Shown here one piece after another: positions 1 through 64,000 of a stretch of DNA of 64,000 bases. The stretch covers positions 62,001 to 126,000 of the forward strand of contig NZ_JACSNP010000005.1 of assembly GCF_016900045.1 (NCBI RefSeq), read 5' to 3'. How positions within the stretch are numbered: the stretch's first letter is position 1; the number at the start of each line of letters is the position of its first letter. The translations under genes were made by a program, and so were the position numbers. The notes beneath the pieces were generated by a model. It was given only the letters and a program-made list of their open reading frames with translations. It ran no database searches and had not been told where the DNA came from. The stretch is from Fusobacterium mortiferum. Its GTDB lineage: Bacteria; Fusobacteriota; Fusobacteriia; Fusobacteriales; Fusobacteriaceae.

Positions 1-84
1 CCTGAAAATATCTCTATAAAATTAGTTGGGATATCATTTGGGAATTTAAGTAAAAAATCTATTAGGCAATTAAGCTTTTTTTAG
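1..84 (+). CDS. 3' end of a gene, probably DNA polymerase IV (partial)
   Basis: An open frame enters from the left edge and stops with TAG at 82-84. Its last 27 residues contain IKLVGISFGNL and end QLSFF. Y-family polymerases (DinB) typically end with an I-R-L-x-G-V-x-x-x-N-L segment followed by a beta-clamp binding tail of the QLSLF type, and both parts are matched here. The rest of the gene lies outside the window, so no catalytic residue can be checked. The match is short, so a different Y-family member, or chance, cannot be excluded. Confidence 0.5.
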   Translation, partial: PENISIKLVGISFGNLSKKSIRQLSFF

Positions 85-85
85 G

Positions 86-91
86 TATAAT
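86..91 (+). promoter_or_regulatory. -10 box upstream of the small membrane protein gene
   Basis: TATAAT lies 31 bases before the ATG at 122, just after the stop of the upstream gene. No good -35 box is visible, so this is a weak call. Confidence 0.35.
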
Positions 92-121
92 ATAAAAAAA
101 TATTGTATAGGGGTGGTAGAT

Positions 122-397
122 ATGTTACTTTTAAAGTTGGTGTTATTTGTTGGAATGTTTGTTGGAATAACTTATGGAATAGAGTTTGTAATGCCTCCAT
201 TTGGACAGTTATATTATACAAATCCATTGGATATTTTATTATCTTTATCTCAAACATTTTCTTATAGAGTTGGGGTATCTAAAGATTTATCTTTAACATT
301 GATAATACTAATAATAGGATTAGTACCACTTATTTGTGTTATTGCTCTTGGAAAAAATTTAAAAAAGAAAAGAAAACAGTGTAAATACAAATTTTAA
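122..397 (+). CDS. small two-helix membrane protein, unknown function
   Basis: The 91-residue protein has a hydrophobic segment at about residues 4-22 and a second at about 58-78, and ends in a strongly basic tail (KNLKKKRKQCK). The topology suggests an inner-membrane protein with a cytoplasmic basic tail. The start is taken at ATG 122 because AGGGGTGG at 109-116 is spaced correctly for it. The in-frame GTG at 113 lies inside that ribosome site. The size recalls YggT-like proteins but I see no diagnostic motif. It precedes the DUF2156 gene by 35 bases, so the two may be co-transcribed. Confidence 0.65.
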   Translation: MLLLKLVLFVGMFVGITYGIEFVMPPFGQLYYTNPLDILLSLSQTFSYRVGVSKDLSLTLIILIIGLVPLICVIALGKNLKKKRKQCKYKF

Positions 398-432
398 ATC
401 ATATAATATATGGGCATCAAAGGAGAAACAAA

Positions 433-1311
433 ATGGAATGGAAAGTTCTTGAAGTTCAAGATAAAAAGATAATTGATAAGTATACAAAGGAAAGATTTAA
501 TACTTGTGATTATAATTTTACAAATCAAATTTTATGGAGTATAGGTGAGAAAACAAGATATAAGATAGAAGAGGATATACTGTATTTAAAAGGTATTTAC
601 GAGGAAGAGGAGTATTATTATATGCCGATTCCTAAAAATGAAGAGATAGAAACTATATCTAGGTGGAAAGAGGGAATAAAGAATATAATTCAAAATGAAA
701 AAAAGAGAATTATTTTAGTACCTGAGTATTGGAAAAATATATTAGAAGATGAATTTTATTTAGAAGAGAGAAGAGAAAGTTTTGATTATATTTATAGTTC
801 TGAGGATCTAGGAACCTTAAAGGGGAGAAAATATTCTAAGAAAAAAAATAGAATTAATAATTTTAAGAAATTATATAATTATACATATGAAAAAATAAAT
901 GAAAAAAATGTGAATGAGGTTATAGAGTTTCAAAAAAATTGGTGTAAAAATAGAGAGTGTTATCTTTCAGCTGTATTAAATAATGAAAATTTAGGGATAA
1001 TAAATTTATTAAACAATTTTAAAGAGTTAGATTTTATTGGGGCTATTTTAAGAGTAGAGGGAGAGATAATTGCATATTCACTAGGAGAGATATTGAATAG
1101 TGAATATGGAGTGATACATATTGAAAAGGGGCTTAATGAATATATTGGAAGTTATCAATTAATAAATCATCTTTTTGCTCAAAATGAGTTTTCAAATTGT
1201 AAGTATATTAATCGTGAAGATGATTTTGGAGATGAAGGATTAAGAGAAGCAAAAGAATCTTATCATCCAATTTTCTTATTAAAAAAATATGAGATAGTTG
1301 GAATAAAATAG
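433..1311 (+). CDS. DUF2156 family protein (MprF C-terminal-like acyltransferase fold)
   Basis: The 292-aa protein carries features of the DUF2156 family: YIYSSEDLGTLKGRKYSKKKN near residue 120, where the conserved L-x-G-x-x-x-x-K-K-x-N segment sits, and a C-terminal half with GEIIAYSLGE and YINREDDFGDEGLREAKESY. That last motif (N-R-E-D-x-G-x-x-x-L-R-x-x-K-x-S-Y) is characteristic. The fold is related to the GNAT-like domain of phosphatidylglycerol lysyltransferase, so an aminoacyl- or acyl-transfer role is inferred, with unknown substrate. There is no membrane segment, so it is cytoplasmic. AAGGAG at 420-425 precedes ATG 433. The lipoprotein gene follows after 15 bases. Confidence 0.8.
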   Translation: MEWKVLEVQDKKIIDKYTKERFNTCDYNFTNQILWSIGEKTRYKIEEDILYLKGIYEEEEYYYMPIPKNEEIETISRWKEGIKNIIQNEKKRIILVPEYWKNILEDEFYLEERRESFDYIYSSEDLGTLKGRKYSKKKNRINNFKKLYNYTYEKINEKNVNEVIEFQKNWCKNRECYLSAVLNNENLGIINLLNNFKELDFIGAILRVEGEIIAYSLGEILNSEYGVIHIEKGLNEYIGSYQLINHLFAQNEFSNCKYINREDDFGDEGLREAKESYHPIFLLKKYEIVGIK

Positions 1312-1326
1312 ACAAAGGAGGATAAT

Positions 1327-2007
1327 GTGAGAAGAGTTCTTTTTTTATTAATAACTTTTTTAATGTTTATATTAAGTGGTTGTGATGGTGAAAAAATATC
1401 AACATCAAATAAAATAGAAGTAATTTCATTTGATTATCAGGGAGAGGGTAGATATTATAAGTATGATATAAAGATACCTCAAATTAAAGATGAATCTAGT
1501 GAAGATTTTACATACTTTAATTTAACTATGCAGGAGAATATGAGATATATAATTGAAAATCTTGCTACAAAAGAGAATGATGGTGGGATACAGGAGGCTT
1601 ATATCTCTTTTACTAATAATGAAAATAGTTTTGGAGTTTTATCAATATCTGTTTTAACAAATATATATACTGGTGGAGCTCACTTTGAAAACAATTTAGA
1701 GTGCTATAATTTAAATTTAAAGGATAAAACAATTTTAGCTTTAGATAAAATTTTCAAAGAGGAAGCAGTCGAATATTTTAATATGAAAATAAATGATATA
1801 ATAAAAAGTGGAGCTAAAGTATATAATACTAAGGGTGGACAAGTTATATTTTTTGATAATGCAGAGGCTAATATTAATAATGCTGTATTATCTTTTGAAG
1901 GGGATAACATAGTTTTTACATTTTTAGAGTATGATTTATCACCATATTCTAGTGGAATGCCAGTATTTAAATTTAATAAAAAAGAGGTTAAAAAGTATTT
2001 TAACTAG
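1327..2007 (+). CDS. lipoprotein with DUF3298/DUF4163-type (RsiV/PdaC-like) domain
   Basis: A signal peptide ending in the lipobox LSGC (Cys near residue 19) marks a lipid-anchored envelope protein. The 226-aa sequence has the layout of DUF4163 plus DUF3298: YTGGAHFENN in the middle, a LDKIF segment, then FTFLEYDLSPYSSGMPVF near the C-terminus, matching the family's F-x-x-Y-x-I-A-P-Y-A-x-G pattern. Related domains occur in the anti-sigma factor RsiV and the deacetylase PdaC, but there is no evidence of an enzyme here. The start is GTG 1327, set by AAAGGAGG at 1315-1321; an ATG at 1325 runs straight into a stop. Confidence 0.8.
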   Translation: MRRVLFLLITFLMFILSGCDGEKISTSNKIEVISFDYQGEGRYYKYDIKIPQIKDESSEDFTYFNLTMQENMRYIIENLATKENDGGIQEAYISFTNNENSFGVLSISVLTNIYTGGAHFENNLECYNLNLKDKTILALDKIFKEEAVEYFNMKINDIIKSGAKVYNTKGGQVIFFDNAEANINNAVLSFEGDNIVFTFLEYDLSPYSSGMPVFKFNKKEVKKYFN

Positions 2008-2040
2008 AAGTATCAAAAGTATAATTATAATTAAAAAAAG

Positions 2041-2070
2041 TTGATTTATATATAAAAAAGATGATATAAT
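2041..2070 (+). promoter_or_regulatory. promoter of the DUF896-asnS unit
   Basis: TTGATT at 2041-2046 and TATAAT at 2065-2070 are separated by 18 bases and lie 35 bases before the DUF896 start. No T-box leader is visible in front of asnS. Confidence 0.6.
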
Positions 2071-2104
2071 ACCCTGTATATATTAATTATTTAGGAGATA
2101 AAAA

Positions 2105-2317
2105 ATGGAAATGAAAGATATTATTGCTAAAGTTAACTATTTTTCAAAACTTGCAAGGGAAAGAGAGTTAACAGAGGCTGAAAAAGAAGAGAGAGAAAAA
2201 TATAGAAAACTTTATTTAGAACAGTTTAAGGCTCAAGTAAGAGGACATCTAGATAGAATTAAGATTGTAGATGGAGAAGTTGAAAATAACGGTAATAATA
2301 AGATTAAGATAATATAA
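2105..2317 (+). CDS. DUF896 (UPF0291, YnzC-like) small protein
   Basis: The 70-aa protein starts with a helical hairpin pattern, [23 protein letters not shown], followed by [24 protein letters not shown]. This I-N-x-L-x-x-K-x-K-x-x-x-L-T-x-x-E pattern, then Y-x-x-x-F-x-x-x-x-x-x-x-L, defines DUF896, a family common in low-GC Gram-positives. Bacillus YnzC is the best known member, and its cellular role is unclear. It has no membrane segment. It lies directly upstream of asnS and probably shares its promoter. TTAGGAGATAAAAA precedes the ATG. Confidence 0.9.
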
Positions 2318-2337
2318 TTTTGATGGGGGCATATGCT

Positions 2338-3729
2338 ATGAAAAAAGTTACAGTAAAATCTCTATATAGAGAAACAGAAAAATACTTAGATCAAGAAATA
2401 GTAATTAACGGTTGGGTAAAGAAAATAAGAGACCAAAAAAACTTTGGATTTATAGAAGTAAATGATGGTTCTTTCTTCAAAGGAGTACAGGTTGTATTTG
2501 ATACAAGACTTAGCAACTTTGAAGAAATTTCACGTCTTTCAATTATTTCATCAATAGAGGTAAAAGGAAAGCTAGTAAAATCACAAGGTGCGGGGCAAGC
2601 TTTCGAAATAATGGCAGAAGAGATAAATGTATTCCAAAAAGCTGACTTAGAATATCCTTTACAAAATAAGAGACATACTTTTGAGTACTTAAGAACAAAG
2701 GCTCATTTAAGACCTAGAACAAATACATTCTCAGCAGTATTTAGAGTAAGATCAGTAGTAGCTTATGCTATACATAAGTTTTTCCAAGAAAATGGATTTG
2801 TATATGTTCATACACCAATCATAACAGGTTCTGATTGTGAGGGAGCAGGAGAGATGTTTAGAGTAACTACTCTAGATTTAAATGATCTTCCTAAAAAAGA
2901 GGATGGAACTGTTGATAACTCTAAAGATTTCTTTGGTAAAGAAACTAATTTAACAGTTAGTGGACAATTAAGTGGAGAGACTTTCTGTTCAGCTTTTAGA
3001 AATATATATACATTTGGACCTACATTTAGAGCAGAAAACTCAAATACAGCTAGACATGCTTCTGAGTTCTGGATGATAGAACCTGAGATAGCTTTTGCTG
3101 ATTTAGAGGCAAATATGGAATTGGCTGAAGCAATGGTAAAATATATTATTAAATTTGTAATGGAAGAGTGTCCAGAAGAGATGGAGTTTTTCAATAACTT
3201 TATAGAAAAAGGGTTATTTGATAAATTAAACAATGTTTTAAATAGTGATTTTGGAAGATTAACATATACAGAGGCAATAGATATTTTATTAAAATCAGGA
3301 AAGAAATTTGATTATCCAGTTGAATGGGGAATTGACTTACAAAGTGAACATGAAAGATATCTAGCTGAAGAGTATTTCAAAAAGCCAGTATTCTTAACAG
3401 ATTATCCAAAGGATATTAAAGCTTTCTACATGAAACTTAATGATGATGGAAAAACAGTAAGGGCTATGGACTTATTAGCTCCTGGAATTGGAGAGATAAT
3501 TGGTGGTTCTCAAAGAGAGGATAGTTTAGAGATATTAGAGAAAAGAATCGTTGAATTAGGAATGAATCCAGAGGATTATGGTTTCTATTTAGATTTAAGA
3601 AGATTTGGAAGTTTCCCACACTCTGGTTATGGACTTGGATTCGAAAGAATTATTATGTACATAACAGGAATGACAAATATTCGTGACGTAATTCCTTTCC
3701 CTAGAACACCAAACAATGCAGAATTTTAA
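2338..3729 (+). CDS. asnS: asparaginyl-tRNA synthetase
   Basis: Class IIb aminoacyl-tRNA synthetase that charges tRNA-Asn with asparagine using ATP. Residues about 10-95 form the OB-fold anticodon-binding domain ([20 protein letters not shown]). The rest is the catalytic domain, with the motif 2 region [17 protein letters not shown] and motif 3 [22 protein letters not shown], typical of AsnRS, is present. Its 463 residues match the usual size of about 465. The start is placed at ATG 2338, eight bases after GGGGG; an earlier in-frame ATG at 2323 has no ribosome site. Presence of AsnRS means asparaginyl-tRNA can be made directly. Confidence 0.97.
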
Positions 3730-3742
3730 TTAAGAGGGATTT

Positions 3743-4768
3743 ATGACGGAATTTTTTATAATCTTAGTAAGCTTAATAGTTATATTTTATATAGTAACTT
3801 ACCCATATCCATTTAAATTGGTAAGAAAAGTATGTAGAGTACTGTCTTTTAAGGAGATAACATATATAGAGAATAAAGATTTTAATTATGCAGATATCTC
3901 TCCTAAAGAGTTGAGTGATAAACTGATAATTGAGAAAAGAGTAATAGACTCAAAAAAATATATTAACGAAGATCTAGAGTATATAGTTATAAAGAATAGA
4001 GATGAAGAAAAAGAAAATTTACCATGTTTGATACTACTTCATGGCCTTAGAGATTGTGCAAATGATTGGTTAGAAAGAGGAAGAGTAAGAGAGAACTATA
4101 TAACTTTACTAAAAGATAAAAAGATAGATAAGCTAAATATAGTGCTATTAAACTCAGGATATAAGGGTATGGGATGGTATACTAATTTTTATGAGGATAG
4201 AAATCATCAATATGAAAACTGTATAATTCAAGAGATTGTTCCAGCCTTAAAAAAAGAGTTTCCAAATTCTGAATTTGGGATAGCTGGATTTTCTATGGGA
4301 GGATATGGAGCTTTTAAATTAGGACTTAAGCATTTGAATACTTTTAAAGTTATAGGTAGTTTCTCAGGAGCTATAAGTATAGTAAGAATGAGTGTTAATA
4401 GACGTGTTATTAGAATTTTTAATCTTCTATATATACCAAAATTTTTATTTAAAAGTGAGGATAAATTACATTTTTTAAAAGTTTTTAGCTCATGGGGATA
4501 TAAAATTTTAAAAGAAGATCCATATACTATAATAAAAAAAATAGGTAGTTCAGAGTATAAAGATAGATTTTTTTATACGAGTGTTGGTGAAAATGATATA
4601 GAAACTCATCTTATGTTACAACAGTGGCTAGATACTGTTGGAAGAATGAAAAAACATAACTATAATTTTATAGGTTATCTTTGTAAAAATGAGACTCATA
4701 CTTGGGAGTATGTAGCAAGAGATTTAAAAAATTTTTTAGTGTATTTTAATGAAAAAATTAAAAGATAG
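3743..4768 (+). CDS. alpha/beta hydrolase, esterase D/tributyrin esterase family
   Basis: The 341-aa protein opens with a membrane segment at residues 3-22, so it may be membrane-anchored or use an uncleaved signal. An alpha/beta-hydrolase follows: LILLHGLRDCANDW supplies the oxyanion-hole region, GFSMGGYGA holds the nucleophile Ser184, ENDIET is a plausible acid region and NETHTWEYV holds the likely catalytic histidine. The G-F-S-M-G-G-Y-G-A motif is that of the esterase D / S-formylglutathione hydrolase family. The substrate cannot be told from the sequence. It follows asnS by 13 bases and is closed by a terminator. Confidence 0.82.
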   Translation: MTEFFIILVSLIVIFYIVTYPYPFKLVRKVCRVLSFKEITYIENKDFNYADISPKELSDKLIIEKRVIDSKKYINEDLEYIVIKNRDEEKENLPCLILLHGLRDCANDWLERGRVRENYITLLKDKKIDKLNIVLLNSGYKGMGWYTNFYEDRNHQYENCIIQEIVPALKKEFPNSEFGIAGFSMGGYGAFKLGLKHLNTFKVIGSFSGAISIVRMSVNRRVIRIFNLLYIPKFLFKSEDKLHFLKVFSSWGYKILKEDPYTIIKKIGSSEYKDRFFYTSVGENDIETHLMLQQWLDTVGRMKKHNYNFIGYLCKNETHTWEYVARDLKNFLVYFNEKIKR

Positions 4769-4776
4769 ATTTATTT

Positions 4777-4830
4777 AAAAAAGAGGGAAAACTAAAAAAA
4801 TTATATATTTTTTACAGTTTTCCTTTTTTA
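4777..4830 (+). terminator. hairpin terminator after the esterase gene
   Basis: GGAAAACT at 4786-4793 pairs with AGTTTTCC at 4816-4823, followed by a T run at 4824-4829; flanking A and T tracts lengthen the stem. Confidence 0.75.
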
Positions 4831-4864
4831 TTTATATGTTTATAGTTTTAATTAAGGAGTCAAA

Positions 4865-5422
4865 ATGAAGAAAAGAATTAGAGAGATAATAGTAGTTGAA
4901 GGAAGAGATGATATATCAGCTGTTAAAGCTGCTGTAGATGCTGAGATTATACAGGTAAATGGGTTTGCTGTAAGGAAAAAAGAGAATATAGATAGAATAA
5001 GAGTTGCTGAAAAAAATAGAGGGATAATAATTTTAACAGATCCAGATTATGCTGGAAATGAGATTAGAAAGTATATCCATAAATTTTTTCCAGAAGCAAA
5101 AGATGCCTATATAAGAAGAATAGAGGGAACAAAAGATGGAGATATAGGTGTAGAGAATGCTTCTCCAGAAGCTATAATAAATGCTTTAGAAAAAGCTAGA
5201 TGTACAGTTTCAGAAGAACTACAAGAGAGTTTTACCATGAGCTATCTTATAGAGTGTGGTTTAGTAGGTGGAGAAGAGGCTAGTGAAAGAAGAGAAAAAG
5301 TTGGAGGAAGATTAGGAATAGGTTATTCTAATGGGAAACAATTTCTTTCTAAGTTAAATAGGTATGGAATAACTAAAGAAGAGTTTGAAGAAGCTTTAAC
5401 TTTTGTTAATTCATCTAATTAG
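4865..5422 (+). CDS. rnmV: ribonuclease M5 (5S rRNA maturation)
   Basis: The 185-aa enzyme matures 5S rRNA precursors. An N-terminal Toprim domain is clear: IVVEGRDDISAVK supplies the conserved Glu, and LTDPDYAGNEIRKYI the DxD motif, followed by EGTKDGDIGVENASPEAI, which is characteristic of RNase M5. The C-terminal DUF4093 part includes RREKVGGRLGIGYSNGKQFL. RNase M5 is best known from low-GC Gram-positives and is also found in Fusobacteria. AAGGAGTCAAA precedes ATG 4865. It is a single gene flanked by terminators. Confidence 0.95.
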   Translation: MKKRIREIIVVEGRDDISAVKAAVDAEIIQVNGFAVRKKENIDRIRVAEKNRGIIILTDPDYAGNEIRKYIHKFFPEAKDAYIRRIEGTKDGDIGVENASPEAIINALEKARCTVSEELQESFTMSYLIECGLVGGEEASERREKVGGRLGIGYSNGKQFLSKLNRYGITKEEFEEALTFVNSSN

Positions 5423-5513
5423 AATAATTTTATAGATAATTAAAAAGTAAAGGATTGGTTTATAGATACTATTTAACTATCTTTTATTTTAGGAGAAAGG
5501 TAGAGTTTAGTTT

Positions 5514-5584
5514 ATTTTTTAAGAAGTTGATTAACTAAAGCTTTTTTACCCACTTTGCTAAGTTAATCTAACTTCTTTAAAAAA
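5514..5584. terminator. long imperfect inverted repeat between convergent genes
   Basis: AAGAAGTTGATTAACT at 5521-5536 pairs with AGTTAATC-T-AACTTCTT at 5561-5577, with one bulged base, and the flanking T and A tracts extend the stem to about 23 bp. It lies between rnmV (plus) and the rubredoxin gene (minus), so a bidirectional terminator is the likely role. The rest of 5423-5627 holds nothing I recognise. Confidence 0.6.
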
Positions 5585-5627
5585 TATTCAATTTTTTTAT
5601 TATTTTGATACTTAATGGAGTTAAATA

Positions 5628-5972
5628 TTAAAATTTCATTTTAGAAAAATGTTCTTTTCCAGCTCCACAAGGTGGGCATACCCAATCTTTAGAAAGCTCT
5701 TCAAAAGAGGTACCAGCCGGAATACCATGTTCGATATCACCAACATTAGGGTCATAGACATAACCACAAATTTCACACATATATAGCTCTTTTTTATTTT
5801 CTTTTTGATATTCTACAACTTCAGAAAAGTGTTCTTTAGATACACCACAAGGTGGACAAAGCCAATTTTCAGGAAGTTCTTCAAAAGAGGTACCAGCCGG
5901 AATACCATGTTCGATATCACCAATATTAGGGTCGTAGACATAACCGCAGACTTCACATACATATTTTTTCAT
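5628..5972 (-). CDS. tandem double rubredoxin
   Basis: A 114-aa small iron protein made of two complete rubredoxin domains. Each has the two metal-binding pairs: [10 protein letters not shown] and CPPCGVSK in domain 1 (residues 4-49), [10 protein letters not shown] and CPPCGAGK in domain 2 (about 66-111). A short charged linker ([10 protein letters not shown]) joins them. Rubredoxins hold one iron on four cysteines and carry single electrons, often to oxygen- or peroxide-reducing enzymes in anaerobes. Most are single-domain proteins of about 52 residues. The DNA of the two domains shares a 60-base block with only two differences, described under findings. GGAGGTTTAAA precedes the ATG. Confidence 0.95.
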
Positions 5973-6079
5973 TTTAAACCTCCAAATATATAAAGCATTT
6001 TCTATATTATATAATTTTTTTGTAATTTTTACATCATTTTTTTGACTTTGGAATAAAATAAAAATAAAATTTATTTTTC

Positions 6080-6108
6080 TTGAATAGTAAGCTGTTTGAT
6101 GTTACAAT
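6080..6108 (+). promoter_or_regulatory. promoter of the L,D-transpeptidase gene
   Basis: TTGAAT at 6080-6085 and TACAAT at 6103-6108 are separated by 17 bases, 35 bases before the ATG. Confidence 0.6.
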
Positions 6109-6143
6109 TATATTAAAGAAGAAAAAGTAAAATAGGAGAAATT

Positions 6144-7307
6144 ATGAAAGTTTTAAAGATTTTAATGTTACAAATAATGGTAGGTACTATAGCTTTAAGT
6201 TTTTCTGGTCAACCAGATTGGTCAACTGTAGCGGTATATGATAATAAAATTCCTGAGAATATAGTGATGAATATAAAATATCCAGAACATCCAGAAGTAT
6301 TAGATTATATATTTATACGGTCAAGAACAGCAAATCTTAGAGATGAGCCAAGTACACAAGGAAAAATTATAGGGAAATATCCATATGATACAAAGTTAAA
6401 AGCTATAGAAAAGGTATTGAATTATGGAAATTTATGGTACTATGTGGAAGACTCACAAGGGAATAGAGGATATATATCAGCTAATGTTGCAAGAAAAAGA
6501 ATATTCAGATTTCAAAAAGCAATGGATAAAATAGCTGAATTAGAAAAATTTATACAAAGCCAAAGAGAATTAGGAAGAGAGGTTATTAGTACCAACTCGT
6601 ATGTTCCTAATCCTAATAACCAAAACTTTAAAAGACAAAAGGATAAGTATGGAACAAGTTTAGATCAAAGTAGTATAGGAAAATCAGTTGTAGATGGAGA
6701 GGAGATATATATTCCAGATAGAGCAATACTATCTGTAATAGAAAAAGGAGAAAAAACTTCAAGAATAAAAGTAGCGAGTATTCCGGAGGAATTAATTGTG
6801 GATAACTCAACTTTATCAAGAAACCCTAAGATACAGAATGAATTTTCTAAGGTAGTTGCAATTGATGTAGCAAACCAAAATATGATGGTATTTGAGAAAA
6901 ATAGTGAGGATATTTGGGAAGTTATATCCTATGTATACAGTAAGACAGGAATAGAGAGTAAGCTTGGATTTGAAACACCGAAGGGATTTTTCATATCGCC
7001 ATTAGCTAAATATATTATGCCATACAATAGTGAAATAGGAGAAAAAGAGGGATATGCAAGATATGCTATAAGATTTTCCGGTGGAGGATATTTACATGGA
7101 ACTCCTATTAACTATGATGAGGAGATAAATAAAGAGTTCTTTATGAAACAAAAGGAAAAAACTTTAGGGACTTTTACAGGAACTAGAAAGTGTATAAGAA
7201 CTACTGAGGGACATGCAAGATTTCTTTTTAACTGGGTTGTAGAGAAACCGAATAATAATTATAATGAACAAAGACCAACTGAAAATGTTATGTTTATAAT
7301 TTTTTAA
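6144..7307 (+). CDS. SH3-domain L,D-transpeptidase (YkuD-like) envelope protein
   Basis: The 387-aa exported protein has a signal peptide (residues about 1-20), a bacterial SH3 domain at about 58-119 (TANLRDEPSTQGKIIGKYP, NLWYYVEDSQGNRGYI) and a C-terminal YkuD-type domain from about residue 220. In this family a Cys in H-G-x(n)-S-H/x-G-C forms 3-3 cross-links or anchors proteins to peptidoglycan. Here HGT (His318) and TRKCIRT (Cys350) are present, but the usual Ser-x-Gly before the Cys is Thr-Arg-Lys. The TPKGFF and AIRFSGG segments also fit the fold. The change may alter activity or substrate. A tiny lipoprotein gene follows 12 bases downstream. Confidence 0.8.
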   Translation: MKVLKILMLQIMVGTIALSFSGQPDWSTVAVYDNKIPENIVMNIKYPEHPEVLDYIFIRSRTANLRDEPSTQGKIIGKYPYDTKLKAIEKVLNYGNLWYYVEDSQGNRGYISANVARKRIFRFQKAMDKIAELEKFIQSQRELGREVISTNSYVPNPNNQNFKRQKDKYGTSLDQSSIGKSVVDGEEIYIPDRAILSVIEKGEKTSRIKVASIPEELIVDNSTLSRNPKIQNEFSKVVAIDVANQNMMVFEKNSEDIWEVISYVYSKTGIESKLGFETPKGFFISPLAKYIMPYNSEIGEKEGYARYAIRFSGGGYLHGTPINYDEEINKEFFMKQKEKTLGTFTGTRKCIRTTEGHARFLFNWVVEKPNNNYNEQRPTENVMFIIF

Positions 7308-7319
7308 AGGTGAAAGTAG

Positions 7320-7442
7320 ATGAAAAGAATTTTTACTATGCTAATAATGTTAGTTGTTATGTTAGGATGTAGTTCAAATGAGGTTAAATTCAATAAAATA
7401 AAAATAGTAGAAAGTGAACCAAAATTTATTTTAGTAGAATAG
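7320..7442 (+). CDS. 40-residue lipoprotein
   Basis: A complete short reading frame runs from ATG 7320 to TAG 7440-7442 and encodes 40 residues. It begins with a lipoprotein signal, MKRIFTMLIMLVVMLGC, with the lipobox Cys at residue 17, leaving a mature peptide of only 24 residues (SSNEVKFNKIKIVE then SEPKFILVE). AAAGGTG at 7306-7312 is a well-placed ribosome site, 12 bases after the L,D-transpeptidase stop. Small lipoproteins next to L,D-transpeptidases are biologically plausible because such enzymes can attach lipoproteins to the wall, but here that is only suggested by position. Confidence 0.7.
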   Translation: MKRIFTMLIMLVVMLGCSSNEVKFNKIKIVESEPKFILVE

Positions 7443-7573
7443 TAGTAAAGAGTTTATAAAGTTATTTAAAAGAACTAGGAGTAAAATCTACTGTTTAATT
7501 ATTGTTACATTAAAAGTAGATGTACAGTAGTTGCTTTTGTGGTGAAATTAGTAAAGATATTTCTTATTGAAAT

Positions 7574-7631
7574 GAAAAATAAAGGGGAGTATATATTTAA
7601 TAAAAAATATAAGAACTCCTCTTTTATTTTG
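7574..7631 (+). terminator. hairpin terminator downstream of the small lipoprotein gene
   Basis: AAATAAAGGGGAGT (ending 7590) pairs with ACTCCTCTTTTATTT (from 7615), with a T-rich 3' side and an AT-rich loop. Confidence 0.75.
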
Positions 7632-7708
7632 TTTTAAAGGTAGAAATTTATGAAAAAATTTTAAAAGTTTTTTAGAAAAAAATATATTTATGATTAAAAA
7701 TTGAATGT

Positions 7709-7737
7709 TTGAAATATGAAATTAAATATGCTATAAT
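7709..7737 (+). promoter_or_regulatory. strong promoter heading the DUF116-to-dnaB gene array
   Basis: TTGAAA at 7709-7714 and a perfect TATAAT at 7732-7737 are spaced by 17 bases, and a TG at 7729-7730 gives an extended -10. It is the best promoter-like sequence ahead of the co-directional genes 7869-20988. Confidence 0.75.
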
Positions 7738-7830
7738 TATTTAAATGAATATGTGAAAGTAATTTAAAAAAGTGGATTTAAAGGAAGAAAAAATAAAAAA
7801 AATAGGAATAAAACGATTAATTTTTAATAA

Positions 7831-7854
7831 ATGAATGAAAAATTGAACATTCAT
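7831..7854. promoter_or_regulatory. inverted repeat in the leader, possible operator or RNA hairpin
   Basis: ATGAATG at 7831-7837 and CATTCAT at 7848-7854 form 7-base arms around a 10-base spacer. It ends 14 bases before the DUF116 start, so it could bind a repressor or form a hairpin near the ribosome site. Confidence 0.4.
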
Positions 7855-7868
7855 AGAAGAGGGAGAAA

Positions 7869-8402
7869 ATGAGAGGAAACTTTCTTACAAAATTAACTTA
7901 TGAAATGTATTATCTGATGTTTGCTATTTCCGAAAGAAGAAAAAAGCAAAAAGAGATAAATAATATAGCTAATAAATTTTTAAAATATAACAATGAAAGA
8001 GTTTTAAAAAGTATAGAAAAGAAAAAGATAAATAAGGTATTAATACTTTTACCTCATTGTTTACAAAGATACGTTTGTCCACTTAAAGTAACTTCAAGTA
8101 TTGAAAATTGTAAGAAATGTGGACAATGTGTGATAGGGGATTTTTTGAATATAAAATCAGAATTCCCTGTAGAGGTAAAAATAGCGACTGGGGGAACATT
8201 AGCTAGAAAACATATAAAAGATACAAGGCCAGATTTAGTTATGGCAGTAGCCTGTAAAAGAGATTTAGTATCAGGAATACATGATGCTTACCCAGTAAAT
8301 GTTTATGGAATATTTAATGAAATTCCAAATGAACCATGTATAGATACTACAGTATCTATAGAAAAGGTTAGAGAGTTTTTAAATAAGATATTTGTGGATT
8401 AG
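7869..8402 (+). CDS. DUF116 family cysteine-rich protein
   Basis: The 177-aa protein matches DUF116: VLILLPHCLQRYVCP at about residue 57, a second cysteine cluster ENCKKCGQCVIGDF, a PVEVKIATGGTLARK segment and DLVMAVACKRDLVSGI. The cysteines suggest a metal or iron-sulfur site, as inferred for the family; no reaction is established. The N-terminal 25 residues are basic and amphipathic rather than a signal peptide. It heads a long co-directional array and is followed 11 bases later by the TPR protein gene. GAGGGAGAAA precedes the ATG. Confidence 0.85.
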   Translation: MRGNFLTKLTYEMYYLMFAISERRKKQKEINNIANKFLKYNNERVLKSIEKKKINKVLILLPHCLQRYVCPLKVTSSIENCKKCGQCVIGDFLNIKSEFPVEVKIATGGTLARKHIKDTRPDLVMAVACKRDLVSGIHDAYPVNVYGIFNEIPNEPCIDTTVSIEKVREFLNKIFVD

Positions 8403-8413
8403 GAGGGGAAAAT

Positions 8414-11242
8414 TTGAAGAAGAGATATTTTTTATTAGCTCTTATGTTTGCAATGGGAGTTTCAAGTTTTGCATCTGAGAGAGATGATTTAGCCTTTGTA
8501 GATGAGTTGTATAAGCAAAAAAAATTTGATATGGCAATAGTAGAATCGAAAAGTTTTTTAGATAAGTATCCTAACTCTAAATATAATAAAAGTATTCAAG
8601 ATAGAATAGCGAAAGTATATTTTTTAACATGGGATTATCAAAATGCTATCAAATATTTTAAAATATTATTAATGAATAATGATCTAAAAGAAAAAGAGAA
8701 AAATGAAATTAGGTACTATTTAGTTAGATGTTATGCTGGAATAGGTGATAAGAAGTCTAGTGATGAATATTTAAAATTGATAGATAGTAAAAATGAATAT
8801 TATGAAAAGGCTATCTATGATACAGGAACTACTTATTTAAGTAATGAGAATTATCCATTGGCAGAAGAAGCTTTTCAAAAAGTTATAGTTTTAAATGGAA
8901 AGTATTATAATGAGGCTATATTGAGTATGGCATTATTATCATATAATAAAGGTGATTATAATAGAAGTATAGCTTATCTAAATGAATATGCACAATTAAA
9001 AGGTAAGAAAAATATGATTTTTATGAACTATCTTTTAGGATCATCATACTATAAATTAGATCAAGTAGATTTAGCTAGCAGATATTTTGAGGAAGCAGTA
9101 AAAGAAGATAAGGAGAGTCCTTATGGGAAAAAAGCTATTTTAAATCTTATAGAAATTTATAGTAATAAGGGAGAGATAGCTAAGGTAGAAGAAAAGATTG
9201 AATTAATAAAGGGAACAACTGACTATAACGAAGGAATGAGGATACTAGGAGATTCCTTTGCAACAAAGGGAGAATATAGTAAAGCGATTGAATGTTATAA
9301 TAAAACAGATGATTTTAGTAATCCTAAATTACTTTATAGTTATGGATTTTCTTTATATAAATTAGATAATTTAAAAGATGCCCAAACATATTTTGAAAGT
9401 TTAAAAAGTAGTTCATATTATAATCAAGCTATCTATTATATTTTTGCAATTGATTATAAATTAGGAAATTATAAGAAAATAATTCAAAATAGAGCAGAGG
9501 TAAAAAAAGTTAATGTTAATCAACAAGATATGGAGAATATAAATATAATTATAGCTAATTCTGCATATGAAGTTGGAGATTATAAGCTTTCAAGGGAATA
9601 CTATAGTAAAAATTACAATTTGAAGCCAAATAAAGAGAGTTTGTATAGAATAATTGTTATAGATAACAAACTAGAAGATTTAGAGGATATAAAAGCTAAA
9701 TTTTCTGAATATAAGAGTAAGTTTTCAACAGATACCCAGTATAAAAAAAATATATATCTGTCTGTAGGAGAGGTATATTATAAAAAAGGAATGTTGAAAG
9801 AGAGTTCGCAGGTATACAAAGAGTATTTAAGTACACAAAAAGATTTTGATATTTTAAATAATCTAGTTACAGTATTACTTGCACAACAAAATTATAGTGA
9901 AATGATGACTTATTTAGAAGAGGGAGATAATTCACCTAACAGTGTTTACTTAAAGGGAATAGCTTCTATGGGAATGGGAAAATACTCGGATGCAAATGGT
10001 TATTATTTAGCTGTTGAACAAGATAGTACAACTTCTCCAGAGCTAATGGAAAAAGTAAAATTTAATAAGTTAAGAAACTCTTTTCTATGGCAAAAATATT
10101 CAGATGCAATAAAATATGGTGAGGAGTATTTAACTCAGTATCCAAATGGAGAAAATAGAGCAGAGGTATTAGATAAGACAGCAATAAGTTACTTTAGATT
10201 AGACAATGTAGAAAAAAGTAAAGAGTATTACACTCAATTGCAAGGAATTTTAAATTATAGTGAGTATGCAAGCTTCCAAATAGCTGATCTTTATTATGCT
10301 CAAGGAAAATATGATGAAGCCTTAGTAAGATATAAGGAGATATTTACAAAATATCCAAATGGAATATATAGTGAGAGTGCAAACTATTGGTATTTAAACT
10401 CTTTAATAAACTTAGGTAAATTTGATGAGTTTGAAAAGGAAAAAGAGTTTTTCTTAAAAAAATATCCTAAATCTAATATGAGAGAGAGTTTATATATATT
10501 GACAGGACAGCTTTATGAAAGAAAGGGAGAGAAACAAAACTCTTTGGCTACATATGAAAAATTATATGATATATCTAAAGATACAGCTGTGAAAGAGGAA
10601 ACTGCAACAAAAATATTAGATATTCAATTGGCTACTAATAAATTGGATGAAGCAGTGAAATATATAGCTGGTATAGGAAATATAGAGATTAAAAGTTATT
10701 ATAATTCTCAACTTTATGAAAAACAAGGAAAGAAAGCTGAAGCTCTTAAAGAATATGAAACATTATTTACAGGAACTAAGTATAAGGATTTTGCTGGAGT
10801 AAACTTAGGTGATTACTATTTTAACAATAAAAACTATGAAGAAGCTAAAGTATATTATTCAGGAGTAGAGAGTTTAGAGAGTAGTCCATATAAGGATTAT
10901 GTGTTATATCAGCTTTCAAATATCGATGAGTTGGAAGGAAAAAATGAAAGTGCATTAAGAGGATATACAAAGGGGTATGTTTTATTTAATGGAGAATATT
11001 CAAATTTATCTAAATTAAAGGCAGCTCAACTAAATGAAAAATTAGGAAAAGAGGAAGATGCTATAAAGCTTTATAAAGAGTTATATTCACTTCCAAAGTT
11101 TCAGTATAGAAGTTTTATTTTGGAAAAAATGATTTTCTATACTTTAAAAAGTGGAAATAAGATAGAAGCTAAAAAATATTATAATGAGCTTCAAAAAATA
11201 GATGAACAAGCTTCGGTAAAATATAATCAATTTTTTAATTAG
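8414..11242 (+). CDS. 942-aa exported TPR-repeat protein of the TonB/ExbBD cluster
   Basis: A signal peptide (MKKRYFLLALMFAMGVSSFA) leads into an almost unbroken series of tetratricopeptide-like helical repeats, with recurring units such as YKEIFTKYPNGIYSESANYW and a Y-P-N/K-S motif typical of TPR_6 and CpoB/BamD-like proteins. It is therefore predicted to be a large periplasmic scaffold. The start is TTG 8414, supported by AGGAGGGG at 8401-8408. It is followed by a small membrane protein and then exbB, exbD and tonB, which argues for a role beside the proton-driven outer-membrane machine, as CpoB acts beside Tol-Pal. No enzymatic motif is visible. The length is unusual for a Tol-associated TPR protein. 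Confidence 0.85.
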   Translation: MKKRYFLLALMFAMGVSSFASERDDLAFVDELYKQKKFDMAIVESKSFLDKYPNSKYNKSIQDRIAKVYFLTWDYQNAIKYFKILLMNNDLKEKEKNEIRYYLVRCYAGIGDKKSSDEYLKLIDSKNEYYEKAIYDTGTTYLSNENYPLAEEAFQKVIVLNGKYYNEAILSMALLSYNKGDYNRSIAYLNEYAQLKGKKNMIFMNYLLGSSYYKLDQVDLASRYFEEAVKEDKESPYGKKAILNLIEIYSNKGEIAKVEEKIELIKGTTDYNEGMRILGDSFATKGEYSKAIECYNKTDDFSNPKLLYSYGFSLYKLDNLKDAQTYFESLKSSSYYNQAIYYIFAIDYKLGNYKKIIQNRAEVKKVNVNQQDMENINIIIANSAYEVGDYKLSREYYSKNYNLKPNKESLYRIIVIDNKLEDLEDIKAKFSEYKSKFSTDTQYKKNIYLSVGEVYYKKGMLKESSQVYKEYLSTQKDFDILNNLVTVLLAQQNYSEMMTYLEEGDNSPNSVYLKGIASMGMGKYSDANGYYLAVEQDSTTSPELMEKVKFNKLRNSFLWQKYSDAIKYGEEYLTQYPNGENRAEVLDKTAISYFRLDNVEKSKEYYTQLQGILNYSEYASFQIADLYYAQGKYDEALVRYKEIFTKYPNGIYSESANYWYLNSLINLGKFDEFEKEKEFFLKKYPKSNMRESLYILTGQLYERKGEKQNSLATYEKLYDISKDTAVKEETATKILDIQLATNKLDEAVKYIAGIGNIEIKSYYNSQLYEKQGKKAEALKEYETLFTGTKYKDFAGVNLGDYYFNNKNYEEAKVYYSGVESLESSPYKDYVLYQLSNIDELEGKNESALRGYTKGYVLFNGEYSNLSKLKAAQLNEKLGKEEDAIKLYKELYSLPKFQYRSFILEKMIFYTLKSGNKIEAKKYYNELQKIDEQASVKYNQFFN

Positions 11243-11254
11243 GAGGAGAATAGT

Positions 11255-11599
11255 ATGAGAAAAGCAGTAACAATATTATTTTTATTATCAGCAATGTGTG
11301 CTGTAGGAGCTGAAGAAGGGATAACAGCACTTGATAAAGAGGTACAAGGGATAAATAAAGAGCAATTAGAGATAAGAGAGATACCTACTGAAGAGGTCAT
11401 TTTAGAAGGGCAAAAAGTTGAGTCAGGAGCTATTAAAGTAACTAACGACAATTATCAAAACCAGAATCAAAAGATTAAAGTTGTACAGGGAGACAAGTCG
11501 GCTTTAGAAGATGAATTATCACAAGGTGTAGAAAAAAAATCGTTTTGGAAATATATTATAGGTGGATTAGGAGTAGTAGCTCTAATAATAGCATTATAA
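11255..11599 (+). CDS. small exported protein with C-terminal membrane anchor
   Basis: The 114-aa protein has a signal peptide (MRKAVTILFLLSAMCAVGA), a polar, Glu/Gln/Lys-rich middle of about 75 residues, and a C-terminal hydrophobic segment (YIIGGLGVVALIIAL) that ends the protein. After signal cleavage it would be a single-pass protein with its body in the periplasm. I do not recognise the family. AGGAGGAGAATAGT precedes ATG 11255, and the gene sits between the TPR and exbB genes, so a coupling role in that complex is possible but unproven. Confidence 0.75.
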   Translation: MRKAVTILFLLSAMCAVGAEEGITALDKEVQGINKEQLEIREIPTEEVILEGQKVESGAIKVTNDNYQNQNQKIKVVQGDKSALEDELSQGVEKKSFWKYIIGGLGVVALIIAL

Positions 11600-11668
11600 T
11601 ATTTGATTCATAAATTTATTTAAAATTTATTGGGAGATTGGAATAATTTTACAATATTAGGAGGAGTA

Positions 11669-12280
11669 ATGTACTATTTAACAAATGGTGGAATGCTAAT
11701 GTATGTTATACTTGCTATGTCTATAGTAGGTCTTGGGGCAGTTATTGAAAGATTTATCTATTTTAAGAAAAATGAACAAAATAATAGAAGCTTTTTAACT
11801 AAGGATATAAAAGAACAATTAGATAATAAAAAGATAAAAGAACTAGTTATTATGCTAAATAAGGAGAGATGTTCTGTTTCTAGGGTATTAAAAGAGGTAC
11901 TATATGAGCTTTATAGAAATCCGAATTCAACACCTGAAAAGTTAGAGGAAAAAGGAAAAGAAAAAGCTATGTTACAACTTATAGCTTTAGAGAAAAATAT
12001 GTGGATAATCTCTTTAGCTGCTCATTTAACTCCTCTTGTAGGGCTACTTGGAACGGTAACAGGTATGATTAAAGCTTTCCAAGCTGTATCTGTTCATGGA
12101 ACTGGAGATCCTTCGGTGTTAGCTAGAGGTATATCTGAGGCACTGTTTACAACTGCTGGAGGACTATTTGTGGCAATACCAGCTCTTATTTTTTATAACT
12201 ATTTTAATAAAAAAATAGAAAAGATAATATCTGATATGGAGATAACAACAACTGAACTTATAAATTATTTTAGAAAATAG
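11669..12280 (+). CDS. exbB: ExbB/TolQ proton-channel subunit
   Basis: MotA/TolQ/ExbB family protein of 203 aa that, with ExbD, converts the proton gradient into motion of TonB. Three membrane segments are visible at about residues 10-28, 112-135 and 152-175. The family core HLTPLVGLLGTVTGMIKAFQ and the following GISEALFTTAGGLFVAIPAL are intact. The start is ATG 11669, five bases after AGGAGG; an upstream TTG-initiated frame at 11630 lacks a ribosome site. Order exbB-exbD-tonB is canonical. ExbB rather than TolQ is preferred only because a TonB-like gene, not TolA, follows. Confidence 0.92.
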   Translation: MYYLTNGGMLMYVILAMSIVGLGAVIERFIYFKKNEQNNRSFLTKDIKEQLDNKKIKELVIMLNKERCSVSRVLKEVLYELYRNPNSTPEKLEEKGKEKAMLQLIALEKNMWIISLAAHLTPLVGLLGTVTGMIKAFQAVSVHGTGDPSVLARGISEALFTTAGGLFVAIPALIFYNYFNKKIEKIISDMEITTTELINYFRK

Positions 12281-12289
12281 GAGAGTATT

Positions 12290-12721
12290 ATGAAGTTAGA
12301 GAGACGTAAGAGAAAAGATGAGTTGATGCTTGAACTTACATCACTTATAGATGTTGTATTTCTTCTATTAATATTTTTCTTAGTGGCAACTACCTTTGAT
12401 GATATGAAAGGTGGAATCAAGATTGACTTGCCACAATCAACAATAAAAGAGGTATCAGAGGTAAAAGAGGTACAAATTGTTGTAGATAAAGATAAAAATA
12501 TGATACTTAACTATAAGGAAAATGGTAAGAAAGAGCAAATAAGTGTAACTACTGAAAATCTAAAGGAAAAACTAGCAGAAAAACTATCTGAATCTCAAGA
12601 GAGAAACGTAATTATAAGTGCAGATAAAAGATTAGATTATGGATATATAGTAGAGATAATGACTATATCAAAGGAAGCTGGTGCTAATTCTTTAGATATA
12701 GATACTGCTGATAAAAAATAA
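12290..12721 (+). CDS. exbD: ExbD/TolR proton-channel subunit
   Basis: The 143-aa protein has one N-terminal membrane segment preceded by basic residues. It carries the conserved ELTSLIDVVFLLLIFF motif, whose Asp is the proton-carrying residue of the family. The periplasmic part follows, with VDLP-like IDLPQ, VIISADKRLDYGYIVEIM and a terminal DTADKK. In other species ExbD forms the channel core inside an ExbB pentamer. It begins nine bases after exbB and ends ten bases before tonB, indicating one operon. Confidence 0.93.
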   Translation: MKLERRKRKDELMLELTSLIDVVFLLLIFFLVATTFDDMKGGIKIDLPQSTIKEVSEVKEVQIVVDKDKNMILNYKENGKKEQISVTTENLKEKLAEKLSESQERNVIISADKRLDYGYIVEIMTISKEAGANSLDIDTADKK

Positions 12722-12731
12722 GGAGGAGTTT

Positions 12732-13670
12732 ATGAAAAAAGAGGAAAAAATTAGTTTACTCCTTTCAGCAATAATAAATTTAGTTATAGTTTTTTTGATT
12801 CCAGGATTATCAAATAATCAAATTGAGAATAAAAAGATAAAAATAGGATTGGTAAATTATGACAATCAAAATAGAACAAAGTTAGAGGGAGAAAGAAATA
12901 GTAATAGCTCTCAAAAGAAAAATACGGAAGAGGTAAAAAAGAAAAATCCACCACCAAAAGAGCAACCTAAAGTAGAAGTGAAGACAGAGAAAAAGGTGGA
13001 GAAAAAAGTAGAGGAAAAACCAGTAGGAAAGTCTACGGAGAAGATAGATTTATCAGCTCTTAATAGTATAGCAAATAATATGTCAACTCCACAAGTACAA
13101 GTGATGACTGTTAAACATCCTGATGGAGGATATAGAGAGATAATAAAATTGGAGGCTCCTAAAAAGGAGTTACAAAGTGGAGTAGTAACAAAGGGAGGAT
13201 TAAATAAAGAAATAACGCTATCAAAGGAATTAATCTCGGTAGAGAATGAAAAATTAGAGTTAAAAGATGATAATAAAATAGCTTTTAACTCTGAAATAGG
13301 TAAGGACTCTTCTTTTGATAGGATATTAGAAATATCGGGAGAGATAGAGGGGTTACCTAGTGGTTATAAATTGGGAACAGAAGATGGAGATATAGTAGCT
13401 AAATGGGATAGTGGTAATAAGGAGCCTGTATATCCAGAATCAGCCCAATTAAAAGGGTTACACGGTAGTGTAAAAATTAGAATGAACATTGATGAAAATG
13501 GGAATGTTAAGGAGCTTAGACTTGAAAGAGGAAGTGGTGTTCCTGAAATAAATAATGCAATTGAAGAAGTGGGAAGAACTTGGAAAATTTATTTGAGCAA
13601 AAATGGACTTAGTGTAAAAGGAGATGTAATATTAGAATATAATTTTACATTGAAAGGGAAAGTAAATTAG
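12732..13670 (+). CDS. tonB: TonB-family energy transducer
   Basis: The 312-aa protein has an N-terminal membrane anchor (ISLLLSAIINLVIVFLIPGL), a long Lys/Glu/Pro-rich stretch at about residues 55-100 (KKNPPPKEQPKVEVKTEKK) able to span the periplasm, and a C-terminal TonB domain: YPESAQLKGLHGSVKIRM, NIDENGNVKELRLERGSG and a final beta strand. The usual S-x-x-x-H of the TonB anchor reads S-A-I-I-N here, so the histidine is replaced by Asn. It would transmit energy to outer-membrane receptors, none of which is clearly encoded in the window. Confidence 0.88.
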   Translation: MKKEEKISLLLSAIINLVIVFLIPGLSNNQIENKKIKIGLVNYDNQNRTKLEGERNSNSSQKKNTEEVKKKNPPPKEQPKVEVKTEKKVEKKVEEKPVGKSTEKIDLSALNSIANNMSTPQVQVMTVKHPDGGYREIIKLEAPKKELQSGVVTKGGLNKEITLSKELISVENEKLELKDDNKIAFNSEIGKDSSFDRILEISGEIEGLPSGYKLGTEDGDIVAKWDSGNKEPVYPESAQLKGLHGSVKIRMNIDENGNVKELRLERGSGVPEINNAIEEVGRTWKIYLSKNGLSVKGDVILEYNFTLKGKVN

Positions 13671-13686
13671 TAAAGAGGTGGAAAAA

Positions 13687-15078
13687 TTGGTTCTTTTAGG
13701 ATTTAGATTGGAGAGAAGTTTAAAAGAGGAATTAGAGAATAATTATGAAAATGAGTTGACTTTTGCTGATAATATAAGTGATTTTATAGATTATTTGAAA
13801 AATAAAAAATATGAAGCTATTATAATTGAGGAGAAGAATTTACAAGAAGAAGCTTTAATAAATCTTATAAAAAAGGTAGGAGAGTATCAGAAAAAAGGAG
13901 TTATAATTGTTTTGGGAGAAACTTCTAATTTGAAAGTTGTAGCTGGAAGTGTAAAAGCTGGAGCGTATGACTATATTTTAAAACCTATAGAAACACCTAC
14001 TATAATAAAAATTATAGAGAAATCTGTAAAGGATTATAAACTTTTAGCTGAGAGAATAGATAAACATAAAAGTTCAGGAGATAAACTTATCGGACAGACA
14101 AAAGAGATAGTAGAGTTATACAAAATGATAGGAAAAGTTGCAACAAGTAGAGTTCCAGTTCTAGTAGTAGGAGAGAAGGGAACAGGAAAAACAAGTGTAG
14201 CTAAAGCTATTCATCAATTTAGTGATTGGTCAAATAAGCCTTTAATAAGTCTAAATTGTACATCTTTCCACAATGATTTATTGGAAAGAAAGATGTTTGG
14301 GTATGAAAAGGGAGCTTTTAAAGGAGCAGTATTTCCTCAAATAGGTGAATTAGAAAAAGCTAATGGAGGAACTTTACACTTAGGAAATATAGAATCATTA
14401 AGTCTAGATCTTCAATCTAAAGTTTTATATTTTTTAGAAGAGGGAGAATTTTTCAGAATGGGAGGAGCTGAACCTATAAAGATAGATATAAGAGTTGTAG
14501 CTACTACCTGTGAAAATTTAGAGGAATTAATTAATCAAGGGAAGTTCATAGATGAACTATATAGAAAGTTAAGAGTTTTGGAGGTAAATATTCCTCCACT
14601 TAGAGATAGAAAAGATGATATTCCTTTAATAGTGGATCATTATTTATTAGAGTGTAATGATGAGTTACATAAAAATGTTAAAGGAGTTAGTAAACCAGCA
14701 TTAAAAAAAATGATGAGATATGATTGGCCTGGAAATGTAAATGAGCTAAAAAATGCTGTAAAATCTGCTGTGGCACTTTGCAGAGGGACTTCTATATTGA
14801 TTGAGGATTTACCAAGTAATGTCTTAGGAACTAAAATTACTAAGAAAAAAGGTGAAGGACAGATCTATGATTTAAAAGAATGGATAAAATCGGAGATATT
14901 AGAATATAAAAATAATAATCAAGGTGATTATTATGGAAATATAATATCGAAAGTAGAAAAAGAGTTGATTCGTCAAGTTCTTGAGATGACTAATGGAAAA
15001 AAGGTAGAAACTGCAGAGATATTAGGTATAACAAGAAATACTTTAAGAACAAAGATGAGCAACTATGGTTTGGAGTAA
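13687..15078 (+). CDS. NtrC-type response regulator with degenerate receiver and AAA+ sites
   Basis: Layout is receiver, AAA+ domain and Fis-type helix-turn-helix (VETAEILGITRNTLRTKM), as in sigma-54 activators. Several key residues are changed. The receiver has IIIEEKN where the phosphorylated Asp is expected. Walker A reads GEKGTGKT, GAFTGA reads GAFKGA (Lys codon 14320), and Walker B reads GGTLHLGN in place of GGTLFLDE (codons 14383-14388). The arginine-finger region reads FIDELYRKL instead of FRxDLxxRL. ATP-driven activation of sigma-54 polymerase is thus unlikely, and a sigma-54-independent regulator is inferred. TTG 13687 follows GAGGTG; GTG 13678 is an alternative start. It sits between tonB and dnaX. 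Confidence 0.85.
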   Translation: MVLLGFRLERSLKEELENNYENELTFADNISDFIDYLKNKKYEAIIIEEKNLQEEALINLIKKVGEYQKKGVIIVLGETSNLKVVAGSVKAGAYDYILKPIETPTIIKIIEKSVKDYKLLAERIDKHKSSGDKLIGQTKEIVELYKMIGKVATSRVPVLVVGEKGTGKTSVAKAIHQFSDWSNKPLISLNCTSFHNDLLERKMFGYEKGAFKGAVFPQIGELEKANGGTLHLGNIESLSLDLQSKVLYFLEEGEFFRMGGAEPIKIDIRVVATTCENLEELINQGKFIDELYRKLRVLEVNIPPLRDRKDDIPLIVDHYLLECNDELHKNVKGVSKPALKKMMRYDWPGNVNELKNAVKSAVALCRGTSILIEDLPSNVLGTKITKKKGEGQIYDLKEWIKSEILEYKNNNQGDYYGNIISKVEKELIRQVLEMTNGKKVETAEILGITRNTLRTKMSNYGLE

Positions 15079-15084
15079 AAAAAT

Positions 15085-16533
15085 ATGCATATAACATTAT
15101 ATAGAAAATATAGACCTAAAAATTTTGAAGAGGTAGCTGGACAAAAAGAGATAGTAAAGACAATAAAAACATCTCTAAGAAATGGAAAAACCTCTCATGC
15201 TTATCTATTTACAGGACCTAGAGGAGTGGGGAAAACCACTCTTGCTAGACTTATAGCAAAAGGGGTAAACTGTTTAAAAAATGGAGTTACAGATGAGCCT
15301 TGTAATGAGTGTGAGAACTGTTTAGCTATAAATAATGGAACATTTATGGACTTAGTAGAGATAGATGCTGCTTCAAATAGAGGTATAGATGAGATAAGAC
15401 AATTAAAAGAGAAGATAAATTATCAGCCGGTAAAAGGAAGAAAAAAGATATATATAATAGATGAAGTACATATGCTTACTAAGGAGGCTTTTAATGCACT
15501 GTTAAAAACCTTAGAAGAGCCACCTGAACATGTGATATTCATATTAGCTACAACAGAGGCTGATAAGATATTACCAACTATTATATCAAGATGTCAAAGA
15601 TATGATTTTAAAACTTTATCATTGAATGAAATGAAGGAACAGCTTAACTTTATAGCAAAGAATGAAAGTATAAGTATACCTGATGAGGTATTGGAGTTAA
15701 TATATGAAAACTCTGGTGGAAGTGTGAGAGATGCTGTATCTATACTAGAGAGAATAATGGTAACTTGCCTTGGAGAGGATATAACACTTGATAAAAGTGA
15801 AGAGGTATTAGGAGTTACTCCGGCTAAAAAGATGGAGGAGTTTCTAAAGGAAGTAAAGAATAAAAATTATACTAACTTAGTAAAGACTTTAGATAGATTT
15901 TGGAATGATTCGGTAGAGATAGAACTATTTTTTAAAGATTTTGCTAAATATTGTAAAGGACTTATGGCAAAAGGAGAGTTAGATATAGAGAGTGGTCTTA
16001 ATATAATAGGCTGTATATTTGATTCATTAAATAAGTTCAAATATGAAGAGGACAAGAGATTAGTAGGCTATGTTATAGTGGATAATCTTTTGAAGAGTAA
16101 TTCTAAAAATAGTGAAGTAGTTATAGAGAGAGTTGTAGAAAGAGAGATACCTCAAGAAATAAAACAAGAGGTAAGTAAAAAAGAGAGATTAACAGGGCTA
16201 ACTTTAGAGAGTATAAGTAGAAAATGGGAAGAGATATTGAAGGAAGCAAAAAAAGAGAAGATAACTTTAGGAGCTTTTTTAATAGCAGCAAAACCATATA
16301 AGCTAGAAGAAGATACTCTTTATATTGGATTTGATTCAGAAAGTAGTTTTTGTAAAGAACAGATGGAAACAACTATGTATAATGATGTTTTTGTAGATGT
16401 TCTAAGAAGATTGATTGATCCAAAATTAAAGGTAAAATATATCACTATTGGAAAGAAAAAAGAGAGTGATAAGGATAGTGGAGATTTTACAAAAAAAATT
16501 GTTGATTTCTTTGGTGGAGAAATTATGGTATAA
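15085..16533 (+). CDS. dnaX: DNA polymerase III subunit gamma/tau
   Basis: Clamp-loader ATPase of the replisome, 482 aa. Walker A GPRGVGKTTLARL, the four-cysteine zinc module (NCLKNG...PCNECENC), Walker B IYIIDEVHML and the sensor/SRC region ISRCQRYDF are intact. The C-terminal part after residue 370 is short compared with tau of E. coli (643 aa). An A-AAA-AAA run at 16248-16254 lies in the frame phase required for -1 slippage, see findings. The gene begins seven bases after the regulator stop and has a weak ribosome site, suggesting translational coupling. No RecR gene follows. Confidence 0.95.
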   Translation: MHITLYRKYRPKNFEEVAGQKEIVKTIKTSLRNGKTSHAYLFTGPRGVGKTTLARLIAKGVNCLKNGVTDEPCNECENCLAINNGTFMDLVEIDAASNRGIDEIRQLKEKINYQPVKGRKKIYIIDEVHMLTKEAFNALLKTLEEPPEHVIFILATTEADKILPTIISRCQRYDFKTLSLNEMKEQLNFIAKNESISIPDEVLELIYENSGGSVRDAVSILERIMVTCLGEDITLDKSEEVLGVTPAKKMEEFLKEVKNKNYTNLVKTLDRFWNDSVEIELFFKDFAKYCKGLMAKGELDIESGLNIIGCIFDSLNKFKYEEDKRLVGYVIVDNLLKSNSKNSEVVIERVVEREIPQEIKQEVSKKERLTGLTLESISRKWEEILKEAKKEKITLGAFLIAAKPYKLEEDTLYIGFDSESSFCKEQMETTMYNDVFVDVLRRLIDPKLKVKYITIGKKKESDKDSGDFTKKIVDFFGGEIMV

Positions 16534-16545
16534 TAGGGAGGAAAA

Positions 16546-17349
16546 ATGTTTTTAATAAGTAGTACATTATCAGTAGTTCTTCTATTTATTCTTTCACTTC
16601 TTATGCCGGTAATGAGTTTTACTCTTCCTATCTATAAAATAAAGAAGATGAAGAGATTTACATCGAAAGAAAAAATAATAGTTAATATAGTGGCAATGCT
16701 ATTAATAGCTTTAATTAATCCATGGTTATTATTATTTTATATAGGTTTTTTTGTAGTTATAGAGGGATTGTATAAATATTTTATTTATAAAGGTGATAAA
16801 GTTAAGAAATTTGATAGAATAATAATTATTTCATTATTAGTAACAGTTATAATGGGGGGATTGTTATTTTTATTAAAAGATGATATAAATAATAATATGG
16901 GACTTCTCATGGAGATATATGAAAAGAATTTTCAAATAAGTAGAAGTGAAAGTTTAGAGATCTTCAATATGATAAAGGATAGTTCAATATATTATATCTT
17001 TATTTATTCTATTTTAACTGTTTTTATGATGTATGTATCTTTAGATATAAAGGATTATTCAGAATGGAAAATATCTTTTGAATGGTTATTACTATATGTG
17101 ATAGGATATTTCATAATACATCTATTTAAGATAGATAACTTTTATATTAATAACATATTTGATATAGGGGAGTGTATTTTTGTATTTTTTGGAATAAAAA
17201 CACTATATTCAATGTTTAGTAAAAAAATAAAATATAAAGGACTTTCAAATATGTTAGCTGTAACAGTAGCTTTATTATTTCCTTACGGAACTTTTTTGAT
17301 AGGGGTTTTGGGAGGATTTAAGATAGATAAAAATAAACTTGAAAAATAA
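16546..17349 (+). CDS. polytopic membrane protein, DUF2232/YybS-like by position
   Basis: The 267-aa protein has roughly seven hydrophobic segments, including residues 5-27, 45-75, 92-108, 145-165 and the C-terminal stretch ending LIGVLGGFKIDK. I recognise no sharp motif. In many Firmicutes a DUF2232 (YybS) membrane protein lies just upstream of rplI and dnaB, and this gene occupies that exact place and has the right size and topology, so membership is inferred from context. Function is unknown. GGGAGGAAAA precedes ATG 16546. Confidence 0.7.
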   Translation: MFLISSTLSVVLLFILSLLMPVMSFTLPIYKIKKMKRFTSKEKIIVNIVAMLLIALINPWLLLFYIGFFVVIEGLYKYFIYKGDKVKKFDRIIIISLLVTVIMGGLLFLLKDDINNNMGLLMEIYEKNFQISRSESLEIFNMIKDSSIYYIFIYSILTVFMMYVSLDIKDYSEWKISFEWLLLYVIGYFIIHLFKIDNFYINNIFDIGECIFVFFGIKTLYSMFSKKIKYKGLSNMLAVTVALLFPYGTFLIGVLGGFKIDKNKLEK

Positions 17350-17364
17350 TTGGAGGATAGAAAA

Positions 17365-17814
17365 ATGGCAAAAATACAAGTAATACTTACACAAGATGTA
17401 GCTGGACAAGGAAGAAAAGGGGATATAGTAACAGTTGCTGACGGTTATGCACATAATTTTTTAATAAAAAATAATAAAGGGATTATTGCAACTCCTGAAG
17501 AGCTAAAAAAAATAGAAAATAAAAAGAAAAAAGAAGCTAAAAAACAAGAAGAGGAAAAAATAAAATCTCAAGAGTTAAAGAAAGTATTAGAAGCTAAAAA
17601 AGTTGAGATAGCTGTAAAAACTGGAGAGAATGGAAAACTATTTGGAGCTATCACTAATAAAGAGGTAGCAGTAGCTCTTGAAGAAACATTTGGAGTAAAA
17701 ATAGACAGAAAAAAAATAGAGTGTAATATAAAGAGCTTAGGAGAGCATGTTGCAGTTATAAAACTTCATACAGATGTTAAAGCTGAGGTAAAGATAATAG
17801 CTAAAGCTCAATAA
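17365..17814 (+). CDS. rplI: 50S ribosomal protein L9
   Basis: Ribosomal protein L9, 149 aa, binding 23S rRNA at the base of the L1 stalk. The N-terminal domain shows the family signature DVAGQGRKGDIVTVADGYAHNFL, followed by a long charged helix (about 45-75, KKKKEAKKQEEEK) and a C-terminal domain. The start is ATG 17365, placed after TTGGAGGATAG; a frame extension to TTG 17350 would run through that ribosome site. It is directly followed by dnaB after 13 bases, a classical pairing. Confidence 0.97.
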   Translation: MAKIQVILTQDVAGQGRKGDIVTVADGYAHNFLIKNNKGIIATPEELKKIENKKKKEAKKQEEEKIKSQELKKVLEAKKVEIAVKTGENGKLFGAITNKEVAVALEETFGVKIDRKKIECNIKSLGEHVAVIKLHTDVKAEVKIIAKAQ

Positions 17815-17827
17815 TTGAGGAGTAAAA

Positions 17828-19168
17828 ATGCTAGACGTAGAAAATTTAAAAAAAGTTCCAAGTAGTATAGAGGCAGAAAAATCGGTTTTAGGGGGAATAT
17901 TTTTAAAGCCGGATATATTTGGTGATATAGTAGAGATACTACATCCTAATGACTTCTATAAAAATGGACATAAACTTATTTATGAGGCAATGAGGGATAT
18001 CTATAACAGTGGTATAGGAATAGATCCAATTGTTGTAGTAAATAAGTTAAAAAAGAATGAAAAGTTTGATGAGTTAGTAGGAGAGCAGCTGTTATTTGAT
18101 ATAATTTCAGATGTACCTACTGCAGCTAATATACTAGAATATGCAAAAATTGTTAAGGAGAAATCAACTTTAAGAAGGCTTGGAGAGGTAGGAACCAAGA
18201 TAGTAGAACTTGCCTATGAAGGTTATGAAGAGGTAGATACTATCCTTGACAAAGCTGAGGGAATGATATTTAAAATATCTGAGAATGTAGATTCAAAAGA
18301 TTTAGTGAGTTTAAAAGATGTAATTGCTCAAGAATTTGTAAGATTAGAAAAAGTTTATCAAAATAAGGGAGTGGCTACTGGGATATCCTCTGGTTTTTCT
18401 GACTTTGATCAGATGACGAGTGGCTTTCACCCTTCAGATCTTATAATCTTAGCTGCTAGACCGGCAATGGGAAAGACAGCCTTTGCTTTAAACCTAGCTT
18501 TAAATGCGGCTATGAAGAGTAAAAAAGGTGTATTACTATTTAGTTTAGAGATGTCTAGCTCACAACTATTACAAAGACTTTTATCAATAGAAGCAGGAAT
18601 AGGACTTCAAAAAATAAGAAATGGATTTCTAGATTCAGATGACTGGGGTAAACTGGGACTTGCAAGTATGAAGCTTTCCAATTCAGAGATAAATATTGCT
18701 GATTTACCTAATGTAAATGTATTAGAGATAAGAGCAATAGCAAGAAGATTGAAAGCAGCTGGTAAGTTGGATATGATTATAATAGATTATCTACAATTAA
18801 TAAAGGGAAATAGTACTCGTGGAGATAATAGACAACAGGAAATATCTGAAATATCAAGAGCTTTAAAAGGAATAGCTAGAGAGTTAGATATTCCAATAAT
18901 TGCTCTATCTCAATTATCCAGAGCAACTGAACAAAGAGCCGATAGAAGACCGATGCTTTCAGATTTAAGAGAATCTGGGGCTATAGAGCAAGATGCTGAT
19001 ATGGTAATGTTTTTGTATAGAGATGATTACTATAATGAGGAATCTGAAGATAAGGGACTTACTGAAGTAATTATAGGTAAGCAAAGAAATGGACCAGTAG
19101 GTACAATAAAACTTAGATTCTTCCATGAATATACTAAGTTTGAGAATTTTACATCAAGAGTTGAATAA
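17828..19168 (+). CDS. dnaB: replicative DNA helicase DnaB
   Basis: The 446-aa hexameric helicase that unwinds the fork. The N-terminal domain (about 1-110) begins VPSSIEAEKSVLGGIFL. The RecA-like motor has Walker A AARPAMGKTAFALN, LFSLEMSSSQLLQRLLS, Walker B MIIIDYLQLI and the region LSQLSRATEQRADRRPMLSDLRESGAIEQDAD, intact at its usual length. There is no intein, which is sometimes found at this P-loop. TTGAGGAGTAAAA precedes the ATG. Confidence 0.97.
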   Translation: MLDVENLKKVPSSIEAEKSVLGGIFLKPDIFGDIVEILHPNDFYKNGHKLIYEAMRDIYNSGIGIDPIVVVNKLKKNEKFDELVGEQLLFDIISDVPTAANILEYAKIVKEKSTLRRLGEVGTKIVELAYEGYEEVDTILDKAEGMIFKISENVDSKDLVSLKDVIAQEFVRLEKVYQNKGVATGISSGFSDFDQMTSGFHPSDLIILAARPAMGKTAFALNLALNAAMKSKKGVLLFSLEMSSSQLLQRLLSIEAGIGLQKIRNGFLDSDDWGKLGLASMKLSNSEINIADLPNVNVLEIRAIARRLKAAGKLDMIIIDYLQLIKGNSTRGDNRQQEISEISRALKGIARELDIPIIALSQLSRATEQRADRRPMLSDLRESGAIEQDADMVMFLYRDDYYNEESEDKGLTEVIIGKQRNGPVGTIKLRFFHEYTKFENFTSRVE

Positions 19169-19188
19169 TTAAGAGAGGTTGATTAAAA

Positions 19189-20409
19189 GTGAAAAAAGTA
19201 GAATTATTAGCTCCAGTAGGAAATATGGAGAAATTCAAAATGGCTCTACACTACGGTGCAGATGCTGTATTTTTAGGTGGAAAGATGTTTAACTTAAGAG
19301 CTGGAAGTAACAATCTTTCAGATGAAGAGTTAGAATATGCTGTAAACTATGCACATGAGAGAGGAAAAAAAGTTTATGTAACACTGAATGTAATTCCTCA
19401 TAACCAAGAGTTAGATCTATTACCTGACTATGTAAAGTTTTTAGATAGAATAGGAGTAGATGGTGTTATAGTAGCTGACTTAGGAGTATTCCAAGTTGTT
19501 AAAGAAAATACTAATCTTTCTATCAGTGTAAGTACACAAGCAAGTAATACAAACTGGCGTTCTGTAAAAATGTGGAAAGATTTAGGAGCTAGAAGAGTTG
19601 TATTAGCTAGAGAAATTTCATTAGATAATATAGCGGAGATAAGAGCAAAAGTTCCTGATATAGAGTTAGAGGTATTCGTACATGGAGCTATGTGTATGGC
19701 TATATCTGGTAGATGTCTATTAAGTAACTATATGACAGGTAGAGATGCAAATAGAGGGGACTGTGCACAAGCATGTAGATGGAAATACAATTTAGTTGAG
19801 GAAACTAGACCTGGAGAGTATATGCCAGTATATGAAGATGAACATGGAACATACATATTTAACTCAAGAGATCTTTGTACAATAGAGATAATAGATAAAA
19901 TATTAGATTTAGGTGTGGATTCATTAAAAATAGAAGGAAGAATGAAAGGTATCTATTATGTTGCTAATGCTGTAAAAGTATATAGAGATGCTATAGATAG
20001 TTACTACTCTGGAAACTATAAATATAATCCTAAATGGTTAGAGGAGTTAGAATCAACATCTAATAGAAGTTATACAAAGGGATTCTATCTTGGTAAAGCA
20101 GGAGTAGAGTCTCAAAACTATAATGATAGAAATTCATATAGCCAAACTCATCAATTAGTAGCAAAAGTGGAGCAAAAATTACCAAATAATGAGTATATTT
20201 TAGCTATTAGAAATAGATTATTAGTTGGAGAAAAATTAGAAGTGGTAAGTCCAGGAATAGAAGTTAGAGAGATAACTCTACCTACTATGATTCTTATGAA
20301 TAAAGATAAAGAGGTAGGAGAAGTAGAAGCAGCTAATCCAAACTCTTTTGTAAAGATAAAATTAGATGCAGAACTAGATGAATTAGATATGCTAAGAAAA
20401 AAAATCTAA
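19189..20409 (+). CDS. U32 family peptidase (TrhP/RlhA-like RNA hydroxylation protein)
   Basis: The 406-aa protein starts KVELLAPVGNMEKFKMALHYGADAVFLG, the usual opening of U32 proteins, and contains the cysteine-rich hallmark SGRCLLSNYMTGRDANRGDC and AQACRWKYNLVE. The classical name is collagenase-like peptidase, but close bacterial relatives (YegQ/TrhP, RlhA) hydroxylate tRNA or rRNA bases, and the conserved cysteines here fit that group; which target applies cannot be told. The start is GTG 19189 after AAGAGAGGTTGATT. It lies downstream of dnaB in the same array. Confidence 0.88.
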   Translation: MKKVELLAPVGNMEKFKMALHYGADAVFLGGKMFNLRAGSNNLSDEELEYAVNYAHERGKKVYVTLNVIPHNQELDLLPDYVKFLDRIGVDGVIVADLGVFQVVKENTNLSISVSTQASNTNWRSVKMWKDLGARRVVLAREISLDNIAEIRAKVPDIELEVFVHGAMCMAISGRCLLSNYMTGRDANRGDCAQACRWKYNLVEETRPGEYMPVYEDEHGTYIFNSRDLCTIEIIDKILDLGVDSLKIEGRMKGIYYVANAVKVYRDAIDSYYSGNYKYNPKWLEELESTSNRSYTKGFYLGKAGVESQNYNDRNSYSQTHQLVAKVEQKLPNNEYILAIRNRLLVGEKLEVVSPGIEVREITLPTMILMNKDKEVGEVEAANPNSFVKIKLDAELDELDMLRKKI

Positions 20410-20430
20410 GTAGATTAGAGGGGGATAATT

Positions 20431-20988
20431 ATGAGAAAATTTTTATTTGCAGGGATATTGATACTAAATACACTATCTTTTGCAGATTCAGATATTCCTG
20501 AAAGTGTTGAAAGGAATATTGCAAAATCAGCTAGAAGTTTTGAAGGAACTCAAAGAACTAATTATATAAATTGGCAAAAAAGATCATACTTGAAAATGGA
20601 TGAAATTGCTAAAGAGTCAGGAATCCCTCAGGAGGAGTATGTTAAAATAAAAGAGAAGTTAGAGGTTATGTATGGAAGTAACTATGCTAAACAACTTCAA
20701 GTTTTACCTGATGAGATAAACGATTACAAAGAGGTAGTGAGAAGAGTAGAAGAAGCTAAACAGGGAGATGTTGTAGTAGATACTCAAGTGAATGAAAAAG
20801 CTAAGGAAGAGATAGCTCAAACCTTAAATGCTGTAAAAATACCTGAAAAAGTATTAGAGATATATAAAAATTCTGCTGAAGAATTATTCCCAAATAATTA
20901 TCCAAAACAGAAACAATATTTAGATATCTGTGTAAGAGATTATTACGAAATATTAGGAGTAATAAAATCTGAATTAAATAAAAAATAA
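20431..20988 (+). CDS. exported protein of unknown function
   Basis: The 185-aa protein has a signal peptide (MRKFLFAGILILNTLSFA) and a charged, mostly helical body with no cysteines except one near residue 172 and no motif I know. It is likely periplasmic. It is the last gene of the long array that begins at 7869 and is followed immediately by a strong terminator. GAGGGGGATAATT precedes the ATG. Confidence 0.75.
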   Translation: MRKFLFAGILILNTLSFADSDIPESVERNIAKSARSFEGTQRTNYINWQKRSYLKMDEIAKESGIPQEEYVKIKEKLEVMYGSNYAKQLQVLPDEINDYKEVVRRVEEAKQGDVVVDTQVNEKAKEEIAQTLNAVKIPEKVLEIYKNSAEELFPNNYPKQKQYLDICVRDYYEILGVIKSELNKK

Positions 20989-20996
20989 TCAAATTA

Positions 20997-21036
20997 AAAG
21001 GATTGAGACCTAATAAACTTAGGAATCAATCCTTTT
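20997..21036. terminator. bidirectional terminator ending the 13-kb array and hinT
   Basis: AAAAGGATTGA at 20997-21007 pairs perfectly with TCAATCCTTTT at 21026-21036, with A and T tracts on both sides, between convergent genes. Confidence 0.85.
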
Positions 21037-21069
21037 ATAATAAGCTATTGATTTAAGCACTAAAATAAA

Positions 21070-21414
21070 TTAGTCAGCTAATAAAGCTCCTAATCTTTTT
21101 CCACCTAAGATATGGAAGTGAAGATGGAATACCTCTTGACCACCAAATTCGTTACAATTTGTGATAATTCTATATCCCTCTTTATCTATTCCTAAATCTT
21201 TTACAATTTTACCAATAGCAAGATACATTTCACCAATAAGCTCTCTATCCTCAGCTTGGATATCGTTTATAGTTGCTATCTCCTTCTTAGGAACTACTAA
21301 TATATGTATAGGAGCAGCAGGATTGATATCTTTAAATGCAATAACTTTATCATTTTCATAAACAATATTAGCAGGAATCTCTCTATTAATTATCTTTGTA
21401 AAAATAGTTGCCAT
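21070..21414 (-). CDS. hinT: HIT-family nucleotide-binding protein (HinT-like)
   Basis: A 114-aa purine nucleoside phosphoramidate hydrolase-like protein. It opens IFTKIINREIPANIVYE, typical of HinT, continues FKDINPAAPIHILVVPKK, and has the histidine triad EVFHLHFHILGGKRLG at the C-terminus. The start is ATG 21414 behind GGAGATGATTTT; an upstream in-frame ATG at 21441 lies within the end of rpiB and lacks a ribosome site. It is 13 bases downstream of rpiB and probably in the same transcript. Confidence 0.95.
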   Translation of the reverse strand: MATIFTKIINREIPANIVYENDKVIAFKDINPAAPIHILVVPKKEIATINDIQAEDRELIGEMYLAIGKIVKDLGIDKEGYRIITNCNEFGGQEVFHLHFHILGGKRLGALLAD

Positions 21415-21427
21415 AAAATCATCTCCA

Positions 21428-21859
21428 TTATATAGCTTCAATAGAATTTATTCTGTTAGAGTGTCTTCCACCTTCAAAAGCTGTTGAAAGGAAGATATCT
21501 ACCATTTCAAGTGCAAGAACATCTCCTACTATTCTTCCACCTAATGCTAATACATTAGCATCGTTATGTTCTCTAGTTAATCTTGCCATAGTTGTATTTG
21601 TGCATAGAGCTGCTCTTACTCCAGGAACTTTGTTAGCAGCAATAGAGATACCAATACCAGTACCACACACTACAATCCCAAAGTCAGCATCTTTATTAAC
21701 AACAGCATGTCCTACAGCGTGTCCAAAGTTAGGGTAATCAACAGAAGCTGTTGAGTTAGTTCCTAAATCTAAAACTTCAAATCCTTTTCCTAAAAGATGT
21801 GATTTTATTTTCTCCTTTAACTCAAATCCTCCATGGTCAGCACCTAAAGCTATTTTCAT
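21428..21859 (-). CDS. rpiB: ribose-5-phosphate isomerase B
   Basis: The 143-aa enzyme interconverts ribose 5-phosphate and ribulose 5-phosphate in the pentose phosphate pathway. Family motifs are intact: IALGADHGGFELKEKI at the start, DYPNFGHAV, the catalytic cysteine loop GIVVCGTGIGISIAANK, and NDANVLALGGR. RpiB/LacAB proteins share this fold; the GCGTGIGI-like loop and length favour RpiB over galactose 6-phosphate isomerase. AAGGAGGAAAA precedes the ATG. Confidence 0.95.
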   Translation of the reverse strand: MKIALGADHGGFELKEKIKSHLLGKGFEVLDLGTNSTASVDYPNFGHAVGHAVVNKDADFGIVVCGTGIGISIAANKVPGVRAALCTNTTMARLTREHNDANVLALGGRIVGDVLALEMVDIFLSTAFEGGRHSNRINSIEAI

Positions 21860-21888
21860 TTTTCCTCCTTAAATATATGTATTTCATG

Positions 21889-21914
21889 TAAAAGGACTGA
21901 CTAAAGCCAGTCCT
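21889..21914 (-). terminator. terminator after the SlyD-type gene
   Basis: On the minus strand AGGACTG pairs with CAGTCCT around a short loop and is followed by TTTTACATG. It separates the FKBP gene from rpiB. Confidence 0.7.
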
Positions 21915-21934
21915 GTAGTTAATTAATGTAAGTA

Positions 21935-22414
21935 TTAAAATCCTTGAAAGTGAACATGTCCATGTTCTAACTCTTCTTCAGTAGCCTTTCTTATTCCAGT
22001 TACTTGAACTTCAAATCTAAGATTTTTTCCAGCAAATGGGTGGTTACCATCAGCAGTTACGATATCATCTTCTATTGAAGTGATAACATATTGTTGCTCA
22101 GTTCCATCGTCCATATCAGCTATAAATTCCATTCCTTCATAGATATCATCAAACTCTACGAAGTCTTCTTTCTTCATCTCTTCGATAAGCTCTTCATCAT
22201 ACTCTCCATACCCTTCTTCAGGAGATATCATAATAGTAGTAGAGAATCCTTTCTCTTTTCCTTCTAAAATCTCTTCAACTTTTGGTACGAATTGCCCCTC
22301 TCCATGAATGTAGAAAAATGGTCCTACCTCTTTTGTATCCTCTAAAAGCTCATTAGTATCGTTGTCATAAACTTTAAATTCTAATGTTATAACATTATCT
22401 TTTAAAACTTTCAT
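21935..22414 (-). CDS. FKBP-type peptidyl-prolyl isomerase, SlyD-like
   Basis: The 159-aa protein has a FKBP domain of the SlyD kind. The N-terminal strand VITLEFKVYDNDTNELLED leads into GPFFYIHGEGQFVPKVEEILEGKEKG, then the inserted flap with TTIMISPEEGYGEYDEELIEEM, and ends DGNHPFAGKNLRFEVQVTGIRKA, the canonical close of this group. The C-terminal HGHVHFQGF is only a short remnant of the His-rich metal-binding tail of E. coli SlyD. It should act as a cytoplasmic isomerase and chaperone. The gene is alone between a terminator and the PfpI-like gene. Confidence 0.92.
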   Translation of the reverse strand: MKVLKDNVITLEFKVYDNDTNELLEDTKEVGPFFYIHGEGQFVPKVEEILEGKEKGFSTTIMISPEEGYGEYDEELIEEMKKEDFVEFDDIYEGMEFIADMDDGTEQQYVITSIEDDIVTADGNHPFAGKNLRFEVQVTGIRKATEEELEHGHVHFQGF

Positions 22415-22485
22415 AATTTCACCTCTTTATATAATATTAGTATCTAATTACAGAATATCACAAATTTTTAAGTATGTCTATATAT

Positions 22486-23076
22486 TTATAAAAATCCCAT
22501 ATTATATTTTACTTTTTTCATATTTTCTTCACCAGTAAAGTGAGAGAGAAGATAAAAGGCAACTTCTATAGCATTTTTAGGTGCCGAACAAGTGATGATA
22601 TTATCAGATATTACAATTTTCTCACGAATAGGAATAGCTCCATATTTTGAGAGTTGGTTAAAATATCTATTGTTATCATATAAATAAGTAGTAGCTTTAA
22701 TATTAGTTAAAACACCAGCTTCTCCCAAGGCTATGACTCCGGTACATATTCCAACTACGATTTTATTTTTTCTTACAAAGCTTTGTATAATATTTTTAAA
22801 TTTTATATTTTTCATATCATTAAAAAAACCTTTAAAGCCAAAGCCTCCGGGAATAATAAGAGCATCAAATGTAGAGATATCTATCTCCTCTTTTTCTAGA
22901 TTTATCTCTGGTAATATCTTAGTATTCCAAGTGTTAGAAATAGTATTATGAAATCCAGCAGTTATCAAAGTAGTGTTCTTTTTTCCTACAATGCTATTCC
23001 AACCAAAAATATCAATAAAGGGTGCTACCTCAAGAATTTCAGCCCCTTCTGAGATGATTAATAAAATTCTATACAT
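22486..23076 (-). CDS. DJ-1/PfpI family protein
   Basis: The 196-aa protein has the flavodoxin-like DJ-1/PfpI fold: ILLIISEGAEILEVAPFIDIF at the N-terminus with the conserved acidic residue, DALIIPGGFGFKGF, and the nucleophile elbow KIVVGICTGVIALGEAGVL with the cysteine. Such proteins are thiol-dependent chaperones, glyoxalase-like hydrolases or amidases; the reaction here is not determined. It is transcribed away from the decarboxylase-arginase gene across a 119-base gap. Confidence 0.88.
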   Translation of the reverse strand: MYRILLIISEGAEILEVAPFIDIFGWNSIVGKKNTTLITAGFHNTISNTWNTKILPEINLEKEEIDISTFDALIIPGGFGFKGFFNDMKNIKFKNIIQSFVRKNKIVVGICTGVIALGEAGVLTNIKATTYLYDNNRYFNQLSKYGAIPIREKIVISDNIITCSAPKNAIEVAFYLLSHFTGEENMKKVKYNMGFL

Positions 23077-23104
23077 ATTTTTCTCCTAAAAAAAATAAAA
23101 ATGA

Positions 23105-23133
23105 TTGACTATTTTATCAAAAAGCTTTACAAT
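23105..23133 (+). promoter_or_regulatory. promoter of the decarboxylase-arginase fusion gene
   Basis: TTGACT at 23105-23110 and TACAAT at 23128-23133 are separated by 17 bases, 63 bases before the start codon. Confidence 0.65.
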
Positions 23134-23195
23134 ACATCAGTACAAGAAAATTATATAACATTTAAATAAAAAAAACAATAATCAAAGGAGGTAAG

Positions 23196-25544
23196 ATGTC
23201 AAAGCTAGACCAAAGTAAAACTCCACTATTCTCTGCGTTAAAAGATGTATATGCAGGAAGAGATATACTTCCATTTCATGTACCTGGACATAAGAGAGGA
23301 AAAGGAGTAGATAAAGAATTTTATGATTTTATGGGGAATGGACCTTTTTCCATTGATGTTACAATATTTAAAATGGTAGACGGGTTACACCAACCAAAAA
23401 GTTGTATAAAGGAAGCTCAAGAATTAGCTGCTGACGCATATGGTGTAAAACAAAGTTTCTTTGCTGTAAATGGAACTTCAGGAGCTATTCAAGCAATGAT
23501 TATGTCTGTTGTAAAAGCAGGAGAAAAGATATTAGTACCTAGAAACGTACATAAATCAGTATCAGCTGGAATTATATTAAGTGGTTCTGAACCAATATAT
23601 ATGAATCCAGAAGTAGATGAGGAGTTAGGAATAGCCCACGGTGTAAGACCTCAAACTGTTGAGAATATGCTAAAACAACATCCTGATATAAAAGCTGTTT
23701 TAATAATCAACCCTACTTACTATGGAGTAGCTACAGATATTAAAAAGATAGCTGATATAGTCCATAGCTACGATATACCACTAATAGTAGACGAAGCTCA
23801 TGGACCACATTTACATTTCCATGATGATCTACCTGTTTCAGCTGTAGATGCAGGAGCAGATATTTGTACTCAAAGTACTCACAAAATAATTGGTGCTATG
23901 ACTCAAATGTCTCTTTTACATGTAAACTCAGATAGAGTAGACACAAATAGAGTAAAACAGATTTTAAGCTTACTACACACAACATCTCCATCATATCCTT
24001 TAATGGCGTCTCTAGACTGTGCTAGAAGACAGATAGCAACTGAGGGAACTGAATTATTAGATAAGGCTATAAAGCTTGCTAAACGTTTCAGAACTGAAGT
24101 TAATAGAATACCTGGGATGTCATGCTTTGGAGAGGAGATAGTAGGAAGAGAGGGAGTATTTGCCTTTGATCCTACCAAAATAACAATCACAGCTAAAGAA
24201 TTAGGACTTACAGGTTCAGAACTAGAAACTATACTTACAGAAGAGTATAATATTCAAATGGAGCTATCTGATTTTTATAACGTATTAGGATTAGTAACTA
24301 TTGGAGATACAGATGAAAGTATAGATAAACTTATAAGTGCTTTAAAAGATATAAGTGAAAGATACTATGGAAAAGGAAATAAATTAAAAAGAGAATTTTT
24401 AAAGATGCCACCTATTCCAGAGCAAGTATTAATACCGAGAGAGGCTTTCTATAGTGAAAAGAATAAGGTATTATTCTCTGAAAGTGAAGGAAAAATCTGT
24501 GGAGAAATGATAATGGCTTATCCACCAGGAATACCAGTAATTACTCCAGGAGAGAGAATTTCTGCAGAGATAATAGATTATATTAATGACTTAAGAGAGG
24601 CTGAGCTTCATGTACAAGGAATGGAAGATCCAGAGTTAGAGTATATTAATGTAATTGAAGAGGAAGACGCAATCTATCTATATACAGAGAAGATGAAGAG
24701 CAAGATGTTTGGTGTTCCAATGAACTTAGGAGCAAACAAAGCTGGAATCGAATTTGGAATAGATGTATTACGTGAAAACTATCCAGATACATTTGATGAA
24801 ATGGAAGTTATAGAGGTAGAAAAACAAAAAGAAAATTTCAATGAATGGAATTTAAAATATAAAAATACTATTTTAAATACTTGTGAAAAACTTGCTGTTT
24901 CTGTAAATGAAGCTGTAAGAGATGGATATAGACCAATAATAATTGGAGGAGACCATTCAATAGCTTTAGGAAGTATTTCAGGAGTGTCACTAGAAAAAGA
25001 GATTGGAGTAGTATGGATAGATGCTCATGGAGATATGAATACAGATGAGTCTACTATATCTGGAAATATCCATGGAATGCCACTAGCATTATTACAAGGT
25101 GCTGGGGACAGAGACCTAGTAAACTGCTTCTATGAAGGAGCAAAGATTGACAGCAAAAATGTAGTAATACTTGGTGCTAGAGATTTAGATTTTAAAGAGA
25201 GAGAAGTTATTGACCAATTAGGTGTTAAAGTAATATACCATGATGAAGTATTACAAAAAGGTTTAGATAGAATATTAGAAGAGATACAAGACTACTTAAA
25301 AGTAGATAATCTACATATAAGTTTTGACGTTGACTCTGTAAATCCAGAGTTAGCTCCAGGGGTAAGTACACCTGTAAGAAACGGATTTACAACTGATGAA
25401 ATATTCCAAACTTTCAAATTCTTATTTAAAAACTACTTTGTAACATCAGTTGATATAGTAGAGTTTAACCCTGTTAATGATAAAAATAACAAAACTCTTG
25501 ACTTTGTAAATGAATTAACTGAGTATGTAGTTAATCCAGACTAA
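23196..25544 (+). CDS. fused Orn/Lys/Arg decarboxylase - arginase-family enzyme
   Basis: One uninterrupted 782-aa frame holds two enzymes. Residues 1 to about 490 are a fold-type I PLP decarboxylase of the Bacillus SpeA kind: LPFHVPGHKRGKG, NGTSGAIQAM, VDEAHGPHLHFH and STHKIIGAMTQ with the PLP lysine at 230, then the C-terminal domain MAYPPGIPVITPGE. Residues about 505-782 are a ureohydrolase: GVPMNLGANKAG, GGDHS (586), DAHGDMN (609-613), and SFDVDS (Asp711, Asp713), which keep the manganese ligands. SGNIHG (622-627) resembles arginase rather than agmatinase. Either order of action converts arginine to putrescine, urea and CO2. AAAGGAGGTAAG precedes ATG 23196. Confidence 0.93.
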   Translation: MSKLDQSKTPLFSALKDVYAGRDILPFHVPGHKRGKGVDKEFYDFMGNGPFSIDVTIFKMVDGLHQPKSCIKEAQELAADAYGVKQSFFAVNGTSGAIQAMIMSVVKAGEKILVPRNVHKSVSAGIILSGSEPIYMNPEVDEELGIAHGVRPQTVENMLKQHPDIKAVLIINPTYYGVATDIKKIADIVHSYDIPLIVDEAHGPHLHFHDDLPVSAVDAGADICTQSTHKIIGAMTQMSLLHVNSDRVDTNRVKQILSLLHTTSPSYPLMASLDCARRQIATEGTELLDKAIKLAKRFRTEVNRIPGMSCFGEEIVGREGVFAFDPTKITITAKELGLTGSELETILTEEYNIQMELSDFYNVLGLVTIGDTDESIDKLISALKDISERYYGKGNKLKREFLKMPPIPEQVLIPREAFYSEKNKVLFSESEGKICGEMIMAYPPGIPVITPGERISAEIIDYINDLREAELHVQGMEDPELEYINVIEEEDAIYLYTEKMKSKMFGVPMNLGANKAGIEFGIDVLRENYPDTFDEMEVIEVEKQKENFNEWNLKYKNTILNTCEKLAVSVNEAVRDGYRPIIIGGDHSIALGSISGVSLEKEIGVVWIDAHGDMNTDESTISGNIHGMPLALLQGAGDRDLVNCFYEGAKIDSKNVVILGARDLDFKEREVIDQLGVKVIYHDEVLQKGLDRILEEIQDYLKVDNLHISFDVDSVNPELAPGVSTPVRNGFTTDEIFQTFKFLFKNYFVTSVDIVEFNPVNDKNNKTLDFVNELTEYVVNPD

Positions 25545-25573
25545 TTAAAAATTAAAAAATATTAAATTATGTA

Positions 25574-25620
25574 CTGCACCCAAAGTCTTAGATAACTAAG
25601 ATAATGGGTGTAGTTTTTTT
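25574..25620 (+). terminator. terminator after the fusion gene
   Basis: CTGCACCCA pairs with TGGGTGTAG, an inner TCTTAG/CTAAGA stem extends it, and seven Ts follow. Confidence 0.85.
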
Positions 25621-25734
25621 ATTAAAGTTTTTATTCTTACCCTTTTTTCTTTTGATAAAATAGAGTATAATATATTGTAGGATAAGAAATAAAAGTAAAC
25701 TATGCTGATAATAAAGAACTAGGAGGAAGGAAAA

Positions 25735-26592
25735 GTGGATTCTAAAATTTTAAAATATCTAAAAGAATACTCAATTATTACATTGGGGTGTTTCTTTTAT
25801 GCTATATCAATCAATTACTTCTTTATAAGTAACCATTTAGCTGAAGGAGGAGTAGCAGGAATATGTTTGATACTCTATTATCTTTTTAAATTACCTGTAG
25901 GAGTGATGTATTTTGTAATAAATATACCATTATTAATAATTGGATGGAGGTTAGTTGGAAGAGATTTTTTATTTAAAACACTTTATGGAACAAGCTGTCT
26001 TTCATTTTTAATTACTCTTACTCAAAATTGGAAAGGACCATCTAATGATATTCTTCTTGGTGCAATATATGGAGGAGCTTTAATAGGAATAGGATTGGGA
26101 CTTATTTTTATGGTAAATGGTTCAACTGGAGGAACAGATATAATAGCTCGTATTCTAAATAGATATTTTGATATACCTATGGGGAGAACTATGCTTTTTC
26201 TTGATATAGTTATATTGGGAGTTGCTACTATATTTTTTGGAAAAGAGATAGTTATGTATACATTGATATCTATGGCAATTGTTTCTAAGGCTATTGATTA
26301 TTTCCAAGATGGATACACAAAATCTAAGGGGATAACAATAATATCTACAAAATCTGAAGAGATAAAAAGTAAAATAATGGATAAAATAGGAAGAGGAACA
26401 ACAATTATTAAGGGTAAAGGTGGTTACACTGGAAAAGAGATAGACTTACTTTTTTGTGTTGTAAGTAAATTTGAAGTAACAAAGGTAAAAAATATAGTAA
26501 AAGAGATTGATGCTTTTGCCTTTTTAACTATTTCAGATGTATCTGAAGTTTTAGGAGAGGGTTTTAAATCTCTTCATAATAAGAAACAGTGA
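25735..26592 (+). CDS. YitT family membrane protein (DUF161 + DUF2179)
   Basis: The 285-aa protein has five to six membrane segments in the first 190 residues, with the family features INYFFISNHLAEGGVAGICLIL and NGSTGGTDIIARIL. A soluble C-terminal DUF2179 domain follows (IGRGTTIIKGKGGYTGKEIDLLFCVV). The family is widespread in Firmicutes and Fusobacteria; transport is suspected but the substrate is unknown. The start is GTG 25735 behind AGGAGGAAGGAAAA. A TATAAT lies at 25666-25671 without a clear -35. Confidence 0.9.
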   Translation: MDSKILKYLKEYSIITLGCFFYAISINYFFISNHLAEGGVAGICLILYYLFKLPVGVMYFVINIPLLIIGWRLVGRDFLFKTLYGTSCLSFLITLTQNWKGPSNDILLGAIYGGALIGIGLGLIFMVNGSTGGTDIIARILNRYFDIPMGRTMLFLDIVILGVATIFFGKEIVMYTLISMAIVSKAIDYFQDGYTKSKGITIISTKSEEIKSKIMDKIGRGTTIIKGKGGYTGKEIDLLFCVVSKFEVTKVKNIVKEIDAFAFLTISDVSEVLGEGFKSLHNKKQ

Positions 26593-26594
26593 TA

Positions 26595-26629
26595 AAAAAT
26601 AAGATAGGAGCAATTCCTATCTTATTTTT
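26595..26629. terminator. bidirectional terminator between yitT-like and tdk genes
   Basis: AAAAATAAGATAGGA pairs perfectly with TCCTATCTTATTTTT around a 5-base loop. The stop codon of the minus-strand thymidine kinase gene lies inside the stem. Confidence 0.85.
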
Positions 26630-27182
26630 CTTTATGCTCTAAGAAACATCTTAGACAAACACCTTTAAAGTGGTTACCTATGATTATTTCTCCACCATTT
26701 TTATTTTGACTCTCATCAACTAAAATATTCATAGTGGCTTTAGCATCTCCACACACTTCACATACAGTTGGAATCTCTACAATTTTAGTAACAAAAGGTA
26801 ACATATAGGAAACTGTTTCAAAAAGCTCTCCCATAAAATTTGACATTAATCCATATCCAAAAACTAATGTTTTAGAATCTCTTATTATTTTTACCAAATC
26901 ATCAACTTGTTTTTTTGTGATAAATTGAATCTCATCTATTAAGATAAGGTTAGGTTTATTTTCAAGCCACCAAGTGTAAAGGTCAAAACTTTGGTCAAGA
27001 ATAATAGCATCCATTCCATCTTTTAAAGCTCTACTCTTTATCATTCCGCCATCTCTAGTGTTTGTAGCTGGTTGAAATACAGCAACTTTTTTACCAGCCA
27101 TCATATTTCTATGAGCAGTAAGAATAAGTTCAGCACTTTTTCTAGCTCCTACTACTGAATAATAAAAGACAAATTTTCCCAT
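26622..27182 (-). CDS. tdk: thymidine kinase-like protein with altered P-loop
   Basis: The 186-aa protein aligns along its length with type II thymidine kinases: PATNTRDGGMIKSRA, Walker B LILIDEIQFI, FMGELFE, and a zinc module CEVCGDAKATMN with CLRC near the end. Such enzymes phosphorylate thymidine for dTTP salvage. The Walker A region reads SVVGARKSAE where relatives have G-x-x-x-x-G-K-S-T; both glycines are lost, and Lys15 and Ser16 are kept. Activity may be reduced or altered. It is divergently transcribed from the ccpN-like gene and shares the operator region. TAAAAAGGAGAGATTA-type ribosome site. Confidence 0.85.
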   Translation of the reverse strand: MGKFVFYYSVVGARKSAELILTAHRNMMAGKKVAVFQPATNTRDGGMIKSRALKDGMDAIILDQSFDLYTWWLENKPNLILIDEIQFITKKQVDDLVKIIRDSKTLVFGYGLMSNFMGELFETVSYMLPFVTKIVEIPTVCEVCGDAKATMNILVDESQNKNGGEIIIGNHFKGVCLRCFLEHKEK

Positions 27183-27265
27183 TAATCTCTCCTTTTTGTA
27201 AAATTTTTCAAAGATATTATACCATAAAAAATAAAAAAATTATTAAAATATTATTTAAAAATATA

Positions 27266-27277
27266 AAGTGTACACTT
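27266..27277. promoter_or_regulatory. operator copy 1, palindrome AAGTGTACACTT
   Basis: A perfect 12-base palindrome lies ten bases upstream of the -35 box of the ccpN-like gene and also within the tdk promoter region. The same core recurs at 27351-27364, the two centres being 86 bases apart. Confidence 0.7.
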
Positions 27278-27286
27278 ATAAAAATA

Positions 27287-27315
27287 TTGACTTATTAGAA
27301 AAATAATGATATATA
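27287..27315 (+). promoter_or_regulatory. promoter of the ccpN-ppdK genes
   Basis: TTGACT at 27287-27292 and TATATA at 27310-27315 are spaced by 17 bases. A third palindrome, AAACATGTTT, lies just downstream at 27324-27333. Confidence 0.6.
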
Positions 27316-27350
27316 TTAAATATAAACATGTTTGATATCATTTAACAAAA

Positions 27351-27364
27351 TTAGTGTACACTAA
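27351..27364. promoter_or_regulatory. operator copy 2, palindrome TTAGTGTACACTAA
   Basis: A perfect 14-base palindrome ends at the ribosome site of the ccpN-like gene. With copy 1 it brackets the promoter, which suggests autoregulation, possibly with DNA looping. Confidence 0.7.
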
Positions 27365-27374
27365 AAGGAGAGTT

Positions 27375-27977
27375 ATGTTACTTACACAAAGACAAAAAGA
27401 AATAGTAGAAATAGTAAAAGAAAATCAACCTATTATAGGAGATGAAATAGCTAAAAAACTATCTCTAACAAGATCAGCCTTAAGAACAGATTTTTCAGTT
27501 CTTATAGGAAAAGGAATATTGAAATCTAAGCCAAAAATTGGATACGTATATCAAGGTACAGCAGATAAAAAATTTGTATATGAAATAATGGGACCAGTGG
27601 TTTCAGTTGAAAGTAATATTTCTGTATATGATACTATTTTACAAATATTTGCAAAGGATGTGGGAAGTATTCTTATAACAGAAGAGGGAAGGTTAGTAGG
27701 AGTTGTATCTAGGAAAGATTTATTAAAGATAGCGATAGGTAATAAAGATATAAATAAGATTCCTGTAAATATAATTATGACAAGAATACCTAATATAATA
27801 TTTTGTGAAGAGAGTGATGAAATAAAAGATGCAGTAAAAAAGATTATAGATCATCAAATAGACTCAATTCCTGTTGTTAAAATAAAGGAAATTGAAGGGA
27901 AAAAATTTTATGAGGCTATAGGGAGAGTAACCAAAACAACAATAACAAGATTATTTTTAGAAAATTTTGGTAAATAA
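27375..27977 (+). CDS. ccpN: CcpN-type transcriptional regulator (HTH + two CBS domains)
   Basis: The 200-aa protein has an N-terminal winged helix (LTQRQKEIVEIVKENQPIIG, LSLTRSALRTDFSVLIGKG) and two CBS domains (about 70-130 with ILITEEGRLVGVVSRKDL, and 135-190 with IDHQIDSIPVV). This is the architecture of CcpN (YqzB), which in Bacillus represses gluconeogenic genes during growth on sugar and senses nucleotides through its CBS pair. Here it directly precedes ppdK, a gluconeogenic gene, supporting the call. ATG 27375 follows AAAGGAG; the in-frame GTG at 27354 lies inside operator 2. No ppsR-type PPDK regulator is seen nearby. Confidence 0.87.
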   Translation: MLLTQRQKEIVEIVKENQPIIGDEIAKKLSLTRSALRTDFSVLIGKGILKSKPKIGYVYQGTADKKFVYEIMGPVVSVESNISVYDTILQIFAKDVGSILITEEGRLVGVVSRKDLLKIAIGNKDINKIPVNIIMTRIPNIIFCEESDEIKDAVKKIIDHQIDSIPVVKIKEIEGKKFYEAIGRVTKTTITRLFLENFGK

Positions 27978-27991
27978 TAAGGAGAGATACC

Positions 27992-30556
27992 ATGAAAAGA
28001 GTTTATTTATTTGATGAAGGAAACAAAAGTATGATAAATCTATTGGGAGGAAAAGGGGGAAATCTATCTGAAATGAAAAAAATAAATCTTCCTATCCCAG
28101 AGGGAATTATCATATCTACAGAAGCTTGTAAAGAGTATTACAAAAAAGGAAAAGTTTTGAATGAGGAATTAAGGGATGAGGTATTAGAGCAAATAAATAA
28201 ACTAGAAAAACTAACAGGTAAAAAATTTGAAGGAGAAAAACCATTACTTGTTTCTGTGAGATCTGGAGCACCAGTTTCTATGCCTGGAATGATGGATACA
28301 ATATTAAATCTAGGTATGAATGATAAGGTAGTGGAAAATATGATTCATTTATTTAAAAATGAAGATTTTGTATTTGAATTATATTATAGATTTATAGAGA
28401 TGTTTTCAGAAATAGTAATGGGAATAGAAAGAGAAAAATTTTGTAAATTAAAGGAAAATTTAAGTGGGAAAATAGATAAAAATTTTATTGAAAAAGCTAA
28501 AAATTTATATTGTATAGAGAGTGGAGAAAAATTTCCTGAAAGTGCTAAAGAGCAACTTTTTATGGCAATTAATTCAATATTTAACTCTTGGGAAAATGAA
28601 AGAGCTAAGACTTATAGAAAATTGAATAGGATAGATGAGGATATGGGAACTGCAGTAGTAGTTCAAGAGATGGTATTTGGTAATTTGAATGATGAATCTG
28701 GAACAGGAGTGGTTTTTACTAGAAATCCTTCTACTGGAGATAAAGAAATTTTTGGTGAATATATATTAAAAGCACAGGGAGAAGATATAGTAGCTGGGAT
28801 AAGAACACCTGAACCAATAGTTGCTTTAAAGGAGAAACTACCTGAGGTATATGAAGAGCTTTTAAAGGTAGTAGATATACTAGAAAAGCATAATAAAGAT
28901 ATGCAAGATATAGAGTTTACCATTGAAGATAAAAAACTCTTTATACTTCAAACGAGAAATGGAAAAAGAACTCCATATGCTGCAATAAAAATAGCAGTGG
29001 ATATGGTAAAAGAGGGATTAATCTCAAAAGAGGAAGCTATATTAAAAGTAGATTCAAAGGTATTACCACAGTTATTACATGGAAATTTTGAGGAGAAAGC
29101 TTTAAAAAATGCAATACTTTTAGGACAGGGATTAGCAGGTTCAGCTGGTGTAGCCATAGGAAGAGTTGTTTTTTCTTCTGAAAGAGTACACAATAAAGAG
29201 ATGACAATATTGGTGAGGGAAGAAACATCACCTGAAGATATAAAAGGAATGAGTATAGCTCAAGGAATTGTTACAGTAAAAGGAGGGGCAACTTCTCATG
29301 GAGCTGTTGTGGCAAGAGGTATGGGAAAATGTTGTATAACTGGTTGTGGTGAAATTAAAATAGATGAAATAAAGAGAGAGATGAATATAAATGGTCATAT
29401 AGTAAAGGAAGGAGAATTTATCTCAATAAGTGGATACACTGGAAATATCTATTTAGGAAAATTGGAGCTTACAGAACCAAAATTTGACAAAAACTTAGAA
29501 GAATTTGTTAATTGGTGTAAAAATATAAAAAGATTAAAGGTTAGAATGAATGCAGATACAGTTATAGATGCTAAATTAGGGAAAAAATTTGGAGCAGAAG
29601 GAATAGGACTTTGTAGAACAGAACATATGTTTTTTCAAGATAATAAGATATGGACAATAAGAGAGATGATTTTAAGTTGTAATCCTAAAGAGATAGATAA
29701 AGCTCTTGAGAATATACATCAATTACAGAGGAAAGATTTTTATAATATATTTAAAATTATTGGAAATGATGTAGTAATAGTAAGGTTACTTGATCCACCT
29801 TTACATGAGTTTTTACCAAAAGAACAGGAAGAAAAAGAGAAAATGGCGAAGATATTAGGAGTATCTTTAAGAGAGATAGAGAAAAGAATAAGGGAGTTAA
29901 AAGATGAAAATCCAATGCTAGGACATAGAGGATGTAGATTAGCAGTAACTCGTCCAGAACTATATAATACTCAGGTTAGAGCAATAATAGAAGCTGGAAT
30001 TCAATGTAAAAAAGAGGGGATAGATGTAAAACCAGAGATTATGATACCTTTAGTTATAGGAGCAAAGGAGTTACTATTTATTAAGAAAAATTTAATTAAA
30101 GAGATAAAAAAAGTTTTTGAAGAGCAAAATATGGAGATAGATTATAAAATAGGAACTATGATGGAGACTCCAAGAGCATGCTTATTAGCTGATGAAATAG
30201 GAAAAGAGGTAGATTTTTTCTCTTTTGGTACAAATGATTTAACACAAACTACAATGGGACTTTCAAGGGATGACTCAGTAAAATTTATACCTAAATATTA
30301 TGAGAATAATATATTAAAAGTAGAGCCTTTTATGACAATAGATGAAAGAGGAGTGGGAAAATTAGTAAAATTAGCTGTGGAGCTTGGAAGAGAAAATCCA
30401 AATATAGAAATGGGAATATGTGGAGAACATGGAGGAGACCCTAAAAGCATAGAGTTTTTTGAGAAAATTGGCTTAGATTATGTGAGTTGTTCACCATTTA
30501 GAGTGCTAGTAGCAATAGTTTCAGCAGCTCAAAGTTATATAAAATATAAAAATTAA
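27992..30556 (+). CDS. ppdK: pyruvate, phosphate dikinase
   Basis: The 854-aa enzyme interconverts pyruvate, ATP and phosphate with PEP, AMP and pyrophosphate. The N-terminal ATP-grasp part opens KSMINLLGGKGGNLSEM and includes SVRSGAPVSMPGMMDTILNLG; the swivelling domain carries the catalytic histidine in GGATSHGAVVARGMGK (His436); the C-terminal TIM barrel has GLCRTEHMFF, DFFSFGTNDLTQTTMG and GICGEHGGDP. Length is close to the family norm of 870-890. It follows the ccpN-like gene by 14 bases and is probably controlled by it. It can serve gluconeogenesis or PPi-linked glycolysis. Confidence 0.97.
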   Translation: MKRVYLFDEGNKSMINLLGGKGGNLSEMKKINLPIPEGIIISTEACKEYYKKGKVLNEELRDEVLEQINKLEKLTGKKFEGEKPLLVSVRSGAPVSMPGMMDTILNLGMNDKVVENMIHLFKNEDFVFELYYRFIEMFSEIVMGIEREKFCKLKENLSGKIDKNFIEKAKNLYCIESGEKFPESAKEQLFMAINSIFNSWENERAKTYRKLNRIDEDMGTAVVVQEMVFGNLNDESGTGVVFTRNPSTGDKEIFGEYILKAQGEDIVAGIRTPEPIVALKEKLPEVYEELLKVVDILEKHNKDMQDIEFTIEDKKLFILQTRNGKRTPYAAIKIAVDMVKEGLISKEEAILKVDSKVLPQLLHGNFEEKALKNAILLGQGLAGSAGVAIGRVVFSSERVHNKEMTILVREETSPEDIKGMSIAQGIVTVKGGATSHGAVVARGMGKCCITGCGEIKIDEIKREMNINGHIVKEGEFISISGYTGNIYLGKLELTEPKFDKNLEEFVNWCKNIKRLKVRMNADTVIDAKLGKKFGAEGIGLCRTEHMFFQDNKIWTIREMILSCNPKEIDKALENIHQLQRKDFYNIFKIIGNDVVIVRLLDPPLHEFLPKEQEEKEKMAKILGVSLREIEKRIRELKDENPMLGHRGCRLAVTRPELYNTQVRAIIEAGIQCKKEGIDVKPEIMIPLVIGAKELLFIKKNLIKEIKKVFEEQNMEIDYKIGTMMETPRACLLADEIGKEVDFFSFGTNDLTQTTMGLSRDDSVKFIPKYYENNILKVEPFMTIDERGVGKLVKLAVELGRENPNIEMGICGEHGGDPKSIEFFEKIGLDYVSCSPFRVLVAIVSAAQSYIKYKN

Positions 30557-30566
30557 GGGAGGAAAG

Positions 30567-30601
30567 ACTAAGAGTTATAAGTATTAGCTCTTAGTTTTTT
30601 T
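30567..30601 (+). terminator. hairpin terminator or attenuator between ppdK and fbp
   Basis: ACTAAGAG pairs with CTCTTAGT and is followed by seven Ts. It lies inside the 58-base ppdK-fbp gap, so it may reduce rather than abolish readthrough into fbp. Confidence 0.75.
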
Positions 30602-30614
30602 AGTGGAGGAAAAT

Positions 30615-32567
30615 ATGGAGAGAAAAGATGAAGAATTAGAGCAAAAGTATTTAAGATTATTAGCCACAAAATTTAAGAATATTTCAGAAACAACAAGAGA
30701 AATAATAAATTTACAAGCAATATTAAATCTTCCTAAGGGAACAGAGCATTTTTTAACAGATATTCATGGGGAATATGAACTATTTCAGCATATATTAAAA
30801 AATGGCTCAGGAACAATAAGAGAGAAAATAAATAGTATATTTAAGGATGAATTGAGTAATTTTGAAAAAAAGGAATTAGCAAGTACTATATATTATCCAG
30901 AGGAAAAAATAGAATATATGAAAAAAAATAGAGATAATATAGATATGTGGTTTAAAAAGATAATTTATAGAATGATAGAAGTATGTAGTGTTATTGCTTC
31001 TAAATATACAAGTTCAAAGGTAAGAAAGGCAATGTCAGAGGATTTTGCATATGTTTTGCAGGAATTGATATATGAAAGAAGAGAGCTCCCTAATAGAAAA
31101 GAATATATAGAAAATATAATAGATACAATTATTTCATTAGGTAGAGCAAAGGAGTTTATTAGGTCAATAGCTAACTTAATACAAAGATTGATGATAGATA
31201 AATTGCATATAATAGGAGATATTTATGATAGAGGTAGTAGTCCACACTTGGTAATGGATTCTTTAATTAATCATCATAATGTAGATATACAATGGGGAAA
31301 TCATGATATATTATGGATAGGAGCTGGACTTGGAAATAGAGCCTGTATAGCTAATGTAGTAAGAATTTGTGCTAGATATTCAAATACTCATATATTAGAA
31401 GAGGCGTATGGAATAAATTTGTTACCCCTAGCTAAATTTGCTATGGATATTTATGGGGATGATAACTGTGAAAAGTTTATACCAAAAGGTGAGGAAAAAA
31501 CATTGCTTATGGCACAAATACATAAAGCTATTTCAATTATTCAATTTAAAATAGAGGGAGATATGGCAAAAAGAAACCCAAAATTTGAATTGTTAGATAG
31601 ACAATTTCTAGATAAAATAGATTTTGATAGAGGAGTAGTTGTAGTAGAGGGAAAGGAATATAGATTAAATGATATAAATTTTCCAACTATAAATAGAGAA
31701 AAACCTTATCTTCTTACAGATGAAGAGGAGGAGATAATTGAGAAGTTAGAGAAATTTTTTATAAATAGTGAAAGATTACAGAAACATATTAATTTTTTAT
31801 TTACGAATGGCGGAATTTATTTAAAATATAATTCTAATTTACTTTATCATGGTTGTATACCATTAAATGCGGAAGGGGAGTTAAAAGAGATAGATATTTT
31901 TGGAACAGCTTTAAAGGGGAAAGCATATTTAGATAAAATAGAAGAAATAGTAAGAGAAGCCTATTTATTTAGAGAGAAAAAGATAAAAAATAAACTTAAT
32001 AATGACTTCTTATGGTATTTGTGGTGTGGAAAAAATTCACCACTTTTTGGAAAAAATGCTATGAAAACTTTTGAAAGATATTTTATAGATGATAAGAGTA
32101 GTCATATAGAAAGTAAAAATCCTTACTATATATATTATAATGAAGAAAAGGTTTGTAGAAAAATATTGGAAGAGTTTGGATTAAATCCGAATGTTTCACA
32201 TATTATAAACGGACATGTACCTGTAAAGACTTTGAAAGGTGAGAGTCCAATAAAAGCAAATGGGAAACTTTATTTAATAGATGGAGGATTTTCTAAAGCA
32301 TATCAAAAAGAAACTGGAATAGCAGGGTATACTCTTATATATAATTCTTATGGGTTAAAAATAGTGGCACATGAACTATTTGAATCAATAGAAAAAAGTG
32401 TAAAAGAGGGAAGAGATATTATTTCTTTTACGAGAGTAATAGAGGATGTGGGAATAAATAGAATAAGAGTAAAAGATACTGATATTGGAAAGGAGTTACA
32501 AGCTCAAGTAAATGATTTAAAAAAATTATTAAAGGCTTACAATCAAGGTTTAATTTCACAAAATTAA
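30615..32567 (+). CDS. fbp: fructose-1,6-bisphosphatase, class III
   Basis: The 650-aa enzyme removes the 1-phosphate of fructose 1,6-bisphosphate, the committed step of gluconeogenesis. It belongs to the Firmicutes-type class III family with a metallophosphatase core: HFLTDIHGEYELFQHIL, IGDIYDRGSSPHLVMD, and WGNHDILWIGAGLGN form the metal site, and HIINGHVPVKTLKGESP lies near the end. The size fits the family. ATG 30615 follows GGAGG; the in-frame GTG at 30605 would overlap that site. Its position after ccpN-ppdK makes a gluconeogenic regulon. Confidence 0.96.
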   Translation: MERKDEELEQKYLRLLATKFKNISETTREIINLQAILNLPKGTEHFLTDIHGEYELFQHILKNGSGTIREKINSIFKDELSNFEKKELASTIYYPEEKIEYMKKNRDNIDMWFKKIIYRMIEVCSVIASKYTSSKVRKAMSEDFAYVLQELIYERRELPNRKEYIENIIDTIISLGRAKEFIRSIANLIQRLMIDKLHIIGDIYDRGSSPHLVMDSLINHHNVDIQWGNHDILWIGAGLGNRACIANVVRICARYSNTHILEEAYGINLLPLAKFAMDIYGDDNCEKFIPKGEEKTLLMAQIHKAISIIQFKIEGDMAKRNPKFELLDRQFLDKIDFDRGVVVVEGKEYRLNDINFPTINREKPYLLTDEEEEIIEKLEKFFINSERLQKHINFLFTNGGIYLKYNSNLLYHGCIPLNAEGELKEIDIFGTALKGKAYLDKIEEIVREAYLFREKKIKNKLNNDFLWYLWCGKNSPLFGKNAMKTFERYFIDDKSSHIESKNPYYIYYNEEKVCRKILEEFGLNPNVSHIINGHVPVKTLKGESPIKANGKLYLIDGGFSKAYQKETGIAGYTLIYNSYGLKIVAHELFESIEKSVKEGRDIISFTRVIEDVGINRIRVKDTDIGKELQAQVNDLKKLLKAYNQGLISQN

Positions 32568-32648
32568 AAAAAATTAATTTTTTTTTAATTAAAAATTAAA
32601 GAAAGGATGTTATATTACATATGTTATAAAATAATACTAGGAGGAACA

Positions 32649-33992
32649 ATGAAAAAAAGATTAGGATTGTTAGCTTTAGCTGCTGTATTAAGTTCAAGTG
32701 CTTATTCAGCTTCTATTGACCACATTCAAACATATACACCAGAATATTTAGGAAACCAAGCTCAGAATGGTATGATAAACAACGCATCTGTTTATTATAA
32801 CCCAGCTGGACTTGTTCATTTACAAAATGGAACTTACTTCCATGCAGGGATAGAGTTAGCTGTAGGGGAAGAGAAAATGAATTATAATGGTCAAGAGCTA
32901 AAAGCTGACCTTTTACAACCTATTCCTAACTTTGCTATGTATAAAGTAGAAGATGATTCAGCACTATTTTGGACATTCGGAGGAATAGCAGGTGGAGGAG
33001 ACCTTAAATATAAAGATGGAGTTCCGGGAACAGCTGTAATTTCAGATATAGTAAATAACTCTCCATTAAGTGGAATGTTAAAAGGAGAAATCACTACTGA
33101 AAAATCATCAGCAGAGGGGAAAAATATTTATGCTCAAACTACATTAGGTAAAACTTGGAAGGTTGATGATAAATTATCGTTATCAGTAGCTGGTAGAGTA
33201 GTTTATGGGGTTAGAAAATTAAAAGGTGATATTCAAGTTGAAGGTAGTCAAGTTTTAGATTATTATAAACAAAATAGAGCTACTTTAGATTCTGAGAGAA
33301 CAGCTTGGGGTTATGGGGCTCAATTTGGAGTTAACTATAAAGCCACAGAGAGATTAAATTTGGCTATGAGATATGATAGTAGAGTAAAGATGAATTTTAA
33401 AGCAAAGGCTTCTGAAAGAAAAGTTGAATTATCAAAATTATCAAATTCTACTTTACCGGATTTGGGTTTTAGTACTTTTTATCCAGAGTATGCTGATGGT
33501 GTAAAATCAAGAAGAGATCTACCAGCAATATTAGCAGCAGGTATGTCATATAAGGTAACTGATAATTGGACAGTGGCTCTATCTGGAAACTATTACTTTA
33601 ATAAGGATGCTAAAATGGATAGAATAAAACAAGAAAGTATTTTGGGTTCAAAAGTAGTAGAAGCAGAATATGATAATGGTTGGGAGTTAGCATTGGGAAC
33701 TGAGTATAGACTTTCTCCAAAATGGGCTGTACTTGGAAGTATCAACTACGCAGATACAGGAGCTAAAGTTTCATCTTATGATGATGTAGAGTATGCACTT
33801 AACTCTGTAACTCTAGGAACAGGATTAAAATATAATCCAGATGAGACAACTGAGTGGGTATTTACAGTAGCTCATTTCTTCTATGATGAGGAGAAAGGAC
33901 ACTATGACAGCAAATATGGAGGATTAGTAGATAACCCAACATATGATAAGAGTATAACAGCATTTGGAGTATCTTATACTAAGAGATTTTAA
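32649..33992 (+). CDS. FadL/TodX family outer-membrane beta-barrel transporter
   Basis: The 447-aa protein has a signal peptide (MKKRLGLLALAAVLSSSAYSA) followed by the typical FadL plug and first strands: GMINNASVYYNPAGLVHLQNG, where N-P-A-G-L is the family hallmark. Alternating hydrophobic strands continue to a C-terminal Phe (YTKRF), the usual beta-barrel sorting end. Relatives bring long-chain fatty acids or other hydrophobic compounds across the outer membrane. The start is ATG 32649 after AGGAGG. A TetR regulator follows by 25 bases, and may control it. Confidence 0.92.
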   Translation: MKKRLGLLALAAVLSSSAYSASIDHIQTYTPEYLGNQAQNGMINNASVYYNPAGLVHLQNGTYFHAGIELAVGEEKMNYNGQELKADLLQPIPNFAMYKVEDDSALFWTFGGIAGGGDLKYKDGVPGTAVISDIVNNSPLSGMLKGEITTEKSSAEGKNIYAQTTLGKTWKVDDKLSLSVAGRVVYGVRKLKGDIQVEGSQVLDYYKQNRATLDSERTAWGYGAQFGVNYKATERLNLAMRYDSRVKMNFKAKASERKVELSKLSNSTLPDLGFSTFYPEYADGVKSRRDLPAILAAGMSYKVTDNWTVALSGNYYFNKDAKMDRIKQESILGSKVVEAEYDNGWELALGTEYRLSPKWAVLGSINYADTGAKVSSYDDVEYALNSVTLGTGLKYNPDETTEWVFTVAHFFYDEEKGHYDSKYGGLVDNPTYDKSITAFGVSYTKRF

Positions 33993-34017
33993 TAGATTTT
34001 GTTAAGGAGGAAAGCAT

Positions 34018-34590
34018 ATGCCAAAGAAACCTATATTTACAAAGGAGCAGGTTTATAATAAAGCCTTTGAAGTATTTAAAGCTGAGGGGATAGAGGGGAT
34101 AAGTGCTAGAAATCTTGCAAAATCATTAGGAGCGTCTCCAGCACCTATTTATAGTTTTTATAGCTCAATAGATGATTTAAAACATGAATTATTAGATGAA
34201 GCTAAGAAACTTTTCCTTGAATATGTAAAAAAAGAGAGAACAGAGTTTATATTTTTAAATATAGGTATGGGTCTTTGTATATTTGCAAGAGAGGAGAAGG
34301 AGCTTTTCCAAGCTATCTTTTTAAAAGAGAGTTTAGGAAAGAGAAATGAAGTAATCAGAGAGTTTAGAGACTTGATTAGAATAGAGATGTCAAAGGATGA
34401 AAGATTTAGTAATCTTGATGAGGAATTCAAGACAAATCTATATATAGATTGTTGGATGTATGCTCATGGATTTGCTACTCTTATAGCTACAAACTACTAT
34501 GAGAGTATAAGTGATGAGGTTATAAAAGAGAGACTATTAGAGGCGGCAGCTACTATGGTCTATAAAAGATTGGAAGATTATAGAAAATAA
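34018..34590 (+). CDS. TetR/AcrR family transcriptional regulator
   Basis: The 190-aa protein has an N-terminal TetR helix-turn-helix: FTKEQVYNKAFEVFKAEGIEGISARNLAKSLGASPAPIYSFYSSIDDLK. The ligand-binding C-terminal part is variable, as usual. Its placement directly after the FadL-type gene suggests it senses the transported hydrophobic compound and regulates that gene, which is an inference. AAGGAGGAAAGCAT precedes ATG 34018. It ends in a bidirectional terminator. Confidence 0.9.
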   Translation: MPKKPIFTKEQVYNKAFEVFKAEGIEGISARNLAKSLGASPAPIYSFYSSIDDLKHELLDEAKKLFLEYVKKERTEFIFLNIGMGLCIFAREEKELFQAIFLKESLGKRNEVIREFRDLIRIEMSKDERFSNLDEEFKTNLYIDCWMYAHGFATLIATNYYESISDEVIKERLLEAAATMVYKRLEDYRK

Positions 34591-34591
34591 C

Positions 34592-34616
34592 AAAGAGAGG
34601 AGCAATCCTCTCTTTA
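34592..34616. terminator. bidirectional terminator between tetR and dipeptidase genes
   Basis: AAAGAGAGGA at 34592-34601 pairs with TCCTCTCTTT at 34606-34615 around a 4-base loop. Confidence 0.85.
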
Positions 34617-35579
34617 ATCTTCTAATATAGTTTCAGCTATTCTCATAAAATTTTCAAAGGCTATCTTTCTGATATCACTTTCTTCATATCCTCTTCTAGC
34701 TAACTCTTTGATTACACCCATAGCTTTAGAGACGTTTTCAAGTCCTTTAGGGTTAATATCTTCCTCTTTTTTATCAGTATATAGATATTCACAGAAATCA
34801 AATCCAAGAGCTACATGTCTTATTCCAACTAGTGATATAATATGCTCAATGTGGTCAACAAATCTTTCTAAAGTCTGATTATGAGAATCAAGTGAAATAA
34901 AGTGTTTATAGGCATTGACTCCAATTACCCCATCTCTACTAGCAATAGCTTTTATCTGTTCATCAGTAAGGTTTCTTCTGTGATTACAAAGAGCCTTAGC
35001 ATTAGAATGAGAAGCTATAAAAGGTTTAGAAGTATTGTTATAGATATCCCAGAAACTTTTCTCATTAGCATGGGAAACATCTATAATCATTCCTAATTTT
35101 TCCATTTTTTTAATGGCTTCTATACCAATAGGAGTGAGTCCTCTACTCTCATCTCCAGCTACACCAGTAGCTAAATCATTCTCTTCATTCCAAGTAAGAG
35201 AAGCATGTCTAAAACCTAATTCATAGAGAGTATCAAGCCAATCTAAATTACTTCCAATAGCTCTTAATCCCTCTACTCCCATAATGACATTAAGTTTTTC
35301 CTCAACAATTCCTCTATTAAAGTCACCCTTTCTCTTTATAATATTAAATATCTCGGAGTTACTTTTTATTTCATGGATAGTAGAATTAATTAAATGAAAC
35401 ATCTCTTTTTCATCATCTAATTCATCATTGTGTTCAAGATAGGCTATAAAGATACCACCCATAACATTTCCAGCTCTAAATCTATCAAGATGATATTTTT
35501 TTACAATATTTTCTTCACCATTTTTTCTTTTTTGTGCTACATCATACCAAATATCAGCATGACCGTCAAAAATTTTCAT
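34614..35579 (-). CDS. membrane dipeptidase family (M19) metallopeptidase
   Basis: The 321-aa protein matches renal dipeptidase M19. The first zinc-binding H-x-D is at FDGHADIWYDV (His7, Asp9), the bridging Glu lies in MGVEGLRAIG, the second zinc histidine in DVSHANEKSFWDI, and the third region is FIASHSNAKALCNHRRNLTDEQI, followed by HVALGFDF near the C-terminus. It would hydrolyse dipeptides, possibly D-amino acid-containing ones. There is no signal peptide, so it is cytoplasmic. A short hypothetical gene is 28 bases upstream. Confidence 0.93.
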   Translation of the reverse strand: MKIFDGHADIWYDVAQKRKNGEENIVKKYHLDRFRAGNVMGGIFIAYLEHNDELDDEKEMFHLINSTIHEIKSNSEIFNIIKRKGDFNRGIVEEKLNVIMGVEGLRAIGSNLDWLDTLYELGFRHASLTWNEENDLATGVAGDESRGLTPIGIEAIKKMEKLGMIIDVSHANEKSFWDIYNNTSKPFIASHSNAKALCNHRRNLTDEQIKAIASRDGVIGVNAYKHFISLDSHNQTLERFVDHIEHIISLVGIRHVALGFDFCEYLYTDKKEEDINPKGLENVSKAMGVIKELARRGYEESDIRKIAFENFMRIAETILED

Positions 35580-35607
35580 ATATTATTTTCCCCCTTATAT
35601 TTTATTT

Positions 35608-35892
35608 TTAGAAGAATATTATTTCAGCCTCAGCTTCGTACCAAGGTCCCTCCTCATCTTCTCCCTCAGTTACAAAAAATTCTATTTGGACATCTTCTAA
35701 AGTAAGCCCAACAGAGTGTAACTCATCATCTTGGAAAAATTCAATTTTTTTAAATTTTGTCTCTTCTAATCTTTGAGCTATATCCTCTCTAGTTTCAGCT
35801 AACTCTATAAGATCTTCTTCAAGAGTATATCCTCTTTTTTCAAACTCTTTAGCTATTGTTCCTATTTTTTTTAATAATTTTTCAGATAACAT
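35608..35892 (-). CDS. small acidic protein of unknown function
   Basis: The 94-aa protein is acidic, helical in the first half (KLLKKIGTIAKEFEKRGYTLEEDLIELAE) and strand-rich with a Glu/Asp run near the end (VTEGEDEEGPWYEAEAEIIFF). I recognise no family. TAGGAGGATAG precedes the ATG, and its stop is followed after 28 bases by the dipeptidase gene. Confidence 0.7.
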   Translation of the reverse strand: MLSEKLLKKIGTIAKEFEKRGYTLEEDLIELAETREDIAQRLEETKFKKIEFFQDDELHSVGLTLEDVQIEFFVTEGEDEEGPWYEAEAEIIFF

Positions 35893-35900
35893 CTATCCTC

Positions 35901-36047
35901 CTATTTAAACTTGAAAATTGTTTTTAATCTGTTAAATCTTTTTATTATAGACAGTACTAATTTTATTTTTTTTATCTCCATAGGAATTTTATCCAAAGCT
36001 TTATCCATTTGCTTTTCTATCTCTTCCTCTGTTAATTTTTTATTCAA
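35901..36047 (-). CDS. 48-residue basic small protein
   Basis: A short frame from TTG 36047 to TAG 35901 encodes a Lys-rich peptide (LTEEEIEKQMDKALDKIP then MEIKKIKLVLSIIKRFNR). AAAGGAG lies five bases before the TTG; an alternative ATG at 36062 would include it within the frame. The stop is nine bases before the start of the next minus-strand gene, whose ribosome site immediately follows, consistent with an operon. The overlapping plus-strand frame is less gene-like. Confidence 0.55.
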   Translation of the reverse strand: MNKKLTEEEIEKQMDKALDKIPMEIKKIKLVLSIIKRFNRLKTIFKFK

Positions 36048-36161
36048 AGCTACTCCTTTCATAAAAATTTATATTTATACTTTATTATATAATATATTTA
36101 TTTTGTTGAAAATAGAAATTTAAAAAAATTAATTTTTCTTTTAATGGTGATAAGAATATGA

Positions 36162-36167
36162 TATAAT
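36162..36167 (+). promoter_or_regulatory. extended -10 box ahead of the zinc-ribbon gene
   Basis: TGATATAAT places an extended -10 about 55 bases before the start; the -35 region is poor. Confidence 0.45.
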
Positions 36168-36221
36168 TTAGAATAGAAAATATATTACAGGGTAATTTTA
36201 CTTGAGTAACAAGGAGAGAAA

Positions 36222-36581
36222 ATGTTTTTTATAGGAGTCTTTGGAATAGGAAATAAAAATAAGAATTTAGGCACGGTAACTTTTAAATGTACGGGGTGTA
36301 TAGGAGAGAAATTTTCGCTTATGGAGTTAAGTAGGAGTTTTGATATCTTTTTCATTCCTGTATTTAGATATAATAGAGAATATATTATAATCTGTGAGAA
36401 GTGTAGGAGTGTTTATAAGTTAAAGGCTACTTCTATTTCAAAGATTTTAGATAAAAAGCAAGTAGAATATGAAAATATTGAAAAGATAATATTGGAAGCT
36501 AATACTTGTCCTTATTGTGGAGCTAATGTAATTGGAGAGTTTAAGTACTGTCCTAAATGTGGTAAATTATTAAAAGACTAA
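36222..36581 (+). CDS. zinc-ribbon protein
   Basis: The 119-aa protein has an N-terminal FFIGVFGIGNKNKNLG segment, two paired cysteines (CTGC at residues 26-29, CEKC at about 59-62) and a C-terminal double zinc ribbon CPYCGANV...CPKCGK. The N-terminal part matches a common bacterial group annotated simply as zinc-ribbon domain protein. No partner or nucleic-acid target is known. CAAGGAGAGAAA precedes the ATG. Confidence 0.85.
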   Translation: MFFIGVFGIGNKNKNLGTVTFKCTGCIGEKFSLMELSRSFDIFFIPVFRYNREYIIICEKCRSVYKLKATSISKILDKKQVEYENIEKIILEANTCPYCGANVIGEFKYCPKCGKLLKD

Positions 36582-36603
36582 AAGATATGATGGAGGTAAA
36601 AAA

Positions 36604-37227
36604 TTGATTATAATAGCAACATTAAAAGGGGTAATTACTGGTTTAATATTATCTTTACCTTTTGGACCAGTAGGTATATATTGTATGGAAAAAACTATGA
36701 TGGAAGGGCAAAAAAAGGGGTATATCTCAGCACTTGGAATGGTAACTGTGGATATAATATATGGAGTTATAGCACTTTTATTTATGACTTATGTAGAGGG
36801 ATTTATACTGAAGTATGAATCATGGCTACAAATTTTAGTAGCTCTTTTTCTTTTACTTGTAGGTTGGAAAAAATTGGAGAAGAGAGAGAAGATAAAAAAG
36901 ATAGAGTGTACTCCAACAGGAATGGTAAAGGATTATTTTACAACACTTTTTCTAGCAATAGCTAACTTATCTGGAGTTTTTACAATTCTTGTTATTTTTA
37001 CAACTTTAAAAGTTTATTCGGAAGATGTTTCAATAGTGGCACCTTTTATAGCTTTAGGAATAATGCTTGGGGGAGCAACTGAGTGGTTTATCACCACTTA
37101 TGTGATAGCACATTCTACTAAGGTTTTACATGAAGATAGATTAATAAAAATATCTCAAATTTCAGGAGGACTTATATTTATATTTGGAATATTGATATTA
37201 GCAAGATGTATATTAAAAATTTTGTAA
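36604..37227 (+). CDS. LysE/RhtB family amino-acid exporter
   Basis: The 207-aa protein has about six membrane segments. It opens with the family pattern GVITGLILSLPFGPVGIYCM, in which the conserved Gly/Pro cluster of LysE-type exporters is visible. The central loop is basic (KKLEKREKIKKIE). It would export an amino acid or small solute, with substrate unknown. TTG 36604 follows GGAGGTAAAAAA. It ends 16 bases before mnmA. Confidence 0.85.
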   Translation: MIIIATLKGVITGLILSLPFGPVGIYCMEKTMMEGQKKGYISALGMVTVDIIYGVIALLFMTYVEGFILKYESWLQILVALFLLLVGWKKLEKREKIKKIECTPTGMVKDYFTTLFLAIANLSGVFTILVIFTTLKVYSEDVSIVAPFIALGIMLGGATEWFITTYVIAHSTKVLHEDRLIKISQISGGLIFIFGILILARCILKIL

Positions 37228-37243
37228 TAGGAGTAAAATAATA

Positions 37244-38317
37244 ATGGAAAATAGAGAATTTGAAAAATATTTAACTTATAATGAAAATAATAAAAAGATA
37301 AAAGTAGCTGTAGCTATGAGTGGAGGAGTAGATTCTTCTACAGTTGCGTATATTTTAAAAAAGCAGGGATATGATCTTATAGGAGTAACTATGAGAACTT
37401 GTAACCCAGAGGATTCAGATGCTAAAAAAGTATGTGATGATTTAGGGATACCTCATTATGTTTTAGATGCTACAAAAGAATTTAAAACGGTAGTTATGGA
37501 TTATTTTGTTAATGAGTATTTACAAGGAAAAACTCCTAATCCATGTATGGTATGCAATAAACATATAAAATTTGGAATGTTGATAGAGTTTGCTCGTTCA
37601 TTAGGAGCAGATTTTATGGCTACAGGACACTATACTCAATTAAAAGATGGAGTATTATCAATGGGAGATGATTTGAATAAAGATCAAGTTTATTTCCTTT
37701 CACAAATGAACAAAGATAATTTAAAATATGTAATGTTTCCGATAGGGGATTTAGAAAAGCCAAAGGTAAGAGAGTTAGCTGAGCAATTAGGAGTAAGAGT
37801 TTATGCTAAAAAAGATTCTCAAGAGATATGCTTTGTTGAAGATGGAAAATTAAAAGAGTTTTTACTTGAGCAAACAAGAGGAAAAGCTGGAAAAAAAGGA
37901 AATATAGTTACAACTGATGGAAAAATTTTAGGAAAACACAATGGACTATCTTTTTATACAATAGGTCAAAGAAAGGGGCTTGGAATAGCACAGGAAAAAC
38001 CTTTATATGTAGTGGAGTTAGATAGTAAAAATAACTGTGTAATAGTTGGAGATAATGAACTTTTATTTAAAGATGAATTATTAGCTAGAGATATAAACTT
38101 GATATCAGTTGATAAAGTTGAAGAGTTAGATGGTAAAATTTGTTGGGCAAAGACTCGTTCAAGAGACAGATTACATAAATGCCAATTAAAACTACAGGAA
38201 AATGGGAATATAAAGGTTAAATTCTTAGAAGAGAAAGTAAGAGCAATTACTCCAGGTCAAGGTGTAGTATTTTATGATGAAGAGAAAAAAGTTTTAGGAA
38301 GTGGATTTATAATCTAA
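37244..38317 (+). CDS. mnmA: tRNA-specific 2-thiouridylase MnmA
   Basis: The 357-aa enzyme adds sulfur to U34 of tRNA-Lys, Glu and Gln. The PP-loop VAVAMSGGVDSSTVAYILK, the first catalytic cysteine in NPCMVCNKHIKFG, GADFMATGHYTQ, the second cysteine in DSQEICFVEDGK, and the tail domain with YTIGQRKGLGIA are present. The residues before the PP-loop form an 18-residue extension. ATAGGAGTAAAATAAT precedes ATG 37244. Confidence 0.97.
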   Translation: MENREFEKYLTYNENNKKIKVAVAMSGGVDSSTVAYILKKQGYDLIGVTMRTCNPEDSDAKKVCDDLGIPHYVLDATKEFKTVVMDYFVNEYLQGKTPNPCMVCNKHIKFGMLIEFARSLGADFMATGHYTQLKDGVLSMGDDLNKDQVYFLSQMNKDNLKYVMFPIGDLEKPKVRELAEQLGVRVYAKKDSQEICFVEDGKLKEFLLEQTRGKAGKKGNIVTTDGKILGKHNGLSFYTIGQRKGLGIAQEKPLYVVELDSKNNCVIVGDNELLFKDELLARDINLISVDKVEELDGKICWAKTRSRDRLHKCQLKLQENGNIKVKFLEEKVRAITPGQGVVFYDEEKKVLGSGFII

Positions 38318-38338
38318 AAAATTAAGGGGGCTTTAAAA

Positions 38339-39106
38339 ATGATAAAAGGAGTAAATTACTATTATTTTAGTCCAACTAATACTACAAAAAAGATTGTAGA
38401 AGAGATTGCAAAAGGAATAGGAAATATATTAAAATGTGAAAATATAACTTTTATAAAAGATAATAGAGAAAAATATGATAATTCAGAAGAGGTTTTAGTT
38501 ATAGTAGGTGTGCCAGTTTATGGAGGAAGAGTTCCTAAAATTATACTTAATACTTTAAAAGGGATAAAGGGAAAAGGGTATGTTATTCCTGTAGTAGTAT
38601 ATGGAAATCGAGCCTATGAAGATGCTTTGGTAGAGTTAGAAGATATATTATTAGCTAATGGTTTTAAAATATTGGCTGGTGGAGCTTTTATTGGAGAACA
38701 TTCCTATTCAAAAAAAGTAGGTACAAATAGGCCAGATGAAAAAGACTTAAGTATTGCATATAGCTTTGGAAAGGAAATAAGAAAAAAATTGGAGAATAAA
38801 GATATTTCTACTCCTATTTTTTCAGGAAATAGACCATATAAAGCTGATATGCCTATAAGAATTTTCGCTCCAATTCCAAATGAAAAATGTAATATGTGTA
38901 TGAAGTGCTGGAAAGTTTGTCCAGTTGGAGCTATTGATTGTAATGATCCTAGGAATGTGAATTTAGAGAAATGTATTCATTGTTATGCATGTGTAAAAGT
39001 ATGTAATTTTAATGGAAGAGAAGTAATAAATAATCCAGTTCAACCTATAATAGAAATGTTAGAAAGTAAGTGTCTAATAAGAAAAGAACCAGAAATATTT
39101 ATTTAG
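38339..39106 (+). CDS. flavodoxin-like / 2[4Fe-4S] ferredoxin protein (EFR1-like)
   Basis: The 255-aa protein joins an N-terminal flavodoxin-like domain (YYYFSPTNTTKKIVEEIA, VGVPVYGGRVPKII) to a C-terminal ferredoxin with two clusters of cysteines: CNMCMKCWKVCPVGAI and CIHCYACVKVCNFNGRE. It is expected to be an electron carrier able to bind FMN and two 4Fe-4S clusters. It resembles EFR1-type flavo-ferredoxins of anaerobes. The gene follows mnmA by 21 bases, and its 5'-side ribosome site is AAGGGGGC. Confidence 0.88.
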   Translation: MIKGVNYYYFSPTNTTKKIVEEIAKGIGNILKCENITFIKDNREKYDNSEEVLVIVGVPVYGGRVPKIILNTLKGIKGKGYVIPVVVYGNRAYEDALVELEDILLANGFKILAGGAFIGEHSYSKKVGTNRPDEKDLSIAYSFGKEIRKKLENKDISTPIFSGNRPYKADMPIRIFAPIPNEKCNMCMKCWKVCPVGAIDCNDPRNVNLEKCIHCYACVKVCNFNGREVINNPVQPIIEMLESKCLIRKEPEIFI

Positions 39107-39121
39107 TAGTTACAATAAAAT

Positions 39122-39160
39122 AAGGAGAGACCTGCTAAATATAGTAGGTTCTCTCCTTTT
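39122..39160. terminator. terminator after the flavo-ferredoxin gene
   Basis: AAGGAGAGA and CCTGCTA pair with TAGTAGG and TCTCTCCTT, followed by TTTT; it lies between convergent genes. Confidence 0.85.
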
Positions 39161-39178
39161 AAATTAAGCAATTTTAAA

Positions 39179-39607
39179 CTATTTTCCTAAGAACTTTAAA
39201 GTTTTTCCGTTTCCAGATAAAGTAACAGTATTACCATCTATAGAGATAGAGTTTACTTCAGCAAGAGCTTTTAAGTAGTTAGACTCCTCTTCCATTTTAG
39301 CTGGAGTTCCTGCCATCATTGTTGAAGCTACATTTTCAATAGCTATCTTATTTCCATCTACTTTAATAGAACCAAAATATCTATTTACTCCAGAGAACCC
39401 GTATACTTTTGCAGTTTCGAATGTGATAGTGATATCTGAATTTTCAAGAGTAAACTCTTTTCCACTTATAGAGTTGATATCTACATAAGTTTGAGTTGAT
39501 TGAGTTCCATTAGCTACTTTTTCAGCTGCAGCATTTGTTTTTTCAAGAGCAGAACATCCACCTAATAGAGCTCCTGCAAGTGTTAATATTACTAAATTTT
39601 TTTTCAT
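39179..39607 (-). CDS. META-domain lipoprotein (HslJ-like)
   Basis: The 142-aa protein has a lipoprotein signal ending LLGGC (Cys near residue 18) and a META domain: KEFTLENSDITITFE, FSGVNRYFGSIKVDGNKI and STMMAGTPAKMEEESNYLKAL are the family landmarks. The META domain occurs in HslJ, a heat-shock lipoprotein affecting novobiocin resistance in E. coli, but the biochemical role is unclear. It is predicted to be anchored in the outer or inner membrane. Confidence 0.9.
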   Translation of the reverse strand: MKKNLVILTLAGALLGGCSALEKTNAAAEKVANGTQSTQTYVDINSISGKEFTLENSDITITFETAKVYGFSGVNRYFGSIKVDGNKIAIENVASTMMAGTPAKMEEESNYLKALAEVNSISIDGNTVTLSGNGKTLKFLGK

Positions 39608-39673
39608 ACTTGTCTCTCCTTTATTTTATAAATTGCAATAATATATTACCATATTTAGTAGAGAATAGCAACT

Positions 39674-40480
39674 TTATTTTAACTTTTTAAATATTGGTTT
39701 CATCTTATCAAAACTACATATATACTTGATTCCAATACTTTTTAAAAATTCATATACAATATCAAAATCCATTGTTAAGTGATCTTTAATATGTGAATCA
39801 GAACCTATTGTAAGTATCTCTCCACCTAACTCATGATATCTTTTAATAATATCTTTGCAAGGATAAAATCTATCCTCTTTATATCTATAACCAGAAGTAT
39901 TTATTTCAATACCCTTTCCTTTAGATATTAATATTTTTAAAATCTCATCTATTAAATCAGCATTTTTTCTATATTCTAACCCTCTATATTCCTCTCCACC
40001 ATATCTAGTAACAAAATCCATATGACCATACACAGAGAAATTATTATAGTTTTTAACATTATCTAATATAGTTTCAAAATAATATTGTTGAAGCTGCTCT
40101 TTATTTCTTGTTTTTTGTAACTCTCCCCAAGCTAAATCGTGTCTATTAATAGCATGAGTAGAAGCAATAACAAAATCAAATGGATATTTATTAACCTGAG
40201 CCTCAAGATACTCTCTAGTATGTGGTTGTATTCCTATCTCCACTCCAAGTTTGATATCAAGTTTGCCTTTATATTCTCTCTGATAATTAAGAATAGTTTG
40301 AACATACTTATCTAAATCCAAAATCCAATTATCAGTCATTCCCTCAATATCATACTCTAAATGGTCTGTTATAGCTATATCTTCTAATCCAAGAGATATA
40401 GCTTTTTCAAATATCTCTCTTAAATCCTGTTTAGAATCTCCAGAAAATTCACTATGAATATGATAATCATTTATAAACAT
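39674..40480 (-). CDS. PHP-domain phosphatase, histidinol-phosphatase type
   Basis: The 268-aa protein opens with the PHP metal motif NDYHIHSEFSGDS and has further ligand regions DIAITDHLEYD, GVEIGIQPHT, FVIASTHAINRHD, VYGHMDFVTRYGG, EINTSG and ILTIGSDSHIKDHL. This is the HisJ/HisK layout. No histidine biosynthesis gene is adjacent, so it may act on another sugar- or amino-phosphate. There is no signal peptide. Confidence 0.9.
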   Translation of the reverse strand: MFINDYHIHSEFSGDSKQDLREIFEKAISLGLEDIAITDHLEYDIEGMTDNWILDLDKYVQTILNYQREYKGKLDIKLGVEIGIQPHTREYLEAQVNKYPFDFVIASTHAINRHDLAWGELQKTRNKEQLQQYYFETILDNVKNYNNFSVYGHMDFVTRYGGEEYRGLEYRKNADLIDEILKILISKGKGIEINTSGYRYKEDRFYPCKDIIKRYHELGGEILTIGSDSHIKDHLTMDFDIVYEFLKSIGIKYICSFDKMKPIFKKLK

Positions 40481-40669
40481 CTATCTCACCTCAAAATTTT
40501 TAAAGCTTTTACTTAAGTATTTTACCACATTTTTAAGATTAATAGTATTTTATTTTTTTATTATAAAAATATTCAAAAATTTTTTATAAATTTAAAAATA
40601 AAATATTGATTTTTTTTATGAAAAGGTATAAAATTTTTTAGCTAAATATATTTAAGGAGGGAAAAATTT

Positions 40670-41002
40670 ATGAAATTTCTACCAATAGCTTTACTTTTTA
40701 TTTCAAATATTTTTATGTCTTTTGCATGGTATGGACACTTAAAAAATACACATAGTGCTCTATGGTTTGCAATACTTAGTAGCTGGGGGATAGCATTCTT
40801 TGAATACTGTTTCTCTATACCAGCTAATAGAATAGGATCACAATTTTTTACAGTAGCTCAACTGAAAATAATTCAAGAGGTAATCACATTAGTAGTTTTC
40901 TCTGGATTCTCGGTTCTTTATTTAAAACAAGAGTTTAAATTAAACTACATATATGCTTTTCTATGCTTAATAGGGGCAGTATATTTTATGTTTAAAAAAT
41001 AG
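40670..41002 (+). CDS. DUF486 family small membrane protein
   Basis: The 110-aa protein has four membrane segments. It carries the family features SNIFMSFAWYGHLKN, SWGIAFFEYCFSIPANRIG and QLKIIQEVITL with VFSGFSVLYLKQ, and resembles the drug/metabolite transporter fold of small EmrE-like proteins. No substrate is known. The 189-base gap in front is highly AT-rich; a TATAAA at 40627-40632 is a possible -10. AAGGAGGGAAAAATTT precedes the ATG. Confidence 0.9.
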   Translation: MKFLPIALLFISNIFMSFAWYGHLKNTHSALWFAILSSWGIAFFEYCFSIPANRIGSQFFTVAQLKIIQEVITLVVFSGFSVLYLKQEFKLNYIYAFLCLIGAVYFMFKK

Positions 41003-41019
41003 CTTGAATTGTAGAAAAG

Positions 41020-41068
41020 CTTGTTTTATACGTATAAACAAGATATCTTTATTTAGAATGGTTCTAAA
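41020..41068. repeat. two adjacent inverted repeats after the DUF486 gene
   Basis: CTTGTTTTATAC/GTATAAACAAG (41020-41042, one bulge) and TTTAGAA/TTCTAAA (41052-41068, perfect with a 3-base loop) lie between the DUF486 gene and the next terminator. Neither has a convincing T tract. Confidence 0.5.
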
Positions 41069-41086
41069 ATGATTTCAGTAAAAATA

Positions 41087-41119
41087 AAAAAGCCCTAGAA
41101 TAATATCTACGGCTTTTTT
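41087..41119 (-). terminator. terminator of the exporter-like gene
   Basis: On the minus strand AAAAAGCCGTAGA pairs with TCTAGGGCTTTTTT (one mismatch) and a T-rich tail follows. Confidence 0.8.
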
Positions 41120-42069
41120 ATTTTCTTCATATAATCTTTTTTGATTTCTAAAAATACTTCAATATCATTTAAAAATTGAAATAGCATAGCTCTACTTTCA
41201 AATTCAACTCTTGTTTGAGGTAAGGGCATATTTTTGAATATCTCTCTTACATTTTCTAATTCAACTAATACCTCTTGATAGAGTTTATCTACCCCTATAG
41301 CATCAGCTACCTTTCTAGTAAATTCAGATATAATATGAGCATGGGCACTACTTATATAGAAACGATAAAAATGATTTCTCATTCTTAATAGAACCTTATA
41401 TTGACTTCTTTTCATTTGAAAAAACTCAATCTCTTCTCTTGAACTAGTAAAAATATCGTTGTTAAACTCTTTAAAGGCTATATCTCTAGCTGAATCTAAT
41501 TCACTTTTTAGCTCTTTAAATAGAGTTTCTTCATCAATGAATACAGAGCCAGTAATTAAAACATCTCCAAAATAGTTAATAAGAGTTTTCATAAGCAAAT
41601 CTATATTTTTTCTTTTTTCATTTAACTCTTTTTTCATATTAGGCATATATGAATTTAAGATGAGAGCTACTAAAATTCCCAGTAGAAGTATGTATATTTC
41701 ATTTTTTACTATATCAAATGAAACAGTTTTTAAACTTAATATATGAGTAGCTAATACTACTGTAGCTAAAAAACCTTGAAATAGGTTAAATTTAAGACAA
41801 ATAGGCATAAATACCAAAATAAATATTCCAAAGACAAAGGGAGTATAGCCTAGAGCTTCAAAAAATACAACAGCTATAAAAAGACCAATAAGAGAAGCTA
41901 TAAATCTCTCCAATGCAATTTTTAAAGATTCTTTTTTAGTAGCTTGAATACTTATTATTGTAACTACTCCAGCTGTTACTCCAAATTTTATTCCTAAAAG
42001 TTCTGCAAGATAGATAGAGATAAAAGTTCCTATAGCTGTTTTTATAACTTTATGGTCTATATATTTCAT
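41107..42069 (-). CDS. aromatic acid exporter-like membrane protein (DUF939/FUSC type)
   Basis: The 320-aa protein has a hydrophobic first half with about six membrane segments (IKTAIGTFISIYLAELLGIK, GVTAGVVTIISIQAT, the hallmark of this family) and a soluble helical C-terminal half. It resembles the ArAE_1/DUF939 group. The role is inferred to be export of small acids. ATG 42069 follows GGAGGAATT; an upstream ATG at 42108 would add 13 residues spanning that site. Confidence 0.82.
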   Translation of the reverse strand: MKYIDHKVIKTAIGTFISIYLAELLGIKFGVTAGVVTIISIQATKKESLKIALERFIASLIGLFIAVVFFEALGYTPFVFGIFILVFMPICLKFNLFQGFLATVVLATHILSLKTVSFDIVKNEIYILLLGILVALILNSYMPNMKKELNEKRKNIDLLMKTLINYFGDVLITGSVFIDEETLFKELKSELDSARDIAFKEFNNDIFTSSREEIEFFQMKRSQYKVLLRMRNHFYRFYISSAHAHIISEFTRKVADAIGVDKLYQEVLVELENVREIFKNMPLPQTRVEFESRAMLFQFLNDIEVFLEIKKDYMKKIKKP

Positions 42070-42146
42070 AATTCCTCCAATTTTAATATTACTAATTAAT
42101 TTTAACATATTTATATTTATAAATCTACATTGAGTTTAAGAGAATA

Positions 42147-42197
42147 AAAAAGAGAAGAGATTACTTTCTTATAATTAAAAGCAACACTTCTCTTTAT
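42147..42197. terminator. hairpin terminator between aminotransferase and exporter genes
   Basis: AAAGAGAAG at 42149-42157 pairs with CTTCTCTTT at 42187-42195 and is flanked by A and T tracts. Confidence 0.65.
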
Positions 42198-42236
42198 AAT
42201 GTTAAAATAATTTTATTATGCTAGATTAATATATAT

Positions 42237-43487
42237 TTATTTTTTAGCCTCATCAATAATAGATTTTATTCTTTTAGCCAGACCACTTATCTTTTTCTTT
42301 GTAACACTACATACTGCTATTCTTATTCCCTCATCTAATACCACAGTGTAGATATGATTTTTTTCAAGTAATTCTTCAACTTTTGGAGTATACTCACCTG
42401 TTGGAATAGTAAGGAAGAAACCACTTACATATGGAAGAACTTCTAAGTTACACTCTTTAGCTTCAGTTAAGAAAATATCCGCCCTCTCTTTTATAAGATT
42501 TCTATAGAACTCTCTCTCTTTTTCAAGTTGAGCACTCTTCTTTTCATCTAAGATAATATTGCTAAACATCTTCATTCCACCTCTAGAGATATTAGACCAA
42601 GTTGAACGACAGCTAAAAGAGTTAGCGTCATAAAACTCTTCAATAACTTTTTTAGAGGTAGAAAGAGCCACTTGAGCTCCCACTCTCATACCATAACAAG
42701 TTAAAGATTTTGATAGACTAAAAGTAAAAATAGTTAAAATATTTTCTGGAAGATTTTTAAAGATTTCAAAGTACTCTTTTTTCTCTTCATTATTTCTATC
42801 ATCAAAATCAATATAGGCAACATCTAAAATAAGAATGATATTAGCTAACTTAGAAGCAGAGATTAAAATTTTTCTAATCTCTTTCCACTCTTCAATAGAT
42901 AATCTATATCCAGTTGGATTTTGGCAAGGGTCATTAATGATAATGACAACATTATCCTGTTTATTTGCTAAGCTCTCTACTTTCATTTCAAAATCCTTGA
43001 GGTCAAATTTATTTTCTTTATTAAAAAGAGTATAAAAATCACAACTTCCACTTTTTTCTTTAGCCATCAGTATATATGGACTCCATAACCATTTTGGTAA
43101 AAGTATTGTATCTCCATAATTAAGATAGTTTTTTATACTATTACTTATTGCTCCAGTTCCTCCAGGAGTTGCAATAACCTCAAGGTGATGTCCATTTAAA
43201 AACTCTTTATAATCTCTTCCAAAAAGAGAAATTTTTACACTTTCATTGTATTCAGGAGCACCTGTGAAAGATGAAGCATATCCAGCTAATTCTTCTGCTG
43301 GCAGCTCTCTAAATACCTCCATAGCTGTATTTAATACAACTAATTTACCATTTTCATCATAAAGAGAACCTATAGTGGCATTAACTACATTTTCTTCACC
43401 AAAAGTTACCATAGCTTCCTTAGCTTTTCTAGCTGTACTAAATACCTTATCTATAAGTTTTCTTTCTCCCAAGTCTTTTGCTAACAT
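42237..43487 (-). CDS. class I/II aminotransferase (PLP)
   Basis: The 416-aa protein has the aspartate/aromatic aminotransferase fold: TPGGTGAISNSIKNYLNYGD, IIINDPCQNPTGYRLSIEEW, ILDVAYIDFDD and the PLP-lysine region FSFSLSKSLTCYGMRVG. It uses pyridoxal phosphate to move amino groups between an amino acid and a keto acid. The amino acid substrate is not clear. AAGGAGGAAATA precedes ATG 43487, and a lipoprotein gene lies directly upstream. Confidence 0.92.
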   Translation of the reverse strand: MLAKDLGERKLIDKVFSTARKAKEAMVTFGEENVVNATIGSLYDENGKLVVLNTAMEVFRELPAEELAGYASSFTGAPEYNESVKISLFGRDYKEFLNGHHLEVIATPGGTGAISNSIKNYLNYGDTILLPKWLWSPYILMAKEKSGSCDFYTLFNKENKFDLKDFEMKVESLANKQDNVVIIINDPCQNPTGYRLSIEEWKEIRKILISASKLANIILILDVAYIDFDDRNNEEKKEYFEIFKNLPENILTIFTFSLSKSLTCYGMRVGAQVALSTSKKVIEEFYDANSFSCRSTWSNISRGGMKMFSNIILDEKKSAQLEKEREFYRNLIKERADIFLTEAKECNLEVLPYVSGFFLTIPTGEYTPKVEELLEKNHIYTVVLDEGIRIAVCSVTKKKISGLAKRIKSIIDEAKK

Positions 43488-43498
43488 TTATTTCCTCC

Positions 43499-44665
43499 TT
43501 ACCAATCTATTATTCTATTAGAATCTAATTTTTTTAATACATCATTTAACTCTTCAATTCCAAGAAGTAGGACCTGTCTTTCAAGCTGTTCTCTGTTCAT
43601 AACATATTTTTCAGATTCACTTATTGGAAATCTAAATGGTCTTATTCCATATGGAAAAGGACGAAGAGGATAATATTCATACCAAACAGCTCTATCTTCA
43701 TATGCAATCTTTTTACTATTTGTAGAGATGGAATAACCATTTTTTTCTATTAAATTATAATCTAGTTGGTATTCCATAGCTGTAGTTTTAATGTGTTTTA
43801 CATATCTGTAAAATATTTCAACCTCAACCTCTCTCTCTACAGGAACCCATCTCTCAACTTGTATAGCCTTTCCATCTACTATTTTAGTTTCTATAACTTT
43901 TTCCATAACTGTTTTTCTGACTCTTTCAATATAGCTATCTATACCACTTTGCACTGTTGTTTGTGGTGGAAAATAGAGAATATTAGAGATATTTATATCG
44001 AACTTTAAGCTGTAATTTTTACTATTTCCAATGGAGAAAAGAGGGTAATTTTTAAAATTTTCACTAAAAAGAGTTTTTAAATTATTATTAAAAGCTTTAT
44101 TCTCCCCATTAAAGCTTAGTAAAAATCTTCCTAAAGCTGAATTTCTACTACTTATATATTTTTCATCAATGTCTTTTCTTAAATCTAAATCATATATTTT
44201 AGCTTGAAAAAAGTAACCAAAGGCTCTTAATTTCTCTTCATATGTTTCAGTTCGAGTACCATTACCTATTGTAAAAAAGCTTTGAGCTAACTCCTTTTTT
44301 ATATCTACTCTTTCAGCTTGAGGTGGTTTTATAATAGCTATAGAGTTTTTACTTGCGGTTGGCAATTTATAGTATATCTCTTGAACTCTTAAAAGGTTAA
44401 GAAGAGCCTTTGTATACCCTATGATATCTTTACCACGAGTAATATCTAGCTCGTCATAATATTGTTTTTCTGCATTCGGATAGATTACTTCGAAAGCATC
44501 TAGAGCTCTTCTATCTTCACTATTTTCTTTAAGAATATTGTAAAGCTCTGTTAGAGAAGCTACATAATTTCCGTTATCAGCTTTTTTTATTGCATCTTTT
44601 ACTTGAAAATATGTACAACTACATAGAAAAGATGAAAGTATAAAAAGAATAAAAAACTTTTTCAT
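43499..44665 (-). CDS. 388-aa lipoprotein of unknown function
   Basis: A lipoprotein signal (MKKFFILFILSSFLCSC, Cys17) leads into a largely helical N-terminal part resembling a TPR-like start (KKADNGNYVASLTELYNIL) and a strand-rich middle and C-terminal half with FRFPISESEKYVMNREQLERQ. I recognise no domain with certainty. ATG 44665 follows GGAGGTGTT; the longer frame from 44686 would include that site. It is 12 bases upstream of the aminotransferase gene. Confidence 0.75.
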   Translation of the reverse strand: MKKFFILFILSSFLCSCTYFQVKDAIKKADNGNYVASLTELYNILKENSEDRRALDAFEVIYPNAEKQYYDELDITRGKDIIGYTKALLNLLRVQEIYYKLPTASKNSIAIIKPPQAERVDIKKELAQSFFTIGNGTRTETYEEKLRAFGYFFQAKIYDLDLRKDIDEKYISSRNSALGRFLLSFNGENKAFNNNLKTLFSENFKNYPLFSIGNSKNYSLKFDINISNILYFPPQTTVQSGIDSYIERVRKTVMEKVIETKIVDGKAIQVERWVPVEREVEVEIFYRYVKHIKTTAMEYQLDYNLIEKNGYSISTNSKKIAYEDRAVWYEYYPLRPFPYGIRPFRFPISESEKYVMNREQLERQVLLLGIEELNDVLKKLDSNRIIDW

Positions 44666-44718
44666 AACACCTCCAAAACTTAACAAAAATATTATACCAT
44701 TTTTTTAAAAAAATAAAA

Positions 44719-45474
44719 CTATTTTTTTATCTTTTTTTCTTGAATTTTTTTTAAAGATTTTAATTTAGTTTTTAAAGGAATAAATTTATCAAGAAAATAG
44801 AGGAGTTTATTTAATTTTCCGGGAATGATAATACTCTTTTTATTTTGAATACCTTTCCATAATTCATTAGCTACCTCTTCAGGAGTGGTAACGTAGAGTT
44901 TTTCAAATTTTGAAAGTTCTCTATCCATTCCCTTAAAACCTGTTTTAGTAGGACCAGGAGCAAGTAAATATACTTCAATACCTCTATCTCTTCCCTCTTC
45001 ATAAAGAGATAGTGTCAGAGAGTTTACAAAGGCTTTTGTTCCATAATATACACTCATAAGTGGTCCACCCTGTTGAAAACCAGCAGTAGAGGAGATATTT
45101 ACAATCTTTCCTTCGCCTTTTAAAACCATTTTTTTATAGAAATGGTGAGTAAATTTTACAAGAGCGAGGTTATTTACCTCTATTAATTTTTTTATTTTAT
45201 CAAATTCAAGATTTTCAAAATAATCAATCTCACCAATCCCAGCACCATTGATTAGAATATCTATATTTTCATTATCTATCTCATTCAAAAATTTATCAAT
45301 CTCTTTTTCAATATCAATGTTGAGAGCATAGCTTTTAACATTAAAAATCTCTTCCAAATACTTTAATTTGGTATGATCTCTTCCAACTGCTATAATTTCA
45401 TAGTTATTTTTATAAAAAACTTTTATAATCTCCTCACCAATACCACCAGTAGCTCCAGTAATTAAAACTTTCAT
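44719..45474 (-). CDS. short-chain dehydrogenase/reductase
   Basis: The 251-aa protein shows the classical SDR motifs: VLITGATGGIGEEIIKVF for nucleotide binding, DILINGAGIGEIDYFE (N-x-A-G), the catalytic Ser in GKIVNISSTAGF, YYGTKAFVNSL (Y-x-x-x-K) and APGPTKTGF. It oxidises or reduces an unidentified alcohol/ketone using NAD(P). The C-terminal tail is very basic (KLKSLKKIQEKKIKK), which may aid membrane or nucleic-acid contact. Confidence 0.92.
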   Translation of the reverse strand: MKVLITGATGGIGEEIIKVFYKNNYEIIAVGRDHTKLKYLEEIFNVKSYALNIDIEKEIDKFLNEIDNENIDILINGAGIGEIDYFENLEFDKIKKLIEVNNLALVKFTHHFYKKMVLKGEGKIVNISSTAGFQQGGPLMSVYYGTKAFVNSLTLSLYEEGRDRGIEVYLLAPGPTKTGFKGMDRELSKFEKLYVTTPEEVANELWKGIQNKKSIIIPGKLNKLLYFLDKFIPLKTKLKSLKKIQEKKIKK

Positions 45475-45507
45475 TTTTAAACTCCTTATTAACTTATATT
45501 ATAATAA

Positions 45508-45565
45508 AAAAGAGAGTTAATCATTTTAGCTTTATTAGCTTAAAATTAGAAAACCCTCTCTTTCT
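45508..45565. terminator. terminator downstream of rlpA
   Basis: AAAGAGAG and CTCTCTTT arms enclose a second TTTTAGC/GCTTAAAA stem; T-rich sequence lies on both sides. Confidence 0.7.
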
Positions 45566-45571
45566 TTCATT

Positions 45572-45988
45572 TTATATTCCTTTGATATATTTTTTATACT
45601 CAGTTGAAGTAAATTTAGGACTTCCATGTTTATATTTGAAAGTATTTTTTTGGCTAACTACTTCAATTTTTACATCTATTAATCCATTAGCTGTTGAAGC
45701 AATTTTTGAAAAGGCAGCTTTACTTAAATCTATCTTTCTACCATATTTTTCAAAACCACCTCTGTCTGTAACTACGACTAAAACAGATTTTTTATTTTCA
45801 TTATTTGTAACCTTTAATACAGTTCCAAAAGGATATTCATTTGAGGCACAAGTAAGTTGATTTGAATCAAAAACATAACCACTAGCAGTTAATTTTCCTT
45901 CAAATCCCTTTCCATACCAGCTAGCTGTTCCAGTAGAAGTACATGCAACAAAAAGCATTAGAATTAAACTTAATAAAAAATATCTCAC
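45572..45988 (-). CDS. rlpA: RlpA-like double-psi beta-barrel lipoprotein
   Basis: The 138-aa protein has a lipoprotein-type signal (LMLFVAC) and an RlpA domain: GTASWYGKGFEGKLTASG, FDSNQLTCASNEYPFGTVLKV, VVVTDRGGFEKYGRKIDLS with the catalytic-type Asp. RlpA cleaves naked glycan strands in some bacteria. No SPOR domain is present. It is short but complete. GTG 45988 follows GGGAGAGGATAGT; the ATG at 46003 would contain that ribosome site. Confidence 0.9.
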   Translation of the reverse strand: MRYFLLSLILMLFVACTSTGTASWYGKGFEGKLTASGYVFDSNQLTCASNEYPFGTVLKVTNNENKKSVLVVVTDRGGFEKYGRKIDLSKAAFSKIASTANGLIDVKIEVVSQKNTFKYKHGSPKFTSTEYKKYIKGI

Positions 45989-46017
45989 ACTATCCTCTCC
46001 CATTTATATAAATTTTA

Positions 46018-46818
46018 TTAATATAGACTTAACCAAATTTGTAAAATTGATACAACTATTATTCCTGTTATGAAAAATAGTGTAACACTTCTATGTTTTT
46101 GAAGTAATATATTTATAAGTTTAGAGATAAGAACAAGTCCAATCAACATTCCTAAGCTAAAAGCTGTCAGTGGAATAATATATAAGTTTGTTATAATTTC
46201 CCATAATGATGAATAACTCATTATATGGATAAGATTAGAGAAAAACTTATTAATAAATCCTAAAATATTGTAGTACTCTCCTAACATAAGAAGTAGTAGA
46301 GAACCAGATATACCAGGTATAATCATAGCTCCAGCAGCCACTCCACCACAGGCAAAAAGCTTTAAGGCATAGCTAGTAGTAATAACAGTAACCAACTCTT
46401 GTGAATGACCATCTTTTCCTAATTTATAATCTAAATATACAAAGATTGAAGTAAGAAAAGCTCCTAAACAGAAAGATAGGATATTTTTAATATCTTTTTT
46501 ATTTTCTCCTTTTATAATATAAGGAATAGATGGAAGGATAAGTAAACTAAATCCTCCAGCAGTAGCTCTAGGGTAGTTAGTAAAACAAAATTCAATAACT
46601 CTTGCAAAGAGAATTATTCCAATTGCTGCTCCACTTCCAATTTGTAATAAAAATTTTATGTATTCTATCTTTTTCTTAATAGGAGCAGTAGGAAAGTTAC
46701 CAATTGCTTCAGTAAGTTTATCATACACTCCCATAATAATAGCTAAAGTTCCCCCAGATACTCCAGGCATAATATTAGCTATACCAATAATAATTCCCTT
46801 TAAAAAAAGTTGTAACAT
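46018..46818 (-). CDS. DUF368 family membrane protein
   Basis: The 266-aa protein has about eight membrane segments and the family hallmark GIANIMPGVSGGTLAIIMGVY near the N-terminus, repeated internally as GAMIIPGISGSLLLLMLGEY. The twin P-G-x-S-G motifs are typical. In other bacteria DUF368 proteins take part in lipid carrier (undecaprenyl phosphate) flipping, so a similar envelope role is likely. It is 12 bases downstream of the carbonic anhydrase gene. Confidence 0.92.
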   Translation of the reverse strand: MLQLFLKGIIIGIANIMPGVSGGTLAIIMGVYDKLTEAIGNFPTAPIKKKIEYIKFLLQIGSGAAIGIILFARVIEFCFTNYPRATAGGFSLLILPSIPYIIKGENKKDIKNILSFCLGAFLTSIFVYLDYKLGKDGHSQELVTVITTSYALKLFACGGVAAGAMIIPGISGSLLLLMLGEYYNILGFINKFFSNLIHIMSYSSLWEIITNLYIIPLTAFSLGMLIGLVLISKLINILLQKHRSVTLFFITGIIVVSILQIWLSLY

Positions 46819-46830
46819 CTCATCCCCTCA

Positions 46831-47406
46831 CTAAATATAATCAAATCCATTAATTACTACATCTAATCTTCCAGTCTCAGGGTCCATAATTAGACCATGA
46901 ATAGCTACATTATCAGGCATAAGTGGGTGATTTCTTACCTTTGCTACACTTTCTTTTACAGATTCTTCAACACAATCAAATCCATGTAACCATTGTTTAA
47001 CTTTTATTCCAGCACGAGAAAGAGTATCTAAAGTCTTAATATCAATACCTTGATCAATCATTTTTTTGATTAATTTATCAGTATTCATACTACTTATACC
47101 ACAGTCATAGTGTCCAATTATAAAAATTTCCTTAATATCAAATTCATAGATACAGATTAGTAAACTTCTCATAGCACTTCCGAATGGATGAATAACAGTA
47201 CCACCAGCATTTTTTATGATTTTAGCATCTCCATTTTTCAAGTCTAAAGCCTTAGGTAGTAGTTCAGTAAGTCTTGTATCCATACATGAAAGTATAGCAA
47301 TTTTTTTATCAGGATATTTTGTTGTATTGTACTTTTCATACTCTTTATTTTCAACAAACTCCTTGTTAAATTTTAAAATTTCTTCTAGATTGTTTAAAGT
47401 TTCCAT
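46831..47406 (-). CDS. beta-class carbonic anhydrase
   Basis: The 191-aa enzyme hydrates CO2. The zinc ligands and acid are visible: SCMDTRLTELLP (C-x-D-x-R), IKNAGG, and IIGHYDCGISSM (H-x-x-C). The sequence is short, as is usual for the clade related to Mycobacterium and Clostridium small enzymes. ATG 47406 follows GAGGTGATTTG; a TTG at 47409 is an unlikely start. Confidence 0.93.
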   Translation of the reverse strand: METLNNLEEILKFNKEFVENKEYEKYNTTKYPDKKIAILSCMDTRLTELLPKALDLKNGDAKIIKNAGGTVIHPFGSAMRSLLICIYEFDIKEIFIIGHYDCGISSMNTDKLIKKMIDQGIDIKTLDTLSRAGIKVKQWLHGFDCVEESVKESVAKVRNHPLMPDNVAIHGLIMDPETGRLDVVINGFDYI

Positions 47407-47487
47407 CAAATCACCTCATAAAAAATTTCAGTAAGTTTTTATTTAGGATATTTTAACTTAATTATCAAACTATGTCAAGTTATCTAT

Positions 47488-48360
47488 TTACTTAAAAATA
47501 GATAAAAATGAATCAGGGATTTTACTTGTAAAAGATAGTAACTCTTTTGTTAGCGGATGTGTGAATACGATTGTATGAGCATGAAGTCCTAGTCTTTTTA
47601 TAGGATTTTTAGTAGAACCATATTTTTTATCTCCGACAACACTATGTCCTAAATCTTGCATATGTACACGTATTTGATTTTTTCTACCAGTTTCTATATT
47701 TACTTCAAGTAAAGAGTAATTTCTATTTTTTCTTAAAACTTTATAATGAGAGATAGCTTTTTTTCCCTCTTCTTCATTATCAGTAGAATAAGTTATCATA
47801 GCTTTGTTTTCAGCTAAGTATGATATAATTGTATCACTATCTTTTTTTACACTCCCTTCTACCAAGGCAACATATGTTCTCTCTTTTACTGAGTCGTTCC
47901 AAGTTGTTTGTAGTATATCTTGTGCCTTCTCACTTTTAGCAAATATCATTATTCCAGAGGTATCTCTATCTAAACGATGTACTACAAATATTTTATCTTT
48001 AGGATTTTTCTCCTTTAGATAGTTTTTAAGAATATTATATGCTGTTTTCTCTCTTTCATTTTTAGTTGCTATAGAAAGGATACCCCTCTCTTTTTCCACA
48101 ACTAAGATATCATTGTCCTCATAGACAATAGATACACCTTCAAGATTATGTTTAGTAATCTTAGTTTTGTTTATACTTACTATTTGTCCTTCTTTAACAG
48201 GAGCGTTGTATTGAGATACTACTTTACCATCAACTAAAATTCTTCTTTGAGTAAGAAGAGATTTTATACTATTACGGCTATTTTGAGGCATTTTTTCAAT
48301 TAAAAATTTCATTAACTCATTATCTTTATCAACTTTAAAACTTGTATTATGTTTTGACAT
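47488..48360 (-). CDS. RluA-family pseudouridine synthase
   Basis: The 290-aa protein has an S4 RNA-binding domain (about 15-75, MPQNSRNSIKSLLTQRRILVDG) and the RluA catalytic domain: VVHRLDRDTSGIMIFAKS with the catalytic Asp, and TGRKNQIRVHMQDLGHSVVGDKKYG. It converts a uridine in rRNA or tRNA to pseudouridine; whether it is RluC, RluD or a tRNA enzyme cannot be told. It ends in a short AAC-poor tail. Confidence 0.93.
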   Translation of the reverse strand: MSKHNTSFKVDKDNELMKFLIEKMPQNSRNSIKSLLTQRRILVDGKVVSQYNAPVKEGQIVSINKTKITKHNLEGVSIVYEDNDILVVEKERGILSIATKNEREKTAYNILKNYLKEKNPKDKIFVVHRLDRDTSGIMIFAKSEKAQDILQTTWNDSVKERTYVALVEGSVKKDSDTIISYLAENKAMITYSTDNEEEGKKAISHYKVLRKNRNYSLLEVNIETGRKNQIRVHMQDLGHSVVGDKKYGSTKNPIKRLGLHAHTIVFTHPLTKELLSFTSKIPDSFLSIFK

Positions 48361-48445
48361 CTTATTTCCTCCATAAAATTTTGTGCTACTTATTATAACA
48401 CAATTTCAAAATAAAGTATATGCTTATACATTTAAAATTTTTCAT

Positions 48446-48486
48446 AAAAAAGAGGAAGAAAGTTTTACTCCAATCTCTTCTCTTTC
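48446..48486 (-). terminator. imperfect hairpin terminator after the DUF5684 gene
   Basis: On the minus strand AAAGAGAAGA can pair with TCTTCCTCTTT with one bulge and is followed by TTTTTT. The rest of the 192-base gap shows nothing recognisable. Confidence 0.55.
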
Positions 48487-48552
48487 AAAAAGTTATTAAG
48501 AGTAAATTTTCTCCCTATTTCAATTCAAAGCTTATTTAATTTATTAATTATA

Positions 48553-48897
48553 TTAATCTATTATTTCAGCTTCATCTTCAGAAATAAATTTATAATCTCC
48601 AAATCCTAAAATTGGATAGAAGATAAAAGCTAAAAATGTCATTCCTAAAGAAAAAGCAAGTGGTGATGAAATTCTAAAGTTTTTAGCAACTTCCATATGA
48701 ATTTTTATAAGTGCAAAGATATTTACTACTGGAATAAAGTATAGTATTACATACCACCACTCTTTTTTGGCAATATATACAGTTTCCAAATAGATATTGT
48801 ATATAGGGATTATTGCTTTCCAACCAGCTATACCAGCCTTTTCAAACATTTTCCACATACCAGCTACTAAGATAACATAGATAATAAAACTTAACAT
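48553..48897 (-). CDS. DUF5684 small membrane protein
   Basis: The 114-aa protein has three to four membrane segments. Its N-terminal region reads MWKMFEKAGIAGWKAIIPIYNIY, the typical pattern of DUF5684 proteins, followed by WWYVILYFIPVVNIFALIKI. Function is unknown; it resembles stretches seen in membrane proteins near signal peptidases. AAGGAGGAAAACAT precedes the ATG. Confidence 0.88.
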   Translation of the reverse strand: MLSFIIYVILVAGMWKMFEKAGIAGWKAIIPIYNIYLETVYIAKKEWWYVILYFIPVVNIFALIKIHMEVAKNFRISSPLAFSLGMTFLAFIFYPILGFGDYKFISEDEAEIID

Positions 48898-48927
48898 AAT
48901 GTTTTCCTCCTTAAATATTTTTATATA

Positions 48928-49782
48928 TTATTTTTTACCAACTAATTTAAAATACCCATCTTCAGTTTTTTCTATTTTACCCTGTTTTAATAGATTTCCA
49001 ATAGCTCTTTTAAAAGCTTTCTTACTCATATTAAAATAGTTTACTATTTGGTCAGGATTAGTTTTATCATTAAATCTAAAACTATCCTTTAAAATTCTCA
49101 TCTTTTCTAAAATAAGCTCAGCATCTTTATCAAGCTGTAAATATGCTAACTCTCTAGGAGATAGGTCAAGTTTTCCATCTTCTCTAACTCTGATAACTCT
49201 AGCTTCTATCTCATCACCTATTTTATAGTTTTTAAAGTACTCATTTTTAGGGATAAGTCCAAAGTATCTATCTTCAACAGCTACAAAGACACCAATCTCA
49301 TCATTTATTCTATACACAGTACCAGATACTATATCATTTTTCTTCATTGTTGTACTAGGAAGTAAAAATTTATATATTTTCATTGTAGCAGAAAGTCTTC
49401 CCTTACTATCTTCATATATTCCAACTAGATATTTTTTTCCAACTTCTACATCAGTTTCTTGTTGTCTTTTAGGAAGTAGTAACTCTTTTTTTAATCCCCA
49501 ATCCATAAAAGCTCCAAGAGTAGGGTGTACATCTGTAGCCTCTAACTTAGCTAATGTTCCAACTATAGCTTCTGTTTTTCTGAAAGTAGCTACTGGTCTA
49601 TCTTCAGAGTCCATATAGATAAGAACCTCAACTTCGTCTCTCTCTTTTAGGTCTCTATCCTCTAACTCGTTGTTAGGAAGTAGGATATTATCTTTACTAT
49701 CTCCAGTTCCAGCATCAAGATAAGCTCCAACACTTGCAAAATTATTTATAACTAATTTTTGTCTTTTTCCTATTTTTATCAT
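48928..49782 (-). CDS. cvfB: CvfB family S1 RNA-binding protein
   Basis: The 284-aa protein has three S1-like OB folds (GAYLDAGTGDSKDNILLPNNE, GAFMDWGLKKELLLPKRQQ, IGVFVAVEDRYFGLIP) and a C-terminal winged helix (TNPDQIVNYFNMSKKAFKRAIGNLLKQG). This is the CvfB/YitL layout, a post-transcriptional regulator tied to virulence factor expression in Staphylococcus. Its RNA targets are unknown here. GAAGGAGATTTTA precedes ATG 49782. Confidence 0.92.
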   Translation of the reverse strand: MIKIGKRQKLVINNFASVGAYLDAGTGDSKDNILLPNNELEDRDLKERDEVEVLIYMDSEDRPVATFRKTEAIVGTLAKLEATDVHPTLGAFMDWGLKKELLLPKRQQETDVEVGKKYLVGIYEDSKGRLSATMKIYKFLLPSTTMKKNDIVSGTVYRINDEIGVFVAVEDRYFGLIPKNEYFKNYKIGDEIEARVIRVREDGKLDLSPRELAYLQLDKDAELILEKMRILKDSFRFNDKTNPDQIVNYFNMSKKAFKRAIGNLLKQGKIEKTEDGYFKLVGKK

Positions 49783-49837
49783 TAAAATCTCCTTCTATCT
49801 ATTAATCTGTACTTATTATATATCTAATTATATTTTT

Positions 49838-50524
49838 TTACAAGAGGATTTTTCTAATTTCATCACTCAATTTTTCATTGTTGGTAACAGTGTCAAAAAC
49901 TCTTTTTACTCTTGTTGGTTTTGAAGAAAATACCACTATTTTATCTCCAATTTTTAAAGCTGATTCAATATCGTGAGTTATAAATAGTACAGTTTTTTTA
50001 TTTTCTTCTTGTAGTAACTTAAAATACTCTATTATCTCCCCTTTAGTTTTAATATCTAAAAACTCAAAGGGCTCGTCCATAAAGAGATAATCACTAGGGT
50101 ATGCAAAGGCTCTAGCAATTCCAACTCTTCTTTTCATTCCACCACTGAGATGTTCAGGATATTCATCTTTATACTCTAACAAATTAACCATTTTGAGATA
50201 TTTTTCTATATAAGTTCTCATCTCTGAAGCAGAAATCTTATCTTTGAGTACATACTCTATATTTTCATACACAGTTTTCCAAGGAATAAGGGTATCCTCT
50301 TGAAAAATATAGGAGATACCAGAACTAATATCTCTATCAAATACAATCTCTCCAGAAAAGTCTTTGATATTATTAGAGAGTATACCTAAAAGTGTAGATT
50401 TTCCACAACCAGACTCTCCAAGGATAACTGTCACTCTTCCCTCTTCTCCCTCAAAGAATACTCCAGCTAAAATCTCCCTTTCTCCATAATTTTTTTTAAT
50501 ATTGATAACTTTCATCTTTTCCAC
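49838..50524 (-). CDS. ABC transporter ATPase, NitT/TauT type
   Basis: The 228-aa ATPase is canonical: Walker A LGESGCGKSTLLG, signature EHLSGGMKRRVGIARAF, Walker B YLFMDEPFEFLD and the H-loop FITHD. The L-S-G-G-M-x-x-R form and the following region place it with NitT/TauT (nitrate, sulfonate, HMP, thiamine precursor) importers. It overlaps the end of the permease gene by 13 bases. Substrate is unknown. Confidence 0.93.
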   Translation of the reverse strand: MEKMKVINIKKNYGEREILAGVFFEGEEGRVTVILGESGCGKSTLLGILSNNIKDFSGEIVFDRDISSGISYIFQEDTLIPWKTVYENIEYVLKDKISASEMRTYIEKYLKMVNLLEYKDEYPEHLSGGMKRRVGIARAFAYPSDYLFMDEPFEFLDIKTKGEIIEYFKLLQEENKKTVLFITHDIESALKIGDKIVVFSSKPTRVKRVFDTVTNNEKLSDEIRKILL

Positions 50525-51261
50525 CTACAAACTCTGTTATTTAAGAATTTTAATCCTCTTTCTAGGATATAATTAAGGAATATTATAACTATAATCCAAG
50601 CAAAAATATTAGGGCTCTCTAAATATATCTTATTGATGAAAATCTCTCCACCTATAGATAAACTTTCTTGAGAAAGGACTTCTCCTGCTATGATAACTTT
50701 AAAGGTAAGTCCTATATAAGATGGAAGACTAGGAGAGAGAGAGAAGTAGATACTTGGAATAAATATATCCTTAATAACTCTTCTATTAGAGACTTTAAAT
50801 ACTCTAGACATTTTTATTAGATTTTTATCTACCCCTTCTATTCCACCTAAAATACTTTCATAGAGTATTGGAAATAGTATTAATACTCCGACTACTATTG
50901 GAACTACCTCAACACTACTCCAAATAAGTACAAGTATGATTATAGCAATAGTGGGAACTGCCCTTAAAAAAATTATAAATGGAGATAGAATTAATTGTAT
51001 AAAATTATAATTGTATGATATTACAGCCAAAATTATAGAGAGTACTAAAGATATAATTATGGATATAAAAAATCTACTTAAAGTGTTCCAAAGGACAAAA
51101 ATAAAACTTTGTTCTATAAGTATATTTTTAAGAGAGCTAGCTATCTCACCTATCCTTGGAAAAAGAAGAGAGTTGTCTATATAAAAGGCAACTCCCTCCC
51201 AAATAATAAAGAAAAAGATGAGCGATAATATCTTGGAGCTATTTTGCAAATATCTCTTCAT
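50512..51261 (-). CDS. ABC transporter permease, NitT/TauT type
   Basis: The 249-aa protein has about six membrane segments and the binding-protein-dependent permease loop (EAA-like ESILGGIEGVDKNLIKMSRVF). It begins with a hydrophobic stretch rather than a signal peptide. It overlaps both neighbours, 23 bases into the substrate-binding gene and 13 bases with the ATPase, indicating coupled translation. Confidence 0.92.
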   Translation of the reverse strand: MKRYLQNSSKILSLIFFFIIWEGVAFYIDNSLLFPRIGEIASSLKNILIEQSFIFVLWNTLSRFFISIIISLVLSIILAVISYNYNFIQLILSPFIIFLRAVPTIAIIILVLIWSSVEVVPIVVGVLILFPILYESILGGIEGVDKNLIKMSRVFKVSNRRVIKDIFIPSIYFSLSPSLPSYIGLTFKVIIAGEVLSQESLSIGGEIFINKIYLESPNIFAWIIVIIFLNYILERGLKFLNNRVCRWKR

Positions 51262-52171
51262 CAGGTAACTTTCCCCCTATAACTTTTTTATTTGTTAATT
51301 CCAATATTTTAAAGTAGTTATTATACTCCTCTTTGCAATCAATAATAGGAGTGTAAAAAATATTGGCACGAGTAAGTACTTTATCAAGGACAGATGTATC
51401 AATACTAAGACTGTTTCTCTTTACATTTTCAACTGTTTCTCCACTATTTTTATAAAGTTTTGAAATGCTTTCAGTAAGTTTATTAATAAATTCTTTTACA
51501 AATTTTGGATTAGTTTCATATATCTCCTCTTTTATAACAAGAGTAGATTGAGGGTAACCTAAATCAGAGTTAGTAATATTTTTCCACTCATCATTTAAGT
51601 TAGCTACGATAGTGGAAGTTGGACTTTTACTAAGTACTTTACTCAACATAGGTTCAGGGATAACAATAGTGTCTACCTTTTTACCTAAATATAGAGAAGC
51701 AACCTCGTTACCACTAGAGAGATAATTTATCTTGATACTGTTTTTGTTAATCCCTTTTTTCTCCAAAATTGATTGAAATATTAAATCAGGTGTAAGACCT
51801 TTTCCAAAGGTATATACCTCTTTTCCCTTTAACTCTTCTAATGAGTTGATATTGTCTCTACTGACTACATAAAATGAACCCCAACCAATAGTACCAAGGA
51901 TTTTATAACCTAATTTTTTATTATAAAGTTGTGCAGAAAAATTAGAAGGAACAATAGCTATATCTCCCTCTCTTTTTAACATATCTACAATTAAAGCATC
52001 AGACATCTTTTCAACTTTATAATTTAGTTGAATATTATCAATCTTCTTAGTATCCATCATATTGACTAGAGAAAGAGCTGGTAAGCCATCTGGAGTTACT
52101 ACTTTTATAGTTTCAGCAAATACACTTAGGCTAAGTAAAATAAATAGGATTAGTAAATTTTTTTTCAGCAT
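51239..52171 (-). CDS. ABC transporter substrate-binding protein, NitT/TauT type
   Basis: The 310-aa protein has a signal peptide (MLKKNLLILFILLSLSVFA) without a lipobox Cys and a type II periplasmic binding fold as in SsuA/TauA/NMT1: IKVVTPDGLPALSLV, GDIAIVPSNFSAQLY, VVSRDNINSLEELKGKEVYTFG, and LGKKVDTIVIPEPMLSKVL. The ligand is not evident. A soluble binding protein fits a Gram-negative periplasm. It is the second gene of the operon. Confidence 0.9.
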   Translation of the reverse strand: MLKKNLLILFILLSLSVFAETIKVVTPDGLPALSLVNMMDTKKIDNIQLNYKVEKMSDALIVDMLKREGDIAIVPSNFSAQLYNKKLGYKILGTIGWGSFYVVSRDNINSLEELKGKEVYTFGKGLTPDLIFQSILEKKGINKNSIKINYLSSGNEVASLYLGKKVDTIVIPEPMLSKVLSKSPTSTIVANLNDEWKNITNSDLGYPQSTLVIKEEIYETNPKFVKEFINKLTESISKLYKNSGETVENVKRNSLSIDTSVLDKVLTRANIFYTPIIDCKEEYNNYFKILELTNKKVIGGKLPDEEIFAK

Positions 52172-52173
52172 AA

Positions 52174-52863
52174 TTACTCCTTATCTTTAAAAAATTCTTG
52201 GGGATTTCCAAAGTAGTATGTTCTATCTTTTTTCTTTAAAAAGAGTAGTTTATTAGCATACTGGCAAATCTCCTTTATATTATGAGTTATAAATATAACA
52301 GTTAGGTTATCAGTTTCACAAAAGTTTTTTAAAATTTGATAGAACTCTAATTTATGTTTTATATCTAAGGTAGAGCTAGGGCTATCTATAAAGAGAAGTT
52401 TTGGCTCATTTATTAGATGTTTTGCTAAACTAGCTTTAAGTAACTGTCCCTTTGTTAATTTATTTATTTTATTATCCTTTATATCAAAAAGATTTAATTT
52501 TTTTAAAAGAGAATCAACTTTTTCCCAATCTTCATCATTGAAGATTTTTCCTCTTTTTTTGGACAGAAGAGAAACGGCAACAACTTCTCTCACACTTCCT
52601 AAAAAATTTTCTTTTTGTTGTATAGAGTTTTGAGGAATATAGCTCACCTCAGCTTTTTTTAGATTGTGGTAATGAATATCTCCACTTATTCCGCTGTTTA
52701 TAAGCCCTAAGATACTCTTTATAAGAGTACTTTTACCAGAACCAGGAACTCCACCAATAGCTAGATAATCTCCTTTTTCAACAGAAAAAGAAAGGTTTTC
52801 TAAAATGTTTCTATTCTTATAAGATAAACAAAAATCATCAACAGTTAAAATACAATTACTCAT
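52174..52863 (-). CDS. second ABC ATPase, lacking the catalytic glutamate
   Basis: The 229-aa protein heads the operon. Walker A GGVPGSGKST (37-46), Q-loop SYIPQ and H-loop FITHN are normal. The signature reads LTKGQ (136-140) instead of LSGGQ, and Walker B reads LLFIDSPSS, with Ser161 replacing the catalytic Glu. In overall style (YIPQ...SVREVV) it resembles metal-type ABC ATPases more than TauB. It could pair with the canonical ATPase of the operon as an asymmetric dimer, act as a regulator, or serve another permease. A gap of two bases separates it from the binding-protein gene. Confidence 0.85.
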   Translation of the reverse strand: MSNCILTVDDFCLSYKNRNILENLSFSVEKGDYLAIGGVPGSGKSTLIKSILGLINSGISGDIHYHNLKKAEVSYIPQNSIQQKENFLGSVREVVAVSLLSKKRGKIFNDEDWEKVDSLLKKLNLFDIKDNKINKLTKGQLLKASLAKHLINEPKLLFIDSPSSTLDIKHKLEFYQILKNFCETDNLTVIFITHNIKEICQYANKLLFLKKKDRTYYFGNPQEFFKDKE

Positions 52864-52976
52864 CTAGCTTCCCTCCATTAAAATTTATTTCATACTATAT
52901 TATAACACTTTAAAGATACTAAGTAAACAAAAAGAGTAAAGGAGAAGAGAGTAAAAATTACTGGAAATTATAAAAA

Positions 52977-53021
52977 AGGAAAATCAAGAGTAATTTAAAG
53001 ATAAACACTCTCAATTTTCCT
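52977..53021 (-). terminator. terminator after the fumarase genes
   Basis: On the minus strand AGGAAAATTGAGAGT pairs with ACTCTTGATTTTCCT and six Ts follow. Confidence 0.85.
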
Positions 53022-53046
53022 AAAATTTAAAATAATAATTTAGTTA

Positions 53047-53604
53047 TTACTTATCAAGTCTATTCCACTTAGCTTGTCCCTCTTGGTAAAGATCCCCTCC
53101 ATAGATATCGTTGATAACTATAGCAGGAAAATCTACTACCTCAAGTCTTCTTAAAGCTTCAGCACCTAAATCTTCATATGTTATCAGCTCTGATTTTTTT
53201 ATAGATTTAGCTATAAGGGCAGCAGCTCCTCCAACAGCAGCAAAATATACAGCTTTTTCAGAAACCATAGCATCTCTAACCTCTTTAGATCTAGCTCCTT
53301 TACCAATCATTCCCTTTAGTCCAACATTTATTAGAGCAGGAGCATAGGCGTCCATTCTATAACTAGTTGTTGGACCAGCACTTCCTATAGGTTTTCCTGG
53401 TTTAGCTGGAGTAGGACCAACGTAGTATATTATTTGTCCTTTTATGTCAACAGGAAGTTCCTTTCCTTCTTCAAGTAGTTTTACAAGTCTAGCGTGAGCA
53501 GCATCTCTTGCTGTATATATTACTCCAGTTATCTTAACAGAATCACCAGCTTTTAATTTAGCTATATCTTCATCTTTTAAAGGTGTTGTTAAATGGTATT
53601 CCAT
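53047..53604 (-). CDS. fumarate hydratase (class I) beta subunit
   Basis: The 185-aa subunit corresponds to the C-terminal domain of class I Fe-S fumarase: [66 protein letters not shown], and [15 protein letters not shown]. It partners the alpha subunit to interconvert fumarate and malate; a related L-tartrate dehydratase has the same layout, so that alternative remains. ATG 53604 follows AAGGAGGAAATAGAT; the longer frame to 53661 would run through the end of the alpha gene. Confidence 0.93.
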
Positions 53605-53624
53605 ATCTATTTCCTCCTTAGTAA

Positions 53625-54467
53625 TTATAACTCGACTTCTTTGTGTCTGGCAGCATGGCAATTAATATTTATAGCAACAGGTAGGGCAGCTATATGGCAA
53701 GGGAAGGTATTGACTTTTACAGCTAAGGCAGTGGTAATTCCTCCTAATCCTAAAGGACCAACTCCTGTTTTATTTACTAACTCAAGTAACTCTTCTTCAA
53801 GTTTTTTTGCTATTGGATCTGAAGTAACATCATTTATATCTCTAAGAACAGCTTCTTTGGCAAGAAGAGCAGCTTTTTCAAAGTTTCCTCCTATCCCAAC
53901 ACCAATAATTATAGGGGGACAAGGATTTCCTCCAGCATTTTTAACTGTTTCAACTACTAATTTTTTTATTCCCTCTACTCCATCAGAAGGTTTTAACATC
54001 TTTAAGGCACTCATATTTTCAGAGCCTCCTCCTTTGGGAGCAACAATTATTTTTACTTTATCTGAGTTTGGAGTAAGTTTAGTATGAATTATAGCAGGAG
54101 AGTTATCCTTAGTATTAACTCTATCTAAAGGGTGTCTAACTACAGATTTTCTAAGATATCCTTTGTCATAACCTCTTCTTACTCCTTCATTTATAGCCTC
54201 ATATATATCTCCATTAATTTTAACATCTGTACCAATCTCTAAGAAAACAACGACAATACCAGTATCTTGGCACATAGGAACCTGTTCATTCATAGCAATT
54301 TCATCATTTTCTATGATCTGTCCTAGAATATTTTTTCCTACTTCTGATTCCTCTTTTTCATAAGCTTCTTTAATTTTGTTTAAAACCTCTTGACCGATAA
54401 AATAGTTCCCCTCAATACAAAGTCTCTCCACTTCATCAGTAACCTTTTTTAAATCTAATTCTTTCAT
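53625..54467 (-). CDS. fumarate hydratase (class I) alpha subunit
   Basis: The 280-aa subunit carries the iron-sulfur cluster of oxygen-labile class I fumarase. The conserved cysteines lie in [30 protein letters not shown] and [21 protein letters not shown]. The order alpha then beta, with 20 bases between the chosen coding ends, is the standard two-gene form found in many anaerobes. AGGTGGTTTTTCA-type ribosome site. Confidence 0.94.
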
Positions 54468-54712
54468 TGAAAAACCACCTTTCTTTTAAAAGTTTTGGAA
54501 AAGCTAATTGTTATCTCTAATACAATCATACCACAAAATGTACTTATTTTAAATAGCGAAGTCAATAGAATTTTAAAATAATCAATGTAAAAAAGATTGA
54601 TGAAATATATAATAAAGAGTTTTCAAAGAAGTTAAATTTTATTTAAATTTTTAATTTTTAAATGATATAATAAAAAAATACAATATAATAATATTAGAAA
54701 AGAGGTTAAAAA
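54468..54712 (+). other. divergent intergenic region upstream of the AlaX gene
   Basis: This 245-base AT-rich stretch separates the fumarase operon (minus) from the alaX-like gene (plus). TATAAT boxes at 54666-54671 and 54684-54689 are candidate -10 elements without clear -35 boxes; nothing else is recognisable. Confidence 0.5.
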
Positions 54713-55837
54713 ATGAGAGTGTTAGTAAAAAAGTGTGAAAAGATAAAAGATGGATATATTTTAGAACTAGAACCCAATGGAGCTTTTTATATAGATGGAA
54801 AGGGAGGACAACTTGGAGATAGAGGAAGTATAGGGGAGGCTAAAGTTATTGAAGTTAAAGAAAATGGAGTTGTTGTAGACAGAGAACTTGAACTTCAGGA
54901 GTATGAGATAGAGATAGATACACAAAGACAAGAGGATATAGCTTGTCAACACACTTCTCAACACATATTTTCAGCTTTAGCTTACAATATATATGGATTA
55001 AATACAGTAGGTTTTAGAATGGCAGAGGAGTATACGACTGTAGATTTAGACTCTAATACAATAACAGATGAGATTGTAGTTGACTTAGAAAATAGAGTTA
55101 ATGAAGTCATAAGAGAGGGAAAAGAACTAAAAATATTTATTATGGATAATGATGAAGCAAGAAGTATAGAAGGACTTCGTAAAGCAATTAAGGAAAAAGT
55201 CACTGGTGATGTAAGATTTGTAGAGATACCTGAGATTGATTTAGGGGCTTGTGCTGGGTTTCATGTAAAGAATACTAAGGATATTCAACTATTTAAAATT
55301 ATAAATCAAGAAAAAGTAAAAGGAAATTATACAAGATTCTATTTTATTGCAGGAAAAAGAGCTATAGAGGATTACTCTAATAAGCATAAATTATCAAGAG
55401 AGTTGTGTCAAATTTTTAGTTGTAAAGATAAAGAGATAATAGAGATGGTAGATAAAAGTATTGGAGAAAAGAGAAAGGTAGAGAGTGAATATAAAAATTT
55501 AGCTTTGCAATATAGTGAGCTTTTAGCAACTAAACTTTTAAAGGAGAGTAAAAAAATAGGGAAGTATCAACCAATTTTCTATTTTGGTGATAGTAGTGTT
55601 GCACAATTTTTAGTAAAATATATGAGAGATAATAACATTCTTCTCACAGGAAGTGGAAGTAATTTTTCAATATCAGCTCAAGAGTTTGATTGTAAAGAGT
55701 TTATAAAATTTTTGACAAATAAATACTCAAATATAAAAGGTGGAGGAAATCAGAGTAAAGGAAATTTTAAAGGGGAGATAAAAGAGAGTGAGGTAAAGGG
55801 TATTTTACTTGATTATTTAAAAAGTTCTACTCTCTAA
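54713..55837 (+). CDS. alanyl-tRNA editing protein, AlaX type with DHHA1
   Basis: The 374-aa protein matches the editing part of AlaRS plus a DHHA1 domain. The zinc-binding H-x-x-x-H is CQHTSQHIFSAL (His residues near 80-84), the second site is IDLGACAGFHVKNTKDI, and TFYPEGGGQ-like positions are filled by FYIDGKGGQLGD. The C-terminal third fits DHHA1 (STGSGSNFSIS, NKYSNIKGGGNQSKGNFKG). It should hydrolyse Ser- or Gly-tRNA-Ala in trans. No catalytic AlaRS part is present. Confidence 0.9.
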   Translation: MRVLVKKCEKIKDGYILELEPNGAFYIDGKGGQLGDRGSIGEAKVIEVKENGVVVDRELELQEYEIEIDTQRQEDIACQHTSQHIFSALAYNIYGLNTVGFRMAEEYTTVDLDSNTITDEIVVDLENRVNEVIREGKELKIFIMDNDEARSIEGLRKAIKEKVTGDVRFVEIPEIDLGACAGFHVKNTKDIQLFKIINQEKVKGNYTRFYFIAGKRAIEDYSNKHKLSRELCQIFSCKDKEIIEMVDKSIGEKRKVESEYKNLALQYSELLATKLLKESKKIGKYQPIFYFGDSSVAQFLVKYMRDNNILLTGSGSNFSISAQEFDCKEFIKFLTNKYSNIKGGGNQSKGNFKGEIKESEVKGILLDYLKSSTL

Positions 55838-55892
55838 AAATAACAGAGTAAAACAAAACTAAAATAAATTACTAGTATACATTCCTTTAATA

Positions 55893-55921
55893 TTGTGTTT
55901 ACTATGAAAGTATGATATAAT
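55893..55921 (+). promoter_or_regulatory. promoter of rlmN
   Basis: TTGTGT at 55893-55898 and TATAAT at 55916-55921 are separated by 17 bases. Confidence 0.55.
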
Positions 55922-55954
55922 GTATCGTTAAATAAAAGCTTTATGGAGGAAATA

Positions 55955-57013
55955 ATGTCAGAAAGAATAAATTTATTAAATCTTAACCAAAAGGAATTAG
56001 AAGAGTTTTTAGTATCTCTTGGAATGAAAAAGTTTTATGGAAAACAACTTTTTAACTGGTTACATAAAAAAATAGTTAGAGATTTAAATGAAGTAACAAA
56101 CCTTTCTTTAAAAGATAGAGAGTTACTTATGGAGAAAGCTTATATCCCATTTTTAAATCTATTAAAACATCAAGTTTCTAAAATAGATAAAACAGAGAAA
56201 TTTTTATTCCAATTAGAAGATGGAAACACTATAGAAACAGTTTTATTAAGACACAAAGATAAAAGAAACACTCTTTGTATCTCATCACAAGTTGGATGTG
56301 CTGTAAAATGTGCTTTTTGTGCAACAGGACAAGGGGGATTTGTAAGAGATTTAAATGTAAGTGAGATTATCAACCAAGTATATACTGTAGAGAGAAGACT
56401 TGTGAAACAGGGAGAAAACTTAAACAATATCGTATTTATGGGAATGGGAGAACCACTTTTAAATCTAACTAATGTTTTAAAAGCACTAGAAATATTATCA
56501 AATGAAAATGGAATAAATATTTCAAAAAGAAAGATTACAATCTCAACTTCTGGAATTGTTCCAAATATAGAGAAAATACTGTTAGAAAAAACTCATGTGG
56601 AGTTAGCTGTATCACTTCACTCTGCTATTAATGAAAAAAGAGATGAGATCATACCTATAAATAGAAGATATCCATTAGAGGATTTACATGCAGTATTACA
56701 AGAGTATCAAAGACAAACTAAGAGAAGAATTACATTTGAATATATTTTAATTAATAATTTCAATGTTTCTGAAGCTGATGCCAATGCCTTAGCAGATTTT
56801 GTACATGATTTTGACCATGTTGTTAATCTAATACCTTGTAATCCAGTAGAGGGAACAGATTTAACAAGACCATCTGATAAGAAAATAGAAAGATTTGTAA
56901 ACTTCTTACAAAATGTAAGAAAAGTTAATGTAACTATTAGAAGAGAAAAGGGAACAGATATAGATGGAGCTTGTGGACAATTGAGACAAAAAAATAAAAA
57001 TACTACTAAGTAG
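55955..57013 (+). CDS. rlmN: dual-specificity RNA methyltransferase RlmN
   Basis: The 352-aa radical SAM enzyme methylates C2 of A2503 in 23S rRNA and of A37 in some tRNAs. The cluster motif is [22 protein letters not shown] (C-x-x-x-C-x-x-C), followed by [27 protein letters not shown] and the C-terminal [19 protein letters not shown] with the catalytic cysteine. ATG 55955 follows GGAGG; the upstream ATG at 55943 overlaps that site. pbp1A follows after nine bases. Confidence 0.96.
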
Positions 57014-57022
57014 GAGGAGGCT

Positions 57023-59227
57023 ATGAAGAAACTTACATACTTAAAAATATTTTTAGTAGTTGTATTTTTAGGGGGAATACTGGCTTCTGGAGCTGTATTT
57101 GGTTTAGTATATAAGTATTATAAGGAGCTTCCAGATATTTCAAACTTAATAGAGGATTATTCTCCCTCTATTCCTACTACTGTTTATGATAGAAAAGGCA
57201 GAGTAATAGATGTCATATCTCGTGAAAAAAGAGAGGTTGCAAAGTTTAGGGAGATACCTCAAAATGTAAAAAATGCTTTTTTAGCTATTGAGGATAAGCA
57301 GTTTTATTCACATCATGGAATACATTTTAAAAGATTGTTAGGAGCTGTAATAGCAAATGTAAGAAGTGGCTCAGTAGCACAAGGAGCTAGTTCATTTACA
57401 CAGCAATTAGCAAGAAATGCTTTTTTATCACATGAAAAGAGTATAGCAAGAAAGATAAAAGAAGCTTTGATAACTTTTGAAATAGAGAGAAAATATACTA
57501 AAGATGAGATTTTTGAGAAATATCTAAATGAGATATATTTTGGTGCTGGAGCCTATGGAGTGAGAACAGCAGCAGAACAATTTTATAGAAAGGATATATC
57601 TCAAATTAATTTGGCGGAAGCAGCTCTACTAGCTGGAATTCCAAATAGACCTGAAACTTACAATCCAACAAGAAAATTGAATAACTCATTAAAGAGAATG
57701 AAATTAATACTTTCAGAGATGTACAAAGATGGAATGATTAGTGAAGAGGAGTATAATAAGGCTTTAAATCATAAATTCTATAATGAGGGAAAATTGCCAA
57801 AAGGTTTTGTAATGGATGAAGATACAACAATAGTTTACAATAAAAGAAGTGAAGTTGAGTATAATGTACCAGATTTTTCAGGACTTGTTGAGAAGTTCTT
57901 GGTGGAAAAATTTGATGAGGATTTAGTATATACTGGTGGATTAAAAGTGTATACAACATTAGATTTAGACATACAAAAGATTGCCAAAGAAACCTTTGAT
58001 AATTATTCTTTCTTTAAAAAAGAGGGAAGAGAGAATTTACAGGGGGGAATGGTAACAGTTGATCCAAACAACGGTTATGTTATATCCCTTGTTGCTGGAA
58101 AAAATTTCAAAGATGGTGGTTTTAATAGAGCTACTATGGCTAAAAGACAAATGGGTTCATCATTTAAACCATTTTTATACTTTACAGCTTTACAAAATGG
58201 ATATGAGTTAAACTCCGTAATAGAGGATAGATATTTACAGTATGGTAAGTGGATACCAAAAAACTACGGAAATAGATATAATAAAAATTTAACACTACTT
58301 ACAGCATTAGATAGATCTGTAAATACAGTTTCTATTCAACTGTTAGATAAGGTAGGGATAAGTACAGTAAAAAGAAATATAGCAAAACTTGATCCTAATT
58401 TAAAAATTCCAGATGATTTAACAGCTTCTTTAGGTTCCTTTGAAAATACTCCACTACAACACGCACTAAATTATAGTGTATTTGCTAATGGAGGATATAA
58501 AATATCTCCAGTTATTGTAACTTCTGTAATTGATAAATATGGAAATACATTATATGAAGAGTTACCTAAAAAAGAAAAGATATATGATAGTTTAGATACA
58601 AGCTTAATAACTTATATGTTAAAAAGTTCTGTAATATTTGGAAGTTCCAGTAGAGCTACTGTTTATGATACAAATAAGAAAAGAATTGAGCAAGGAGGAA
58701 AAACTGGAACTACTAATGAAAATAGAACTCTTTGGTTTGCTGGAATTACACCAAACTATGTAACAACTATCTATATAGGTTACGATAATAATGCACCAAT
58801 AGTAGGGGATGTAAGTGGAGGAAATGGAGTTGCACCTCTTTGGGCTCAATATTATCAAAAACTTGTAGATAATAATCTTTATGATACAAAAGCTAAGTTT
58901 TCTTTCCTAGATAACTATCTAAAAAATGGAGATTTAGTTATGCAAACTTTAGCCCTTAATACAGGATTAAAATTGGATAAGGGAAGAGATTTTGTCATAA
59001 GAAAAGGAAAATTAGAGTTAGAGAGAGATGATAAATATAGTAATGGAATAGCTGGAGTATTTGAAAAAGCAGGTTATAAAACAAAGAGTGATGAAGCAAA
59101 AGAAAACTCTTTTAAAGAAGTAGATCAGATTGAAAATGAGAAGAATAGTATATTACCTTCTCAAGAAAATAAAATACAAAATAGTGGAACAAATGACTCT
59201 TTATTCCAAAGATTATTAGGTAATTAA
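57023..59227 (+). CDS. class A penicillin-binding protein (PBP1A-type)
   Basis: The 734-aa bifunctional peptidoglycan synthase has an N-terminal membrane anchor (residues 7-30), a GT51 glycosyltransferase (AFLAIEDKQFYSHHGIHFKR, GASSFTQQLARNAFL, RKIKEALITFEIE), and a transpeptidase with the S-x-x-K motif MGSSFKPF, SVN, and GGKTGTTNE. The C-terminal tail of about 60 residues is polar and Glu/Asn-rich. It lies directly downstream of rlmN and is closed by a strong terminator. Confidence 0.95.
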   Translation: MKKLTYLKIFLVVVFLGGILASGAVFGLVYKYYKELPDISNLIEDYSPSIPTTVYDRKGRVIDVISREKREVAKFREIPQNVKNAFLAIEDKQFYSHHGIHFKRLLGAVIANVRSGSVAQGASSFTQQLARNAFLSHEKSIARKIKEALITFEIERKYTKDEIFEKYLNEIYFGAGAYGVRTAAEQFYRKDISQINLAEAALLAGIPNRPETYNPTRKLNNSLKRMKLILSEMYKDGMISEEEYNKALNHKFYNEGKLPKGFVMDEDTTIVYNKRSEVEYNVPDFSGLVEKFLVEKFDEDLVYTGGLKVYTTLDLDIQKIAKETFDNYSFFKKEGRENLQGGMVTVDPNNGYVISLVAGKNFKDGGFNRATMAKRQMGSSFKPFLYFTALQNGYELNSVIEDRYLQYGKWIPKNYGNRYNKNLTLLTALDRSVNTVSIQLLDKVGISTVKRNIAKLDPNLKIPDDLTASLGSFENTPLQHALNYSVFANGGYKISPVIVTSVIDKYGNTLYEELPKKEKIYDSLDTSLITYMLKSSVIFGSSSRATVYDTNKKRIEQGGKTGTTNENRTLWFAGITPNYVTTIYIGYDNNAPIVGDVSGGNGVAPLWAQYYQKLVDNNLYDTKAKFSFLDNYLKNGDLVMQTLALNTGLKLDKGRDFVIRKGKLELERDDKYSNGIAGVFEKAGYKTKSDEAKENSFKEVDQIENEKNSILPSQENKIQNSGTNDSLFQRLLGN

Positions 59228-59240
59228 TAGTAAATTATAA

Positions 59241-59286
59241 AAAAGAGAAGTAGTGGTAGATTAATCTACTAATACTTCTCTTCTTT
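59241..59286. terminator. bidirectional terminator between PBP and M24 peptidase genes
   Basis: AAGAGAAGTA and GGTAGATTAATCTACT-type stems give a long hairpin (AAGAGAAGTA ... TACTTCTCTT) followed by T-rich sequence. Confidence 0.9.
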
Positions 59287-59301
59287 TTATGTTGAGATTA
59301 T

Positions 59302-60684
59302 TTATTTTCTAAGGGCTTCAATTTCATCAAAGTATTTAGGCATCTTATCCCCTAATCTTCTTGCTCCGTTGTCTGTTATTAAAAAGTCACCTTCATATCT
59401 CATTCCACCGAAATCTATATATTTTTCAATTTCATCATAATTTAGATATTCAGTAAATTTATTAGCTTCCTTCCATCTTTTAATAAGTTCTGGTATAAAA
59501 TAGATACCAGGTTCAACGGTAAATACGTATCCTGGTTTTAGTTTTCTAGCTAGTCTTAAAGACTTTAATCCGAATTGCATCTCTCTAGGAAAATCTTCAT
59601 ATCCTACATAATTTTCTCCAAGAGCTTCCATATCATGAACATCAAGACCAAGCATATGTCCTAGACCATGAGGGAAAAATATAGCATGAGCTCCAGCTTT
59701 TACAGCCTCTTCTATATTTCCTTTCATAAGACCTCTTTTTTTCATACCCTCAGCAAGAACTTTACAAACTTCTAAATGAACCTCTTTATATGTTATTTCA
59801 GGCTTAATAAGTTCTTCAGCTTTTTCAAACATTTCAATTAAAAGAGAGTAGATATCTCTTTGTCTCTCGGAGAATTTTTTAGAAACTGGGAAAGTTGTAG
59901 TCATATCTCCACAATACCCAGTGTGAGCTCTAGCTCCAGCATCTAACACAATAAGATCTCCCTCTTGTAATGTATTTCCATGATAGTGATTATGTAGTGT
60001 TTGTCCATTCTTTGTGAATATAGTATGGAATGAAGTAGAAGCATTATATTTAGCAGCAACAGCTTCTAGAGCGGCAACTACTTCATACTCCTTCATACCA
60101 GGTTTAGTAACTTTAATAGCTTCTAAGTGCATAGCTCTAGTAATATTTACAGCTTTTTCTATCTCTTCTATTTCTAAAGCAGATTTTATATTTCTTTGTT
60201 CAACTACAGCTCTAATAAGTTTTTCAGAAACATTTATCTCAAATTCAAAAGGATTTAGTTCAAAAGCTTTACTTAGTTGCATAACAGTCTCTGCCCTGTA
60301 TTGTGGTAAGAATAAAAGTTCTCTATTTTCTTCTAAAGCTTTAGTAGCAAATTTTTTAAACTCTGTCATTTCGACAAAATTTTTAACTCCCACATCTTCA
60401 GCAAAAGATTTAAGAAGTTTCTGTTCTCCCATCCACACTATATCATCAAGAGTAAAATCAGTTCCGAAAATATACTCTTGATTGTTGTCTACGTCAATGA
60501 CTCCAATTAAATTTGGTACATTCATACCAAAATAATAAAGAAAACATGAATCTTGTTCGAAATTGTAATCATTGCCTTTATAGTTTCTAGGTGACTCTTG
60601 ATTCCCTGGAAGAATTACAAGTCCACTTTTCAAATTAGTTTTTAATATGTTTCTTCTTTCAATATATATATCTTTACTAAACAT
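59302..60684 (-). CDS. M24 family metallopeptidase, Xaa-Pro aminopeptidase type
   Basis: The 460-aa protein has an N-terminal aminopeptidase P-like domain (LVILPGNQESPRNYKGNDYNFEQDSCFLYYFG) and a C-terminal creatinase/M24 domain with the five metal ligands: IVLDAGARAHTGYCGDMTTTF, FFPHGLGHMLGLDVHDME, VFTVEPGIYFIPELI and GMRYEGDFLITDNG. It removes N-terminal residues before proline in peptides. Length is typical of bacterial PepP. AAGGAGGTAAAG-type ribosome site. Confidence 0.95.
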   Translation of the reverse strand: MFSKDIYIERRNILKTNLKSGLVILPGNQESPRNYKGNDYNFEQDSCFLYYFGMNVPNLIGVIDVDNNQEYIFGTDFTLDDIVWMGEQKLLKSFAEDVGVKNFVEMTEFKKFATKALEENRELLFLPQYRAETVMQLSKAFELNPFEFEINVSEKLIRAVVEQRNIKSALEIEEIEKAVNITRAMHLEAIKVTKPGMKEYEVVAALEAVAAKYNASTSFHTIFTKNGQTLHNHYHGNTLQEGDLIVLDAGARAHTGYCGDMTTTFPVSKKFSERQRDIYSLLIEMFEKAEELIKPEITYKEVHLEVCKVLAEGMKKRGLMKGNIEEAVKAGAHAIFFPHGLGHMLGLDVHDMEALGENYVGYEDFPREMQFGLKSLRLARKLKPGYVFTVEPGIYFIPELIKRWKEANKFTEYLNYDEIEKYIDFGGMRYEGDFLITDNGARRLGDKMPKYFDEIEALRK

Positions 60685-60778
60685 CTTTACCTCCTTAATG
60701 TTTAATTTGTTATATTATTATAGCAAAAATTTATAATAAAAAGAATAGGTTTATTTTATTAAATATAAAAGTAAACTT

Positions 60779-60806
60779 AAAAATAGTTTGATATAAAACT
60801 ATTTTT
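60779..60806. promoter_or_regulatory. 28-base inverted repeat, candidate MarR operator
   Basis: AAAAATAGTTT at 60779-60789 and AAACTATTTTT at 60796-60806 are perfect 11-base arms around GATATA, 28 bases before the MarR start. Confidence 0.6.
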
Positions 60807-60833
60807 GTGATAAACTACTAAAAGGGTGATAGT

Positions 60834-61268
60834 ATGGAAAGTTTAGAGATAAGAAATACACTTTTTAGTTATATGAGTAGAGTACATCATAAGGGAGCTA
60901 GTTATATAGATGAGTTATTGAGAAAAAAAGGGATAAGGAATCTATCCTATTCTCATATTAGAATAATTATAATACTGAGTATTTATAATCGAATATCTAT
61001 GAAAGAGATAAGTGAATTGATAAGTAAGGACAAATCGACAGTTACTACTTTAGTGAACAAGTTGGAGAAATTAGGCTATGTGAAAAAGATTACTTGTCAA
61101 AGGGATAGAAGAGTAACTTATTTAAAACTAGAGGAAAAAGCAGAGGAGATAGTAGAAACAGTTTTTCAAGTAGCCAATCTGTTTCACCAAAAAGTAGAGA
61201 GCATATTAACAAAAGAGGAGATATCTACCCTCTTTATTTTAATGGAGAAATTAATAAAAAATTTTTAA
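60834..61268 (+). CDS. MarR family transcriptional regulator
   Basis: The 144-aa protein has the winged helix of MarR regulators: LSYSHIRIIIILSIYNRISMKEISELISKDKSTVTTLVNKLEKLGYVKKI, then the wing TCQRDRRVTYLKLEEKAEEI. It lies 23 bases upstream of the MATE transporter gene and behind a long palindrome, which suggests autoregulated control of the efflux gene. AAAGGGTGATAGT precedes ATG 60834. Confidence 0.92.
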   Translation: MESLEIRNTLFSYMSRVHHKGASYIDELLRKKGIRNLSYSHIRIIIILSIYNRISMKEISELISKDKSTVTTLVNKLEKLGYVKKITCQRDRRVTYLKLEEKAEEIVETVFQVANLFHQKVESILTKEEISTLFILMEKLIKNF

Positions 61269-61291
61269 AATATTTTGAAGGAGTGGATTAA

Positions 61292-62668
61292 ATGGAAAAG
61301 AAACATCAATTGATGGGAACAGAAAAAATTACAAAGCTTTTAGTTCAATTTTCACTTCCAGCAATAATAGGTATGTTGGTGAATGCCCTATATAATATTG
61401 TAGATAGAATATATATAGGAAATATTGAAAATGTAGGACATATAGCAATAGCAGGTGTGGGAATAACCTTTCCAGTTGTTATTTTTGTATTTGGTTTCTC
61501 TATTCTAATAGGATTAGGAGCGGCTACAAATGCCTCTCTAAATTTAGGGAGAAAAAAGAAAGAGGAGGCAGAAAAATTTTTAGGAGTAGCAGTATCTTTT
61601 GGATTTATTGTATCATTGATTTTAATGGTGCTTGTTTTATGGAAACTGGAATGGTTAGTAAATATACTTGGTGGAAGTGATAAAACTGGAATATATGCAG
61701 CTCAGTATTTAAAAATCTTAGCCTATGGTTTTCCAGCTGCGGTAGTAGGATATGTAGCAAACGCTTCTATTCGTTCAGATGGAAACCCTAAGATGGCAAT
61801 GGCAACTTTACTGATAGGAGCTATAACTAATATTGCCTTAGATCCAATATTTATTTTCTATCTTAAAATGGGAGTAAAGGGAGCAGCTTGGGCAACTATA
61901 ATATCTCAGTACGTATCAGGAATCTGGGCTATATACTATTTTACTTCTAAATTCAGTGGAATGAAACTATATTTAAAAAATTTAAAGTTAGATTTTGGAA
62001 AGATAAAGAGTATTTCATCATTAGGAAGTGCTCCCTTTGCTATTCAAATAGGAGCAAGTGTAGTAAATTACACATATAATAACACATTGAAAATATATGG
62101 TGGAGATACAGCTATAGGTGCTATGGCAATTGTACAAGCTGTAATAACTTTTATCTCTATGCCAATTTTTGGAATAAACCAAGGGCTACAACCAATACTG
62201 GGATATAACTATGGGGCAAAACTTTATTCAAGAGTAAAAGAGGCACTTTTCAAAGCTATCTTTGCAGCAACAGTTCTATGTGTAATAGATTTTTTAGCAA
62301 TTCAATTTTTATCTAAATATTTTATCAATATTTTTACTCATGAAAAAGAATTGGTTAGAATAGCTTCTATTGGACTTAGAATTCAAACATTTATGTTACC
62401 AATTGTAGGATTTCAAATAATAGCTTCAATATATTTTCAAGCAATTGGAAAGCCTAAGATGAGTTTTTTTATGAGTTTGACAAGACAGATAATTGTATTA
62501 ATACCGTGTATATTGATAATGTCTAAGCTATTTGGGGTAGAGGGAGTTTGGTTTGCTGGACCAACAGCAGATTTTATTGCTACAGTGGTAACATTTATAT
62601 TTATAAAAATGGAATTAAAACATCTAAAAGAGTTAGAAATAAAAGTTCAACATAAAATAGAAGAGTAA
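61292..62668 (+). CDS. MATE family multidrug/solute efflux transporter
   Basis: The 458-aa protein has twelve predicted membrane segments and MATE features: LLVQFSLPAIIGMLVNALYNIVDRIYIG at the start (conserved in the MepA-like group), and GINQGLQPILGYNYGAK in the second half. It would export cationic drugs or metabolites using Na+ or H+. Coupling to a MarR gene is a frequent arrangement for drug-efflux control. GAAGGAGTGGATTAA precedes the ATG. Confidence 0.94.
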   Translation: MEKKHQLMGTEKITKLLVQFSLPAIIGMLVNALYNIVDRIYIGNIENVGHIAIAGVGITFPVVIFVFGFSILIGLGAATNASLNLGRKKKEEAEKFLGVAVSFGFIVSLILMVLVLWKLEWLVNILGGSDKTGIYAAQYLKILAYGFPAAVVGYVANASIRSDGNPKMAMATLLIGAITNIALDPIFIFYLKMGVKGAAWATIISQYVSGIWAIYYFTSKFSGMKLYLKNLKLDFGKIKSISSLGSAPFAIQIGASVVNYTYNNTLKIYGGDTAIGAMAIVQAVITFISMPIFGINQGLQPILGYNYGAKLYSRVKEALFKAIFAATVLCVIDFLAIQFLSKYFINIFTHEKELVRIASIGLRIQTFMLPIVGFQIIASIYFQAIGKPKMSFFMSLTRQIIVLIPCILIMSKLFGVEGVWFAGPTADFIATVVTFIFIKMELKHLKELEIKVQHKIEE

Positions 62669-62701
62669 TTAAAATTAAAATGTATATATGGGGGTAATAT
62701 A

Positions 62702-63916
62702 ATGATTAACAGATTTTTAAAGTATGTAAAGATAGCAACTGATGCAAATCCAGAGAGTCTTTTATGTCCAAGTAGTGAGATACAATGGGATTTAGCTAAG
62801 GTTATAATAGAAGATTTGAAAGAGATAGGATTAGAGGATATAAGTTTAGATGAAAATTGTTATATAATGGCTACTCTTCCATCTAACTGTGGAAAAGATG
62901 TTCCTACAATAGGATTTATAGCTCATATGGATACAGCTCCAACTTATAATGGAAAAGGAGTAAATCCAAAAGTTGTAAAATATGAAGGTGGGGATATAGT
63001 TTTAAATAAAGAATTAGATGTAATTCTTTCGCCTAAAGATTTTCCAAGTTTGAATAAATATATAGGAGAAGAGTTAATAGTAACAGATGGTAAGACACTT
63101 CTAGGAGCAGATGATAAAGCTGGAATTGTTGAGATAATAGAAGCCATAAAATATTTAAAAGAGCATCCAGAGATTAAACACGGAGAGATAAAAATTGGGT
63201 TTACACCAGATGAAGAGATAGGAAGAGGAGCAAATCTATTCGATGTTGAAAAATTTAATTGTAAATTTGCTTATACAGTTGATGGTGGAGAGCTTGGTGA
63301 GTTAGAATATGAAAACTTTAATGCAGCTTCAGCTGTAATAAAGATTAAGGGAAGAGATATTCATCCAGGAACAGCTAAAAATAGTATGATTAACTCAATG
63401 ATTATTGCTATGGAATTAAACTCTATGCTTCCAGCTGATCAAAGACCTGAACATACAGAAAATTATGAGGGATTTTTTTTGTTAAATGATATGAAAGGAA
63501 CAGTTGAAAATACAACTATGAACTATATAATAAGAGATCATTCTATGAAAAAGTTTAATGAGAAAAAAAATCTGATAAAAGCTGTGGTAATGTATCTTCA
63601 ATTAAAATATAAAGATGCTTCTATAGAGATCGAAGTAAAAGATAGTTACTATAATATGAGAGAAAAGATTGAACCAGTAAGTTATATAATAGATTTAGCT
63701 AAAAAATCAATGGAAGAATTAGGAATTGAACCACACATAAGACCTATAAGAGGTGGAACTGATGGGGCAAGACTTTCATATAAAGGACTTCCTTGTCCAA
63801 ACTTATTTACTGGTGGACATAATTTTCATGGGAAATTTGAATACATTCCAGTGAATTCGATGGAGAAAGCTAGAGATTTAATTATAAAAATAGCTGAAAA
63901 TGTAACTAATTTATAA
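62702..63916 (+). CDS. pepT: peptidase T (tripeptidase)
   Basis: The 404-aa M20 zinc peptidase releases N-terminal residues from tripeptides. Metal and catalytic motifs are intact: TIGFIAHMDTAPTYNGKG, LLGADDKAGIVEIIEAI, GFTPDEEIGRGANLFDVE, AYTVDGGELGE, and near the end PIRGGTDGARLSYKGLPCPNLFTGGHNFHG. Length fits PepT (about 408). AUGGGGGUAAUAUA-type ribosome site precedes ATG 62702. Confidence 0.97.
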   Translation: MINRFLKYVKIATDANPESLLCPSSEIQWDLAKVIIEDLKEIGLEDISLDENCYIMATLPSNCGKDVPTIGFIAHMDTAPTYNGKGVNPKVVKYEGGDIVLNKELDVILSPKDFPSLNKYIGEELIVTDGKTLLGADDKAGIVEIIEAIKYLKEHPEIKHGEIKIGFTPDEEIGRGANLFDVEKFNCKFAYTVDGGELGELEYENFNAASAVIKIKGRDIHPGTAKNSMINSMIIAMELNSMLPADQRPEHTENYEGFFLLNDMKGTVENTTMNYIIRDHSMKKFNEKKNLIKAVVMYLQLKYKDASIEIEVKDSYYNMREKIEPVSYIIDLAKKSMEELGIEPHIRPIRGGTDGARLSYKGLPCPNLFTGGHNFHGKFEYIPVNSMEKARDLIIKIAENVTNL

Positions 63917-63924
63917 TAAACTAA

Positions 63925-63980
63925 GAAAGAGGAGAAACTAGTTTAAAAAATTTTTTAAATAGTTTTTTCTCTTTTTTATA
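63925..63980 (+). terminator. terminator after pepT
   Basis: AAAGAGGAGAAACTA and TAGTTTTTTCTCTTT form a stem around a palindromic AT loop, followed by a T-rich run. Confidence 0.8.
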
Positions 63981-64000
63981 TAAAAGCTTGTAAAATTAAT

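What the first reader, a model, noticed from the sequence alone, without database searches (positions are those of the whole stretch)
8414..13670. Large periplasmic TPR protein and a two-ended small protein are built into an ExbB-ExbD-TonB operon
A 942-aa TPR protein and a 114-aa exported protein directly precede exbB, exbD and tonB with 8-70-base gaps. In Proteobacteria, TPR protein CpoB goes with TolQRAB-Pal; here it seems attached to a TonB set, with no receptor or TolB/Pal beside it. The TonB anchor also has Asn where the energy-coupling His is expected. The set could be a Fusobacterial hybrid of Tol and Ton machines.
Basis: inference. Interest (0 to 1): 0.5.

Follow-up and report, generated by a model that had tools for sequence, protein, structure and literature searches.

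The report
Fusobacterial TPR-TonB motor with swapped partner
In fusobacteria a proton-driven TonB motor is encoded with a huge periplasmic scaffold protein and one partner protein, and that partner seems to have changed once in evolution from an outer-membrane barrel to a very small protein, which may show how a nutrient-import machine can turn into an envelope-maintenance machine.

Summary
The genes are real and correctly placed; ExbB probably starts at 11669. They sit in a longer gene run (DUF116 before, NtrC-like and DnaX after) whose TPR-slot-ExbB-ExbD-TonB core is found in 60 of 98 Fusobacteriota genomes, 56 of 61 in the window's family. The new point is the slot between TPR and ExbB. It holds either the ~114-aa protein (51 genomes) or an outer-membrane barrel resembling a TonB-dependent receptor without its plug (8 genomes; one more slot is masked), never both in one genome. 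Barrel genomes are basal and small-protein genomes form one clade, so the swap was probably single. Both proteins share a 14-residue motif after the signal peptide, strong in one barrel genus, weak in the rest. Eight operon-bearing genomes have a single ExbB and no detectable plug-type receptor, seven of them 91-100% complete, so classical receptor-dependent import cannot be the operon's only job. TolB_N is undetected in 94 of 98. The Asn in TonB is widespread and, by a paper title, fully replaces His20 in E. coli. 'Tol/Ton hybrid' is partly supported: a Ton motor, perhaps doing Tol-like work, not a Tol system. TPR proteins beside Ton motors are known (Vibrio TtpD2).

The parts
7709..7737 (+). 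best sigma-70-like promoter match upstream of the gene run (11 of 12, TG before the second hexamer)
   Evidence: consensus scan only, no proof of function; 56 promoter-like sites found against 43.5 expected
7869..8402 (+). DUF116 protein, 177 aa, first gene of the run
   Evidence: PF01976 161.9 bits; DUF116 detected in 49 of 60 loci (G046 counted as two contigs, window not counted, some loci cut by contig ends)
8414..11242 (+). exported TPR protein, 942 aa, TTG start behind AGGAGGGG; signal peptide then TPR solenoid
   Evidence: many TPR families over cut-off; single-sequence fold all-helical from residue 22 to 940 but low confidence, mean pLDDT 55.1
11255..11599 (+). 114-aa small exported protein, 'SP114'
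   Evidence: no Pfam or NCBIfam family above cut-off; profile finds one strong copy in each of 51 genomes
11330..11371 (+). conserved N-terminal motif of SP114, LDKEVQGINKEQLE (residues 26-39), shared with barrel proteins
11543..11596 (+). C-terminal hydrophobic stretch of SP114 (present in 43 of 49 distinct orthologs by a hydropathy threshold)
   Evidence: PF01618 109.6 bits; RBS
12290..12721 (+). exbD, 143 aa
   Evidence: PF02472 97.0 bits
12732..13670 (+). tonB, 312 aa: N-terminal membrane helix, ~200-residue linker region, TonB C-terminal domain
   Evidence: PF03544 48.6 bits at residues 231-307; linker lengths
12777..12779 (+). codon of Asn16 in the TonB membrane helix, at the position of E. 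coli His20
   Evidence: sequence, orthologs
13422..13652 (+). TonB C-terminal domain
13678..15078 (+). NtrC-like regulator, 466 aa, GAFKGA in place of GAFTGA
   Evidence: PF00158 182.8 bits; motif

Best explanation
This is a conserved proton-driven Ton-type trans-envelope machine of Fusobacteriota. ExbB and ExbD form the inner-membrane motor. TonB carries force across the periplasm. The ~945-aa TPR protein is a periplasmic scaffold. The gene between TPR and exbB encodes the machine's dedicated partner. In the ancestral form, still seen in basal genera, that partner is a TonB-dependent-receptor-like outer-membrane barrel with no detectable plug and a short motif at its mature N-terminus, where receptors carry the TonB box. 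Once, before most Fusobacteriaceae radiated, the barrel was lost or replaced. A ~114-aa exported protein keeps the N-terminal motif and usually ends in a hydrophobic stretch likely to sit in a membrane. The window has this derived form. Most likely job: coupling the proton gradient to upkeep of the envelope (Tol-like work) rather than nutrient import. Shown by computation: gene order, slot exclusivity, phyletic pattern, shared motif (strong in one barrel genus), weak barrel likeness to receptors, retention without detectable plug-type receptors. Inferred: complex formation, motif binding to TonB or TPR, membrane insertion of SP114, derivation of SP114 from the barrel protein, envelope role.
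For: Core order in 60 of 98 genomes. SP114 profile: strong hits (45.9 bits or more) in 51 genomes, one each, beside ExbB; none in the 8 barrel genomes. Barrel profile: strong hits (140 bits or more) in those 8 only, in the slot; four of the eight are its seeds. SP114 genomes are one clade on an ExbB+ExbD+TPR+NtrC tree (FastTree support 1.00) and on an independent DnaX tree (84/85, one change). An SP114-only 14-column matrix scores 19.1 and 13.8 on the G046 and G045 barrels against a best of 4.1 among 210 background proteins, many of them orthologs of each other; G039 scores 6.3 and four others 0.6-2.3 (2-3 background proteins as high). Barrel against nine fusobacterial receptors: hhalign probability 82.5%, E 1e-5, aligned from the end of the plug to the C-terminus, controls 0.3% and 0.2%; 5 of 6 weak PDB sequence hits are TonB-dependent receptors. 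Single ExbB and no Plug hit in eight operon genomes: G041, G042, G044, G051, G039, G001, G097 (91-100% complete) and G045 (70%). TolB_N not found in 94 of 98.
Against: The motif is short; a 73-column SP114 core profile did not separate barrels from background, the genome search with the full SP114 profile did not find the barrel N-termini, and the G001 barrel scores within background (9 of 210 as high). N-termini of nine plug-type receptors of this phylum do not match the motif, so 'TonB box' rests on position alone. Barrel likeness to receptors is sub-threshold in Pfam (19.2 against 27 bits), and the G097 barrel frame holds two stops. Six of 49 SP114 lack the hydrophobic tail. No functional data for this operon were found; the published F. 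nucleatum tonB deletion appears to hit the other TonB. TonB kept a similar linker length after the swap (median 195 in 49 SP114 rows, 202 in 8 barrel rows), so nothing shows that it stopped reaching the outer membrane.
Confidence: 0.5

Rival explanations
1. It is an ordinary TonB system that energises TonB-dependent receptors encoded elsewhere; the TPR protein is an accessory like Vibrio TtpD2 and the 114-aa protein a minor helper.
For: TtpD2, a TPR protein encoded with the V. vulnificus TonB2 system, is essential for siderophore uptake through it (PMC6957404, passages). 75 of 98 genomes have a Plug domain; the window's own genome has one.
Against: Eight operon-bearing genomes have this as their only ExbB and no Plug hit. 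The window's genome has a second, His-bearing TonB system. The Plug search used one Pfam family at E 0.001, so divergent receptors could be missed.
Confidence: 0.2
2. SP114 is not derived from the barrel: the barrel gene was deleted and an unrelated small gene took its place; the shared N-terminal motif is chance or convergence on the same binding partner.
For: Longer profile comparison failed; the motif is about 14 residues; outside g10 and g7 the barrels reach only 0.8-1.4 in the basal genera g15 and g16, 0.6 in g29 and -2.5 in g28.
Against: Same position just after the signal peptide, same gene slot, and the strongest matches lie in g10, which groups with g7 (0.80) as sister to the SP114 clade on the tree (unresolved on the DnaX tree). 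Strict pattern in 4 of 8 barrels and 40 of 49 SP114 against 0 of 201 background proteins (in which the G039 N-terminus was mis-started).
Confidence: 0.35
3. It is a true Tol system, or a Tol/Ton hybrid, with the TPR protein as CpoB.
For: TPR protein passes the YbgF model, 120.1 against 90.1 bits; OmpA domains occur in 96 of 98 genomes.
Against: TolB_N found weakly in 4 of 98 genomes only (19.5-24.1 bits); the transducer passes TonB_C and TonB_Cterm while the TolA model gives 19.5 against 59.45 bits; CpoB model 29.7 against 383; no OmpA/Pal-like domain among the eight window proteins scanned; the TolQ-like motor score is shared by the paralog.
Confidence: 0.1

Closest known systems
Vibrio TonB2 system with TtpB, TtpC and TtpD (PMC6957404)
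   Same: ExbB-ExbD-TonB set encoded with a TPR protein and further components
   Different: TtpD2 is 425 aa. That TtpC is a long ExbB and TtpB a DUF3450 protein is recalled; loci of that build from Desulfobacterota here have a 452-522-aa ExbB, DUF3450 in the two tested (L103, L132) and a TPR gene after tonB. Here the TPR protein is ~945 aa and comes first, ExbB is short, and the partner is SP114 or a barrel.
Tol-Pal with CpoB/YbgF
   Same: PMF-driven motor, force transducer and periplasmic TPR protein; retained where plug-type receptors are undetected
   Different: no TolB hit, no Pal in the gene run, TonB-type C-terminal domain, TPR protein over three times the length of the CpoB model (263 positions)
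TPR-ExbB-ExbD clusters of Omnitrophota (L098, L101, L104, L107, L115, L119) and of L130, titled Planctomycetales
   Same: same order: 800-876-aa TPR gene, exbB, exbD, then a ~200-240-aa gene; two of these were tested: L101 passes TonB_Cterm (38.4 against 27.1), L104 is below TonB_C cut-off (21.6 against 24.6)
   Different: no called gene in the slot; their ExbBs lie apart from the group that holds all fusobacterial ExbBs of that tree, so the arrangement probably arose independently
PVC vWA force transducers beside TPR and TolQR-like genes (PMC12204202, passages)
   Same: TPR gene next to a TolQR-like motor of unknown role
   Different: vWA transducer instead of TonB
Proposed origin of TolB from an outer-membrane protein with a TolB-like domain by loss of its barrel (PMC12204202, section 9)
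   Same: barrel loss in the outer-membrane partner of a Ton/Tol motor
   Different: different partner protein and phylum; here genes of both states survive in the same operon slot

Membership tests
Ton system | ExbB proton-channel subunit | tested here: met
   PF01618 109.6 bits
Ton system | ExbD subunit | tested here: met
   PF02472 97.0 bits
Ton system | TonB C-terminal domain on an N-terminally anchored protein | tested here: met
   PF03544 48.6 bits; hydrophobic N-terminal helix by hydropathy, modelled at residues 3-22 in an otherwise poor fold
Ton system | His in the transducer's membrane helix (SxxxH) | tested here: not met
   Asn16 in the window; Asn in 10 of 18 genera, His in 6, Ser 1, Tyr 1. 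Asn is reported to replace His20 fully in E. coli (title only), so this does not exclude function.
Ton system | works on TonB-dependent receptors with a plug | tested here: inconclusive
   no receptor in the gene run; one Plug hit in the own genome; eight single-ExbB operon genomes with none
Tol-Pal system | TolB | tested here: not met
   no PF04052 match in the own genome; weak in 4 of 98
Tol-Pal system | Pal beside or with the motor genes | tested here: inconclusive
   OmpA domain in 96 of 98 genomes, one in the own genome on another contig; none among the eight window proteins scanned
Tol-Pal system | CpoB: trimerisation domain plus TPR | tested here: not met
   no PF16331 among hits; NF008068 29.7 against 383 bits
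Vibrio TonB2-type (Ttp) system | long ExbB (TtpC) and DUF3450 (TtpB) | tested here: not met
   the window's ExbB is 203-216 aa and none of the eight window proteins scanned has DUF3450; window-type ExbBs are 184-204 aa
TonB-dependent receptor (for the barrel of basal genera) | receptor barrel | tested here: inconclusive
   PF00593 19.2 against 27 bits in G040, 11.3 in G001, no such hit in G062 and G063; hhalign 82.5%
TonB-dependent receptor (for the barrel of basal genera) | plug domain | tested here: not met
   no PF07715 hit at E up to 1 in six barrel ORFs from five genomes
this fusobacterial TPR-Ton machine | SP114 contacts TonB or TPR | not testable with these tools
   no complex prediction or experiment available

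The most novel reading that the evidence does not exclude
Fusobacteria made an independent Ton-to-Tol-like transition: the outer-membrane barrel served by a Ton motor lost its barrel once, leaving a very small motif-bearing protein tied to the inner membrane and to a giant TPR scaffold, so that a nutrient-type motor now works for envelope upkeep without any receptor, TolB or Pal. Both end states survive in living genera in one gene slot.
Probability: 0.3. Interest if true: 0.75.

Novelty: new variant of a known kind. Interest (0 to 1): 0.58.

Why it matters
How Tol-type envelope machines arose from Ton-type importers is an open question; a 2025 paper proposes barrel loss for TolB from structure comparisons (PMC12204202). 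Here before-and-after states may exist as whole operons in living relatives, which makes the question testable. It also points to a candidate envelope machine in a phylum where TolB is barely detectable, and warns that the published F. nucleatum tonB mutant probably concerns the other TonB.

Tried and rejected
Motor class by NCBIfam (TolQ/TolR best) was dropped as evidence because the paralog scores the same way. A longer profile of the SP114 core against the barrels failed. The idea that TonB no longer spans the periplasm in SP114 genomes was dropped: linker lengths are alike. The idea that Asn came with SP114 was dropped: g10 has barrel plus Asn, g9 and g14 have SP114 plus His; five changes on the DnaX tree, with the residue assigned by genus. 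A common origin with the Omnitrophota TPR-ExbB sets was not supported.

The published carbenicillin-sensitive tonB deletion of F. nucleatum (PMC11705814, abstract, outline and passages) looked at first like a phenotype for this operon. Its primers match none of the 17 loci tried exactly. Its junction primer encodes an exbD end TFYE-stop; two g6 paralog ExbDs (L094, L211) end so exactly, 12 further paralogs end in NFYE, NYYE or NFNE, and no window-type ExbD listed does. So I do not use it. Two TPR proteins co-purified with FtsX and EnvC in F. nucleatum (PMC5915739, section 10), but I could not tell whether either is this one.

AlphaFold2 on single sequences was poor: TonB mean pLDDT 35.8, TPR 55.1, so no fold search was run.
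Full report
What is there. The window holds DUF116, a 942-aa TPR protein, a 114-aa protein (SP114 below), ExbB, ExbD, TonB, an NtrC-like regulator and DnaX on one strand with gaps of 6 to 69 bases (ExbB start taken at 11669). Pfam confirms TPR, MotA_ExbB, ExbD, TonB_C, DUF116 and Sigma54_activat; DnaX is named from its sequence, not searched. SP114 matches no family above cut-off. No terminator-like site was found between 7300 and 15200; the best promoter-like site precedes DUF116.

The genome. It has two ExbB and two TonB genes: this set, and one on contig C155 whose TonB has His in its helix and whose upstream gene encodes a patatin-Omp85 protein. It has one Plug domain, on contig C133, no TolB_N match and one OmpA domain.

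Conservation. ExbB was searched in 98 Fusobacteriota genomes (83 with a match) and 78 regions were taken around hits (not every paralogous hit was taken). Own profiles labelled 79 loci. The TPR-slot-ExbB-ExbD-TonB order occurs in 60 of 98 genomes: 51 with SP114 (the window's included), 8 with a barrel, and G047, whose slot reads N. Some are cut by contig ends: G013, G021, G051 and G061 in part, and in G046 the TPR and ExbB parts lie on two contigs. In the window's family f1 this is 56 of 61; not found in G012 (93% complete), G015, G024, G056 and G060 (62-82% complete). The four other small families (f2, f3, f5, f6; one genome each) have the barrel form. In f4 (33 genomes) there is no strong hit to SP114 or barrel, and in the six f4 loci read (L083-L088) ExbB is not preceded by the TPR gene. 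L096, a named Fusobacteriaceae MAG (UBA2433), shows the same order; its labels and contig length equal those of G057 (L192), so it was not counted.

The slot. SP114 and the barrel exclude each other genome-wide. Strong SP114 hits (45.9 bits or more) are in 51 genomes, one each; the 8 barrel genomes have none. The next hits are at 26.7 bits or less and begin at or near the signal-peptide end of the profile. Strong barrel hits (140 bits or more) are in 8 genomes, four of which gave the seeds. G097 has a further hit of 65.6 bits on another contig and G046 one of 49.2 bits, the other piece of its split gene; the rest, 33.1 bits or less, lie mostly in 650-726-aa open frames (one of 196 aa), matching the profile's C-terminal third or so. 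Six barrels read intact or nearly so at 510-582 aa; that of G097 holds two stops (open frames of 244 and 303 aa) and that of G046 is split between contigs. On a FastTree tree of ExbB+ExbD+TPR+NtrC (55 rows, rooted on G001, G046 not in it) the seven barrel genomes are basal and all SP114 genomes form one clade with support 1.00. A DnaX tree (54 rows, IQ-TREE) agrees: one change, support 84/85, with warnings about long branches. Parsimony therefore gives one barrel-to-SP114 change.

Is SP114 a remnant of the barrel protein? Aligned SP114s share a conserved motif after the signal peptide, typically IDKEVTGVNKEQLE. Barrels carry ITKDVIGVNEKNYT (G045), VNKEVQGVNQKVYT (G046), ISTEVKGELKKVYN (G040) and weaker versions at the same place. 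A strict pattern is in 40 of 49 SP114, 4 of 8 barrels and 0 of 201 background exported-like proteins (there G039 was mis-started and so missed). A matrix from SP114 alone scores 19.1 (G046), 13.8 (G045), 6.3 (G039), 2.3 (G040), 1.4 (G063), 0.8 (G062), 0.6 (G097) and -2.5 (G001), against 210 background proteins with a best of 4.1; shuffles of the same stretch reach the score in 0, 1, 10, 55, 58, 90, 62 and 260 of 2000. The background holds many orthologs of each other. Against this: the longer core profile did not rank the barrels above background, and nine plug-type receptors' N-termini do not carry the motif. I hold derivation from the barrel protein as likelier than not.

What the barrel is. 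By eye: signal peptide, a polar segment of roughly 80-100 residues, then a strand-rich stretch with a receptor-like C-terminus. Pfam gives receptor barrel at 19.2 bits (cut-off 27) for G040 and 11.3 for G001, nothing for G062 at E up to 1, for G063 only a 14.1-bit phage outer-membrane-protein hit, and no plug in six ORFs. Profile comparison of five barrels with nine fusobacterial receptors: 82.5%, E 1e-5, over 442 columns from the end of the plug to the C-terminus; controls 0.3% and 0.2%. Five of six weak PDB sequence hits (E 0.066-1.5) are TonB-dependent receptors. No model was made.

Not only for receptors. Plug domains occur in 75 of 98 genomes. G041, G042, G044, G051, G039, G001 and G097 (91-100% complete) plus G045 (70%) have one ExbB, of this type, and no Plug hit; G021, the window's own species, has two ExbBs and no Plug hit. 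In three of these (G039, G001, G045) the barrel beside ExbB is the only hit of the barrel and Plug searches.

TonB helix. Asn is at the SxxxH position in 10 of 18 genera, His in 6, Ser in g6, Tyr in g28. Of 15 other TonB-like proteins read beside other fusobacterial ExbBs, 14 have His and one (L084, family f4) has Asn. The cryo-EM paper places His20 against ExbB Ser34 and Trp38 (PMC12215075, passages). [quoted passage not shown] paper not held).

Known relatives. Vibrio TtpD2 is a TPR protein essential in the TonB2 system (PMC6957404, passages). Many Desulfobacterota, Fibrobacter and other loci have a long ExbB, and several a TPR gene further on. On a midpoint-rooted ExbB tree all fusobacterial ExbBs, both types, group together (0.94) apart from the group with the Omnitrophota loci (0.95). 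So a TPR protein beside a Ton motor is not new as such. A 2025 paper describes TPR genes beside TolQR-vWA sets and proposes that TolB came from an outer-membrane protein by barrel loss (PMC12204202, passages and section 9); its main text names Fusobacteria once, in a list of phyla with TonB.

In print? Searches for Fusobacterium or Fusobacteria with TonB, ExbB, tetratricopeptide, Tol-Pal and YbgF, for Ilyobacter with TonB, for TPR with ExbB operons and for plugless receptors listed no paper that, from title, abstract start or the passages I read, describes this operon or the slot swap. One search listed 20 of 462 papers. The library holds only openly licensed PMC papers.

Verdict. Observation confirmed; interpretation partly supported. 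Most likely a Ton-type motor with a TPR scaffold whose outer-membrane partner was swapped for SP114, probably doing envelope work. My odds: anatomy and phyletic pattern about 0.85, derivation of SP114 from the barrel about 0.6, the envelope role about 0.45.

Noticed in passing
window 13678-15078 and orthologs: The NtrC-like regulator behind tonB has GAFKGA; of 56 rows with this gene GAFTGA is intact in 5, and in 12 the pattern did not match at all. The three g8 genomes keep the gene but have no sigma-54 hit; the window's genome has one. It may act without sigma-54.
   Followed up: partly
G000 contig C155, locus L095: The second ExbB-ExbD-TonB set, with His in TonB, follows a 763-aa patatin-Omp85 protein, a build recalled from type Vd autotransporters.
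   Followed up: partly
PMC11705814 primers against loci L094, L211: The F. nucleatum tonB deletion with carbenicillin sensitivity seems to affect the paralogous system: its junction encodes TFYE-stop, the end of the paralog ExbD.
   Followed up: yes
SP114 of G049, G048, G037, G038, G017, G016: Six SP114s lack the hydrophobic tail and end in short tails such as SFWQKIKDFFTGE, in three genera (g4, g6, g11).
   Followed up: partly
TonB of g11 (loci L048, L060): Just after the membrane helix these TonBs read KEVVGKIKVGLV or QEVVGKIKVGLV, the two best background matches to the SP114 motif.
   Followed up: no
G097 contig C134, locus L089: The barrel frame is broken by a TGA and a TAA; decay or sequence error was not told apart.
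   Followed up: no
window 5628-5972, minus strand: 114-aa protein that looks like two rubredoxin domains in tandem (motif recalled, not searched).
   Followed up: no
window 6144-7307: SH3 plus YkuD (L,D-transpeptidase-like) protein upstream of DUF116. Many other loci have genes of about 333, 274 and 373 aa there instead; in the one tested, L059, they are a glycerol-3-phosphate dehydrogenase, a sigma-70 factor and a DNA polymerase III beta-like protein.
   Followed up: no
G044, G045, G046, G056: Weak TolB_N-like hits (19.5-24.1 bits) in 312-320-aa open frames; not examined.
   Followed up: no

What the first reader, a model, noticed from the sequence alone, without database searches (positions are those of the whole stretch)
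13687..15078. NtrC-type regulator that has lost its phosphorylation, ATPase and sigma-54 contact residues
The domain order is that of a sigma-54 activator, yet the expected Asp of the receiver is Glu, GAFTGA is GAFKGA, the Walker B Asp-Glu pair is Gly-Asn (14383-14388), and the two arginine-finger positions are Ile and Lys. Losing all of these together while the Fis-type DNA-binding end stays intact suggests selection for a different role, such as a sigma-70-dependent regulator or a DNA-bound scaffold. The gene sits between tonB and dnaX, so the target may be the envelope cluster.
Basis: partly seen in the sequence, partly recalled or inferred. Interest (0 to 1): 0.6.

Follow-up and report, generated by a model that had tools for sequence, protein, structure and literature searches.

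The report
NtrC-like regulator with dead ATPase
A gene regulator that in most bacteria drives a special transcription machine by burning ATP has, throughout one family of fusobacteria, lost every residue needed for that job yet stays tightly conserved and survives even where the special machine itself has been lost, so it must now work in another way.

Summary
The gene at 13687-15078 (X) has NtrC-type domains, but Walker B Asp-Glu is Gly-Asn, GAFTGA is GAFKGA, both arginine fingers and the sensor-2 Arg are gone and the receiver Asp is Glu; Walker A and the DNA-reading helix are intact. This is neither sequencing error nor decay: 51 distinct orthologues in one family lack both Walker B acids (0 of 51) while keeping the Walker A Lys and the recognition helix (51 of 51); dN/dS is 0.03-0.07, and X is the most conserved gene of its exbB-exbD-tonB-X-dnaX cluster. 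A syntenic orthologue in a sister family is fully canonical and branches first; intermediates suggest stepwise loss. Of 13 near-complete genomes without rpoN, 11 keep X although nearly all other activators are gone; in one, X is the only such protein left. So X can act without sigma-54. Best reading: a DNA-binding, ATP-binding but non-hydrolysing regulator at sigma-70 promoters, comparable to Rhodobacter NtrC or VpsR. Its targets are unknown; binding at its own operon's promoter is a guess. A 2011 paper had already suggested sigma-70 dependency for a Fusobacterium nucleatum activator with GAFE.

The parts
13687..15078 (+). X, NtrC-like regulator without ATPase residues (463 aa, TTG start; in-frame GTG at 13678 is a less likely start)
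13687..14046 (+). degenerate receiver domain; E48 (13828-13830) at the usual Asp position, Lys99 kept
14170..14193 (+). Walker A GEKGTGKT, intact (Lys in 51 of 51 orthologues)
14311..14328 (+). GAFKGA in place of GAFTGA
14374..14400 (+). degenerate Walker B LHLGNIESL; Gly-Asn at 14383-14388 in place of Asp-Glu
14548..14568 (+). arginine-finger positions: Ile288 (14548-14550) and Lys294 (14566-14568)
14740..14742 (+). sensor-2 position: Asn352 in place of Arg
14935..15075 (+). Fis-type helix-turn-helix, the most conserved part (recognition helix TRNTLR in 51 of 51)
7709..7737 (+). sigma-70-like promoter TTGAAA-17-TATAAT, TG before the -10, at the head of the gene run
7688..7718 (+). 31-bp conserved block overlapping the -35, once in the own genome; candidate operator (unproven)
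7869..8402 (+). DUF116 gene, first gene of the run
8414..11242 (+). TPR protein
11255..11599 (+). small 114-aa protein that fills the TPR-exbB gap
11630..12280 (+). exbB/tolQ-type gene
12290..12721 (+). exbD/tolR-type gene
12732..13670 (+). tonB-type gene
15085..16533 (+). dnaX, 6 bases after X

Best explanation
X is a former sigma-54 activator of the NtrC kind that became a sigma-54-independent transcription regulator in one family of fusobacteria. It binds DNA through its conserved Fis-type end as a dimer or higher oligomer, its AAA domain probably still binds ATP but cannot hydrolyse it, and it activates or represses promoters of the housekeeping (sigma-70-type) RNA polymerase by contact or occlusion rather than by remodelling a sigma-54 complex. 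Shown here: loss of the residues, its age and purifying selection, survival without rpoN, kept DNA-reading helix, predicted fold kept. Inferred: ATP binding, lack of hydrolysis, oligomeric state, sigma-70 promoters as targets, autoregulation of its own operon.
For: Walker B Asp and Glu absent in 51 of 51 orthologues of the family, first finger Arg absent in 51 of 51, second absent in 41 of 51, sensor-2 Arg absent in 42 of 51, Walker A Lys in 51 of 51, TRNTLR in 51 of 51; the canonical residues are present in 69 of 69 outside relatives. dN/dS 0.03-0.07 against six relatives; X is the most conserved of eight cluster proteins in 5 of 5 comparisons. X is kept in 11 of 13 near-complete genomes without rpoN, where Sigma54_activat proteins fall to 1-3 (median 2, against 4.5 with rpoN). 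The canonical syntenic orthologue L061 is the first branch of the X clade, which has support 100/100. The model of the AAA part fits active NtrC1 at 1.4 A over 246 residues. The gene run has a conserved sigma-70-like promoter and no sigma-54-like site above chance.
Against: No target site was found. A scan for the recalled NtrC palindrome gave no exact match among the rows shown and nothing evidently conserved in 12 genomes. Four of 51 orthologues still have the Thr of GAFTGA. The genus of the window keeps rpoN in 12 of 12 genomes, so there a sigma-54-linked role, such as competing with active activators for sites, is not excluded. ATP binding was not measured.
Confidence: 0.7

Rival explanations
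1. X is an inactive partner subunit: it forms mixed rings with an active activator (for example the receiver-bearing paralogue Y, L004) and tunes its sigma-54 activity.
For: Y is present in most genomes that hold X, with Walker B acids mostly kept; Walker A is kept in X.
Against: X and Y are separate old clades. X lacks both arginine fingers, so it should not complete a neighbour's active site (trans role of the finger: passages of PMC7175178). In G048 (100% complete) X is the only Sigma54_activat protein and rpoN is absent; G097 likewise.
Confidence: 0.1
2. X is a sigma-54 antagonist: it occupies enhancer sites of active activators and represses sigma-54 promoters.
For: rpoN and active-looking activators exist in the own genome; the DNA-reading end is the most conserved part.
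Against: X persists in 11 of 13 near-complete genomes without rpoN, so this cannot be its general role.
Confidence: 0.1
3. X is a DNA-bound architectural or replication-linked protein, tied to its neighbour dnaX rather than to transcription.
For: 6-base spacing to dnaX and linkage in 55 of 57 loci; constraint stronger than on dnaX.
Against: In two genomes of genus g12 X follows tonB but dnaX is not within 3 kb; the family's DNA-binding end is that of regulators; X is absent from two genomes with dnaX in place.
Confidence: 0.08
4. X is a decaying pseudogene or an assembly error.
For: Many motif losses together.
Against: Open frame in every orthologue examined, same substitutions in 51 distinct sequences, dN/dS about 0.03 among close relatives.
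Confidence: 0.01

Closest known systems
Rhodobacter capsulatus NtrC
   Same: NtrC-type protein that lost the sigma-54 loop and activates the sigma-70 polymerase; needs ATP binding rather than hydrolysis (read in passages of PMC10274813).
   Different: Lost GAFTGA by deletion and needs receiver phosphorylation; its Walker B and fingers were not inspected here. X keeps the loop length but lost Walker B, fingers and sensor 2.
Vibrio cholerae VpsR
   Same: Atypical activator at sigma-70 promoters that needs neither ATP nor phosphorylation (passages of PMC10274813); matches the X model over 354 residues (PDB 7v2b).
   Different: Binds cyclic di-GMP (entry title); distant in sequence (27% in the structural alignment); no ligand is known for X.
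TyrR / DhaR / HupR
   Same: Activator-like proteins with defective GAFTGA, held not to be sigma-54 activators (passages of PMC3162934).
   Different: TyrR keeps Walker B Asp-Glu and the fingers (recalled, not checked); X has a receiver domain and scores better to the NtrC model than to the TyrR model (342.9 against 194.3 bits).
Caulobacter NtrC
   Same: Receiver-AAA-HTH protein without GAFTGA acting at sigma-70 promoters.
   Different: Walker A and Walker B residues are required there; X lacks the Walker B acids.
Fusobacterium nucleatum ATCC 25586 putative EBP with GAFE (Francke et al. 2011, PMC3162934)
   Same: Activator-like protein in a genome without sigma-54, for which sigma-70 dependency was proposed (passages); perhaps an orthologue of X, since Glu is the commonest residue there (22 of 51).
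   Different: That paper held it to be a PhhR orthologue; the word Walker does not occur in its main text. Identity with X was not tested.

Membership tests
NtrC-type sigma-54 activator (bEBP) | receiver, Sigma54_activat AAA domain and Fis-type HTH in order | tested here: met
NtrC-type sigma-54 activator (bEBP) | GAFTGA loop for sigma-54 contact | tested here: not met
   GAFKGA in the window; Thr in 4 of 51 orthologues
NtrC-type sigma-54 activator (bEBP) | Walker A Lys for ATP binding | tested here: met
   51 of 51
NtrC-type sigma-54 activator (bEBP) | Walker B Asp-Glu for ATP hydrolysis | tested here: not met
   0 of 51; 69 of 69 in outside relatives
NtrC-type sigma-54 activator (bEBP) | two arginine fingers | tested here: not met
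   Ile and Lys
NtrC-type sigma-54 activator (bEBP) | rpoN in the same genome | tested here: inconclusive
   present in the own genome; absent in 11 near-complete genomes that hold X
NtrC-type sigma-54 activator (bEBP) | ATP hydrolysis and ring assembly | not testable with these tools
   needs biochemistry
sigma-54-independent bEBP homologue (R. capsulatus NtrC, VpsR, TyrR group) | homologous AAA and HTH domains with impaired sigma-54 loop | tested here: met
sigma-54-independent bEBP homologue (R. capsulatus NtrC, VpsR, TyrR group) | function without sigma-54 | tested here: met
   indirect, by presence only: kept without rpoN in 11 of 13 near-complete genomes
sigma-54-independent bEBP homologue (R. 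capsulatus NtrC, VpsR, TyrR group) | regulates sigma-70 promoters | not testable with these tools
   needs ChIP-seq or in vitro transcription
phosphorylated response regulator | acidic pocket, phospho-accepting Asp and Lys | tested here: inconclusive
   Lys kept; Asp is Glu in the window and Asp in part of the orthologues; no acidic pair after the first strand, also in canonical L061 (the pocket rule is recalled)

The most novel reading that the evidence does not exclude
X is the first clear case of a pseudo-AAA+ transcription factor: an activator stripped of hydrolysis, fingers and sigma-54 contact that senses ATP by binding alone and acts as a widely used, near-essential regulator of sigma-70 promoters in a whole bacterial family, with living intermediates that record the order of conversion.
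Probability: 0.3. Interest if true: 0.75.

Novelty: new variant of a known kind. Interest (0 to 1): 0.55.

Why it matters
It gives a stepwise record of how a sigma-54 activator turns into a sigma-54-independent regulator, with intact, intermediate and fully converted forms at one syntenic place, and a natural experiment (loss of rpoN) showing that the converted form stands alone. It also warns that 'sigma-54-dependent regulator' labels on these genes in fusobacteria are probably wrong.

Tried and rejected
A mixed-ring partner role with paralogue Y was considered and set aside because G048 and G097 hold X alone without rpoN. A PhhR/TyrR relation was considered and not supported. The promoter of the gene run was examined for an operator: a 31-bp block next to the -35 is found once in the own genome (up to 3 mismatches) and in one more of the 13 genomes searched, where it is identical; it is recognisable by eye, to varying degree, in the 9 same-genus loci aligned with the window but not in the 8 loci of other genera, so it could equally be just the promoter. 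The NtrC palindrome scan and the sigma-54 promoter scans (1 match against 1.04 expected in L178, 14 against 10.6 in the window) gave nothing. Seven paper searches listed no study of this gene; only listings were seen except for the passages cited, and the library holds open-licence papers only. The VpsR and R. capsulatus originals are not held, so they are cited through PMC10274813.

Full report
What is there. The window belongs to a 2.04-Mb genome of 283 contigs. At 13687-15078 lies X, a 463-aa protein with receiver, AAA sigma-54-interaction, lid and Fis-type HTH domains. Its best NCBIfam model is NtrC, far below that model's cut-off (342.9 against 558.6 bits). It is in one run on the + strand: DUF116, TPR protein, a small 114-aa protein, exbB, exbD, tonB, X, dnaX, an unknown gene, the gene for ribosomal protein L9, dnaB.

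Motifs. Walker A is intact; Walker B LDE is LGN; GAFTGA is GAFKGA; the fingers are Ile and Lys; the sensor-2 Arg is Asn; the receiver Asp is Glu. The other activators of the same genome are not like this: L002 and L003 have D-E, GAF[TS]GA and both fingers, and L004 (paralogue Y) has D-D, GAFTGA and both fingers. In 69 of 69 activator relatives outside the phylum, found with the X profile, the Walker A, Walker B, GAFTGA Thr, finger and sensor-2 columns are canonical.

Orthologues. A search of 98 genomes of the phylum finds X or a lineage of it in 57 of the 64 genomes that hold any such activator. Of the 57 loci, 53 have tonB before and dnaX after X; L041 and L043 show tonB only, and L044 and L065, cut at contig ends, dnaX only. 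Of 51 distinct rows of the window's family, leaving out the divergent genus g10, none has the Walker B Asp (48 Gly, 3 Ala) or Glu (50 Asn, 1 Ser); the first finger is Ile in 50 and Ser in 1; the second is Lys in 40, Arg in 10, Thr in 1; sensor 2 is Arg in 9; the Thr of GAFTGA is present in 4; the Walker A Lys and TRNTLR are present in 51. The new motif is itself conserved (Glu236 and Leu238 in 51 of 51), which points to a new constraint rather than drift.

History. The X clade has full support against Y and the other activators. Its first branch is L061, in another family, with the same exbB-exbD-tonB-X-dnaX order and canonical GAFTGA, LDE, both fingers and sensor-2 Arg. L062 has lost GAFTGA, the Walker B Asp (Glu) and one finger; L063 and L064 are long, unsure branches with other degenerate motifs. 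L053, L054 and L051, the next branches, have lost the Walker B acids and the first finger but keep the second finger and the sensor-2 Arg; most of the rest have lost these too. So hydrolysis and sigma-54 contact seem to have gone first. The order is read from the tree by eye; no ancestral reconstruction was run.

Selection. Pairwise dN/dS is 0.029-0.073 against six species of the genus (Nei-Gojobori, synonymous sites partly saturated). X is the most conserved of eight proteins of the cluster in 5 of 5 comparisons, for example 95% against 75% for DnaX and 66% for TonB in G020. Within X the HTH is the most conserved part and the receiver the least.

Independence from sigma-54. By both the DNA-binding and core-binding domains of sigma-54, 13 of the 53 activator-bearing genomes at least 90% complete lack rpoN. 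X is present in 11 of them, in nine genera; Sigma54_activat proteins number 1-3 there (median 2) and 3-21 (median 4.5) in the 40 with rpoN. The comparison is not corrected for relatedness. In G048 X is the only one left. The two exceptions (G039, G040) have tonB directly before dnaX, with X cleanly gone and Y kept. Two rpoN-bearing near-complete genomes show no X: G012, where dnaX was not found either, and G051, where dnaX has other neighbours.

Structure. AlphaFold gives mean pLDDT 81.7 and pTM 0.65. The AAA part overlays active NtrC1 (1ny6) at 1.4 A over 246 residues, and the whole chain resembles NtrC1, NtrX and VpsR; whole-chain rmsd values above 10 A suggest different domain placement. 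So the fold is kept. The model says nothing about ATP binding.

Targets. The gene run starts from a conserved sigma-70-like promoter (TTGAAA-17-TATAAT with TG, 11 of 12 matches, the best of 98 in the scanned 15 kb). A conserved block overlaps its -35. Autoregulation there is a testable guess.

Literature. Francke et al. 2011 (PMC3162934; passages read) noted that F. nucleatum ATCC 25586 has a putative activator but no sigma-54, with Glu in place of the Thr of GAFTGA, and proposed sigma-70 dependency. This anticipates the core idea for one strain. Loss of Walker B, fingers and sensor 2, the stepwise history, the synteny and the rpoN test were not seen in the listings of seven searches. Passages of PMC10274813 and PMC7175178 give the comparison cases.

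Verdict. I rate it a new variant of the known sigma-54-independent activator homologues.

Noticed in passing
L004:1078-2463 and L066-L078: Paralogue Y (receiver-AAA-HTH) follows, in L004, a gene that looks like a site-2 protease of the RseP kind (by eye). It mostly keeps the Walker B acids and both fingers, but the Thr of GAFTGA is often Leu or Pro, and it is kept in rpoN-less genomes of g7 and g8. It may be a second sigma-54-independent regulator.
   Followed up: partly
window 11255-11599: Small 114-aa protein with a signal-like start and a C-terminal hydrophobic stretch between the TPR gene and exbB, recognisable in the 14 loci aligned; no family was sought.
   Followed up: partly
window 16546-17349: 267-aa protein between dnaX and the L9 gene without a Pfam or NCBIfam match, kept in synteny (27-40% identity) in many loci.
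   Followed up: no
L064, L065 (genus g10): Another degenerate X lineage with IKKV or IKEV at Walker B and no GAFTGA-like loop, on a very long branch; possibly an independent conversion.
   Followed up: partly
L041:4417-5631: An integrase-like gene (by eye) on the other strand directly follows X in L041 of genus g12, where dnaX is not next to X; mobile DNA may have split them.
   Followed up: no

What the first reader, a model, noticed from the sequence alone, without database searches (positions are those of the whole stretch)
23196..25544. One polypeptide joins a SpeA-type decarboxylase to an arginase-like ureohydrolase
The frame is continuous with no internal start, and both halves keep their catalytic residues: PLP lysine 230 in the first, and the Mn-binding GGDHS, DAHGD and SFDVD motifs in the second. 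The decarboxylase half resembles Bacillus SpeA (arginine decarboxylase). The C-terminal half keeps SGN-x-HG at 622-627, the positions that in arginases contact the alpha-amino and carboxyl groups, which favours arginase over agmatinase. So the fusion could run arginine-agmatine-putrescine, or arginine-ornithine-putrescine if the decarboxylase takes ornithine. The pairing of an apparent arginine decarboxylase with an apparent arginase is biochemically puzzling, because each would consume the other's substrate.
Basis: partly seen in the sequence, partly recalled or inferred. Interest (0 to 1): 0.65.

Follow-up and report, generated by a model that had tools for sequence, protein, structure and literature searches.

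The report
Known arginase-ornithine decarboxylase fusion enzyme
This gene makes one protein that most likely turns arginine into ornithine and then into putrescine; the same two-part enzyme has already been described across the Fusobacterium family, so the finding is real but ordinary, apart from new evidence that its arginase half has been lost several times.

Summary
Window 23196-25544 (+) is one open frame of 782 aa: an ancestral-type (SpeA-like) PLP decarboxylase (residues 9-477) fused to an arginase domain (504-775), with both active sites complete. The likely order is arginine -> ornithine + urea (C-terminal half), then ornithine -> putrescine + CO2 (N-terminal half). This is ODA (ornithine decarboxylase/arginase), published from Fusobacteriaceae in 2021-2025, with a crystal structure of the arginase half (8d27). 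In the window's genome it is the only arginase-family gene and the only gene of its decarboxylase family. No arginine deiminase, agmatine deiminase or true ornithine carbamoyltransferase was found, while speD-speE (spermidine synthesis) is present. I found the fusion in 50 of 61 Fusobacteriaceae genomes and in 0 of 37 other Fusobacteriota. Modestly new: the arginase half was inactivated at least three separate times (the known oral clade plus two others), was deleted once, and apparently split off once as a free arginase. The window's copy is of the intact type. Its arginase activity is predicted, not assayed.

The parts
23196..25544 (+). oda: ornithine decarboxylase/arginase fusion, 782 aa
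   Evidence: 50 genomes with the same fusion
23184..23195 (+). Ribosome-binding site AAAGGAGGTAAG
   Evidence: Sequence read directly
23105..23133 (+). Possible sigma-70-like promoter (TTGACT-17-TACAAT); the number of matches in the region is at chance level
   Evidence: 15 found, 13.4 expected
23196..24665 (+). N-terminal ornithine decarboxylase half, residues 1-490, ancestral AAT-fold type, PLP lysine K230
23883..23885 (+). Codon of PLP lysine K230 (STHK), invariant in all rows
24693..24695 (+). M500, the position equivalent to the start codon of the free-standing arginase relative in G013; junction of the fusion
24693..25541 (+). C-terminal arginase half, residues 500-782
25020..25034 (+). 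DAHGD (609-613), Mn ligands; serine or glycine at 609 in the inactivated lineages
25059..25076 (+). SGNIHG (622-627), arginase amino-acid-binding loop
25326..25334 (+). DVD (711-713), Mn ligands; asparagine at 713 in the oral clade

Best explanation
The gene encodes the Fusobacteriaceae enzyme ODA with an intact arginase half. The C-terminal di-manganese arginase hydrolyses L-arginine to urea and L-ornithine. The N-terminal PLP enzyme decarboxylates the ornithine to putrescine, which SpeD/SpeE elsewhere in the genome extend to spermidine. The fusion lets a cell that appears to lack ornithine carbamoyltransferase and other arginine-to-ornithine routes make putrescine directly from imported arginine. 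Shown: gene structure, complete catalytic residues, ODC-clade placement, single-copy status in the genome, presence of speD/speE. Shown by others on homologues: ODC activity. Inferred: arginase activity of this copy, reaction order in the cell, any channelling.
For: Domains and motifs. Six Mn ligands (H587, D609, H611, D613, D711, D713) and the arginase substrate residues (N615, T620, S622, N624, H626, D665, E668, E756) are kept. Arginase model TIGR01229 scores 215 bits against 79 for agmatinase TIGR01230. Best sequence and fold match is 8d27, the arginase domain of F. nucleatum ODA, TM 0.94. The decarboxylase tree places the window with fused copies and the 490-aa free ODC type, apart from fusobacterial speE-linked ADCs. 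F. nucleatum fusion shown to be an ODC, and the F. necrophorum enzyme prefers ornithine 309-fold over arginine (PMC8503589). Putrescine is the essential product in F. nucleatum (PMC12826042). Own genome: one PF00491, one PF01276, no arcA, no agmatine deiminase, only PyrB-level OTC score, speD and speE present; the PF02784 hit is lysA.
Against: The arginase score is just under TIGR01229's curated cut-off (215.1 against 227.6). No assay of an intact fused arginase was found in the literature available here, and five other genomes carry fused arginases with broken metal sites, so the half is dispensable in some lineages. The genome is a draft of 283 contigs (99.95% complete).
Confidence: 0.87

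Rival explanations
1. Arginine decarboxylase plus agmatinase: arginine -> agmatine -> putrescine + urea within one chain.
For: Distant sequence similarity of the N-terminal half to Bacillus SpeA. In other Fusobacteriota an ADC-type gene sits with speE and an agmatinase gene (e.g. G055 C16, by coordinates).
Against: The window's decarboxylase is outside that ADC clade (45-46% identity; tree). The C-terminal half keeps arginase residues and scores far lower as agmatinase (79 bits, cut-off 174), whereas a real speE-linked agmatinase scores 282. Homologues are ODCs (PMC8503589).
Confidence: 0.05
2. Only the ODC half works; the arginase half is an inactive structural domain, as reported for F. nucleatum.
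For: Published for oral species (PMC8503589, PMC12826042). Dead copies are still under purifying selection (rough dN/dS about 0.04-0.13).
Against: All residues lost in the dead copies are intact here and in 45 of 50 genomes. No other arginase gene exists in this genome. Amino-acid-changing differences in the arginase half do not exceed those of the ODC half by much in close relatives (ratio 0.8-1.1), against up to 2.0 in the oral clade.
Confidence: 0.07
3. Artefact: two adjacent genes joined by a sequencing or assembly error.
For: None beyond the draft state of the genome.
Against: The same uninterrupted frame occurs in 50 genomes, including finished ones.
Confidence: 0.005

Closest known systems
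Ornithine decarboxylase/arginase (ODA, gene oda) of Fusobacterium nucleatum; Li et al. 2021 (PMC8503589), Mothersole et al. 2022 (doi 10.1021/acs.biochem.2c00197), J Bacteriol 2025 (PMC12826042), PDB 8d27
   Same: Domain order, length (782-783 aa), monocistronic layout and catalytic residues of the ODC half; 75-77% identity over the full length
   Different: F. nucleatum-type copies have Ser609 and Asn713 in place of Mn-binding aspartates and are reported inactive as arginase; the window copy keeps both aspartates
Free ancestral-form ODC of Fusobacterium necrophorum (WP_005954404, 490 aa, PMC8503589)
   Same: ODC half; genomes with a 490-aa free form (L036, L037) are 77% identical to the window and nest inside the fused clade
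   Different: No arginase half, which was lost secondarily
Bacillus RocF arginases (1cev, 6nfp)
   Same: Fold, Mn ligands, arginine-binding residues
   Different: Free-standing; the fused domain is slightly below the TIGR01229 cut-off
SpeA-type arginine decarboxylases (Bacillus SpeA, Psychrilyobacter ADC)
   Same: Same AAT-fold ancestral decarboxylase superfamily
   Different: Different clade; in Fusobacteriota they accompany speE and an agmatinase gene instead of an arginase

Membership tests
Fusobacteriaceae ODA (ornithine decarboxylase/arginase) | N-terminal ancestral OKR decarboxylase fused in frame to a C-terminal arginase domain, about 780 aa | tested here: met
Fusobacteriaceae ODA (ornithine decarboxylase/arginase) | Common descent with characterised fusions | tested here: met
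   75% identity to the F. vincentii copy; both domain trees; 8d27 best hit
Fusobacteriaceae ODA (ornithine decarboxylase/arginase) | Ornithine decarboxylase activity | not testable with these tools
   Inferred from clade and published homologues (PMC8503589)
Arginase (RocF type) | Six Mn-binding His/Asp residues | tested here: met
   H587, D609, H611, D613, D711, D713
Arginase (RocF type) | Residues for the alpha-amino and alpha-carboxyl groups (N130, S137, H141, D183, E277 of human arginase I) | tested here: met
   N615, S622, H626, D665, E756 (human numbering from own knowledge)
Arginase (RocF type) | Curated TIGR01229 score cut-off (227.6 bits) | tested here: not met
   215.1 bits, narrowly below; a divergent arginase, not called a RocF equivalog
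Agmatinase (SpeB) | TIGR01230 cut-off 174.3 bits | tested here: not met
   79.4 bits
Ancestral AAT-fold arginine decarboxylase (SpeA) | Groups with ADCs and not with ODCs | tested here: not met
   Tree; 45-46% identity to the speE-linked type

The most novel reading that the evidence does not exclude
The physical joining matters apart from arginase chemistry. The arginase half has been catalytically lost at least three times but is usually kept as an intact, constrained domain, so it may act as an assembly or regulatory part of the ODC, while intact copies such as this one pass ornithine between sites.
Probability: 0.25. Interest if true: 0.45.

Novelty: already known. Interest (0 to 1): 0.22.

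Why it matters
Putrescine made by this enzyme is essential for F. nucleatum and is reported to promote biofilm formation by oral neighbours and growth of cancer cells (PMC12826042). Copies with a working arginase would free the cell from ornithine supplied by neighbours, so the split between intact and broken copies sorts Fusobacteriaceae into predicted arginine users and ornithine-dependent cross-feeders. The repeated losses mapped here make that prediction testable.

Tried and rejected
Arginine decarboxylase/agmatinase reading: rejected on tree and profile scores. Frameshift artefact: rejected. Internal start giving a free arginase: M500 is in frame but has only a weak upstream ribosome-binding sequence. 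A riboswitch or other known RNA upstream: none at Rfam gathering thresholds. Promoter and terminator scans were at chance level. The fusion outside Fusobacteriota: the plasmid collection gave full-length matches only in F. vincentii and Ilyobacter polytropus out of 939 matching records; the single genome-contig scan found only Fusobacteriaceae but used six short patterns, so it is insensitive. The full text of Mothersole 2022 is not held. The AlphaFold model (mean pLDDT 75, pTM 0.59, residues 1-67 poor) confirms both folds but is too uncertain to measure a tunnel or a domain interface. dN/dS values are rough because synonymous sites are near saturation.

Full report
WHAT IS THERE. The window holds a single open frame from ATG 23196 to a stop at 25542-25544, 782 aa, behind a strong ribosome-binding site (AAAGGAGGTAAG). 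Pfam assigns the Orn/Lys/Arg decarboxylase major domain to residues 9-373, its C-terminal domain to 400-477 and the arginase family to 504-775. The gene stands alone between a divergent DJ-1-like gene and a membrane-protein gene (YitT-like, own judgement), matching the monocistronic layout reported for oda in F. nucleatum (PMC12826042).

IT IS A PUBLISHED ENZYME. Li et al. 2021 (PMC8503589) describe an ancestral-form ornithine decarboxylase fused to an arginase homologue in F. [quoted passage not shown] They judged the F. nucleatum arginase half inactive because two Mn-binding aspartates are Ser and Asn. Mothersole et al. 2022 named it ornithine decarboxylase/arginase (cited in PMC12826042; full text not held); its title reports loss of arginase function in oral-associated species. 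PDB entry 8d27 is that arginase domain and is the window protein's best match by sequence and by fold. The 2025 J Bacteriol paper shows the gene is essential in F. nucleatum through putrescine.

THE PUZZLE AND ITS SOLUTION. A tree of decarboxylase domains puts the window among the fused copies together with a 490-aa free form. That free form has the length of the assayed F. necrophorum enzyme, which prefers ornithine 309-fold over arginine (PMC8503589). The speE-linked decarboxylases of Fusobacteriota form other branches, at 45-46% identity; in several genomes they lie next to speE and an agmatinase gene, and a Psychrilyobacter member was assayed as ADC (PMC8503589). So there are two alternative arrangements in the phylum: ADC with agmatinase as separate genes, or ODC with arginase fused. 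In the window protein the halves act in series.

THIS COPY HAS A COMPLETE ARGINASE SITE. All six metal ligands and the substrate residues are kept. It scores 215 bits against the arginase model and 79 against the agmatinase model, although 215 is just under the curated arginase cut-off of 227.6.

GENOME CONTEXT. In the window's own genome the fusion is the only arginase-family gene and the only gene of its decarboxylase family. No arginine deiminase or agmatine deiminase was found. The best ornithine-carbamoyltransferase-family match is 109 bits, the level of the second, presumably aspartate carbamoyltransferase, copy in other genomes, against about 165-211 bits for the higher-scoring presumed true OTCs (inference from the score gap). 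Argininosuccinate synthase is present. The alanine-racemase-fold decarboxylase is lysA. speD and speE are adjacent on another contig. The fused arginase is therefore the only recognised route from arginine to ornithine, and the fused ODC the only recognised route to putrescine, with spermidine as the likely end product. The species is not identified.

DISTRIBUTION AND HISTORY. The fusion occurs in 50 of 61 genomes of this family (51 copies) and in none of 37 other Fusobacteriota genomes. Both domain trees show the same deepest split among fused copies, consistent with one ancient fusion. Metal ligands are intact in 45 of the 50 genomes. Broken sites appear in three separate places: the oral clade G016-G018 (D609S, D713N, the pattern of 8d27; a named F. 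vincentii copy shows the same); G050 (D609G plus H626N), whose sister G051 is intact; and G044 (changes at 609, 611, 613, 626, 665 and 713). In G037 and G038 the arginase half is absent, no remnant lies downstream, and the free ODC nests inside the fused clade as sister of the oral clade (100/98 support). In G013 a free 289-aa arginase nests inside the fused clade (82/91 support, long branch) and starts at the residue equivalent to M500, with no decarboxylase half found in that draft genome. Two of the three oral-clade genomes carry a separate RocF-type arginase (L048, L049; the L048 protein scores 313 bits), so a dead fused arginase does not by itself mean that the cell lacks arginase.

SELECTION. 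Within the oral clade the dead arginase half changes amino acids up to twice as fast as the ODC half, while in the window's relatives the ratio is 0.8-1.1; dN/dS of the dead half still stays near 0.04-0.13. The values are rough because synonymous sites are near saturation. They fit a non-catalytic role in the oral species, a possibility raised in PMC12826042, but do not prove it.

VERDICT. What I add is the intact status of this copy, its position as sole recognised putrescine route in its genome, and parallel losses beyond the published oral clade. Arginase activity of intact copies and any channelling remain untested.

Noticed in passing
L055 (G050:C37:4580-6925): Fused arginase with D609G and H626N, an inactivation independent of the oral clade; sister genome G051 (L033) is intact.
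   Followed up: partly
L069:3001-5340 (G044): Fused arginase with at least six active-site changes, yet the full-length frame is kept; the genome also has a speD/speE/agmatinase/metK cluster (L079).
   Followed up: partly
L047:2491-3336 (-), G013: Free-standing arginase that nests inside the fused clade, apparently split off from the fusion; no ODC half found in this draft genome.
   Followed up: partly
L048:2614-3549 and L049 (G018, G016): Oral-clade genomes with a dead fused arginase carry a separate RocF-type arginase with intact ligands; G017 has none.
   Followed up: partly
L078:3547-4764 (own genome): Argininosuccinate synthase present although no true ornithine carbamoyltransferase was recognised; the source of its citrulline is unclear.
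   Followed up: no
L043 (G055), L044 (G053), L046 (G054): Free ureohydrolases 45-48% identical to the fused domain with SGHIHG in place of SGNIHG; substrate unknown.
   Followed up: no
L080 (NZ_CP084075.1): A 2.1-Mb record labelled as a plasmid of Fusobacterium vincentii is probably the chromosome.
   Followed up: no
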